A stretch of 40,508 bases of DNA, from the NCBI GenBank assembly GCA_016218405.1, contig JACREE010000055.1:1-40508 (forward strand). The letters are read 5' to 3'. Positions 1 to 40,508 of this stretch are shown here, piece after piece; position 1 is the first letter of the stretch; each line of letters starts with the position of its first letter. The notes under the pieces are model-generated. The model saw only the letters and a list, made by a program, of their open reading frames with translations. It did no database searches and was not told the origin of the DNA. A program made the translations under genes and the position numbers. Origin of the DNA: Gammaproteobacteria bacterium (lineage in GTDB: Bacteria > Pseudomonadota > Gammaproteobacteria > HIGHO2-12-38-15).

Positions 1-121
1 CACCGTAGTATTCTCGCATCCATTTTCGCTCGAGATATTCTTCAATACTACGGCGCACGGTTACTGCTTTCTGGCCTGGTTTCACCGCTTTCTTAGCGTT
101 TTTTTCTTCTTCCAGCAAGGT
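1..121 (-). pseudogene. Truncated duplicate of the PA3496-like small gene
   Basis: Bases 1-121 are identical to 222-342, which carry the central and C-terminal codons of the intact small gene at 202-420. Read on the minus strand, this copy encodes the charged linker and the start of the RRSIEEYLERK motif region, then runs off the left edge. Its N-terminal codons are missing: identity stops at 121/342. A fortuitous ATG lies at 124-122, and its reading enters the shared frame, but no ribosome-binding site precedes it. I infer a partial duplication that left a 5'-truncated copy. Whether its 3' end is intact cannot be seen. Confidence 0.75.
1..121. repeat. 121-bp direct repeat, copy 1
   Basis: Identical base for base to 222-342. 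The 100 bases between the copies (122-221) do not match the sequence beyond the second copy, so this is not a simple tandem duplication. The copy touches the window edge and may extend further left. Confidence 0.9.
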
Positions 122-124
122 CAT

Positions 125-205
125 GTGGGTACAACAGATTGGAATGTGACGATGGGTCCTTTATGTTACAACATGGGAACCATTGGTATTCAGTTTGATC
201 CTTAA
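125..205 (+). pseudogene. Possible 3' remnant of an outer-membrane-protein-like gene
   Basis: On the plus strand a frame reads VGTTDWNVTMGPLCYNMGTI and then GIQFDP followed by TAA (203-205). The alternating hydrophobic/polar pattern at a C terminus is what a last pair of beta-barrel strands can look like, but the final residue is proline instead of the usual aromatic residue. Upstream the same frame stays open through the 121-bp repeat, where it is antisense to the small gene and so is presumably not genuine. This is a weak call based on pattern only. Confidence 0.2.
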
Positions 206-420
206 GTATCTTCAAGATCAACACCGTAGTATTCTCGCATCCATTTTCGCTCGAGATATTCTTCAATACTACGGCGCACGGTTACTGCTTTCTGGCCTGG
301 TTTCACCGCTTTCTTAGCGTTTTTTTCTTCTTCCAGCAAGGTATGGTAATTATCGTCTTGCTGTTCATCATCCACTTCTTCTGCACCCAACATCATGTCC
401 GAAGTTTCTTTTGCCGCCAT
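202..420 (-). CDS. PA3496-like small charged protein
   Basis: This 72-residue acidic-then-basic protein has no signal peptide or membrane segment. Residues 1-30 are rich in Asp and Glu, and residues 31-48 are Lys-rich. Residues 49-64 carry RRSIEEYLERKWMRE, a motif I recognise from the short gammaproteobacterial proteins typified by Pseudomonas PA3496, whose molecular role is not established. The start ATG (420-418) is preceded by GAGGG about 7 bases upstream. The gene lies downstream of the FAD-linked dehydrogenase on the same strand, 90 bases away. It has a truncated duplicate to its left. Its 5' leader (428-466) is nearly identical to the leader of anmK at 40178-40215, which is odd for unrelated genes. 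The family assignment is moderately certain. Confidence 0.7.
   Translation of the reverse strand: MAAKETSDMMLGAEEVDDEQQDDNYHTLLEEEKNAKKAVKPGQKAVTVRRSIEEYLERKWMREYYGVDLEDT
222..342. repeat. 121-bp direct repeat, copy 2
   Basis: Second copy of the repeat at 1-121, lying inside the intact small gene at 202-420. Identity ends abruptly after base 342, at the codons for residue 27 or so of the protein. Confidence 0.9.
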
Positions 421-427
421 ATCTATC

Positions 428-466
428 CCTCATACCTGAAGATACTGGTTTTTGAGTTTGTCTTTT
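428..466. repeat. Leader repeat shared with anmK
   Basis: These 39 bases match 40178-40215 with four substitutions and one single-base gap. In both places the sequence lies immediately upstream of a minus-strand start codon and includes the ribosome-binding site. It is followed by a perfect 13-base palindrome, TTCCGCAGCGGAA, at 465-477. A weaker inverted match continues to about 520, so this may be the degenerate relative of the long palindrome at 40169-40337. Confidence 0.75.
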
Positions 467-510
467 CCGCAGCGGAATTTAATCTGATTTAAAAAACAAA
501 ATCAAGCACT

Positions 511-1908
511 TCAAGGTTTAGATTCAAACGAAAAAGAACCATATTTTCCTGGGTTTAATATGCCTTTTGGATCAAAACAACGTTTAATATCTGACATCAA
601 TTTTAACGCAACAGGACTTAACTCTTGATTAATAAAAGGAAGTTTTTCCAACCCTACACCGTGCTCACCGGATAGCGTTCCTTTCAAGGACAATACCAGG
701 GCAAAAATTTCTCGCAAACATTCCTGCGCTGCTTCTTGTTCTTGCACTTTATCTGCATCAAATAATAAATTCACATGAATGTTACCGTTTCCAGCATGTC
801 CGAAATTCACGATAGTTAATTGATGTCGTTGCGCCAAGCCGTACACACGTTCAATAAATTCAGGTAATCGACTGATAGGTAATACCACATCTTCATTGAT
901 TTTTTGGCTGCCAAAGTGACGCAATAAAGGCGATAAAGCTTTACGCACTTTCCACAAGGTCAGCCGTTCTGCCTCTGTGGAAGCCATTTTTATCTCTAAA
1001 AAATGAGGCACTCGACAGGCTTGTTCAATTTGCGCAGCCGCTTCCTCCATCATACCTGCGGCACCTTCCATCTCAATCAATAATACGGCTCGTGCCTGAG
1101 CATGAACCAAGCCAGGTGAGTAGGTTTGAATAAGTCGCAATGCCGCTTCATCCATAAATTCAAGCGCAGAAGGAATCAAGGATTGCTGCATCACATTGAC
1201 GATGGCTTGTGTCGCAGCCTCCAAAGAAGAAAAAGTTACTTGCCACGTTCGTTTTGCAGCAGGCAAGGGTAACAATTTGAGTGTGGCTTGTGTGATCAAA
1301 GCCAGAGTACCTTCTGAGCCTATCACTAAACGCGTTAAGTCGTATCCCACGACGCCTTTTGTCGTATACACACCGGTATCCAGGCTTTCACCTTGTCCTG
1401 TCACGACACGTAAACCTAAGGTGTTTTCGCGACACGTGCCATATTTTACAGCACGCGGTCCAGCTGCATTACAAGCAAGATTACCCCCCACAGAAGAAAA
1501 ATAAGCACTGCTCGGATCAGGCGCCCAAAAAAAACCCTCCTGTTTTGCTGTTTCCTGAACCAATTGATTACTCACGCCCGGTTCAACGATCATCAAACGA
1601 TTCACAGGATCACACATAATGATGCGGGTCATCCGTTCAAAAGAAACCACGATACCGCCTTGAATAGGCACCGCGGCACCCGTGGTGGCCGTACCACGAC
1701 CGTGCGCCACCAAGGGCACCGCATGAAGATTAGCTAATTGAACTAATGCCACCACCTGTTCATGCGTTATTGGAAAAACTACCGCCCAAGGTAGGGCATG
1801 ACGACGGCTGTTGTCATAACCATACACCCAACAATCGGCAGGATCGGTGAGCAAGTTATCGGATCCAACTAATTGTTGAAGTGCTCGCAGCATTTCATTA
1901 TTGAGCAT
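511..1908 (-). CDS. FAD-linked 2-hydroxyacid dehydrogenase (GlcD/D-lactate dehydrogenase family)
   Basis: This 465-residue flavoprotein is of the FAD_binding_4 plus FAD-oxidase_C type. Enzymes of this family oxidise D-2-hydroxyacids such as D-lactate or glycolate. The N-terminal FAD domain shows VAHGRGTATTGAAVPIQGG (68-86), the segment around SSVGGNLACNAAG (138-150), and GYDLTRLVIGSEGTLALIT. The C-terminal domain has NFGHAGNGNIHVNLL and SGEHGVGLEK (413-422), the usual substrate and metal region. There are no iron-sulfur cysteines of the GlcF or Dld-fusion type, so electrons must go elsewhere. The start overlaps the last 11 bases of dolP, which suggests translational coupling. The exact substrate cannot be read from the sequence. 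D-lactate is the most likely guess, and a glycolate oxidase subunit is the alternative. Confidence 0.88.
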   Translation of the reverse strand: MLNNEMLRALQQLVGSDNLLTDPADCWVYGYDNSRRHALPWAVVFPITHEQVVALVQLANLHAVPLVAHGRGTATTGAAVPIQGGIVVSFERMTRIIMCDPVNRLMIVEPGVSNQLVQETAKQEGFFWAPDPSSAYFSSVGGNLACNAAGPRAVKYGTCRENTLGLRVVTGQGESLDTGVYTTKGVVGYDLTRLVIGSEGTLALITQATLKLLPLPAAKRTWQVTFSSLEAATQAIVNVMQQSLIPSALEFMDEAALRLIQTYSPGLVHAQARAVLLIEMEGAAGMMEEAAAQIEQACRVPHFLEIKMASTEAERLTLWKVRKALSPLLRHFGSQKINEDVVLPISRLPEFIERVYGLAQRHQLTIVNFGHAGNGNIHVNLLFDADKVQEQEAAQECLREIFALVLSLKGTLSGEHGVGLEKLPFINQELSPVALKLMSDIKRCFDPKGILNPGKYGSFSFESKP

Positions 1909-2491
1909 GATGCGTCACCACCGCATACTGAAACAAGGTCACCACACGTTGCACCCCTTCCACCCGACGCGTAATTTCACCGGCCGCATAAGCTTGGTGC
2001 GCTGTCACAATGCCCATGAGATACACCGTTCCATCTTCTGTCACCACTTTGATTTGTGTTGCATTGAGATCAACGCATCCCATCATTTGTGCAATGACCT
2101 TGGCTGTAATCCACGCATCTTGCGATTGTGCACGCGCTGAAATAGGAGACCCTAGGGTGATTTTATTATAAACATATTTAACGTGTGGGATCGTCTCAAC
2201 CACTTTTTTTGCTAAATCACGCTGAGCTTCCGTGGGCGCTTCCCCCACCAGCAAAACTGTTTGACCAAAGGTTGTTTCAACAATACGACATGACTTTAAT
2301 TCAGGCGTGGATTTTAGTTTTAACCCTGCTTGATAACGAATATTGTAATCATCTTTCATGGTGGCTAAGTTTCGCTTGTCATTGGCAAAAACACCTCCCA
2401 CGGCTGCCCCAGCTGTAAAAGGCGCAGCTGCACACGCTGTCAAACATAGATATACGGCAACAAGCCCCCCCACTACAGCACGACGCATCAT
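1898..2491 (-). CDS. dolP: BON-domain outer-membrane lipoprotein DolP/YraP
   Basis: I start this at the ATG at 2491-2489, giving 197 residues, because AAGGAG lies six bases upstream and the start falls one base after the diaA stop. An in-frame upstream start would overlap diaA. A signal peptide ends in the lipobox LTAC (Cys 20), so this is a lipoprotein. Two BON domains follow: one around VLLVGEAPTEAQRDLAKKVV and one around GTVYLMGIVTAHQA. In E. coli DolP is an outer-membrane lipoprotein encoded just after diaA, and it protects envelope integrity. The same order is kept here, which supports the name. Confidence 0.9.
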   Translation of the reverse strand: MMRRAVVGGLVAVYLCLTACAAAPFTAGAAVGGVFANDKRNLATMKDDYNIRYQAGLKLKSTPELKSCRIVETTFGQTVLLVGEAPTEAQRDLAKKVVETIPHVKYVYNKITLGSPISARAQSQDAWITAKVIAQMMGCVDLNATQIKVVTEDGTVYLMGIVTAHQAYAAGEITRRVEGVQRVVTLFQYAVVTHHAQ

Positions 2492-2492
2492 G

Positions 2493-3092
2493 CTATTCTC
2501 CTTCATGACCTGGAAATAATTGCTGATCCACCAACCCACATAAACAATGCAGTAATAAAAGATGGGTTTCCCTTATACGCGCAATAGCATAGGAAGGGGC
2601 GCGCAGTTCAATATCATCCGGATGTAAAGAAGAGGCAATATCACCCCCCTCATAACCTGTTAGCGCGATCACACTCATATGGCGATCATGAGCAGCTTCT
2701 ATCGCTCGCAGGACATTCAAATCATTGCCATGGGTTGAAATCGCCAACAATACATCTCCTTGCGCACCTAATGCACGTAATTGCTTTGAAAATACATCCA
2801 AAAAACTATAATCACTCGCGATAGAAGTGATGGAAACAGCATCTGCAGTCAGGGCAAAAGCGGGCAGGCTAGGGCGTTCCACTTCAAAATGGTTGAGCAT
2901 GTTGGCCACAAAATATTGTGCTAAAGCGCCCGATCCTCCGTTACCGCAACTCAATAATTTTTGCCCACTCAGCAATGATTGGGCTATTAACGATCCTGCG
3001 TTTGCCACAGACAAAGGCAATTGCTCCATGAGCTGCGATTTAACTTGCACACTTTCATTAAAGTGATGCTTCACATAATCTAAAATATCCAT
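2493..3092 (-). CDS. diaA: SIS-domain protein DiaA (DnaA initiator-associating protein)
   Basis: This 199-residue protein is a single SIS phosphosugar-binding domain, about the length of E. coli DiaA. Key segments are CGNGGSGALAQ (49-59), which matches the DiaA/GmhA phosphate-binding loop, and LAISTHGNDLNVLRAIEAA (117-135). GmhA (sedoheptulose-7-phosphate isomerase) is the close alternative. I prefer DiaA because dolP follows one base after the stop, as in the lpoA-yraN-diaA-dolP cluster of Enterobacteria. Known role: DiaA binds DnaA and promotes timely initiation. The ribosome-binding site is weak. The gene diverges from the secreted protein at 3158-3598. Confidence 0.82.
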   Translation of the reverse strand: MDILDYVKHHFNESVQVKSQLMEQLPLSVANAGSLIAQSLLSGQKLLSCGNGGSGALAQYFVANMLNHFEVERPSLPAFALTADAVSITSIASDYSFLDVFSKQLRALGAQGDVLLAISTHGNDLNVLRAIEAAHDRHMSVIALTGYEGGDIASSLHPDDIELRAPSYAIARIRETHLLLLHCLCGLVDQQLFPGHEGE

Positions 3093-3105
3093 GCCAATTC
3101 TGCCT

Positions 3106-3135
3106 TTGTTTTTTCCCCAGTTTTTCTGCTACAAT
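3106..3135 (+). promoter_or_regulatory. Sigma70-type promoter for the secreted orphan protein
   Basis: TTGTTT at 3106-3111 and TACAAT at 3130-3135 are separated by 18 bases. They lie just upstream of the gene at 3158/3176. This is a consensus-based prediction only. Confidence 0.5.
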
Positions 3136-3175
3136 TTCACGGTTAAAAACTACTACTATGGGCCATTTTAACCGC

Positions 3176-3598
3176 ATGAAACATTCTCGCCTACTTTCCT
3201 TACTCTTTACTGGCACATTGTTCATCACCGGCCACGCACAGGCAAGTGTTGTCAGTGTCACCAACCGCACTCCCTTTCATTTCACGGGTAGTTTGATCCA
3301 TTTTTTTAATTTTCGCGAACATTTTTCTATTCCCGCCGCCATAGGGACAGAAACCTTAGCGAGTACTTCTTTTGAAGATGGCATCCTACCACCTGATTTT
3401 TTATTAAGCACCGCCTCTCGCACCGCTGAATTATGTTACTTCAGCAGCATTGAAAGTGATTTTGTCGTGGAAATTACTTACAACGGATGCGACGCGACAC
3501 ATCCTACCTGCACTATTCATTGCGAAGCAAGAACAGACAACCCAGACGACGGCTTGATGGAAGATGAGGTCACGCTTTCATACGAAATGCTCCGCTAG
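3176..3598 (+). CDS. Secreted hypothetical protein with four cysteines
   Basis: I do not recognise this protein. From the start at 3176 it has 140 residues, beginning MKHSRLLSLLFTGTLFITG and ending its signal peptide around GHAQAS. The mature part is about 115 residues, with four cysteines in the C-terminal half (in ELCYF, NGCD, PTCT and IHCE). These could form two disulfides in the periplasm or outside the cell. An in-frame ATG at 3158 would add GHFNR before the hydrophobic core and is possible. Neither start has a clear Shine-Dalgarno sequence. The gene stands alone between divergent diaA and the phosphotransferase, with its own likely promoter at 3106-3135. Confidence 0.7.
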   Translation: MKHSRLLSLLFTGTLFITGHAQASVVSVTNRTPFHFTGSLIHFFNFREHFSIPAAIGTETLASTSFEDGILPPDFLLSTASRTAELCYFSSIESDFVVEITYNGCDATHPTCTIHCEARTDNPDDGLMEDEVTLSYEMLR

Positions 3599-3666
3599 CG
3601 TTTATTGGTTAGTAAGCGTTCACGCCTCCGCTGAAAGCGGGGTTTGAGCATATTGCTGACTTTATA

Positions 3667-4731
3667 ATGGGTGGAGATTGTAGCGGTGCTGGTAAACCCC
3701 ATCATTTATTAATTAGACGTTTTCTGTCTGTGAATGATAATCATATCAAAGCAATTTGCTATCATTTCAACCTTGGGACGCCTATTCAAACACCCGCAAA
3801 AGTACACGGCGGTCTACTCCACATCATGTGGCAACTTGATACAGATAAAGGCTCTTACGCAATCAAGCAGCTATCCAAAGACATTGACCTAAAAAATGAA
3901 CTGGTCATTAAAAATTATGAATTGAGTGAAAGAATTGCATCACGTTTTGCATCTCATGATATCCCAGGTATCTGTGCAATTGCACAATTTGGTAAATATC
4001 TTTTTATGATAGATGGAATTGGTTTTCTAGTGTACCCATGGGTCAATGCAAGAGCATTAGATCAACATGTCGTTTCAGAACCTCATGCTCTAAAAATAGC
4101 TACTATCCTCGCCAAAATGCACTGTCTTAATTTGGATGAGCCTGAAATTACCCATCCAGAATTCTATACTCACACAAAAGAAAAGATTCTTGAATTAATT
4201 AACAAAGCTGAAAGTTTTAATTGTCCTTTTACTGAAAATTTAAGGCAAAATCAGAATAATATCTTGGCGGCTAACGAATCGTATCAAAAGGCAATACCGA
4301 TTTTAAAAACACATCTTATTGTCAGCCATGGTGATTTGGATCAGAAAAACGTTTTGTGGGACAGTAGCAATAATCCAATCCTAATTGATTGGGAATCTGT
4401 CTGCAAAATCAATCCCACTTATGACATCATCAACACAGCATTTTATTGGAGCGGAATTACCAACAGTTTTGATAAGCACCTCTTTTTTAAAATGATCGAT
4501 ACCTATCAAAAATCAGGTGGCGTTATTAATAAAGATCAAGTTGTCGCAGCGATTTATGGTGCATTTAGTTGGATTGGTTGGTTAGTTTATAACATAGAGC
4601 GCTCCTGTGTTATCGGCAACTCTGAACATAAAGCCATGGGCATTGAACAAGTGAATCAAACTTTAGCCACGATTCTACGCTTACAAACCATCATGCCTGA
4701 CGTCATAAAAATTATTGAAGGTAAATCATGA
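3667..4731 (+). CDS. APH-family phosphotransferase (kinase-fold)
   Basis: The frame encodes up to 354 residues. The decisive motif is VSHGDLDQKNVLWD followed by NPILIDWESV, the catalytic HGD-x4-N loop and the metal-binding D-W of the APH/choline-kinase fold. An N-lobe Lys is plausible in YAIKQL. Members phosphorylate aminoglycosides, macrolides, choline, homoserine or other small molecules; the substrate here is not evident. The start is doubtful: the ATG at 3667 sits inside a TATAAT-like hexamer (3663-3668), and the first 16 residues look unlike the family. GTG at 3730 is the next in-frame possibility, without a good ribosome-binding site. The 3' end overlaps the GNAT gene by four bases (ATGA), so the two are probably co-translated. 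The pair looks like an acquired accessory cassette. Confidence 0.8.
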   Translation: MGGDCSGAGKPHHLLIRRFLSVNDNHIKAICYHFNLGTPIQTPAKVHGGLLHIMWQLDTDKGSYAIKQLSKDIDLKNELVIKNYELSERIASRFASHDIPGICAIAQFGKYLFMIDGIGFLVYPWVNARALDQHVVSEPHALKIATILAKMHCLNLDEPEITHPEFYTHTKEKILELINKAESFNCPFTENLRQNQNNILAANESYQKAIPILKTHLIVSHGDLDQKNVLWDSSNNPILIDWESVCKINPTYDIINTAFYWSGITNSFDKHLFFKMIDTYQKSGGVINKDQVVAAIYGAFSWIGWLVYNIERSCVIGNSEHKAMGIEQVNQTLATILRLQTIMPDVIKIIEGKS

Positions 4732-5195
4732 TTACTATTGATCTACTTAAAAACCACCCAGCGAGCATACCAAGATGCGCAGAAATATGGCATGAGGTTT
4801 TAGGTAAAATCTGGATGCCAGAGATTGGAATTGAAGAAATTGAATCTTTGTATTATGAAGAGCTGAAACCAGATATGCCTCTGACTTACATTGCACTAGA
4901 CGGTGAAATTCCTGTAGGTTCTTGCACATTGGAATTAAATGGTGGCATTCGGCCAGATTTAGGATCTTGGCTCGGTGATTTGGTCGTTGATCCAAAATAT
5001 CAAAAACAAGGGATCGGCAAAATGCTGGTTGACGTCGCAGTCCTGAAAGCAAAAGAGCTTGGTTTTAAAAAACTGCACTTATTTACTTTTGATCCTACCA
5101 TACCAGCGTATTATCAACGCCTTGGGTGGAAGGAAATCGGTATGGATGAATTCAAATCGAATCCTGTAACGGTGATGGAGATCGGTTTATGGTAA
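4728..5195 (+). CDS. GNAT-family N-acetyltransferase
   Basis: This 155-residue single-domain protein has the acetyl-CoA-binding motif A, LVVDPKYQKQGIGKMLV (about residues 85-101). It is followed by KLHLFTFDPTIPAYYQRLGW, the usual motif B region with a Tyr in a position that often acts as general acid. The family transfers an acetyl group to amines of small molecules or proteins; the substrate is unknown. The start codon overlaps the phosphotransferase stop (ATGA), so the two probably act on related substrates or as a small modification pair. The stop TAA begins an 11-base sequence, TAAGCGTCAAA, that recurs at 5298. Confidence 0.85.
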   Translation: MITIDLLKNHPASIPRCAEIWHEVLGKIWMPEIGIEEIESLYYEELKPDMPLTYIALDGEIPVGSCTLELNGGIRPDLGSWLGDLVVDPKYQKQGIGKMLVDVAVLKAKELGFKKLHLFTFDPTIPAYYQRLGWKEIGMDEFKSNPVTVMEIGLW

Positions 5196-5308
5196 GCGTC
5201 AAATAAACCCCATCTATTAATATTTTTCAAACGTATTATTCTTATTTTGTTTTATAAACAGGAGATAAGAATGAACATCGAAGAAAATAAAGAAACGTAA
5301 GCGTCAAA
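5193..5308. repeat. Two TAAGCGTCAAA repeats flanking a tiny ORF
   Basis: TAAGCGTCAAA occurs at 5193-5203 and 5298-5308. Each copy starts exactly at the stop codon of the preceding reading frame. A shorter match, GTAAGCGT, lies at 3612-3619, before the phosphotransferase. The shorter octamer also occurs once inside the ABC permease gene near 24536, so chance is not excluded. Confidence 0.4.
5271..5300 (+). CDS. Nine-codon ORF with a strong ribosome-binding site
   Basis: ATG at 5271 is preceded by GGAG at 5261-5264 with ideal spacing, yet the frame stops after nine codons (MNIEENKET). It could be the head of a gene that has been lost, or a leader peptide. No attenuator-like hairpin follows. 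The surrounding 5196-5318 region is AT-rich and holds nothing else I recognise. Confidence 0.3.
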   Translation: MNIEENKET

Positions 5309-5318
5309 CTAATTACAC

Positions 5319-5420
5319 CTACCAAATTTTGTCGTCAGCAGAAAATAAGTCACACTCGGCGGCTTTAGTTGCCGACTTAGGAGTTTCCTCGCAACAATGT
5401 TCGTAATAGCACGTACTCAT
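5319..5420 (-). CDS. Cysteine-rich 33-residue ORF downstream of the symporter
   Basis: The frame reads MSTCYYEHCCEETPKSATK and ends AECDLFSADDKIW. Four cysteines and a histidine in 33 residues suggest metal or redox binding if it is made. It follows the SSF symporter stop by about 30 bases on the same strand, so it could be co-transcribed. The ribosome-binding site is weak (GGGA about 10 bases upstream). I do not recognise a family, and it may be the remains of a longer protein. Confidence 0.3.
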   Translation of the reverse strand: MSTCYYEHCCEETPKSATKAAECDLFSADDKIW

Positions 5421-5452
5421 CTTCAAAATATCCCATTCTATTGTAGGCTGGG

Positions 5453-6805
5453 CTATCGAGTTGGGAAAACGACAGATCCTAATATACCAGAAGCAAAAAT
5501 GAGCGGTATTCCGTACAATGCCCAATACCATGTATAAAGGCCTTTATCACCAAAAATATAATAACAACCAATTCCCCATATCAAGCCTATTATGATGCTG
5601 ATATAAACACCGAATCGAGAAGTTTTTTCCCAATAAAAGCCAGACAATAAAGCGAATGACAAAGCAACGATAGGGATATTTGCCAATAACATTTTATTAA
5701 AAACCTGGTCAACAAATAAATTTGCGCCGTAATAAGATAAAATAGCGCACATGATTGTCATCAAGACACTAAATTTTAATGTATTAGCATTTTGTTTTCG
5801 AGGCAAATAACCTATTGTTAATGTCACCATTGCACTCCATACACCCGCCAAGGTAGTTGCTGCAACACAAAATAATATGCCATACGCTAACCCTCGCAAC
5901 CAAACCGGCAACGCAAAATGAATTAAATAAGGTAAAGCTAATTCAGGCTGTGTTAATGCAATACCTTTTAATTTTAATAAACTCGTTGCAATAATACCTA
6001 TACCATAGAATAAAAAAATTAATATGGCAGCACAAATGACGGCCAAGAAAGCTGTTCTTGGGCTATCAGCTGCTACAATTTTTTGACCATACCAAGGTGC
6101 AAGAATATAACTAAACATAGTCAACAAAATCAATGAAATGATAAATTGTGTTGGTAATATACATTGCATTTCCTGTAACGTTAAAGAAGGAACAGGTTCT
6201 AGATTAGACAAGTGCCAAGTATAATAAAGCAGGGTAGGCAAAAAAAATAAAATGATAATGAAGCTGATAATATCAATACGGATAATAGAGATTAAACCTC
6301 CTCGCAATGTCATGAGTAAAATCATAAAAACAAGCAGTGCACTCAAAATCCATGAATTATGCAATGGAAAAACGGGTAAGAAAACAAGTGTGAGTGATTT
6401 AACATAAGTAGCGCTAAATCCGATCATTGCTAAAAATAATATAATAGCTACAAAATATCCTACATCACAACCATAACGTTCAGAAAAATAATGAGCAACC
6501 GAGATGCCATTAAAAATTTTCCATTTTTTTGCAACTGTGATTGCATAAAATAATAATCCAATCAAAAAAACAAAAGGTAATGTTAATGCCCACCATGTGG
6601 CTGTATAGCCCAGAGCGGAAAATGAGATTAATGTTGAAGTATTAAATTCCGTCATGACAAGTGTTGCAATAAGTGCGAGTAATCGAGTTTTTCGGTTTGC
6701 TAATAGATACTGACTTTCTGAATTCACTTGATTGGATTTTTTTAACCCGGCGAAAATGATCAACCCAATAAACAAAAAGAACAAAACCGTGTCGAACCCC
6801 CCCAT
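5453..6805 (-). CDS. Sodium:solute symporter (SSF) family transporter
   Basis: This 450-residue integral membrane protein has about 12-13 hydrophobic segments. The N terminus (GGFDTVLFFLFIGLIIFAGL, then SESQYLLANRKTRLLALIAT) matches the first helices and loop of SSF symporters, where the conserved stretch before helix 2 sets the sodium-binding region. TEFNTSTLISFSALGYTATW corresponds to the unwound helix region. Its length is slightly below the 480-550 usual for PutP or ActP. The substrate is unknown: SSF members carry proline, pantothenate, acetate, sugars or other solutes. AGGGATAAG precedes the ATG at a good distance. Gene remnants lie upstream, and a Cys-rich mini-ORF lies downstream. Confidence 0.85.
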   Translation of the reverse strand: MGGFDTVLFFLFIGLIIFAGLKKSNQVNSESQYLLANRKTRLLALIATLVMTEFNTSTLISFSALGYTATWWALTLPFVFLIGLLFYAITVAKKWKIFNGISVAHYFSERYGCDVGYFVAIILFLAMIGFSATYVKSLTLVFLPVFPLHNSWILSALLVFMILLMTLRGGLISIIRIDIISFIIILFFLPTLLYYTWHLSNLEPVPSLTLQEMQCILPTQFIISLILLTMFSYILAPWYGQKIVAADSPRTAFLAVICAAILIFLFYGIGIIATSLLKLKGIALTQPELALPYLIHFALPVWLRGLAYGILFCVAATTLAGVWSAMVTLTIGYLPRKQNANTLKFSVLMTIMCAILSYYGANLFVDQVFNKMLLANIPIVALSFALLSGFYWEKTSRFGVYISIIIGLIWGIGCYYIFGDKGLYTWYWALYGIPLIFASGILGSVVFPTR

Positions 6806-6830
6806 AACTTATCCCTGTTTTTGGCGCTAA

Positions 6831-7016
6831 TTCATTGAAGTTGATTATATCATCGTCATTGATAATAAAATTTATCCTGCTGAAGTAAAATCCGAGAAAT
6901 TAGGTAAATTAAAGTCTTTAAAACAGTACATGCTCGAACACCCTTGCAACACAGGCATCCGTTTTTCACAAGCTCCGCCCTCGATTTCAAACAATATTTT
7001 ATCTGTACCACTGTAT
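6831..7016 (+). pseudogene. C-terminal remnant of an AAA/DUF4143 ATPase
   Basis: After a TAA at 6828-6830 a plus-strand frame reads FIEVDYIIVIDNKIYPAEVK, then SEKLGKLKSLKQYMLEHP, and ends near NNILSVPLY. This is the typical tail of DUF4143-containing ATP-binding proteins, whose D...EVK-type restriction-like fold ends with a segment of the kind IRFS...PLY. No start codon or upstream domain remains, because the symporter gene occupies the left side. It breaks at about 7014, where a different gene fragment begins. The family assignment rests on pattern memory and is fairly confident. Confidence 0.7.
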
Positions 7017-7119
7017 AGGCGGCGCCAGTGGCAGTGGTAAAACAGCGATAATGCCGCATTTAAAAGAACTTTTGGGAGATGATATCGCCGTTTATGATTT
7101 TGACGAAAAGCTAAGATAA
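7015..7119 (+). pseudogene. N-terminal remnant of a P-loop kinase-like protein
   Basis: In a different frame from the preceding remnant, the plus strand reads IGGASGSGKTAIMPHLKELL and continues GDDIAVYDFDEKLR before TAA (7117-7119). GGASGSGKT is a Walker A motif, and the surrounding sequence resembles small AAA/nucleoside-kinase-like proteins that begin with this loop. The initiating codons and everything past about 34 residues are gone. The fragment is joined directly to the DUF4143 tail at about 7014, so two genes have been cut and fused by deletion. Bases 7120-7184 show nothing further. Confidence 0.65.
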
Positions 7120-7184
7120 ATCGCTGATTTTTAAAGAAATCCATATAATCCTTTTCGCCAAAAAATGAGACTACATGGATAGCG

Positions 7185-7838
7185 TCAGCGAGTTATAGTT
7201 CGGTGATGGGAGGAGCGATGTGGATGGCAAACCACCTCGCGGCTCGGGTTTCGATAACAATGCCATTCTTTCGGATCAATCGCTCTGACCTGTACTCTCG
7301 CTGTTCCTCTCGGGTACACCCCCAATTTCACAGCAGCAACATAGGATAAATCAATAATACGACTATCGCAGAAAGGACCACGATCATTCACTTTTACGAT
7401 CACACGTCGTCCATTATTCAAGTTCGTGACTTCCACGTAGGTAGGTAAGGGCAAGGTTTTATGGGCAGCTGTCATAGTTGTGGTATCAAAACGCTCGCCA
7501 GAAGAAGTGCGACGCTGGTGGAACGCCATTCCATACCAAGAGGCAATACCACGCTCACAATAACCTTCACTACTGTCCATCACATAATAACGTTTACCCC
7601 ACACTACATAAGAAGATGGGTTACCACAACGACTCTTGGGTTCTACTTTGGGCACGCACTCTTTCACTTTACTCATATCAACAGGGAAGGGTGGCGGCCC
7701 ATCTTTTGAACGACGATGCATACCTGCACAACCTGACAGCTGAATCACGATGCCCAACAAACAAGCCATCCCCACCAGGCGCAATAACGATGCGGGGGTC
7801 GACAACAAAAACGCGCCTTGCTTAGTAAGAGGCTTCAT
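7185..7838 (-). CDS. rlpA: RlpA-type septal lytic transglycosylase lipoprotein
   Basis: This 217-residue lipoprotein has a long N-terminal hydrophobic region ending in lipobox LSGC (Cys 37). The double-psi beta-barrel domain is clear: GIASWYGMAFHQRRTSSGE, AAHKTLPLPTYVEVTNL, VKVNDRGPF and RIIDLSYVAAVKLGV. RlpA cleaves peptidoglycan strands lacking stem peptides at the division site. Unlike E. coli RlpA, there is no C-terminal SPOR domain: the protein ends with a basic, His-rich tail. AAGGAGA precedes the start, and the ATG overlaps the mltB stop by one base (TGATG), so the two lytic enzymes are coupled. Confidence 0.9.
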   Translation of the reverse strand: MKPLTKQGAFLLSTPASLLRLVGMACLLGIVIQLSGCAGMHRRSKDGPPPFPVDMSKVKECVPKVEPKSRCGNPSSYVVWGKRYYVMDSSEGYCERGIASWYGMAFHQRRTSSGERFDTTTMTAAHKTLPLPTYVEVTNLNNGRRVIVKVNDRGPFCDSRIIDLSYVAAVKLGVYPRGTARVQVRAIDPKEWHCYRNPSREVVCHPHRSSHHRTITR

Positions 7839-8821
7839 CAGTGTCTCCTTTTTTTCTCTAAAAGTTGGCTCAGTTGGTAAACAGACATGGCATACAATGA
7901 GCTGCTGTTATACGCCTTGATGACATAAAAATTATGAAAAACTAACCAATACTCGGGCACACTTTCCCCATCCAAGGTAAGAAATCCTGCTCGCATACTG
8001 CTAGGATGCGGTTTTGTCGCGTACACACCGTCTTTGGTTAAAAGCTTCAAACTACGTGGTGGCGCATTCCGCCCTAAAGCTTGATAGCCTGTCCCTACCA
8101 CCCGCGCACGCTCTGTGATGGGTTGGTGAGGCTGCCAACCCTTCATTTTTAAGTAATTGGCTACGCTGCCGATTGCATCTACAGGATCATCCAGTAAATC
8201 GGCATGATTATTTTTATTAAAATCCACACCGTATTTTCGATAACTACTTGGCATAAATTGTGGGTAACCCAAGGCACCTGCATAAGAACCATAAAGATTC
8301 ATAGGATTTTTAGCAAGTTCACGCGTGAGTAATAAAAATTGCTCTAATTCACCACGAAAAAATTTGGCACGCTGCGGATAATCAAATGCTAAGGTGGAAA
8401 GCGCATCTAAAGTACGAACGTTGCCACGATTGTCACCATAACTCGTTTCAACCCCTATAATGGCAACAATAATCGAAGCTGGCACCCCATAAATTCGTTC
8501 CGCATCGTGTAAAGCACGTGCATTCTTACGCCAAAATCGTACCCCTTCTTGAACATGTTTATCCGTAATAAACAGCTTTCGATAAAAATACCAAGGCTTA
8601 TGTTCGAGTGGTTTTTCCATCAAATCTAACACTTGTTGGTTGGTATACACCCGTGAAAAAAGATTATCTAATTTTGACTCACTAAAGTGATGTTTAACCA
8701 CCATCATCTGAATAAACTGCTGCACATCAGGTCGTTGGCTAAAAGGTTGCTGGCCCGCCCAAGAGGCCGTGCTCAGGACATATAAAAAAACAAAGGCGAA
8801 GATAAGATGACGAAGTAACAT
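7838..8821 (-). CDS. mltB: Lytic murein transglycosylase B
   Basis: This 327-residue glycoside hydrolase 103-type enzyme cleaves the MurNAc-GlcNAc bond with formation of 1,6-anhydroMurNAc. The catalytic glutamate lies in IIGVETSYG (Glu 125). LYGSYAGALGYPQFMPSSY and DPVDAIGSVANYLKMKGW are the conserved supporting segments. A cleavable signal peptide (residues 1 to about 22, ending ASWAG) without a lipobox cysteine indicates a soluble periplasmic form instead of the lipoprotein form known in E. coli. The gene is followed directly by rlpA and preceded by algC at a 33-base gap. Confidence 0.93.
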   Translation of the reverse strand: MLLRHLIFAFVFLYVLSTASWAGQQPFSQRPDVQQFIQMMVVKHHFSESKLDNLFSRVYTNQQVLDLMEKPLEHKPWYFYRKLFITDKHVQEGVRFWRKNARALHDAERIYGVPASIIVAIIGVETSYGDNRGNVRTLDALSTLAFDYPQRAKFFRGELEQFLLLTRELAKNPMNLYGSYAGALGYPQFMPSSYRKYGVDFNKNNHADLLDDPVDAIGSVANYLKMKGWQPHQPITERARVVGTGYQALGRNAPPRSLKLLTKDGVYATKPHPSSMRAGFLTLDGESVPEYWLVFHNFYVIKAYNSSSLYAMSVYQLSQLLEKKRRH

Positions 8822-8854
8822 GGCTTTCTCGACAGTAATAAAAAAGAAGAAAAC

Positions 8855-10243
8855 TTAAAAAGGTAAGTTTAGTGTAGCATCTAACGCGAGTAAATTTTTT
8901 TTAAATGCAGTTTGAATACGTGTCAGTGCCGCTTCTGTATCTCCTTCAAAACGCAAAATTAAATAAGGAGAGGTGTTGGACGCACGGACCAAACCAAAAC
9001 CATCAGGGTAATCCACACGCAAACCATCAATCACACATTTATCACCCTGCTCAAAAACAGATTTTGAAATAAATTTTTCTATAAAGGAAAATTTTGTTTC
9101 TTCTGACATAGGCAGTTTTAATTCGGGTGTAATTACACTGCTTGGAATTTGTTGAAAAAACAAATGGCTCGTTAATGCTTGCTGGGCCAAAATGTTCACC
9201 AACTGCACAGCTGCAAACAATGCATCATCAAAACCATACCAATTGTGAGCAAAAAAGAGGTGTCCGCTCATTTCACCCGCCAAAAGCGCAGCCGTTTCTT
9301 GCATTTTAGTTTTGATATGACTATGCCCTGTTTTCCATAACAAAGGCTTGCCTCCACATGATTCAATCCAAGGTCCGAGGTGACGCGTGCACTTCACATC
9401 GTAAATCACGGTCGCACCTGGCACTTCTTTGAGCAATGCCTGAGCATAGGCAGCCAACAGTCGATCCGGCCAGATGATTTCACCTTCGCTGGTAACCACA
9501 CCAATACGATCACCGTCTCCATCAAATGCAATACCCAAATCCGCTTGATGTAAGGCCACCGCTGCAATTAAATCACGTAAATTTTCAGGTTGAGAGGGAT
9601 CAGGATGATGGTGTGGAAAATGAGAATCAATATCGCAATAGAGGGGTAAAACTTCACAATTCATACGACTAAATACACGCGGGGCCAATTCTCCCATCAT
9701 GCCATGCCCTGCATCAATGACTATTTTTTTTCTTTTTTCAAGAGGAGCAACGCGAGAAAGCAGCGCTGAAAGATAGGCTTCTGTGCCGTTTTTTTGCTGA
9801 TAGTGTCCTTGGCCACGAGAAAAACGCTGCGTTTTAATGCGTAACGCTAAATCTTGTATCGCTGCATCCGCCACGGATTTTCCTGCTAACACCATTTTTA
9901 AGCCATTATATTCCGGCGCACAATGACTTCCCGTTACCATCACACCAGACTGCGTTTTGAAAAAATAAGTCGCAAAATACAAAACAGGGGTCGGTACTTG
10001 CCCTATATCAATGACATTAATACCTGCATCCAACAAACCTTGGCACAGGGCATGTGACAAACCCGCACTGGACACACGATGATCACGGCCCACCACCAAG
10101 GTGGGTTGCTGTTGTTCTTGCGCACATGAACCCAATGCCAAACCCACCGCATAACTGATGTTTTCATTTAAAACGGAAGGCACAATTCCTCGAATATCAT
10201 AGGAACGAAAAATTTCAGGAGGAAGTTGGGTGGGTATGTTCAT
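8855..10243 (-). CDS. algC: Phosphomannomutase/phosphoglucomutase
   Basis: This is an alpha-D-phosphohexomutase of 462 residues from the chosen ATG at 10243, which lies one base after the dut stop and has AGGG upstream. A longer in-frame start inside dut is less likely, since family members begin near PEIFRSYDIRGIVP. Four signatures are present: the phosphoserine loop VTGSHCAPEYNG (Ser 106), the metal loop DGDGDRIGVV, the sugar-specificity loop GEMSGHLFF, and the phosphate-binding RASNTSPYLILRFEG. The loop has Cys-Ala where the family usually has Asn-Pro, a mild oddity. It supplies mannose-1-phosphate and glucose-1-phosphate for LPS and exopolysaccharide. The symbol follows Pseudomonas; manB or cpsG would also be used. 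Confidence 0.9.
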   Translation of the reverse strand: MNIPTQLPPEIFRSYDIRGIVPSVLNENISYAVGLALGSCAQEQQQPTLVVGRDHRVSSAGLSHALCQGLLDAGINVIDIGQVPTPVLYFATYFFKTQSGVMVTGSHCAPEYNGLKMVLAGKSVADAAIQDLALRIKTQRFSRGQGHYQQKNGTEAYLSALLSRVAPLEKRKKIVIDAGHGMMGELAPRVFSRMNCEVLPLYCDIDSHFPHHHPDPSQPENLRDLIAAVALHQADLGIAFDGDGDRIGVVTSEGEIIWPDRLLAAYAQALLKEVPGATVIYDVKCTRHLGPWIESCGGKPLLWKTGHSHIKTKMQETAALLAGEMSGHLFFAHNWYGFDDALFAAVQLVNILAQQALTSHLFFQQIPSSVITPELKLPMSEETKFSFIEKFISKSVFEQGDKCVIDGLRVDYPDGFGLVRASNTSPYLILRFEGDTEAALTRIQTAFKKNLLALDATLNLPF

Positions 10244-10244
10244 G

Positions 10245-10742
10245 TTAGTCTTTCCCTGTATGACCAAATCCACCTTCGCCTCGAACTGAATCTGAAAATG
10301 CCGTCACTATGGAAAAATTCGCTTTCACAATGGGCAAAAAAACTAATTGGGCGATACGATCACCGGGTTGAATCGTAAAAGGTGTGGTGCTGCGATTCCA
10401 ACAAGAAACAAATAACTGCCCTTGATAATCCGAATCGATTAATCCCACCAAATTACCCAATACAATGCCATGTTTGTGCCCCAAACCAGAACGAGGCAAA
10501 ATAACTGCGCACAAATTTGGATCAGCGATATGCAAGGCAATACCCGTAGGCAACAATTGAGTTTCACCCGACATCAGTTGCAAAGGTTCATTTAACATGG
10601 CACGCAAATCTAATCCGGCTGAACCTGCTGTAGCATACTCAGGCAAAGGAAATTCAGCGCCGATACGCTCATCTAGGATTTTGATTTGTATTGAACTTCT
10701 AACAGAATATGTGTCTTTTATAACGCTGTTCGTGCATTGCAT
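10245..10742 (-). CDS. dut: dUTP diphosphatase
   Basis: This 165-residue trimeric-type dUTPase hydrolyses dUTP to dUMP and so limits uracil in DNA. All five motifs are visible: [43 protein letters not shown] and the C-terminal arm [10 protein letters not shown]. It is about 14 residues longer at the N terminus than the E. coli enzyme. No alternative start closer to the conserved IKILDERI is available, so I keep the ATG three bases after the metQ stop, with AGAGGCG inside the end of metQ as its ribosome-binding site. The C-terminal codons also carry the ribosome-binding site of algC. Confidence 0.95.
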
Positions 10743-10745
10743 GAT

Positions 10746-11546
10746 TTACCACGCCTCTATTGCTTGACCATGGAAAAGTATAACGGCTTTTTGTTTCACC
10801 TGTTCTGAATGCAGTGACTCAATAAGTTGTTTTATTTTAGGATTATTCACATCCCCCTCGCGCACCACCAATAAATTAGCATAGGGTGAATGCTTATCTT
10901 CTAAAAACAAAGCGTCTTTCTGGGGTGTTAACCCCGCTGGAATCGCATAGTTCGTATTGATAACAGCCAATATTGCATCATCTAAGGTTCTAGGTAATTC
11001 GGCCGCATCCATTTCTTTTATTTTTAATTTTTTATCATTATTTTGAATCGATCTGACGGTGGCATTTTCATTATCACCCGATTTTAGGGTAATCAAATTT
11101 GCTTTTTGCAACAATAACAGCGCCCGCGCTTCATTCGTTGGATCATTTGGGATCAAAACAAGCGCTCCCACAGGTATCTCCTGGAGAGATTTAATCTTCT
11201 TCGAATAAATTCCCATGGGGTAAACAAATGTTTTGGCTACCGCCACCAATGAAAAATGTCGTTGGTTAATCGTATTTTTTAAATAAGCTTCATGCTGAAA
11301 CATGTTCGCATCTAATGAACCCTCATTTAAAGCCACATTCGGAATAGCGTAATCACTGAATTCGATAATATGCACTTTAAGTCCATAGCGTTGTTGTGCC
11401 ACCTGTGCAGCCACTTGCATTAACTCTGTTTCAGGCCCTGAAATCGTCCCCACTTGCAATTCGTCTTTGGGTGAAGAACGATGACAAGCTGTCAAGGGTA
11501 ACGAAAAAATTACCCCCAGTAATATCGAAAAAATTATCTTTCTCAT
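10746..11546 (-). CDS. metQ: Methionine ABC transporter substrate-binding lipoprotein
   Basis: This 266-residue NlpA/MetQ family protein has a signal peptide ending in the lipobox LTAC (Cys 21). Family segments include VGTISGPETELMQVAA, NEGSLDANMFQHEAYL (ligand pocket) and LVLIPNDPTNEARALLLLQ. It binds D/L-methionine in the periplasm and delivers it to MetNI. It is coded directly after metI, with a one-base overlap, and is followed by dut. No upstream S-box or MetJ-type box was looked for successfully: the transport genes are preceded by another gene of the same run. Confidence 0.94.
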   Translation of the reverse strand: MRKIIFSILLGVIFSLPLTACHRSSPKDELQVGTISGPETELMQVAAQVAQQRYGLKVHIIEFSDYAIPNVALNEGSLDANMFQHEAYLKNTINQRHFSLVAVAKTFVYPMGIYSKKIKSLQEIPVGALVLIPNDPTNEARALLLLQKANLITLKSGDNENATVRSIQNNDKKLKIKEMDAAELPRTLDDAILAVINTNYAIPAGLTPQKDALFLEDKHSPYANLLVVREGDVNNPKIKQLIESLHSEQVKQKAVILFHGQAIEAW

Positions 11547-12190
11547 TAACGCCTCAATCGTTTAACAAATAAATCACCCAAAAATTGGGTAAATTGAACA
11601 AGAAGAATAAGAATAACAATGGTTAACAACATCACCTGAGTATCAAAACGTTGATATCCATAACGAATGGCTAAATCACCTAAACCCCCTCCACCAATTG
11701 TGCCCGCCATAGCAGAGTAGGCAATCAGATTTATCACGGTTAAGGTCACACCTTGGATAAGGCCTGGCAGCGCTTCGGGCAATAATACTTTCAGAATAAT
11801 TTGCATTGTCGACGCACCCATGCTTTGAGCAGCCTCAATTAAACCCGATGACACTTCACTCAAAACAGATTCCACCACTTTACCTAAAAAAGGAATAGCA
11901 CACACAGCCAATGGCACAATAGCCGCTGTTGTACCAATTGAAGTCCCCACCAAAAAACGGGTAAAAGGAATCAGTGCAATCATCAAAATAATAAAAGGAA
12001 TCGAACGTAATCCACTCACCAACATATTCATTAAACGATGTATTTTTTCGTGCGATAAAATGTGATGGGGACGTGTAATGAATAACACGACACCCAAAGG
12101 TATCCCAAATAACATTGCCAGCAAACTTGAAAAAAATACCATATAAATGGTTTGCCAAAGTGGTTCGATAAATAGACTTATTTCAAACAT
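11546..12190 (-). CDS. metI: Methionine ABC transporter permease
   Basis: The 214-residue permease has five or six membrane helices and the cytoplasmic coupling loop EAAQSMGASTMQIILKVLLP, the EAA motif that docks on MetN. GTIGGGGLGDLAIRYGYQRF near the C terminus is characteristic of MetI. It overlaps metN by eight bases and metQ by one. Confidence 0.94.
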   Translation of the reverse strand: MFEISLFIEPLWQTIYMVFFSSLLAMLFGIPLGVVLFITRPHHILSHEKIHRLMNMLVSGLRSIPFIILMIALIPFTRFLVGTSIGTTAAIVPLAVCAIPFLGKVVESVLSEVSSGLIEAAQSMGASTMQIILKVLLPEALPGLIQGVTLTVINLIAYSAMAGTIGGGGLGDLAIRYGYQRFDTQVMLLTIVILILLVQFTQFLGDLFVKRLRR

Positions 12191-13214
12191 AACCCAACAC
12201 CTCGACTCGCGCTCCCTGACTTATTAAATAATCGACTCCCAGTTGTAGTTGTTTTGGATCACCCTTAACAGTCACATCCATAATACCCAAGGTGTCTTCT
12301 TTTAAGGTTTCAACATTGGCTTGAAAAATATTAATTTCTAATGCACATCGCTGAATCAAAGCCGTGATAATCGGAGATTGAGCACTGTTACCCGTAAAAT
12401 AAATACGCCAAATAGGCACGCTCCCCTCAAAAAATTGTTCTTTTTTATTTTTTAATAATTTTTCAGGCAAGGCACGATGAGACAAAGTTTCAATTAATTT
12501 TTTAGCTTTTTCTGTTTTTGGGCGCGTAAAAAATTCAGCCATCGTTGACAGCTCTAAAATACGCCCTTGCGACAATAACGCCACACGATCACACACTGCT
12601 TTCACAACTTCCATTTCATGCGTGATCATTAAAATCGTCAGATTGAATTGCTGATTAATGTCTTTTAACAGCCCTAAAATAGATTGTGTTGTATGCAAAT
12701 CCAACGCCGATGTAGCTTCATCACACAACAATATGGCTGGGTGACTTGCCAATGCGCGCGCAATAGCCACTCTTTGTTTTTGTCCACCACTTAATTGGCG
12801 CGGATAAGCCAGTTTTTTCTGCGTTAATCCTGTTAACTCCAACAAAGGTTCTACTTTTTTTTGAATTTCTTTACGTGAATAATTCAATAACACTAAAGGT
12901 AGGGCTATATTATCGTACACATGACAAGAAGACAGCAGATTAAAATGTTGAAAAATCATGCCAATATTGTGACGAACTTGACACAACGCCTTAGCAGAGA
13001 GCGTAAGAATATTTTTACCTTCAATAAGCACTTCGCCTTGATCAGGTCGTTCTAATAAATTCACGCTTCGAATTAACGTACTTTTGCCTGCGCCACTTTT
13101 CCCAATGACACCAAAAATTTCTCCTCGTTTCACTTGTAAATTAATATCCACCAAAGCAGGGATGTCACCTGCTCTGGTATGATATTTTTTAAAAACATGT
13201 CGAAGTTCAATCAT
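12183..13214 (-). CDS. metN: Methionine ABC transporter ATPase
   Basis: This 343-residue ATPase has Walker A GKSGAGKST, a Q-loop region IGMIFQHFNLL, signature LSGGQKQR, Walker B ILLCDEATSALD and the switch His in MITHEMEV. After residue 260 comes the C-terminal NIL (ACT-like) domain, which in MetN binds methionine and shuts down uptake. Full length is normal for MetN. The start ATG overlaps the end of the small exported protein gene by eight bases, an unusual upstream partner for metNIQ. Confidence 0.95.
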   Translation of the reverse strand: MIELRHVFKKYHTRAGDIPALVDINLQVKRGEIFGVIGKSGAGKSTLIRSVNLLERPDQGEVLIEGKNILTLSAKALCQVRHNIGMIFQHFNLLSSCHVYDNIALPLVLLNYSRKEIQKKVEPLLELTGLTQKKLAYPRQLSGGQKQRVAIARALASHPAILLCDEATSALDLHTTQSILGLLKDINQQFNLTILMITHEMEVVKAVCDRVALLSQGRILELSTMAEFFTRPKTEKAKKLIETLSHRALPEKLLKNKKEQFFEGSVPIWRIYFTGNSAQSPIITALIQRCALEINIFQANVETLKEDTLGIMDVTVKGDPKQLQLGVDYLISQGARVEVLGYV

Positions 13215-13614
13215 GGTGCATCAAAGTCACAAAACTAGAAAATAAATCAGGTGGGGTCACTGCGCCTGCAACATAAAACCCCTCCACGCCATATACACAA
13301 GCCCAAACATTTTGAATAAGATGTGGTTTGGGCTGTCCAGATAACGTCGCTAATACTTTTTGAGCAGATTCTATCGCTTCTTGGGGCGATTGTGCACGGA
13401 GGAACGGACCCAGACCAAATCCCCACATTTGTTCTGTACCATAGATGCCTCGCTGATAAGCCACATAACCACTGACAGTGTACTGTGCTTCGTTAAATAC
13501 GATTGTTTTTAATTTTTCAACACTAGGACAAGCCTTGGGTGCAGGAGCAGCATAAGCTGCACCGTTCATACTTAAAATAGCCATGGCAACCAACATTGTT
13601 TTTATTACTTTCAT
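13207..13614 (-). CDS. Small exported protein, possibly DUF4949-like
   Basis: The protein has 135 residues with a clear signal peptide (MKVIKTMLVAMAILSMNG, cleavage about AYA|AP). Mature residues start APAPKACPSVEKLKTIVF and include a second cysteine in NVWACVYG. The APAPKACPSV opening and overall size resemble small exported proteins I associate with Legionella (DUF4949). That is a recollection and not a proven match. GGGAGAG gives an excellent ribosome-binding site. It sits between pepN and metN in a same-strand run, overlapping metN by eight bases; a link to methionine uptake is possible but unsupported. Confidence 0.75.
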   Translation of the reverse strand: MKVIKTMLVAMAILSMNGAAYAAPAPKACPSVEKLKTIVFNEAQYTVSGYVAYQRGIYGTEQMWGFGLGPFLRAQSPQEAIESAQKVLATLSGQPKPHLIQNVWACVYGVEGFYVAGAVTPPDLFSSFVTLMHHD

Positions 13615-13625
13615 GTTTCTCTCCC

Positions 13626-16262
13626 TTAGTTATTATTAATACTTACCAACGACTTATTAACCAACTCAAACACATCTTTTGATAATGCTGGCGCTTGTTT
13701 TATTTTTTCCAACTCCGCCTTCATTAAAGTTTGACGTTTCACATCATATTTTCGCCAATGTGTTAACGCTTCCACTAATCTTGCCGCCACTTGTGGATTC
13801 AATTTATCTAAAGCGATCACCATGGCACTTAAAAAACGATAACCTTCCCCTGAGGCATGGTGAAAATAATAGGGATTACCTGAAACAAACGCACCCACTA
13901 AGGCACGAACACGATTAGGATTCTTCAAATTAAAGTCAGGATGCTGTGTCAATGCTTGAACGCGCGCCATCGTATCGGGCAGTTCTGATTGGGCCTGCAA
14001 AGCAAACCATTTATCAATCACCAGACGTTCGTGACGCCACTGTTCATAAAAATCTTTGATTGCCGCTTCTCGAAAGGAATTTTCAAAATTCACAAAGGCC
14101 GAAAATGCCGCAAATTGGTCCGTCATATTACCTGCACGCTCAAATTGGCTCAAGCAAATTTCCTGAAAATCTTCTCCTCCCGCACACATTAAATAACTTA
14201 AACAACTGTTTTTTAATTTTCGTTTCCCCTCGTCCTTCAAAGAATAAGCTTTAAAATCATACTCATCTTGGTAAGCGGCAAAAAATATTTCATGCAGCTG
14301 ATCAGCAATTGTTTTTCTTAAAAATTGCCTCACATGATGGATGCCCTCCACATCAACCGTCGTCATCAACGTTGACAGATAGCTTTCTGAAGGCAATATC
14401 AACATTTCCGCTAATAGCGATTCTTCGATCTCTTGAGAAAACAAAGCTTCGAACATGCCCATCAAAGCCTGTGGAACACGTAATTTTTTACCTTTATTAA
14501 AATCATCGATCAATTCAAATAGAATTTTAGTAATTAAACGTTGGCTCGCTTCGAAACGATTAAATCCATCTGTGTCATGACGGATCAATAAAAACAACGC
14601 TTCATCCGTGTAATTGTAATGCAATTTGATGGGCGCAGAAAAATCACGCAACAAAGAAGGAATAGGTTTCTCAGACACATTCAGAAAACAAAAAACTGAT
14701 TCTGTTTCTTTCAATGAAATTATTTTTTCTGAATGGCTCTGTGATTCACCCTCCAGCTGCAATGCAATACTCTTCCCTTTTTTGGTTAACAAACCCATCT
14801 TGATAGGAATATGAAGAGGCTTTTTATGAGCCTGACCGGGCGTGGACGGGCAAGTTTGTTTAAATTTGAGATAATATTTTTTCGTTTTTGCGTCATACTC
14901 ATCTGTCACCGTTACTTCTGGTGTACCCGCCTGGCTATACCACAAACGAAACTGATTGAAATCAACGCGGTTAGCATCTTCCATCGCTTTTACAAACTCT
15001 TCTGTTGTCACCGCTTGTCCATCATGACGCAAAAAATAGAGGTCCATGCCTCGTCGAAATCCTTTTTCGCCCAACAAAGTTTGCATCATTCGAATGACTT
15101 CTGCACCTTTGTTATAAACTGTTGTTGTGTAAAAATTATTAATTTCCACATAAGAGTCAGGCCTAACCGGGTGTGCGAAAGGACCTTCATCTTCGGAGAA
15201 TTGACGCGTACGCAAAATTCTCACTGCATTAATACGTTCTACCACAGGAGAAAACACACTTCGACTAAACTCTTGATCACGGAATACGGTAAGCCCTTCT
15301 TTTAAACTTAACTGAAACCAATCTCGACATGTGATGCGATTACCCGTCCAATTATGAAAATATTCATGACCAATGACAGATGTTATGGCTTCATAATCTT
15401 GATCCGTGGCAGTCATGACATCCGCAAGTACATATTTATCATTGAAAATATTTAAACCCTTATTTTCCATTGCCCCCATATTAAAATCACTGACTGCCAC
15501 GACCATATAAATATCCAAGTCATATTCACGACCATACTGTATTTCATCCCATTCCATGGCTTGTTTCAGCGAGTACAAGGCATGCCCCACCTTATTTTGA
15601 TTCCCTTTTTCCACATAAATTTTCAATTTAATGAGGCGGCCTGTTCGCGTTTTAAATTGATCTTCTTTTTCAGCCAAGTCTCCTGCCACTAATGCAAATA
15701 AATAACTGGGTTTTTTAAAAGGATCTTCCCACACCACCCAATGCCGTCCGTCTTTTTCACCTTTTTTAATTGGATTTCCATTTGATAAAAGCACGGGGTA
15801 TTTTTTCTTATCCGCTTCAATTCGAGTTGTATAACGCGCCATCACATCAGGACGATCAATAAAATAAGTGATGCGACGAAAGCCATGTGCTTCACATTGC
15901 GTACAGAATGTTCCATTTGATTGATATAAACCAGATAAAGCTGTATTTTCTCGTGGTTTGATTCGCGCCACTATTTCCAAGGCAAAATCATCCGGCACAC
16001 TCTCTATCACTAATTTTTCTTTATCTACGTAATAGGACGTGGGGCTCAGTGCAACACCGTCTAATTTAACAGACAGCAATTCCAACATTTCACCCTGCAA
16101 GACTAATGGTTTTTTTTCTAAATATTCTGTATTTCGGTGCAACATGAGACGCGATGCAACTTCCGTGTAGTCTTCTTCTAGGTTAAAGCAGAGATCAACG
16201 GTTTCAATAAAAAAATCAGGGGGGCAATAATCCTTTAAATAAGTCGTTTTTACTGCTTCCAT
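13626..16262 (-). CDS. pepN: Aminopeptidase N (M1 family)
   Basis: This cytoplasmic zinc aminopeptidase removes N-terminal residues from peptides. From the ATG at 16262 it has 878 residues; GGAG six bases upstream favours this over an in-frame GTG six bases earlier. Visible motifs are the exopeptidase signature GAMEN (about 263-267) and the zinc site HEYFH (about 299-303), with the third ligand Glu in SLKEGLTVFRDQEFS. The DUF3458-type middle domain and helical C-terminal domain fit the gammaproteobacterial PepN type, and the length matches E. coli (870). It is the first gene of the minus-strand run leading to metNIQ, dut and algC. It diverges from pgi. Confidence 0.96.
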   Translation of the reverse strand: MEAVKTTYLKDYCPPDFFIETVDLCFNLEEDYTEVASRLMLHRNTEYLEKKPLVLQGEMLELLSVKLDGVALSPTSYYVDKEKLVIESVPDDFALEIVARIKPRENTALSGLYQSNGTFCTQCEAHGFRRITYFIDRPDVMARYTTRIEADKKKYPVLLSNGNPIKKGEKDGRHWVVWEDPFKKPSYLFALVAGDLAEKEDQFKTRTGRLIKLKIYVEKGNQNKVGHALYSLKQAMEWDEIQYGREYDLDIYMVVAVSDFNMGAMENKGLNIFNDKYVLADVMTATDQDYEAITSVIGHEYFHNWTGNRITCRDWFQLSLKEGLTVFRDQEFSRSVFSPVVERINAVRILRTRQFSEDEGPFAHPVRPDSYVEINNFYTTTVYNKGAEVIRMMQTLLGEKGFRRGMDLYFLRHDGQAVTTEEFVKAMEDANRVDFNQFRLWYSQAGTPEVTVTDEYDAKTKKYYLKFKQTCPSTPGQAHKKPLHIPIKMGLLTKKGKSIALQLEGESQSHSEKIISLKETESVFCFLNVSEKPIPSLLRDFSAPIKLHYNYTDEALFLLIRHDTDGFNRFEASQRLITKILFELIDDFNKGKKLRVPQALMGMFEALFSQEIEESLLAEMLILPSESYLSTLMTTVDVEGIHHVRQFLRKTIADQLHEIFFAAYQDEYDFKAYSLKDEGKRKLKNSCLSYLMCAGGEDFQEICLSQFERAGNMTDQFAAFSAFVNFENSFREAAIKDFYEQWRHERLVIDKWFALQAQSELPDTMARVQALTQHPDFNLKNPNRVRALVGAFVSGNPYYFHHASGEGYRFLSAMVIALDKLNPQVAARLVEALTHWRKYDVKRQTLMKAELEKIKQAPALSKDVFELVNKSLVSINNN

Positions 16263-16376
16263 GTCCACTCCATAGTTCTGGGGATAATTGTTTCTAGCCG
16301 GCTATCTTAGCATGCCTCTCGGTTTGATGGTAAAATCTCCCCGCCCAAAAACACGACCAGGAAAGAGGCGTCTTTT

Positions 16377-18026
16377 ATGACAGCTCCTACATTTACTTCC
16401 TCAGCCACGTATCAAACCTTACAGCAGCAAGCAAAAATACTGGCCAACACGTCTTTGTCTGCACTCTTTACTCATCATCCCCAACGAGCCTCTCTGTTTT
16501 CGCTGGAGGGTGCAGGGCTTTTATTTGATTATTCAAAAAATCTGCTTGATACAACCACATTAAATTTACTCATTGACCTGGCGGACAGTGTTTCACTCCC
16601 CCAAGCTATTGAGCACTATTTTTCCGGCACAAAGATAAATTCCACCGAACAGCGTGCCGCTTTACATACCGCTCTACGCAGTGGAAACAAACAAGCTCTT
16701 TATGTCGACGGCAAAAATATTCGCCCCAGCATTCACGCCACCTTAGAAAAAATGGGCTTTATTTGCGACCAAATTCAAGACGGTATTTGGCGCGGATTCA
16801 CCGGAAAACCCATCACCGATGTCGTGAATATCGGTATTGGCGGCGCTGATCTTGGCCCCAAAATGGCTTCTTGTGCGCTCACGCCTTACCACCAGCCCTC
16901 ACTGACCTGCCATTTCGTTTCCAATATGGATGGTTCGGACATTCACGCCGCCCTGGCAAAACTGTGCCCCGAAACAACTTTATTCATCGTTTCTTCTAAA
17001 ACATTTACAACCGTAGAAACACTCACCAACGCTCACACAGCAAAACAGTGGTTATTGCAACAAGCACATTTTCACCCCAGCGATTTGGACAAACACTTCA
17101 TTGCTATCACGAGCCAACCTGATAAAGCGATCCAATTTGGTATTTCCCCCTCACATATCCTGCCTCTCTGGGATTGGGTGGGGGGACGTTTTTCAGTCTG
17201 GTCTGCCGTTGGCCTACCTCTTGCATTGAGCATAGGCATGAAACATTTTCGCGCCTTCTTGCAAGGGGCCCAGCAAATGGATGAACACTTTCGCACTCAA
17301 CCTCTACGACAAAATATGCCTGTTTTATTAGGCTTAATTAGTTTTTGGTATACCCATTTTTTAAATGCGAAAACACACGCCATCTTGCCTTATGACCATC
17401 ATTTACGCTACCTCGTTTCTTACCTTCAACAACTTGAAATGGAAAGCAACGGCAAGCAAAAAAAACATAATGGCGAACAAGTAGCCTATACCACTTGTCC
17501 TATCATTTGGGGGGATGTTGGCACAAACGGCCAACATGCATTCCACCAACTTTTACACCAGGGTACTCACCTTAACCCTCTCGATTTTATTGTGGCCATC
17601 AACCCGCATCATCCTTATACCGAACAACACCAGCAACTTTTTGCACATTGCTTAGCGCAATCCCATGCCTTCGTCGTCGGCTGCACAGAAGAAGAAGCCG
17701 CACACAAATTACGTCAACGAGGACTCGCCGAAACGGATATCAAACGCCTTAGCCCACACCTTGTTATGGCAGGCAATCGCCCTCACAACATCATTTTGCT
17801 GCCCAAATTAACACCCGCACACTTAGGCGCACTCATCGCCTTGTATGAGCATAAAGTATTTGTATTGGGTACACTTTGGAATATTAATTCGTTTGATCAA
17901 TGGGGTGTAGAGCTTGGGAAAGAATTCGCCATAAAGCTTCTGCCCGCTCTGCAAAGTAAGGACGCCTCAGATATACCTGCGTCCTTATCAAGCGTGGTTC
18001 ACTACTATCACCGACATAAAACCTGA
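16377..18026 (+). CDS. pgi: Glucose-6-phosphate isomerase
   Basis: The enzyme interconverts glucose-6-phosphate and fructose-6-phosphate. The 549-residue protein is the usual bacterial length. Conserved blocks are VNIGIGGADLGPKMA, SSKTFTTVETLTNA (phosphate-binding), VGGRFSVWSAVGLPLAL, the catalytic glutamate in QLEMESNGK, the histidine in GTNGQHAFHQLLHQG and the C-terminal lysine in FDQWGVELGK. A plausible promoter (TTAGCA, 18 bases, TAAAAT near 16331) lies upstream, and GAGGCG serves as the ribosome-binding site. It ends 11 bases from the convergent small exported gene, so the two transcripts must read into each other or terminate within coding sequence. Confidence 0.97.
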   Translation: MTAPTFTSSATYQTLQQQAKILANTSLSALFTHHPQRASLFSLEGAGLLFDYSKNLLDTTTLNLLIDLADSVSLPQAIEHYFSGTKINSTEQRAALHTALRSGNKQALYVDGKNIRPSIHATLEKMGFICDQIQDGIWRGFTGKPITDVVNIGIGGADLGPKMASCALTPYHQPSLTCHFVSNMDGSDIHAALAKLCPETTLFIVSSKTFTTVETLTNAHTAKQWLLQQAHFHPSDLDKHFIAITSQPDKAIQFGISPSHILPLWDWVGGRFSVWSAVGLPLALSIGMKHFRAFLQGAQQMDEHFRTQPLRQNMPVLLGLISFWYTHFLNAKTHAILPYDHHLRYLVSYLQQLEMESNGKQKKHNGEQVAYTTCPIIWGDVGTNGQHAFHQLLHQGTHLNPLDFIVAINPHHPYTEQHQQLFAHCLAQSHAFVVGCTEEEAAHKLRQRGLAETDIKRLSPHLVMAGNRPHNIILLPKLTPAHLGALIALYEHKVFVLGTLWNINSFDQWGVELGKEFAIKLLPALQSKDASDIPASLSSVVHYYHRHKT

Positions 18027-18037
18027 ATTTATCGAAC

Positions 18038-18283
18038 CTAAAAATCTTCCGACAAGGTGATATCACTGTTATCAAACCCAGCTGAAGGTGTGTGCATCGC
18101 ATCCGATGCATCTGCCAGATTCATGGCAGCACTGTCCCCCACCCCTGTGCCCAAATTATCTGAACTCACCATCGTCGAAGAAGAAGCACCGCTCATCAAA
18201 TCTTCTTCACCCACTGCAAACGACACAAGCGGCAACAACACGCCTACTAACACGCATCCCAGCAGCCAACTCTTTTTCATCAC
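18038..18283 (-). CDS. Small acidic exported protein downstream of pit
   Basis: I do not recognise this 81-residue protein. It has an N-terminal signal peptide (MMKKSWLLGCVLVGVLLPLV, cleavage about SFA|VG) and an acidic, Ser/Asp/Ala/Met-rich mature part of about 58 residues without cysteines, probably disordered. AAGGAG lies six bases before the ATG pair. It begins seven bases after the pit stop codon, so it is the last gene of the DUF47-pit operon. A role in phosphate acquisition is only a guess from position. Confidence 0.7.
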   Translation of the reverse strand: MMKKSWLLGCVLVGVLLPLVSFAVGEEDLMSGASSSTMVSSDNLGTGVGDSAAMNLADASDAMHTPSAGFDNSDITLSEDF

Positions 18284-18290
18284 ACTCTCC

Positions 18291-19544
18291 TTAAGAAAAC
18301 ACGCGGGAAAAAATCATGTAGAAAATAATAGTAAACGCACAAGCAGCAGGCAATGTAAAGATCCACGACATGATAATATTGCGCACCACGGTTAAGTTCA
18401 ATGATCCAATACCGCGTGCCAAACCCACCCCCAACACGGCCCCCACCAAAGTCTGGGTGGCAGACACGGGAATACCCGTGCTCGTAGATAAAATGACGGT
18501 TATTGCTGCAGCCAAAGTTGCTGCAAAAGCACGGCTGGGTGTCAAAGCCGTGATCCCCGTGCCCACCGTTGCGATCACCTTCTTACCGTAGATAAACAAC
18601 CCGAGCAAAATACCGCAACAACCTAACGCCACTACCTTATATTCAATAAACCAAGTGGGATGCCAGGGATGCAAGGCTTCTATCGTGCGAATAATGGCCA
18701 TCAGCGGCCCCACTGCAATCGCCACATCGTTAGAACCATGCGCAAACACCATAGCACACGCCGTAAAAGCCATTAAAATAGCAAACATTTTCTCTATGTT
18801 AACAAAGCGATCACGTTGTTCTGCTTCAAAATCAAAAACCAGACCGCGCACGAGTGTTTTACCTGCCGCCATCGTGATTAACCCTGTCAAACCCATCAAC
18901 AAAACTGACGGCCATAGGCTTATTTCAATATGGAAATGTTTTAAGCCCTTCAATAAAGTCATGTCCCCTAAAATAACCCCGACCAAAAAGAAATAAAGGG
19001 GCAAAAAACGAAAGGCGTTGCTAAGTGGGTCACTGGTATCAAAAATGAGTCGCTGTACGCTCATAAACAATACGTATGCCAATACACCGGATAGCGTGGG
19101 TGAACAAACCCAACTCAAAGCAATATAAGAAACTTGCTGCCAATGTACCGCTTGCGCACCTAAAATGATGCCGCCAAACCCCACAATTGAACCCACGATG
19201 GCATTCGTAATAGAGACAGGCAACCCTAAAATACTGGCTGCCAACATCCAGAGCGTGCTGCCTGTTAAAGCCGCCAGCATTCCGTAAATAAAGATTTCAG
19301 TGTGATTGGTCAGAAGAGATAAATCGATAATACCGCTTTGTAAAGTATGCGTGACACCGTGGCTACCTAAAAATGCCCCCGCAAATTCAAATACTACTGC
19401 AATCAACATAGCCTGCCGCACACTCACGGCTTTTGAACCCATGGTGGTGCTCATAATATTAGCTAGGTCATTAGCGCCCACGCTAAAGGCGAGGGCAAGA
19501 CTCAATGCGCTCGCCAGCAAGATATAAAGGTAGGCATGCTCCAT
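18291..19544 (-). CDS. pit: Low-affinity inorganic phosphate transporter (Pit family)
   Basis: This 417-residue membrane protein of the PiT family moves phosphate, usually as a metal-phosphate complex with a cation. The two signature repeats are present: VGANDLANIMSTTMGSKAV near the N terminus and AHGSNDVAIAVGPLMAI in the second half. About ten to eleven hydrophobic helices are visible. I use the ATG at 19544. A TTG seven codons upstream is possible, but the family start fits MEHAYLYILLASALSLALAF. The start has no Shine-Dalgarno sequence. Instead it shares the 11 bases CCTTCCTATGG with the start of the upstream DUF47 gene. It forms an operon with DUF47 and the small exported protein. Confidence 0.92.
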   Translation of the reverse strand: MEHAYLYILLASALSLALAFSVGANDLANIMSTTMGSKAVSVRQAMLIAVVFEFAGAFLGSHGVTHTLQSGIIDLSLLTNHTEIFIYGMLAALTGSTLWMLAASILGLPVSITNAIVGSIVGFGGIILGAQAVHWQQVSYIALSWVCSPTLSGVLAYVLFMSVQRLIFDTSDPLSNAFRFLPLYFFLVGVILGDMTLLKGLKHFHIEISLWPSVLLMGLTGLITMAAGKTLVRGLVFDFEAEQRDRFVNIEKMFAILMAFTACAMVFAHGSNDVAIAVGPLMAIIRTIEALHPWHPTWFIEYKVVALGCCGILLGLFIYGKKVIATVGTGITALTPSRAFAATLAAAITVILSTSTGIPVSATQTLVGAVLGVGLARGIGSLNLTVVRNIIMSWIFTLPAACAFTIIFYMIFSRVFS

Positions 19545-19627
19545 AGGAAGGCAATTTTTGAGCAACAGTAGAGGCAGGCATCATAACAAATTCAGGCAAA
19601 AAATTCGATAAATACCCTCACACTCCT

Positions 19628-20305
19628 TTAATGTGCCAACAAAAGCTGCAGTTGGCCTCCTATTTGATGAGCCAGATCAGCAATACCCCCTGTCTGTTCG
19701 ATCACTTTGTAAAGAAAGATAACATCAATAACAGACAATTCCTTTTCCATTTTAAAAAGGCCTTGGCGCACTTCAACCTGCATGCGATCAGTGTCTTGTT
19801 CAATTTTATCTAACTCGTTGATCATTTTTTCAACTAACTGGACCTCTTTGCCCCGAAACCCTACTTCAAGCAATTCGTCTAATTCATTGATAGCTTTCTG
19901 GGCTTGAGCAGCTGCATCTAAGCAACGGCTTAAAAAAGCTAAAAAATTCGCGCCGATCGCCATGGGCATCGCCATCTGTCGACCCGCAACCACACCTGAA
20001 ATATCACGTGCTTTATTGGCAATTCCATCCTGAGTGGATAATAATTGCAGCAAATCAGAACGAGAGACGGGTAAAAATAAACTTTTGGGCAAATGGAGAC
20101 GCAAATCTTTTTTGAGGGTGTCGGCTTCTCCCTCCAATGAAATGATGAGTTGATGGTATTCTTCTGCTCCCCGCCAATCTTGATTGATCACCTTTTCAAA
20201 AAAAGGCAATAATTCACGTGCACATTGAATAACCTTATCCATGTGCATTTCGAGCGGTTTAATGGGCGAGTAACCAAAAATATTGATAATACGAGTAAAA
20301 GCCAT
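19628..20305 (-). CDS. DUF47/PhoU-like regulator of phosphate transport
   Basis: From the ATG at 20305 this is a 225-residue helical protein of the DUF47 (TIGR00153) family, related to PhoU. These are almost always paired with Pit transporters and are thought to modulate them. The N terminus MAFTRIINIFGYSPIKPLEM fits the family start; longer frames would run over the divergent acyltransferase start. Segments such as SRSDLLQLLSTQDGIANKARD and INELDKIEQDTDRMQVEVRQ match the PhoU-like helical repeats with acidic metal-binding positions. The start lacks a Shine-Dalgarno sequence and is preceded by CCTTCCT, as at pit. Confidence 0.88.
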   Translation of the reverse strand: MAFTRIINIFGYSPIKPLEMHMDKVIQCARELLPFFEKVINQDWRGAEEYHQLIISLEGEADTLKKDLRLHLPKSLFLPVSRSDLLQLLSTQDGIANKARDISGVVAGRQMAMPMAIGANFLAFLSRCLDAAAQAQKAINELDELLEVGFRGKEVQLVEKMINELDKIEQDTDRMQVEVRQGLFKMEKELSVIDVIFLYKVIEQTGGIADLAHQIGGQLQLLLAH

Positions 20306-20368
20306 AGGAAGGTTATTATTCTGATGGGTTTCCCTAATTATACGCACATTCTTTAAAAGGAGAGCAGG

Positions 20369-21526
20369 GTGGTAAAAAAAATTATTTCCTTCTTTCGCGC
20401 TATCTTGGCCGCCGGCCTTCATGTCGCCAATTTATTCTTCTGGGGAACCATCCTCACCCTCTTTTCTTTTTTGCGTTTTTTGATTCCTTGGTCACCCTGG
20501 CGTCATTTCTTGTATCGAGTCATGAATCACATCCCCGAATATTGGATTGATTTTTACCAAACCATCATCAAACTCACCACACCTGTTCACTGGGAAATAG
20601 ATGACATCAGCGAATTGAATCCCAAAGGTTGGTATCTTTTGCTCCCCAACCACCAATCTTGGTTAGATATTCTCGTGCTGGGTATTACCTTTAATCGAAA
20701 AATACCTTTGCTCAAATTTTTCATTAAAAAACAGTTACGCTGGATTCCTTTTGTTGGCAGCTGTAGCCATGCCCTCGATTTTCCCTTTATGGAACGTTAC
20801 AGCAAAACCTATTTAAAAAAACATCCTGAAAAAAAAGGAAAGGATTCAGAAACCACACGTAAAGCCTGTGAAAAATTTAAAACAATCCCTACTTCCATCA
20901 TTAACTTCTGTGAAGGCACCCGCTTCACACCCGCCAAACAAAAACACCAATCTTCTCCCTTTCAACACTTACTCAAACCCAAAGCAGGCGGCATCGCATT
21001 TGTTTTATCCACCATGGGAGAATACTTACATCAACTATTAGATGTCACTATTATTTACCCACAAGGCAATCCCAGCGCGTGGCAATTTCTTTGTGGACAA
21101 CTTGATCACATCATTGTCAAAGTTCGTCTACTACCCATCACCCCTGAACTTATGGGTAATTATGAAGGAGACACTAAGTTTCGTCAGGTTTTTCAAAAAT
21201 GGCTCAATGAATTGTGGTATGAAAAAGATGAACTCATCACATACATCTTAGCCAGCGCCTATCAATGTCGACACTATTTCATTTCGGGACGTGTACAAGG
21301 CGTGTGGTATCGTGCACACGCAAAGAAAAAAGCAAGAAAATTACATCTCACCGGTTGGGTACGTAACTTACCTGATGGGCGTGTAGAAGCCGTCGCTTGC
21401 GGGAAAGAAACATCGTTGACCGAATTCGAAACCTGGTTATATCAAGGTCCCGAAAAAGCATGTGTTGAAGACGTTTCGATCGAACTGATCAAACCACATA
21501 TTTTTAAGCGTTTTTCAGTACGCTAG
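20369..21526 (+). CDS. Fused lysophospholipid acyltransferase and acylphosphatase
   Basis: The 385-residue protein joins two enzymes. Residues 1-290 are a PlsC/LPLAT-type acyltransferase resembling YihG: an N-terminal membrane helix, then the catalytic NHQSWLD (94-100), FPFMERYSK, and FCEGTRFTPAK (181-190). These enzymes acylate lysophosphatidic acid or related acceptors at the inner membrane. Residues 300-385 are a complete acylphosphatase: FISGRVQGVWYRAHAKKKAR, with catalytic Arg 315, and LTGWVRNLPDGRVE, with catalytic Asn 333. There is no start codon or stop near the junction, so this is a true translational fusion. The start is GTG at 20369, with AAGGAG at 20357-20362. The stop TAG overlaps the stop of the convergent ABC ATPase gene (CTAG). 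Confidence 0.88.
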   Translation: MVKKIISFFRAILAAGLHVANLFFWGTILTLFSFLRFLIPWSPWRHFLYRVMNHIPEYWIDFYQTIIKLTTPVHWEIDDISELNPKGWYLLLPNHQSWLDILVLGITFNRKIPLLKFFIKKQLRWIPFVGSCSHALDFPFMERYSKTYLKKHPEKKGKDSETTRKACEKFKTIPTSIINFCEGTRFTPAKQKHQSSPFQHLLKPKAGGIAFVLSTMGEYLHQLLDVTIIYPQGNPSAWQFLCGQLDHIIVKVRLLPITPELMGNYEGDTKFRQVFQKWLNELWYEKDELITYILASAYQCRHYFISGRVQGVWYRAHAKKKARKLHLTGWVRNLPDGRVEAVACGKETSLTEFETWLYQGPEKACVEDVSIELIKPHIFKRFSVR

Positions 21527-22827
21527 GGGTTTTCTAAACTCAACATACCCGCCTTATCATCGTAAGCAAAGATCTCTGCATAACGCCCCCACTCAATGAT
21601 CACCTTGAGCACGCGCTCAGCTTCATCTTCACTCAGAAAATCTTCTAGTTCAGCGAGGAAACGCTCTTTGCTTGCACGATGACCTGGGCGTTCATCTAAC
21701 ACCCAACGAATACGTTTAGCAAAAGGAATATATTTAATAAGATGCCGCGCAAACATTTTTTTTCTTTCTAGAATATCTGAATCTGCAAATAGTTTTCCCG
21801 CTAGAGTTAGCTCCACCTCACCTTCTACAATTTGTGAAAAACGAAAAATCTCGGCTAATTCAATCAAGGGAAACAAATCATCAATATTTAAATGAAGTGC
21901 TTCTGCCAACTCTGCCAAGCCTACACGGCCTTCATATTCAGGACTACCGATCATTTCAATTAAACCGCTCAACTCTGAAATGTTTACATCTGGCAAGCGG
22001 TAAGCAAGATCAATATGTTTGAATCGTATACCTGCGATCCCTTTTTTTGCATGAGGTAAACTTAACATTAAACCATAAATTTCATCGACAATTTTTCGAT
22101 AAGGCACATCTTGATCATTTCGAGGGTGTTCTAAATTTACCTTTAAATCTGCCATCACTGTGCCCGGATCACTGTCAAAAATAACAATTCGATCCGCCAA
22201 GAAAACAGCTTCTTCAATATTATGCGTTACAAAGATAATGCCGTTTGTATTTGTTTTTTTATCTTGCCAAAGATCTAATAAATCGGTACGCAAGTTATCC
22301 GCTGTTAACACATCTAATGCAGAAAAAGGTTCATCCATCAGTAACACATCGGGATTAATCACTAAGGCACGCGCAAAACCCACACGCTGACGCATCCCGC
22401 CCGACAATTCTTTGGGATAGGCAGACTCAAATCCATCCAAACCAATAATATCAATAGCATGCAACGCTCTTGCACGTCGTTCGTCCTTAGGAATGCCCAG
22501 CGCTTCTAAGCCAATTTCCACATTTTCTAACACACTCAACCAAGGCAGCAGAGCAAAGTTTTGAAACACCATGGCCATTCCATAGACAGGACCTTTCACC
22601 GGTTTATTACGATAAAAAACACGCCCGGCTGTGGGTGGAATCAAACCTGCAATAATACGCAACAAGGTTGATTTTCCTGAACCTGACTTACCCAACAATG
22701 CAACAATTTCACCTTCATGCAATTTGAAATTAACATTATCTAACACCAAAAGTTCTTGATGCTCTGCTTTTTTAAAAGATTTGTTGATACTCTGAAGATC
22801 AACAATGATGGGTCTGCTTTCCAGCAT
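21523..22827 (-). CDS. ABC transporter ATPase with C-terminal AAA-associated domain
   Basis: From the ATG at 22827 (GGAG five bases upstream; a GTG two codons earlier is the alternative) this gives 434 residues. Residues 1-260 are an ATPase of the nitrate/sulfonate/taurine-type importers: Walker A GKSGSGKST, MVFQNFALLPWLSV, signature LSGGMRQR, Walker B VLLMDEPFSALD, and FVTHNIEEAV. Residues 270-434 are an added winged-helix-like domain of the AAA_assoc_C type (PF09821), seen in ATPases that partner two-domain permeases. The permease gene lies directly upstream. There is no substrate-binding protein nearby. The substrate is unknown. Confidence 0.87.
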   Translation of the reverse strand: MLESRPIIVDLQSINKSFKKAEHQELLVLDNVNFKLHEGEIVALLGKSGSGKSTLLRIIAGLIPPTAGRVFYRNKPVKGPVYGMAMVFQNFALLPWLSVLENVEIGLEALGIPKDERRARALHAIDIIGLDGFESAYPKELSGGMRQRVGFARALVINPDVLLMDEPFSALDVLTADNLRTDLLDLWQDKKTNTNGIIFVTHNIEEAVFLADRIVIFDSDPGTVMADLKVNLEHPRNDQDVPYRKIVDEIYGLMLSLPHAKKGIAGIRFKHIDLAYRLPDVNISELSGLIEMIGSPEYEGRVGLAELAEALHLNIDDLFPLIELAEIFRFSQIVEGEVELTLAGKLFADSDILERKKMFARHLIKYIPFAKRIRWVLDERPGHRASKERFLAELEDFLSEDEAERVLKVIIEWGRYAEIFAYDDKAGMLSLENP

Positions 22828-22837
22828 GAGCACTCCG

Positions 22838-24583
22838 TTAAAGGGTGAGAGAATAACGACGCATAGCTAACAAGTATAACCTACGCCAAACAAATCGATT
22901 CAATATCAATACATAAAAACACATCACACTCATCCCCAACACAATAAACGGAAAATTACCTTGCTGAGCATACTTAGTAATATACGCACCCAAGCCTGTT
23001 GCACGTAAAGTAGTATCTCCCCAGGAAGCCACCTCTGCCACAATACTCGTGTTCCACGCACCTCCTGCTGCCGTGATCGCACCCGTCACATAATAAGGAA
23101 AAATAGCGGGTAAAATCAGCTTTCGCCACCACAACCAACCTTTTAAACCAAAATTATCAACAGCTTGTTTTAAATCTTTGGGGATCGCAGAAGCCCCCGC
23201 AATAACATTAAACAATATGTACCACTGCGTGCCTAAAATCATTAGAGGCGTTACCCAAATTTCCACATTCAAATGGAAACGGACAATCAGTGAGACCACA
23301 ATCGGAAACAATAAATTTGCAGGAAATGAAGCTAACAGCTGTACAATGGGCTGAGCCTTTTCAGCCACACGCGGTCTTAAACCGATCCATACTCCCACGG
23401 GCACCCAAATAAGCGAGCTGACTATCAATACTGTTAAAACACGTAGCCCCGTAATCGCACCCAGCACAACCGCATGAAAAAATATGCTTAGCGAAAGCGT
23501 TGTAAAAATAAACCAAGCTAACACACCCAATGATCCTGCCAGCAATAATCCAACGAATATTTTCCAAAGACATTGGGACAAAAAACTTTCTCGTTTCTTT
23601 TTGATGGCACGTGCTGAACTTTCAGGAGATTGCCTTAAAAAACGAACATTTACAAACAAATCAGATGTTTTTTCCCACAGCAAACCCACATACTGCATCA
23701 AACGTGTTTTATGTAAAATAAAATTAAAGAGAGAAAAGCTGGTTTCACCGCTCGACTCACTTTCAACACGAAATTTCTCGGCCCAATGAATTAAAGGACG
23801 AAATAAAAGTTGATCATAAATGAGAATCACCACCAACATTGCAAGAATAACGTAACCTACCGCATGTAAATCCGCATGTTTGATAGCCAACGCAATGTAA
23901 GAACCTAAACCTGGTAAAGTAATAGTTTGATCTGCCACCGTGACACTTTCAGAAACAGTGAGAAAAAACCAACTGGCAGACATGGACATCATCATATTCC
24001 ATAATAATCCAGGCGTCGCAAACGGAACTTCAATGCGCCAAAAACGCTGCCAAGCAGACAAGTGAAACATCTTCGCCGCTTCTTTTAATTCCTTAGGCAC
24101 CGTACATAAACTTTGATAAAAACTAAGTGCCATATTCCATACTTGCGAAGTAAAAATCGCAAAAACAGCGGCACATTCTGGCCCCAACAAACTACCGGGG
24201 AAAAGTTTGATGAATCCCACGATCGTAATAGACAAAATGGCTATCACAGGCAAAGATTGAAAAATATCGATACAAGGAATAATAATTTGTTCTGCACGCC
24301 GACTTTTTGCGGCCCAGGTTGCAAATACAAACGTAAATAACAAAGAAAACAGCAAAGCCACACTCATTCTTAAAAAAGTAAATAAGGCATAGCGCGGTAA
24401 ATAATGAGGATCGAGTGACAACGGCAAGGTTTGCCCGACGTGATAAGGCACCGCCATCTGTTTAGCACCCCACGCCACCAACACTAAGGCCGCTAAAAGC
24501 GTGCTCAATGCCACAATATCCCAAAAATTAGGATAGGTAAGCGTTCGACTCCCTGTAAAAATTTTAGTCTGAAGTTCCCGCAT
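22838..24583 (-). CDS. Fused two-domain ABC transporter permease
   Basis: The 581-residue permease contains two BPD_transp_1 units in one chain. The first half carries ELKEAAKMFHLSAWQRFWRI, and the second carries DLKQAVDNFGLKGWLWWRKL; both are EAA-type ATPase-docking loops. A charged linker at about residues 275-345 separates the halves. About 12 hydrophobic segments are visible. Full-length homologues are usually annotated as nitrate/sulfonate/bicarbonate-type permeases, without proof of substrate. It starts at ATG 24583 with only a weak ribosome-binding site, and diverges from dnaN, which occupies the place where dnaA would normally be. Confidence 0.87.
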   Translation of the reverse strand: MRELQTKIFTGSRTLTYPNFWDIVALSTLLAALVLVAWGAKQMAVPYHVGQTLPLSLDPHYLPRYALFTFLRMSVALLFSLLFTFVFATWAAKSRRAEQIIIPCIDIFQSLPVIAILSITIVGFIKLFPGSLLGPECAAVFAIFTSQVWNMALSFYQSLCTVPKELKEAAKMFHLSAWQRFWRIEVPFATPGLLWNMMMSMSASWFFLTVSESVTVADQTITLPGLGSYIALAIKHADLHAVGYVILAMLVVILIYDQLLFRPLIHWAEKFRVESESSGETSFSLFNFILHKTRLMQYVGLLWEKTSDLFVNVRFLRQSPESSARAIKKKRESFLSQCLWKIFVGLLLAGSLGVLAWFIFTTLSLSIFFHAVVLGAITGLRVLTVLIVSSLIWVPVGVWIGLRPRVAEKAQPIVQLLASFPANLLFPIVVSLIVRFHLNVEIWVTPLMILGTQWYILFNVIAGASAIPKDLKQAVDNFGLKGWLWWRKLILPAIFPYYVTGAITAAGGAWNTSIVAEVASWGDTTLRATGLGAYITKYAQQGNFPFIVLGMSVMCFYVLILNRFVWRRLYLLAMRRYSLTL

Positions 24584-24664
24584 AGTTATATAAATTTCAC
24601 CTTTATTTTAAAATCTGATTAAATCTGGGATGTTCTTGTTGTTCTGTGACCTTAAGGAGTTACC

Positions 24665-25785
24665 ATGAAGTTTATTGTTTCCCGCGAAGCACTACTTAAA
24701 CCACTCGCTCTCGTTGCGGGGGTCGCAGAAAAACGCCACACGCTTCCTATCTTATCTCAAATTTTAATTACGCTTAAAAATCAAACCTGTATTTTAACGG
24801 GTACTGACTCAGAAGTTGAATTAACAGCAAGATTGGCACTTGAACATGCAACAGAAGATGGCTGCTTTACGGCTCCCGCTCGAAAGCTACTAGACATCTG
24901 TCGCGCCTTGCCCGAAGGCAATGATATAGAATTTACCCATGAAAATCAAAGACTTACCGTAAAATCAGGCAAGGCTCGCTTCAATTTATCCACCCTGCCA
25001 GCCCATGAATTTCCTCACATTGAAACAACCGAGGCAGATCAACAAATTCAAGTGAATGCTGCACAACTCCAAGCGCTTTTCAAGCAAACTCATTTTGCCA
25101 TGGCCTTACAAGATGTGCGTTACTTTTTAAATGGCGCCTTATTCGAACTCAGTCAATCAGGCGAAATAAAAGTCGTTGCCACGGATGGCCACCGTCTTGC
25201 ATTAAGCCAACATCTTTCTACCACATCAAATTTAAGTGAGGGCACCCCTTCCATTCAATCTATCATTCCACGTAAAGCCGTCATGGAAATACTGCGTTTA
25301 TTCCAAGAGGGTGATGAAACTCTGACCTTACACCTGGCTAAGCAGTTTTTTAAGATAACTTCCGCTGATTATACACTCATTACTAAATTGATTGATGGAC
25401 GCTACCCCGATTACCGTAAAGTTATTCCTCGACCTTCAGAGAAATTTTTGACTACGGACAGAGAACAACTCCAACAAGCACTCAACTGCATTGCAGTTGT
25501 AACCAGTGAAAAATACCGCGGAGCTCGGGTTCAAATTTGCCCGCAAACACTCAAGCTGGTCACCAAAAACCCTGAACAAGAAGAGGCCGAGCAAGAAGTC
25601 GCCATTCATGAGCAAACAGCGGACAATTTGGAAATAGGTTTTAACGTCAGCTATCTTTTGGAAGCGCTAAATGCCATCGATCACACTCATGTCAAAATAA
25701 CCTTCTCCGATGCAGACAATGGTATCATTTTAGAAAGTACAGAAGGAAAGGGTGGGCGATATGTTGTTATGCCCATGAGGCTTTA

Positions 25786-25786
<1 letters not shown>
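24665..25786 (+). CDS. dnaN: DNA polymerase III beta sliding clamp
   Basis: The 373-residue clamp has the normal three-domain length (E. coli 366). It begins MKFIVSREALLKPLALVAGV, and KRHTLPILSQILI is the typical first-domain start. TDGHRLALS and RYPDYRKVIP mark the middle domain. It ends RYVVMPMRL, the conserved C terminus close to the peptide-binding cleft. AAGGAG lies seven bases upstream of the ATG. Its stop overlaps the recF start (TAATG). Unusually, dnaA is not upstream; a divergent ABC permease is. Confidence 0.97.
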
Positions 25787-29360
<3,574 letters not shown>

Positions 29361-29473
29361 ATGCGAAGAGATCGAGCTGAAATGTCCCAGAGATCGCCAC
29401 GATCTGAAGACGAAAAAACCGGAACATGTTTGTTAGTGGCGAGATAGGGGTAATTCAGTTCGAGGATTCGCAT
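29361..29473. repeat. Long imperfect palindrome between gyrB and ettA
   Basis: The left arm starts with ATGCGA right after the gyrB stop. The right arm, read in reverse complement, starts with ATGCGA at 29473. Matching blocks in order are ATGCGA, CGA-CTGAA, CCC and TCGCCAC, giving arms of about 40 bases with roughly three quarters identity. The whole gap is 114 bases up to the ettA promoter. It could fold as a terminator-like hairpin, but no clear T-tract follows. Confidence 0.65.
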
Positions 29474-29495
29474 CTTGACGTACGATGGGTATAAT
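29467..29495 (+). promoter_or_regulatory. Predicted ettA promoter with a palindromic -10
   Basis: TTCGCA at 29467-29472 and TATAAT at 29490-29495 are separated by 17 bases. The -10 lies at the centre of the 13-base palindrome GGGTATAATACCC (29487-29499). Predicted transcripts would have a leader of about 33 bases. Confidence 0.5.
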
Positions 29496-29534
29496 ACCCC
29501 CTCTTTAACTCACTCACCTTTCAACTTTACCCCT

Positions 29535-31214
29535 ATGAGCACACCCGAATTTATTTATACGATGCATCGTGTTGGAAAAATTGTCCCTCCACAACGCGAA
29601 ATTTTAAAAAATATTTCCCTTTCTTTTTATTACGGCGCCAAAATCGGCGTGCTGGGTTTGAATGGCTCGGGCAAATCCACTTTACTGCGCATTATGGCGG
29701 GGGCTGATAAAGACTTCGTCGGGGAAGCTTGTCCTACGCGTTCACTTAAAATAGGTTATCTCCCTCAAGAACCCCAGCTTGATCCTAACAAAACGGTAAA
29801 AGAAAACTTAGAAGAGGGCGTGGCGGAGGTTAAATCTCTCTTAGATCGCTACAATGAAATCAGCATGAAATTTGGCGAACCCATGAGTGATGAAGAAATG
29901 AATCAGTTGCTTCATGAGCAGGGAGAATTACAAACAGCTATCGATGCAAGCAATGGGTGGGAGCTGGATCGCTTCATTGAAATTGCCGCCGATGCATTAC
30001 GTTTACCGCCCTATGATGCAGATATTAAAAAATTATCAGGGGGTGAAAAGCGCCGCGTCGCATTAGCTAAATTGATCTTATCTAAACCAGATGTGTTATT
30101 GCTTGATGAACCCACCAACCACTTGGATGCCGAAAGCGTTGCTTGGCTGGAACAGTTTTTAAAACAATACGAAGGTACCGTCATCGCTGTCACTCATGAT
30201 CGTTACTTCCTTGATAATGTGGCGGGATGGATTTTAGAGTTAGACCGAGGTCACGGCATTCCCTTTGAAGGTAACTATACCTCTTGGTTAGAACAAAAAG
30301 AAAAGCGTCTTGAAACAGAAGAAAGACAAGAAGACGCACGACAAAAAAGCATTAAAGCAGAGTTGGAATGGGTGCGCACTAACCCTAAGGGACGTCATGC
30401 CAAAAACAAAGCACGTCTCGCACGATTTGAAGAATTAAATTCACAAGAATTCCAAAAAAGAAATGAAACACAGGAATTATATATTCCACCCGGACCTCGA
30501 TTAGGGGACCTCGTCGTCGAAGTGGCAGGACTTAAAAAAGGTTTCGGTGATCGCTTATTAATCGATGACTTACATTTTAGCCTACCCAAAGGAGGGATCG
30601 TAGGGATTATCGGGCCTAATGGCGCAGGTAAAACGACTCTTTTTAAAATGTTAGCGCAACAAGAGACTTCCGACGAAGGACAAATTCGTTTTGGTGACAC
30701 ACTCAAACTCGCCCATGTAGACCAAAGTCGTGACACACTCAATGGTAACAAAACAGTTTGGGAAGAAATTTCTGAAGGCTTAGATTATATCACCGTAGGT
30801 AATTTTCAAATGCCTTCTCGTGCTTATGTAGGACGATTTAACTTTAAAGGAAATGATCAACAAAAATTCATTAAAGACCTCTCAGGTGGAGAGCGCAACC
30901 GTGTTCACTTAGCAAAATTATTGCGAAGCGGCGGCAATGTCTTACTCTTAGACGAACCCACCAATGATTTGGATATCGAAACCTTACGTGCACTTGAAGA
31001 AGCCTTACTCACCTTCCCGGGTTGCGCCGTTGTCATCTCGCATGACCGCTGGTTTTTAGATCGTGTCGCCACACACATGCTTGCTTTCGAAGGTGACAGT
31101 AAAGTGGTGTGGTTTGAAGGCAATTACGCTGACTACGAAGCCGATCGCATCCGCCGCCTTGGCGCAGACGCCGCTTCACCACATCGCATTAAATTTAAAA
31201 AAATTAAGCTGTGA
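29535..31214 (+). CDS. ettA: Energy-dependent translational throttle protein EttA (ABC-F)
   Basis: From ATG 29535 this is a 559-residue ABC-F protein; EttA homologues begin near [11 protein letters not shown], so an in-frame TTG 20 codons upstream is rejected. The two ATPase halves have Walker [10 protein letters not shown] and GPNGAGKTT, signatures LSGGEKRR and LSGGERNR, and Walker [12 protein letters not shown] and [11 protein letters not shown]. The linker [20 protein letters not shown] is the P-site tRNA-interacting motif of EttA. It binds the ribosomal E site and gates the first elongation steps by the ADP/ATP ratio. There is no transmembrane segment. No Shine-Dalgarno sequence precedes the start. 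Confidence 0.94.
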
Positions 31215-31382
31215 TATACTTTACACGCCTGAGTTTTTGGTTTTTTAGCATCCCAGCCAGGGCCCATCTTAACTGCTAAAAAATGTTTGCATATGAAATA
31301 ACTATGCGCACATTTTTTAACAGTCAATCTGAACCCTGGTTGAGCGCTAAAAAACCAAAAACTCAGGCGTGTAAAGTATACA
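31212..31382. repeat. 171-bp near-palindrome between ettA and lptG
   Basis: The element fills the gap between the two convergent stop codons almost exactly. From the outside, both arms read TATACTTTACACGCCTGAG and continue identically for about 35 bases, through a T-rich segment ending TTTTTTAGC. Further in they match at CCAGGG, at ACTG with TAAAAAATGT, and at GCATA. The arms are about 85 bases with an estimated identity of more than 80 percent. It could be a two-way terminator, but it is far longer than needed. It resembles a palindromic mobile element in size. Confidence 0.85.
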
Positions 31383-32447
31383 TCAACGCACCCTCCTCAT
31401 CATCCACACCCCCGCCAGAAAAAACAAAATAGAAGGAAGAGCCGCTGCAAAAAATGGGGGGAATTGATATACAATACTCATCGGGCCAAAGAGTGCATTA
31501 ACAATATAAAATCCAAAACCGATCGCAATCCCTGCTATCATACGTAGCCCCACTGTGGCAGAACGCAAGGGACCAAAAATGCAAGGAATCGCCAAGAAAA
31601 TCATGACAAGACTCGCGATGGGTTGCATCAATCTCTGCCAAAAAACCAATAAGTATTCATTCGCATGCATCCCATTAGAACGTTGATAAGCGATAAACTT
31701 ATATAACTTTGTCAAAGTTAATTCTTTTGGCTCTTCTTCTGCGGCATGAATAAAGGCAGGATTTAATACCAAATCAAGCGTTTCCTCCTTCACGTGTTTT
31801 GTTTCAACATGATCATCAAAAAAACGACTCTCCACCACCTCATGAAAATACCAACGATGGCTGTCGTAATTCACTTTTGGAGAAAAATTAACGCTTTGCA
31901 ATTGATGCGTGGGGGAAAACGTATAAGAAGTCACGCCCTGCAAACGACCGCCAGGTAAAATAGCTTGAACATGAATAAATTTATTTCCATTTTTCAACCA
32001 CGTTCCTTGTTGTGTTGTGATGGCTTGCCCACCACTGGTTTGCAAACCTTTTTCTCTTTCTGCCCAATGCACTAATTGTGGCGCCACAAACACCCCCATT
32101 AATGTCACCACCACGATCATCAAAAAAACCGTTTTCAACACCATCACAGAAACTTGCGCAATGGACACACCGCTCACACGCAATATCATCAATTCATTAT
32201 GCATGGCCAAGGTACCCAAACCTACCATCACACCCAACATAGCTGCCATAGGAAAAAACGAATAAATCGCTTGTGGCAAGCCTAATATGACGTAAATTAA
32301 TGCCTGAAAAGGCCCATAATCTCCCTGGCCAATATCACGCAACTCTCCCACGAAATTCACAAAAAGTTGAAGTGCAAGCACCACTAAAATAACAAGTAAT
32401 GTAGAAACAATAATCGTTTTACCAATATAGTTTTGTAATAATTTCAT
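31383..32447 (-). CDS. lptG: LPS export permease LptG
   Basis: This 354-residue YjgQ/LptG-type protein has two N-terminal membrane helices, a periplasmic beta-jellyroll (about residues 130-260) and three or four C-terminal helices. It ends GVWMMRRVR. With LptF and LptB it extracts LPS from the inner membrane and passes it to LptC. LGLPQAIYSFFPMAAMLGVM is the conserved second-helix region. It overlaps lptF by four bases (ATGA), the standard gammaproteobacterial order. Its stop codon abuts the long palindrome at 31212-31382. Confidence 0.95.
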   Translation of the reverse strand: MKLLQNYIGKTIIVSTLLVILVVLALQLFVNFVGELRDIGQGDYGPFQALIYVILGLPQAIYSFFPMAAMLGVMVGLGTLAMHNELMILRVSGVSIAQVSVMVLKTVFLMIVVVTLMGVFVAPQLVHWAEREKGLQTSGGQAITTQQGTWLKNGNKFIHVQAILPGGRLQGVTSYTFSPTHQLQSVNFSPKVNYDSHRWYFHEVVESRFFDDHVETKHVKEETLDLVLNPAFIHAAEEEPKELTLTKLYKFIAYQRSNGMHANEYLLVFWQRLMQPIASLVMIFLAIPCIFGPLRSATVGLRMIAGIAIGFGFYIVNALFGPMSIVYQFPPFFAAALPSILFFLAGVWMMRRVR

Positions 32448-33574
32448 GATGACGATCCTGACGCTAACTTTGAACGTTTAGCCTGCCAGCGCTGGGGAAG
32501 ATTAAGTAACAACACGATAACCAACAAAAGCAAAGCACCATGAATCATCCAGGTTCCTAACCAAGGTGAGATAGTGCCTTTTTCTAACCAGGTACGCGAA
32601 ACGAATAACATGTTGGCGTACACCATAAAAATGAGCAACGAAGGAAAAATTTTGGCATATCGACCTTGACGCGGTTTTAATTCACTCAAAGGAACCGCTA
32701 ACAATGCCAACAGCAAAGTGGCTAAAGGCATAGCGAAACGCCACTGTGATTCTGCATAAGCTAAGGGATTCCCTTCGCGTACTTCTTTCAATAAATCTTT
32801 AAAACTGAGTTCTTCTACTTGATTGCGTTTAGATAATTCATGTGTGGCAATTCTCACTCCGTATTCTTCAAATTGACCAATGTGAAAATCAGCTGAACCC
32901 GGTGTACCCATATAACGAAATCCTTTAGTCGCCACTAAAAACTGATCCTGGGTACGCTGATCGCGCATGACATATCCACCCTGCGCCGCAATAATGGTCC
33001 ACTGACCCAACGTTGGGTACACACCTTCTTCTTTTTTCTGTTGGGCCACAAAAATATTATTGAGATGCTCATGATCACGACTCACCTCTTCTACGTAATA
33101 CACTTGGTGCCCTGAGGCATCTGCTTGAAAACGCCCAGGCATCAGTGTTTGTATCACGGTTGCACCTTGTGATTCTGCGATGAGTTTATCTTTATAAACC
33201 AATAAACGTGGCCCTAACCACAACGTTAAAAAAGACACCACCAAGGTCACGCCCAGTGCAATCCAACAGCTTGCTTTTATCAATTGTTTTCGACTAAACC
33301 CACAACTCGCCAAAGCCGTCATTTCATTTTCGCTGTATAAACGGCCGTAACTCAACAAAATCCCCAAAAACAAACCCAAAGGGAGTAAAAATCCTAATAA
33401 ATAAGGAATTTGAAATAACATGAGACGAAATAAAACAGAGCCTAACAACTTACCCGCCGCTGCATCACCTAAATAGCGAACAAATTGATTACTCACAAAA
33501 ATAAAAAGCAGAATTAACGTCACAGACAGCAACGTCGAAACCACTTCTTTTGTTAAATAGCGTTGGATAATCAT
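32444..33574 (-). CDS. lptF: LPS export permease LptF
   Basis: The 376-residue protein begins MIIQRYLTKEVVSTLLSVTL, the typical LptF start. It has six membrane helices with a periplasmic jellyroll between the third and fourth helices, and FRLMLFQIPYLLGFLLPLGL as the conserved second-helix region. It partners LptG, encoded immediately downstream. It diverges from pepA, with 70 bases between the start codons. Confidence 0.95.
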   Translation of the reverse strand: MIIQRYLTKEVVSTLLSVTLILLFIFVSNQFVRYLGDAAAGKLLGSVLFRLMLFQIPYLLGFLLPLGLFLGILLSYGRLYSENEMTALASCGFSRKQLIKASCWIALGVTLVVSFLTLWLGPRLLVYKDKLIAESQGATVIQTLMPGRFQADASGHQVYYVEEVSRDHEHLNNIFVAQQKKEEGVYPTLGQWTIIAAQGGYVMRDQRTQDQFLVATKGFRYMGTPGSADFHIGQFEEYGVRIATHELSKRNQVEELSFKDLLKEVREGNPLAYAESQWRFAMPLATLLLALLAVPLSELKPRQGRYAKIFPSLLIFMVYANMLFVSRTWLEKGTISPWLGTWMIHGALLLLVIVLLLNLPQRWQAKRSKLASGSSS

Positions 33575-33578
33575 GGGC

Positions 33579-33607
33579 TTAAAAAATGAATGGTTTCAGG
33601 ATATACT
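33579..33607 (+). promoter_or_regulatory. Predicted pepA promoter
   Basis: TTAAAA at 33579-33584 and TATACT at 33602-33607, with a 17-base spacer, lie 37 bases before the pepA ATG. This is a consensus-based prediction. Confidence 0.45.
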
Positions 33608-33644
33608 CCTTGAATTTGAGGTATCCCTCTTTTCAGGAAAAACC

Positions 33645-35135
33645 ATGCATTATACCATAAAAAATGAACTTGCTTTGAATCAACCCGATGACTGTCTTGT
33701 CTTGCCCGTGTGGGAAAATGCACCCTTAACGAGCTTAGGACAAACCCTTAATGAAATCTCAGGGGGAGTTATCGCTCATTCGCGAGAAGCGGGCGATTTT
33801 ACGGGTAAACTGGCACAAACTCGTTTATTTTACCTTCCAATTTCTGAAAAAAATGGGTTTTCTCGTTTATTATTAGTGGGGTGCGGCACACACCCTAAAT
33901 TTACACCCACTCAATTTCAACGGGTTTTTAGCTGCATTGCGAGTGAAATCACGTCTTTGGGTATCCACACTTGCTGTATTTGCCTACCTGAATCAACGCA
34001 ACCTACCCCGGACTTATCTGAGTGGTCGTTATATCAAGCCGTATTAACCTTAGAACAAGCGCTGTATCGATTTGATCAATTTAAATCGACTCAAGACCCA
34101 CTCCCCACCTTACAAACCCTCGCACTTTTTATACCCGAAAAATTGCCCAACGCTCAAGCCATCCTTGAACGCGCCCTCATTGTAGCTAAAGCAGTTAAAC
34201 AAGCGCGTGACTTAGGCAATTTACCCAGTAACATCTGCACACCTCACCACCTGGCTGAGCAAGCTTTATCCGCCTCTCAAGCCATACCCGGTTTGAAAAC
34301 CACCGTTTTGGAAGAAGCAGAATTGGCACAACTAGGTTTACAGGCTTTTTTAGCTGTCGCGCGTGGCAGCCAAGAACCACCCAAATTTATTGTACTTGAA
34401 TATCAAGGCACAAACGCAGAACAGGCTCCTTTAGCACTGGTTGGAAAAGGGGTTACGTTTGATTCAGGTGGGATTTCACTGAAACCTGGCGCAGGTATGG
34501 ACGAAATGCGTTATGACATGTGTGGTGCAACCACCGTATTGGGCGTCATGAGTGCTGCTGCCAGCTTAAAACTTCCTTTAAATTTAGTCGGTATCATGGC
34601 ATGCACCGAAAATATGCCCTCGGGAAAAGCCTATAAACCAGGTGATGTGGTGACAACCCTTTCTGGGCAAACCATTGAAATACTCAATACTGATGCAGAA
34701 GGTCGCGTGATTTTATCTGATGCGCTCACTTATGTAGAACGATTTAAACCCGACACAGTCATTGATATTGCCACGCTCACAGGCGCCATTATCGTTGCAC
34801 TCGGTGACAAAGCGTCGGGTTTATTCACAACTGATGATAAGTTAGCTGAAGCACTTTGTGCAGCGGGTGAAAAAAGTTGGGATCGTGTTTGGCGCTTACC
34901 TCTTTGGGATGAATATCAAGAACAAATTAAAAGTAATATTGCAGACATGGCTAATATTGGTAGCGAAGGGGGAAAAAGCATCACGGCCGCCTGTTTGCTT
35001 TCGCGCTTTACCCACGCCTATCGTTGGGCCCATTTAGACATTGCCGGCACAGCTTGGATATCAGGAAAAAATAAAACGGCAACGGGTCGCCCTATTCCTT
35101 TACTCATGGAGTTTTTATTTAACCGTGCGCGCTGA
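33645..35135 (+). CDS. pepA: Leucyl aminopeptidase (M17)
   Basis: From ATG 33645 this gives 496 residues, close to E. coli PepA (503). CAGGAAAAACC upstream supports this start over an ATG 24 codons earlier, which would begin inside the promoter region next to lptF. The two-zinc catalytic core shows LVGKGVTFDSGGISLKPG, MRYDMCGA and the signature NTDAEGRV. GDKASGLFTTDDKLAEAL follows. It removes N-terminal leucine and other residues; in E. coli PepA is also a DNA-binding accessory and regulator. The last bases overlap the holC start. Confidence 0.95.
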   Translation: MHYTIKNELALNQPDDCLVLPVWENAPLTSLGQTLNEISGGVIAHSREAGDFTGKLAQTRLFYLPISEKNGFSRLLLVGCGTHPKFTPTQFQRVFSCIASEITSLGIHTCCICLPESTQPTPDLSEWSLYQAVLTLEQALYRFDQFKSTQDPLPTLQTLALFIPEKLPNAQAILERALIVAKAVKQARDLGNLPSNICTPHHLAEQALSASQAIPGLKTTVLEEAELAQLGLQAFLAVARGSQEPPKFIVLEYQGTNAEQAPLALVGKGVTFDSGGISLKPGAGMDEMRYDMCGATTVLGVMSAAASLKLPLNLVGIMACTENMPSGKAYKPGDVVTTLSGQTIEILNTDAEGRVILSDALTYVERFKPDTVIDIATLTGAIIVALGDKASGLFTTDDKLAEALCAAGEKSWDRVWRLPLWDEYQEQIKSNIADMANIGSEGGKSITAACLLSRFTHAYRWAHLDIAGTAWISGKNKTATGRPIPLLMEFLFNRAR

Positions 35136-35541
35136 TTTTTATTTACTTAATACACCACAAGCTGAAATTCGCACTTTCACGTGTCGTTTATTACAAAAAA
35201 TTTATCAAAAAAAATTATCCACTTATTTATATGTACAACACACAGAAAAGACAAAAGAGTGGGATCATTATTTATGGACATTCAATGACGTGAGTTTTCT
35301 ACCCCATCAATGTTATACGCTAGACATCACGAGTTCTGCACCTATTTTGATTGGCAGCATTAAGCCTCAGTCAAAACAAGATGTATTAATTAATCTGACG
35401 GACAGCGTACCTGATTTCTGCGAACAATTCCCACGCGTCGTTGAAATTGTTTCATCAGAAGAAACAGAAAAATCACTCGCAAGAAAAAAATATCAACATT
35501 ACCGAACCCTAGGCTTTCAATTACACACTAACGCTATCTGA
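35125..35541 (+). CDS. holC: DNA polymerase III chi subunit
   Basis: The sequence RADFYLLNTPQAEIRTFTCR opens as HolC does, followed by WTFNDVSFLPHQ, VLINLTDSVPDFCEQFPRVV and ARKKYQHYRTLGFQL, all family positions. I start it at the GTG at 35125 (138 residues), which overlaps the pepA stop region by 11 bases. Longer frames would read deep into pepA. Chi links the clamp loader to SSB. The pepA-holC-valS order is the common gammaproteobacterial one and confirms the call despite low sequence conservation. Confidence 0.88.
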   Translation: MRADFYLLNTPQAEIRTFTCRLLQKIYQKKLSTYLYVQHTEKTKEWDHYLWTFNDVSFLPHQCYTLDITSSAPILIGSIKPQSKQDVLINLTDSVPDFCEQFPRVVEIVSSEETEKSLARKKYQHYRTLGFQLHTNAI

Positions 35542-35547
35542 GATTTT

Positions 35548-38307
35548 ATGCAAAAAACTTACGATCCAAAAACAATCGAATCACACTGGTATCCTCTTTG
35601 GGAAAAAGAAGGTTATTTTAAACCGCGTGGCACAGGCAAGCCTTACTGCATCCCATTACCTCCGCCCAATGTCACGGGTGTGTTGCACATGGGCCATGGT
35701 TTTCAACAAACACTCATGGATATTTTGATTCGTTATCATCGCATGATGGGGGATAAGGTATTATGGCAAGGCGGCACCGATCACGCCGGCATTGCGACGC
35801 AAATGGTGGTTGAACGCAATCTTTTGCTTGAAAACATTTCTCGCCACGAGATAGGAAGAGAAGCTTTTGTCGAAAAAATTTGGGAATGGAAAAAAAACTC
35901 AGGCGATCAAATCACAAAACAAATGAGACGCCTGGGTCTTTCTATCGATTGGTCTCGCGAACGCTTCACTTTGGATCAAGGTTTATCTGATGCAGTGAAT
36001 ACCGTGTTCATCAAACTTCATGAAGAAGGATTAATTTATCGCGGACAACGTTTGGTTAATTGGGATCCCAAGCTGCTTACGGCCGTCAGTGATTTAGAAG
36101 TAGAATACACCGAAGAAGAGGGTTTTCTTTGGTACATACATTATCCTTTAGCACATGACACCACTCAACATTTAACTATCGCTACCACGCGTCCCGAAAC
36201 ATTATTGGGTGATGTCGCCTTGGCTGTTAATCCTAAAGATGAACGCTACCAATCGTTTATTGGGCATTCCGTTTTAGTGCCCATCAGCCATCGAAATATT
36301 CCTATTATTGCTGATGATTTTGTTGATCCTGCGTTTGGAACGGGCGTTGTTAAAATCACACCCGCACATGATTTTAATGATTATGCTATAGCACAACGAC
36401 ATCAACTCCCCTTGTTAAATATTTTAACGCCCCAAGCAAGCCTGAATGAAAACGTGCCGCCTGCTTATCAGGGCTTGGATCGTTTCGTCGCAAGAAAAAA
36501 AATAATTGAAGACTTAAAAAAAGAAAACTTATTTGCAAAAGAAGAAAAGCATCGTTTGAAAATACCGCGTGGAGACCGCTCACATGACATCATTGAACCT
36601 TATCTTACTGATCAATGGTTCGTTAAAATAGCGCCTTTGGGTGAACCCGCCTTGGATGTGGTGAAAAAAGGAAAAATTCAATTTGTACCTGACAATTGGT
36701 CCAATACTTATTTTCACTGGATGGAGAATTTACAAGACTGGTGCATTAGTCGGCAACTTTGGTGGGGACACCGTATTCCTGCTTGGTATGATGAAAAAGG
36801 CAATATTTACGTGGGGAAAAATGAAAAAGACGTTCGAGAAAAACATCATCTCCCCGACTCACTTTTATTAAACCAAGATAATGATGTGCTCGACACGTGG
36901 TTTTCTTCTGCTTTATGGCCTTTCTCTACGCTGGGTTGGCCACAAAAAACGGATGACTTAAAAACATTTTATCCAAGCAATGTGCTCATCACAGGCTTTG
37001 ACATCATCTTTTTCTGGGTCGCACGCATGATTATGTTCGGCCTAAAATTTATGGATAATATTCCCTTTCATCACGTTTATATTCATGGCTTAATTCGTGA
37101 TGCTGAAGGGCAGAAAATGTCGAAAACAAAAGGTAATGTGCTGGATCCTCTCGACATTATTGATGGCATTGATTTAGCCACCCTCACTGCAAAACGAACT
37201 CAAGGTTTAATGCAACCTGCCATGGCGAAACGCATTGAAGAACAAACAAAGCGACATTACCCTAATGGCATTCCTTCCTTAGGTACCGATGCTTTACGTT
37301 TTACATTTTGTTCTCTTGCTTCTACTACACGAGATATTAATTTTGATTTAGCCAGAGTAGAAGGCTATCGAAATTTTTGTAATAAATTGTGGAATGCAGC
37401 ACGTTTTGTATTTTTAAATATTGAAAAATTTCCCGCGCCACAAAAACCGGTTCAATTTAATTTCGTCGATCGCTATATTTTAGCGCAACTCCAACAAACC
37501 ATTTCAGCTTGTCATACCTTCATTAATGAATATCGCTTCGATTTATTTGCTAACACACTCTATGAGTTTGTGTGGAATGAATTTTGTGATTGGTACCTGG
37601 AATTTGCCAAACCTATCTTAACCCATGAAAATGAAAAACAAACTCACGAAGCAACGCGTTATACCTTGGTGTTTGTTTTGGATCAAATTGTACGCTTGCT
37701 CCACCCTATTATGCCTTTTATCACAGAAGAAATTTGGCAAAAAACGAAAACATACTTACCTCAAACCGAAACAAGCATCATGTTAAGCGCTTATCCTGAG
37801 GTTGATTCTTCGTTAATTGATCCAAGCGCCATTGAAAATGCAAATTGGTTAAAAGAAATTATTACTTCCCTGCGTACACTTCGTTCACAAAGTAATATCT
37901 CACCTGGAAAACAAATTACTGTTTATGTCATCTCAGATAAATCAGAAAATAAAGCCAGACTCGAACAATTCAAACCTTTTATCATGACACTGGCTCGATT
38001 GACTGATCTCATTTGGCATGAAGATGCTCATACGCTCCCTGCCAGCATCACGGGTTTAGCTAATGGCATGACCTTGTTTGTTCCCATGAGTGATTTTATC
38101 GACAAAATACAGGAGCAACAGCGGCTCGAAAAAGAAATTTCAAAATTAGAAACTGAATTACTGCGCTGCCAAACAAAACTGTCCAACCCAGCCTACGTTG
38201 AGAAAGCGCCGGTTGAAATCGTTAAAAAAGAAAAAGAGCGGGCTCAATCACTGATTGATGATTTAAGTAAGTTGAGAGCACAAATAGAAAGCGTGAAAGT
38301 GGCTTAG
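35548..38307 (+). CDS. valS: Valyl-tRNA synthetase
   Basis: This 919-residue class I synthetase attaches valine to tRNA-Val. The HIGH-type motif is PPPNVTGVLHMGHGFQQ (about 37-53). The editing domain contains TTRPETLLGDVALAVNP. The KMSKS motif lies in GQKMSKTKGNVLDPLDIIDG. The C terminus is the characteristic coiled coil (EKEISKLETELLRCQTKLSN and onward). Full length is normal. It begins six bases after the holC stop codon. Confidence 0.98.
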   Translation: MQKTYDPKTIESHWYPLWEKEGYFKPRGTGKPYCIPLPPPNVTGVLHMGHGFQQTLMDILIRYHRMMGDKVLWQGGTDHAGIATQMVVERNLLLENISRHEIGREAFVEKIWEWKKNSGDQITKQMRRLGLSIDWSRERFTLDQGLSDAVNTVFIKLHEEGLIYRGQRLVNWDPKLLTAVSDLEVEYTEEEGFLWYIHYPLAHDTTQHLTIATTRPETLLGDVALAVNPKDERYQSFIGHSVLVPISHRNIPIIADDFVDPAFGTGVVKITPAHDFNDYAIAQRHQLPLLNILTPQASLNENVPPAYQGLDRFVARKKIIEDLKKENLFAKEEKHRLKIPRGDRSHDIIEPYLTDQWFVKIAPLGEPALDVVKKGKIQFVPDNWSNTYFHWMENLQDWCISRQLWWGHRIPAWYDEKGNIYVGKNEKDVREKHHLPDSLLLNQDNDVLDTWFSSALWPFSTLGWPQKTDDLKTFYPSNVLITGFDIIFFWVARMIMFGLKFMDNIPFHHVYIHGLIRDAEGQKMSKTKGNVLDPLDIIDGIDLATLTAKRTQGLMQPAMAKRIEEQTKRHYPNGIPSLGTDALRFTFCSLASTTRDINFDLARVEGYRNFCNKLWNAARFVFLNIEKFPAPQKPVQFNFVDRYILAQLQQTISACHTFINEYRFDLFANTLYEFVWNEFCDWYLEFAKPILTHENEKQTHEATRYTLVFVLDQIVRLLHPIMPFITEEIWQKTKTYLPQTETSIMLSAYPEVDSSLIDPSAIENANWLKEIITSLRTLRSQSNISPGKQITVYVISDKSENKARLEQFKPFIMTLARLTDLIWHEDAHTLPASITGLANGMTLFVPMSDFIDKIQEQQRLEKEISKLETELLRCQTKLSNPAYVEKAPVEIVKKEKERAQSLIDDLSKLRAQIESVKVA

Positions 38308-38308
38308 G

Positions 38309-38385
38309 ATTTGTAACAACCCGCCCCTCCGGGCCGTCATATATGGACCCTGCCCCGGAGGGTGGGGGGATGAGCTGTTACAAAT
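38309..38385. terminator. GC-rich inverted repeat between convergent valS and gcvR
   Basis: Outer arms are ATTTGTAACA at 38309-38318 and its reverse complement at 38376-38385. Inside are CCCGCCCCTCCGGG on the left and CCCCGGAGGGTGGGGG on the right. The centre CATATATG (38338-38345) is itself palindromic. It fills the convergent gap and could act as a bidirectional terminator; its A/T flanks are short. It could alternatively be a repetitive extragenic palindrome. Confidence 0.7.
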
Positions 38386-38390
38386 ATAAA

Positions 38391-38918
38391 TTATCCCTTA
38401 TCCGGCTCCAAGGTCGCATCCAAATTCAATTCGTCGCAAAATACGATAAATCGCTCGCGAAAATCACTAATTAACAAGGAAGCGGGTAAAGACAAGGCAA
38501 TGGTTAATGACGCCATCGGCGCTTTTGTGAACCGCCCCACATAAGTGTAAGCATTCACTTCAATGATCTCTGCATCTTCTGAAGTTAAAAAACCCATCAC
38601 ATCTTCAAAAATTCCTGCACGATCTTGTGAGGTGACATAAACCGTATAGGGAAGACGATCTGCATGAGGTTCAGTTAATTCAACACGTCGAGGAATAATC
38701 GTTATCTCATGTTTACGTTCAAAGTGAGGAAAACCCACCTCTAACTTGGCAATAGCATTCCAATTACCCGACAGTAAATAACTGCCTACCCCTTCTTTTC
38801 CCAAGGTCACCCAACGCATTTCTAAAATATTACAACCTGCAGCCTGGATAAACTTGGACAAGTCATAAACCAGCTTTGTTTGAGGTTTACTGATTACCGC
38901 AAAGGCCAAGTATTTCAT
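38391..38918 (-). CDS. gcvR: GcvR-like ACT-domain regulator
   Basis: The 175-residue protein has two tandem ACT domains: about residues 3-75 (KYLAFAVISKPQTKLVYDLS) and about residues 88-165 (YTVYVTSQDRAGIFEDVMGF). GcvR proteins bind glycine and restrain GcvA at the glycine cleavage operon in E. coli. The length and two-ACT layout fit. Identity of the ligand or partner here cannot be seen, and generic ACT-domain regulators look alike. GGGGAG lies before the start. It stands alone, convergent with valS. Confidence 0.78.
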   Translation of the reverse strand: MKYLAFAVISKPQTKLVYDLSKFIQAAGCNILEMRWVTLGKEGVGSYLLSGNWNAIAKLEVGFPHFERKHEITIIPRRVELTEPHADRLPYTVYVTSQDRAGIFEDVMGFLTSEDAEIIEVNAYTYVGRFTKAPMASLTIALSLPASLLISDFRERFIVFCDELNLDATLEPDKG

Positions 38919-39058
38919 GGGCGCTCCCCGTGGGTGAATAGCCGGTTCTTATTGAGTTTAGTTCATCTGAAAAAAAGCAAAATAAACCTAAAAATTCAAT
39001 TCCAGCCATAATTGGAGCGTATTTTATACAAAACCACTCAATTTGAACACGTTTTTCT

Positions 39059-40168
39059 CTAACCCCCCCAAATCCCACCCAATACAACCGCTTTTTTCGC
39101 ACCCGTCACGCTAGGAATATTACCCGGTTGGTTTTCCAAACGTCGTTTTGCCAACCAAGCAAAGGCTGCCGCCTCCATCCAGTCTGGATCAAAGCCCCAT
39201 TGGGCCGAAGACCCCACAACGCGCCCAGGCAGGGCTGTTTTGAGGCAAGCCATCAGATGATGGTTATGTACCCCACCACCACACACAATCACACAGGCCG
39301 CATCAGGCGCAGCTTGTTTGATGGCTTGAGCGACACTCTGCGCCGTCAAGCTCGCCAAGGTGGCCTGCACCACTTCAGGAGCAAGCTGCGCACCCGAAAA
39401 TGCATCCAATTTTTGATATAGCCAATTCAAATCAAAACATTCACGACCTGTGCTTTTGGGGGGAGGCAATGAAAAATAAGGTTCCTCTAAAAAATGGGCT
39501 AATAAAGCTTCATTCACCGAGCCTTGCTGTGCAAATGCGCCCCCTTCATCATGCGATTTACCTAAACAAACGTGTATCCAATCGTCCAATAAACGATTAG
39601 CAGGCCCCGTGTCAAATCCCGTCACGGGTGAGCGCGGATCCAAAACCGTAATATTGGCGATCCCCCCTAAATTAAGAACAACCCGCACTTCTTGTGGATC
39701 AGCAAAAAGGACTTGATGAAACCCCGGCGCCAAGGGCGCTCCCTGTCCACCTTGAGCCACATCTGCTCGCCTAAAATCACTGACTGTGGGTATACCCGTG
39801 ATACTCACCAAAGTATTTGGATCGGTAATTTGAAGCGTAAAAGCGTGTGCACCCACAGGGCGGTGACGAAGTGCCTGACCGTGACTGCCTATCGCCCGGA
39901 TCGCCGATTTCGGCAACCCACTTTTCGCCAATAACTTTAATGTGGCATAGGCAAAACGCTCACCCAAGATTCTATCCATTCGCCCCATTCTATCTATTTC
40001 ATTTGAACCCGGCTGGGTCAACAAAAAGAGTTGTTCTTTAAACTTTTTTTCATAAGGCTCGAAATAAGAGGCGACCAATTGCGGCTTAGCCTGAGAAAAA
40101 TCCACGATCGCCGCATCAATCCCATCTAAACTCGTGCCCGACATTAACCCTATATATAAATTAGACAT
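39059..40168 (-). CDS. anmK: Anhydro-N-acetylmuramic acid kinase
   Basis: The 369-residue sugar kinase of the ASKHA fold phosphorylates and opens 1,6-anhydroMurNAc released by lytic transglycosylases such as MltB, for recycling. Diagnostic segments are YIGLMSGTSLDGIDAAIVDF (5-24), AIGSHGQALRHRP, VVLNLGGIANITVL, GFDTGPANRLLDDW and VCGGGVHNHHLM. AAGGAG (40181-40176 on this strand) lies eight bases before the ATG and is inside the stem of the long palindrome 40169-40337. If that palindrome is transcribed, it could hide the ribosome-binding site. It diverges from tyrS, its frequent neighbour. Confidence 0.96.
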   Translation of the reverse strand: MSNLYIGLMSGTSLDGIDAAIVDFSQAKPQLVASYFEPYEKKFKEQLFLLTQPGSNEIDRMGRMDRILGERFAYATLKLLAKSGLPKSAIRAIGSHGQALRHRPVGAHAFTLQITDPNTLVSITGIPTVSDFRRADVAQGGQGAPLAPGFHQVLFADPQEVRVVLNLGGIANITVLDPRSPVTGFDTGPANRLLDDWIHVCLGKSHDEGGAFAQQGSVNEALLAHFLEEPYFSLPPPKSTGRECFDLNWLYQKLDAFSGAQLAPEVVQATLASLTAQSVAQAIKQAAPDAACVIVCGGGVHNHHLMACLKTALPGRVVGSSAQWGFDPDWMEAAAFAWLAKRRLENQPGNIPSVTGAKKAVVLGGIWGG

Positions 40169-40337
40169 ATATATACTCCTTATACCCGAAGATACTCGTT
40201 TTGACTTTGTCTTTTTTGTAAGGTAAAACTTTCTCTCGCTCGCAATAGAACGGGCTATTACTCGTTCGAGAAAGAATTTTACCTTACAAAAAATACTTCC
40301 TCAAAATCCAGTCCCTTCGGGTACAAGGAGTATATAA
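40169..40337. repeat. 169-bp near-palindrome between anmK and tyrS
   Basis: Both arms, read inward, give TATATACTCCTT, TACCCGAAG, TTTTGA and then TTTTTTGTAAGGTAAAA with TTTCTC. The centre near 40253 is AATAG-aacggg-CTATT. The arms are about 84 bases with an estimated 80 percent identity. Each outer arm carries AAGGAG facing outward: on the left it serves anmK, while on the right (40325-40330) it is followed by no start codon. Part of the left arm (40178-40215) recurs at 428-466. A mobile palindrome or a duplicated and inverted gene leader are both possible origins. Confidence 0.85.
40178..40215. repeat. anmK leader copy of the shared leader repeat
   Basis: These 38 bases match 428-466 with four substitutions and one gap. 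In both places the segment ends at the ribosome-binding site of a minus-strand gene. Confidence 0.75.
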
Positions 40338-40377
40338 AAATCCCGTTAAATAGATCCCATCTTTTTGGAGAAACGTC

Positions 40378-40508
40378 ATGTTATCAGAAAACAATGAATT
40401 TGAACTCATCAAACGAGGGACAGCTGAAATCTTACTCGAAGAAGAACTGCGTGAACGCTTAAAGCAAAACAAACCTTTGCGCATCAAAGCAGGTTTTGAT
40501 CCCACCGC
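40378..40508 (+). CDS. tyrS: Tyrosyl-tRNA synthetase, 5' part
   Basis: Only the first 43 codons are in the window. The reading [20 protein letters not shown], then [21 protein letters not shown], is the typical TyrS opening just before the HIGH-type motif; GFDPT is diagnostic. GGAG at 40367-40370 gives a good ribosome-binding site seven bases from the ATG. The gene continues past the right edge. Divergent anmK next to tyrS is common in gammaproteobacteria. Confidence 0.9.

Follow-up and report, generated by a model that had tools for sequence, protein, structure and literature searches.

What is the long palindrome that stands between the divergent genes anmK and tyrS, and what does it do to anmK, whose Shine-Dalgarno sequence lies in it? 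A sequence-only reading of the window (the whole stretch of DNA that was analysed, 40,508 nucleotides) had taken one imperfect inverted repeat to be the entire space upstream of anmK, and had seen in it either a switch or the footprint left by a palindromic element whose insertion captured the leader. Here, we find the imperfect inverted repeat at 40170-40336 and, inside it, a mobile unit that runs from TATA to TATA at 40172-40334; 43 nt are left between this element and the tyrS ATG, so that the repeat falls short of the whole space. We refer to the element family as F1. The features of the locus are:

40172-40334, strand not applicable: F1 MITE copy of 163 bp, TATACTCC...GGAGTATA, an inverted repeat with an extreme fold and 85-89% identity to ten other full copies
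40176-40181, minus strand: AAGGAG, the anmK Shine-Dalgarno sequence, in the left terminal inverted repeat and 7 nt before the ATG (spacing computed)
40325-40330, plus strand: AAGGAG again, mirrored in the right terminal repeat, where no start codon follows; its complement is predicted to pair with the anmK Shine-Dalgarno sequence in read-through RNA
39059-40168, minus strand: anmK, anhydro-N-acetylmuramic acid kinase, 369 aa (Pfam AnmK, E 6e-140; NCBIfam NF007139 above cut-off), with its ATG at 40168-40166
40378-40508, plus strand: start of tyrS, divergent from anmK, with its own Shine-Dalgarno sequence TTGGAG and its ATG at 40378

The palindrome is confirmed and goes far beyond what chance would give. 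Folding predicted for the RNA of the two strands gave strong stems of -73 and -89 kcal/mol (z = -10.6 and -11.8, about -11 on both), and 0 of 200 shuffles folded as well. The real anmK Shine-Dalgarno sequence does lie in the left arm and its mirrored partner in the right, both as the earlier reading had described them. No gene lies inside the element; F1 units are 163-164 bp long and their ends are complementary over about 20-33 bp. We take the divergent gene to be tyrS from the intact neighbour in the congener (genome G001) and from what is known of TyrS.

Is the palindrome peculiar to anmK? A search of the source genome (1.67 Mb, 85 contigs) for the arm sequence returned many copies, so the case of an arm found nowhere else falls away: about 11 full F1 copies lie on different contigs, together with several partial ones. 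The full copies are 85-89% identical to the anmK copy, and their strand-corrected alignment spans 164 columns with a mean column identity of 96% and a 164-bp consensus. An apparent presence of the F1 core in two orientations was rejected as a strand artefact of the first alignment. The ends read TATACYCC...GGRGTATA and the insertions are at TA; TATA bounds the full copies except for one diverged end of copy C18 and one end of copy C17 that reads TGTA. With three or fewer mismatches, 99 sites in the source genome match the end motif versus 3 for a reversed control, a total that includes sister families with the same kind of end (F2, 183 bp; F3, 182 bp; F4, 104 and 183 bp). F1 itself matched nothing in 35 other genomes, including the congener, so that among these it is confined to the source genome, and it was not found in collections of plasmids, phages and viral contigs.

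A direct view of the insertion comes from the ubiA-hemE junction. In the congener the element is absent, UbiA ends VNYYL* and the ubiA TGA overlaps the hemE ATG (AATTATTATTTATGAAG). The source genome (copy C54) reads GGCAAACTATACC...GGGGTATATAATTTATGAC here, i.e. GGCAAAC-TA-(160 bp)-TA-TAATTTATGAC, and joining its flanks by a single TA yields ANYNL* with the same overlap of ubiA and hemE. F1 thus went into a TA and duplicated it. With the insert, translation of ubiA runs into the entry repeat and finishes there as NYTPCT*, while the apparent Shine-Dalgarno sequence of hemE comes from the exit repeat. The congener's gap between anmK and tyrS measures 42 nt and has neither the element nor a recognisable anmK Shine-Dalgarno sequence; the gap in the source genome would be 48 bases without the element. 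No flanking repeat longer than TA was seen at the other F1 copies. The gene for a GH13 glycosidase beside a further copy was not found in the congener, which thus offers no empty site there. The palindrome is almost certainly a non-autonomous MITE whose TA target lay three bases before the anmK start codon, and the notion of a footprint is borne out by its many copies, its TA insertion, the empty sites and the several leaders taken over. F1 is probably a new MITE family of the IS630 type with an unusual candidate translational role.

Duplication of TA points to transposition of the IS630/Tc1-mariner type, which we regard as the probable origin of F1. In genome G024, an end (TATAGCCATTCCACCTCAAGATGCGAA) stands beside a broken IS630-family (DDE_3) transposase gene, and the F3 end matches it at 23 of 27 positions, compared with 14-16 for the best shuffles. 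Since F1 itself matches the same end at only 17 of 27, its tie to IS630 runs through F3 and F2. No autonomous F1 copy was found in the source genome, and multicopy elements are often lost in assembly gaps. The one IS630 transposase of the source genome was dismissed as the source of F1, as no matching end lies within the sequence examined, which runs to the contig edge. A 1.4-kb unit with F1-type ends (C67) was likewise rejected as the autonomous parent, for it carries a 410-aa ATPase-like gene and no transposase. That unit (L104, 3515-4926), abutted by a 183-bp F4, could be cargo moved by its ends. In G024 (C223; L159, 1024-1992), a broken IS630-family element whose end matches the MITE superfamily appears to have inserted at TA in an IS3-type orfA.

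Does the element serve the gene next to it? A start codon lies 0-6 nt beyond the F1 end at 7 of 13 assessable left ends versus 0 of 13 right ends (Fisher p = 0.005, a test made after the pattern was seen), and all seven gene-bearing ends share one orientation (p = 0.016). Restricted to the five best-supported genes, the comparison is 5/13 versus 0/13 (p about 0.04). By a rough estimate that relies on a gene list made by hand, about 10% of the non-coding TA sites in the window are as near to a start. The genes at left ends, and the remnant in the window from which one of them starts, are:

anmK: the anmK copy, 40172-40334
hemE: copy C54
GH13 alpha-amylase-family glycosidase: copy C78
shikimate-kinase-like gene: copy C43, which lacks the right arm
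72-aa conserved ORF: window 202-420, minus strand, beginning directly at the terminal repeat of a remnant
422-472 of the window, minus strand: this remnant, the left end of a second F1 copy, with about 51 bp kept, the right arm gone and GAGGGA as the apparent Shine-Dalgarno sequence
small ORF before a MazF-like ORF: copy C36, named by eye, with no family match
small BrnA-like ORF: copy C18, named by eye, with no family match, at a diverged end read by eye

In 7/7 cases the purine stretch of the left terminal repeat sits at or near Shine-Dalgarno distance, reading AAGGAG, AAGGGG, GAGGGG, AAGAGG, GAGGGA or GGGGA among the copies. Right ends carry a similar purine stretch, yet a start codon follows in none of the 13. 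Very probably, then, the element supplied the Shine-Dalgarno sequence of anmK, and there is a strong case from sequence that the left terminal repeat, always the same end, acts as that of six further genes at other copies. The 72-aa ORF has a homologue in the congener that aligns from residue 1 (42% identity, E 6e-11). Two of the gene-linked copies, C43 and the one at 422-472, are reduced to the end that bears the Shine-Dalgarno sequence, their right arm having been lost. Elsewhere in the window, 2-127 is a 95% near-copy of part of the 72-aa ORF, i.e. a local duplication.

The arms of the anmK copy have changed together. Relative to the F1 consensus, the copy has six paired differences in the left arm and three in the right, and all three right-arm changes stand opposite left-arm changes (p = 0.0006). 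One pair turned the Shine-Dalgarno sequence from GGGG to GGAG with its partner changed to match, which explains the mirrored AAGGAG: the right-arm partner changed along with the Shine-Dalgarno sequence. Such concerted changes would reflect either selection for RNA pairing or template-switch correction of a quasi-palindrome.

How would a ribosome reach a Shine-Dalgarno sequence that is built into such a stem? We computed the energy needed to open 19 bases around the Shine-Dalgarno sequence and start codon in long, read-through transcripts and in internally started ones. Read-through RNA would cost 20.1-29.5 kcal/mol across the anmK, hemE, GH13 and C36 copies (25.7 for anmK; 20.1, 24.4 and 29.5 among the other three), compared with 5.7-8.4 kcal/mol if the RNA begins just after TAAAAT in the far arm; for 24 ordinary genes of the window the median is 7.9 kcal/mol (range 1.5-14.3). 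The contrast between long and short transcripts appeared in 4/5 intact copies in these computations, the fifth being C18 with its decayed end, where 11.6 kcal/mol (long) and about 8 kcal/mol (short) differ little. In three copies the internally started RNAs are still predicted to pair most of the Shine-Dalgarno sequence. Two promoter-like sites bear on this:

40276-40304, minus strand, toward anmK: TTGAGG (40304-40299), 17 nt, TAAAAT (40281-40276), with a presumed start near 40269; a consensus match only
40201-40229, plus strand, toward tyrS: weak mirror site, TTGACT, 17 nt, TAAAAC, the last T of the -10 missing

TTGAGG-17-TAAAAT directed toward the left end is present in 11/11 full copies (as TTGAGA in C17), while the mirror site mostly ends in TAAAAC and reaches threshold in 2/11. 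This asymmetry agrees with the position of all the genes at the left end. The site matches the consensus at 9 of 12 positions and a regional scan found 2 such sites versus 1.2 expected, no better than chance; its conservation may reflect just a recent common origin, given the 96% column identity, and is weak evidence.

We propose that the promoter-like site of the far arm would drive transcription of anmK. RNA started there would lack the outer arm at its 5' side and leave the Shine-Dalgarno sequence about as open as that of ordinary genes. RNA entering from upstream would contain both arms; its Shine-Dalgarno sequence would be locked in the long stem, possibly a substrate of RNase III, and such read-through RNA would not be translated. 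The lock would then amount to the read-through protection that some insertion sequences give their transposase genes, here exerted on a host gene. We give the internal promoter an even chance of being active, and put the chance that the lock is effective in the cell slightly below that. Taken as a whole, the proposal of MITE insertion, donation of a Shine-Dalgarno sequence, internal promoter and read-through lock appears reasonably probable to us. The candidate switch foreseen in the sequence-only reading finds support in the computed folding and in the promoter-like site of all 11 full copies. The likely internal start, which that reading had placed inside the left arm, would instead be in the right arm or the loop. 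The two readings offered there, switch and inserted element, are compatible and not exclusive.

Could the insertions simply have been tolerated? If a plain MITE with a purine-rich terminal repeat (AAGGGGTATA) were all there is, and insertions that separate a native Shine-Dalgarno sequence from its start codon survived only where this repeat takes its place, neither promoter nor switch would be needed, the hairpin would be a by-product and selection would only filter the insertions. TATA targets near start codons in an AT-rich genome would favour this, as would the likeness of both F1 ends to Shine-Dalgarno sequences and the truncated copies C43 and 422-472, which keep the relevant end without the promoter arm. 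A different MITE of the same superfamily in the congener also abuts a gene (L153, 1111-1295), giving ppiD (SurA_N domain) GAGAGG as an apparent Shine-Dalgarno sequence five bases before the ATG, its start reading GAGAGGTATCTATG. Simple tolerance would, however, leave unexplained why 7/7 genes lie at the left end although both ends resemble Shine-Dalgarno sequences, and how genes behind a locked Shine-Dalgarno sequence in intact copies are expressed without an internal start; we hold it possible, at well under even odds. We consider it unlikely that F1 acts in the manner of NEMIS/Correia elements, where RNase III would cut the hairpin in read-through RNA, set the mRNA level and perhaps free the Shine-Dalgarno sequence, so that the gene would be controlled by processing and not by an internal promoter. 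The long stem in the leader would suit this, and a Correia element in the leader of mtrCDE is reported to be cut by RNase III (PMC2649163); the F1 stem, however, is broken by mismatches. A dedicated cis-regulatory RNA of anmK (riboswitch or attenuator) that senses cell-wall recycling is most improbable in spite of the long structured leader and the Shine-Dalgarno sequence in its stem, as the same element stands before unrelated genes and at sites without a gene start, the congener and 34 other genomes gave no match, an Rfam scan of the whole window at the gathering threshold returned none, and the multicopy distribution of F1 rules out an anmK-specific device.

The proposed insertion with promoter and lock also bears on the gene upstream of each element. 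In the ubiA-hemE copy and in one between a response regulator and a kinase, the entry repeat (ACCTGA) provides the TGA that ends the upstream gene, and in four other copies a stop codon falls within 10 bases of the element. We speculate that a ribosome ending at the entry repeat would cover the strand that locks the Shine-Dalgarno sequence, so that neighbouring genes could stay coupled in spite of the insertion. Tentatively, and with less confidence than in the proposal as a whole, F1 might be viewed as a mobile gene-start cassette with its own directional promoter, a Shine-Dalgarno sequence in the exit repeat and a stop in the entry repeat, which could insert at operon junctions, shield the downstream gene against read-through and impose its own start signals, the end with the Shine-Dalgarno sequence being kept by selection after decay.

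Are comparable elements known? The ends of F1 presumably differ from those of the Correia/NEMIS elements (CREE), whose sequence is characterised by its ends, a core and, in the long form, an IHF site. RUP of Streptococcus pneumoniae (MITEs derived from IS630/Tc1-mariner) and Correia/NEMIS of Neisseria resemble F1 in being short (about 100-200 bp) and present in many copies, with inverted repeats, TA at their ends or as the target, a strong RNA hairpin and a frequent position upstream of genes, and Correia elements have outward promoters (PMC10969869, PMC2229807, PMC2649163). F1 is unlike them in that the terminal repeat itself would serve the following gene as Shine-Dalgarno sequence, in several copies and always at the same end. 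For CREE, one case is noted in which the element's final A doubles as the first base of an ATG, with no Shine-Dalgarno role in that account (PMC2649163). The words ribosome, Shine, RBS and start codon occur nowhere in the text of a 2024 review of prokaryotic MITEs (PMC10969869). Coxiella burnetii, a gammaproteobacterium with a small genome, has MITEs that also yield long palindromic RNAs, with promoters in QMITE1; compared by description, QMITE1 measures 300-400 bp and has direct repeats of 2-3 nt of variable sequence, and QMITE2 has repeats of 7-11 nt, where F1 has TA (PMC5896051). Among the open-licence papers searched, none turned up that describes repeated donation of Shine-Dalgarno sequences by a MITE family, which is not proof of absence. 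Occlusion of the RBS of a transposase gene is also known from IS10 and IS50. In IS200, one stem-loop stops impinging transcripts and another occludes the RBS (PMC3196728). The long transcript thus folds and hides the RBS as computed for F1; IS200, unlike F1, protects its own transposase, whereas the gene affected here is a host gene beside a non-autonomous copy.

Promoters, IHF sites and RNase III substrates are already familiar from bacterial MITEs. With a family that repeatedly gives RBSs to resident genes, hemE among them, a small transposon would have a direct way to rewire translation initiation, and such donation would account for the survival of insertions that lie only a few bases away from a start codon.

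Related elements occur around F1. Within the window, 29366-29493 lies between two genes and is probably a remnant of a sister MITE with an F3-like end (TCGCATCTTGACGTACGATGGGTATA). A 183-bp MITE family with near-identical ends (TATACCTCTCTTACCTGAAGATGCGAAC) is present in the source genome at C11:75248-75430, C18:14149-14331, C23:6938-7120, C34:4847-5029 and C50:24804-24986; several contigs break inside it, and it therefore probably fragments the assembly. An end-motif scan of genome contigs gave three records with one believable element, in a gammaproteobacterial MAG (L061, VFKP01000098.1): at 6430-6604, the same kind of ends surround a CGTCATTGCGA...CAATCCAG palindrome, apparently a repeat nested in a repeat.
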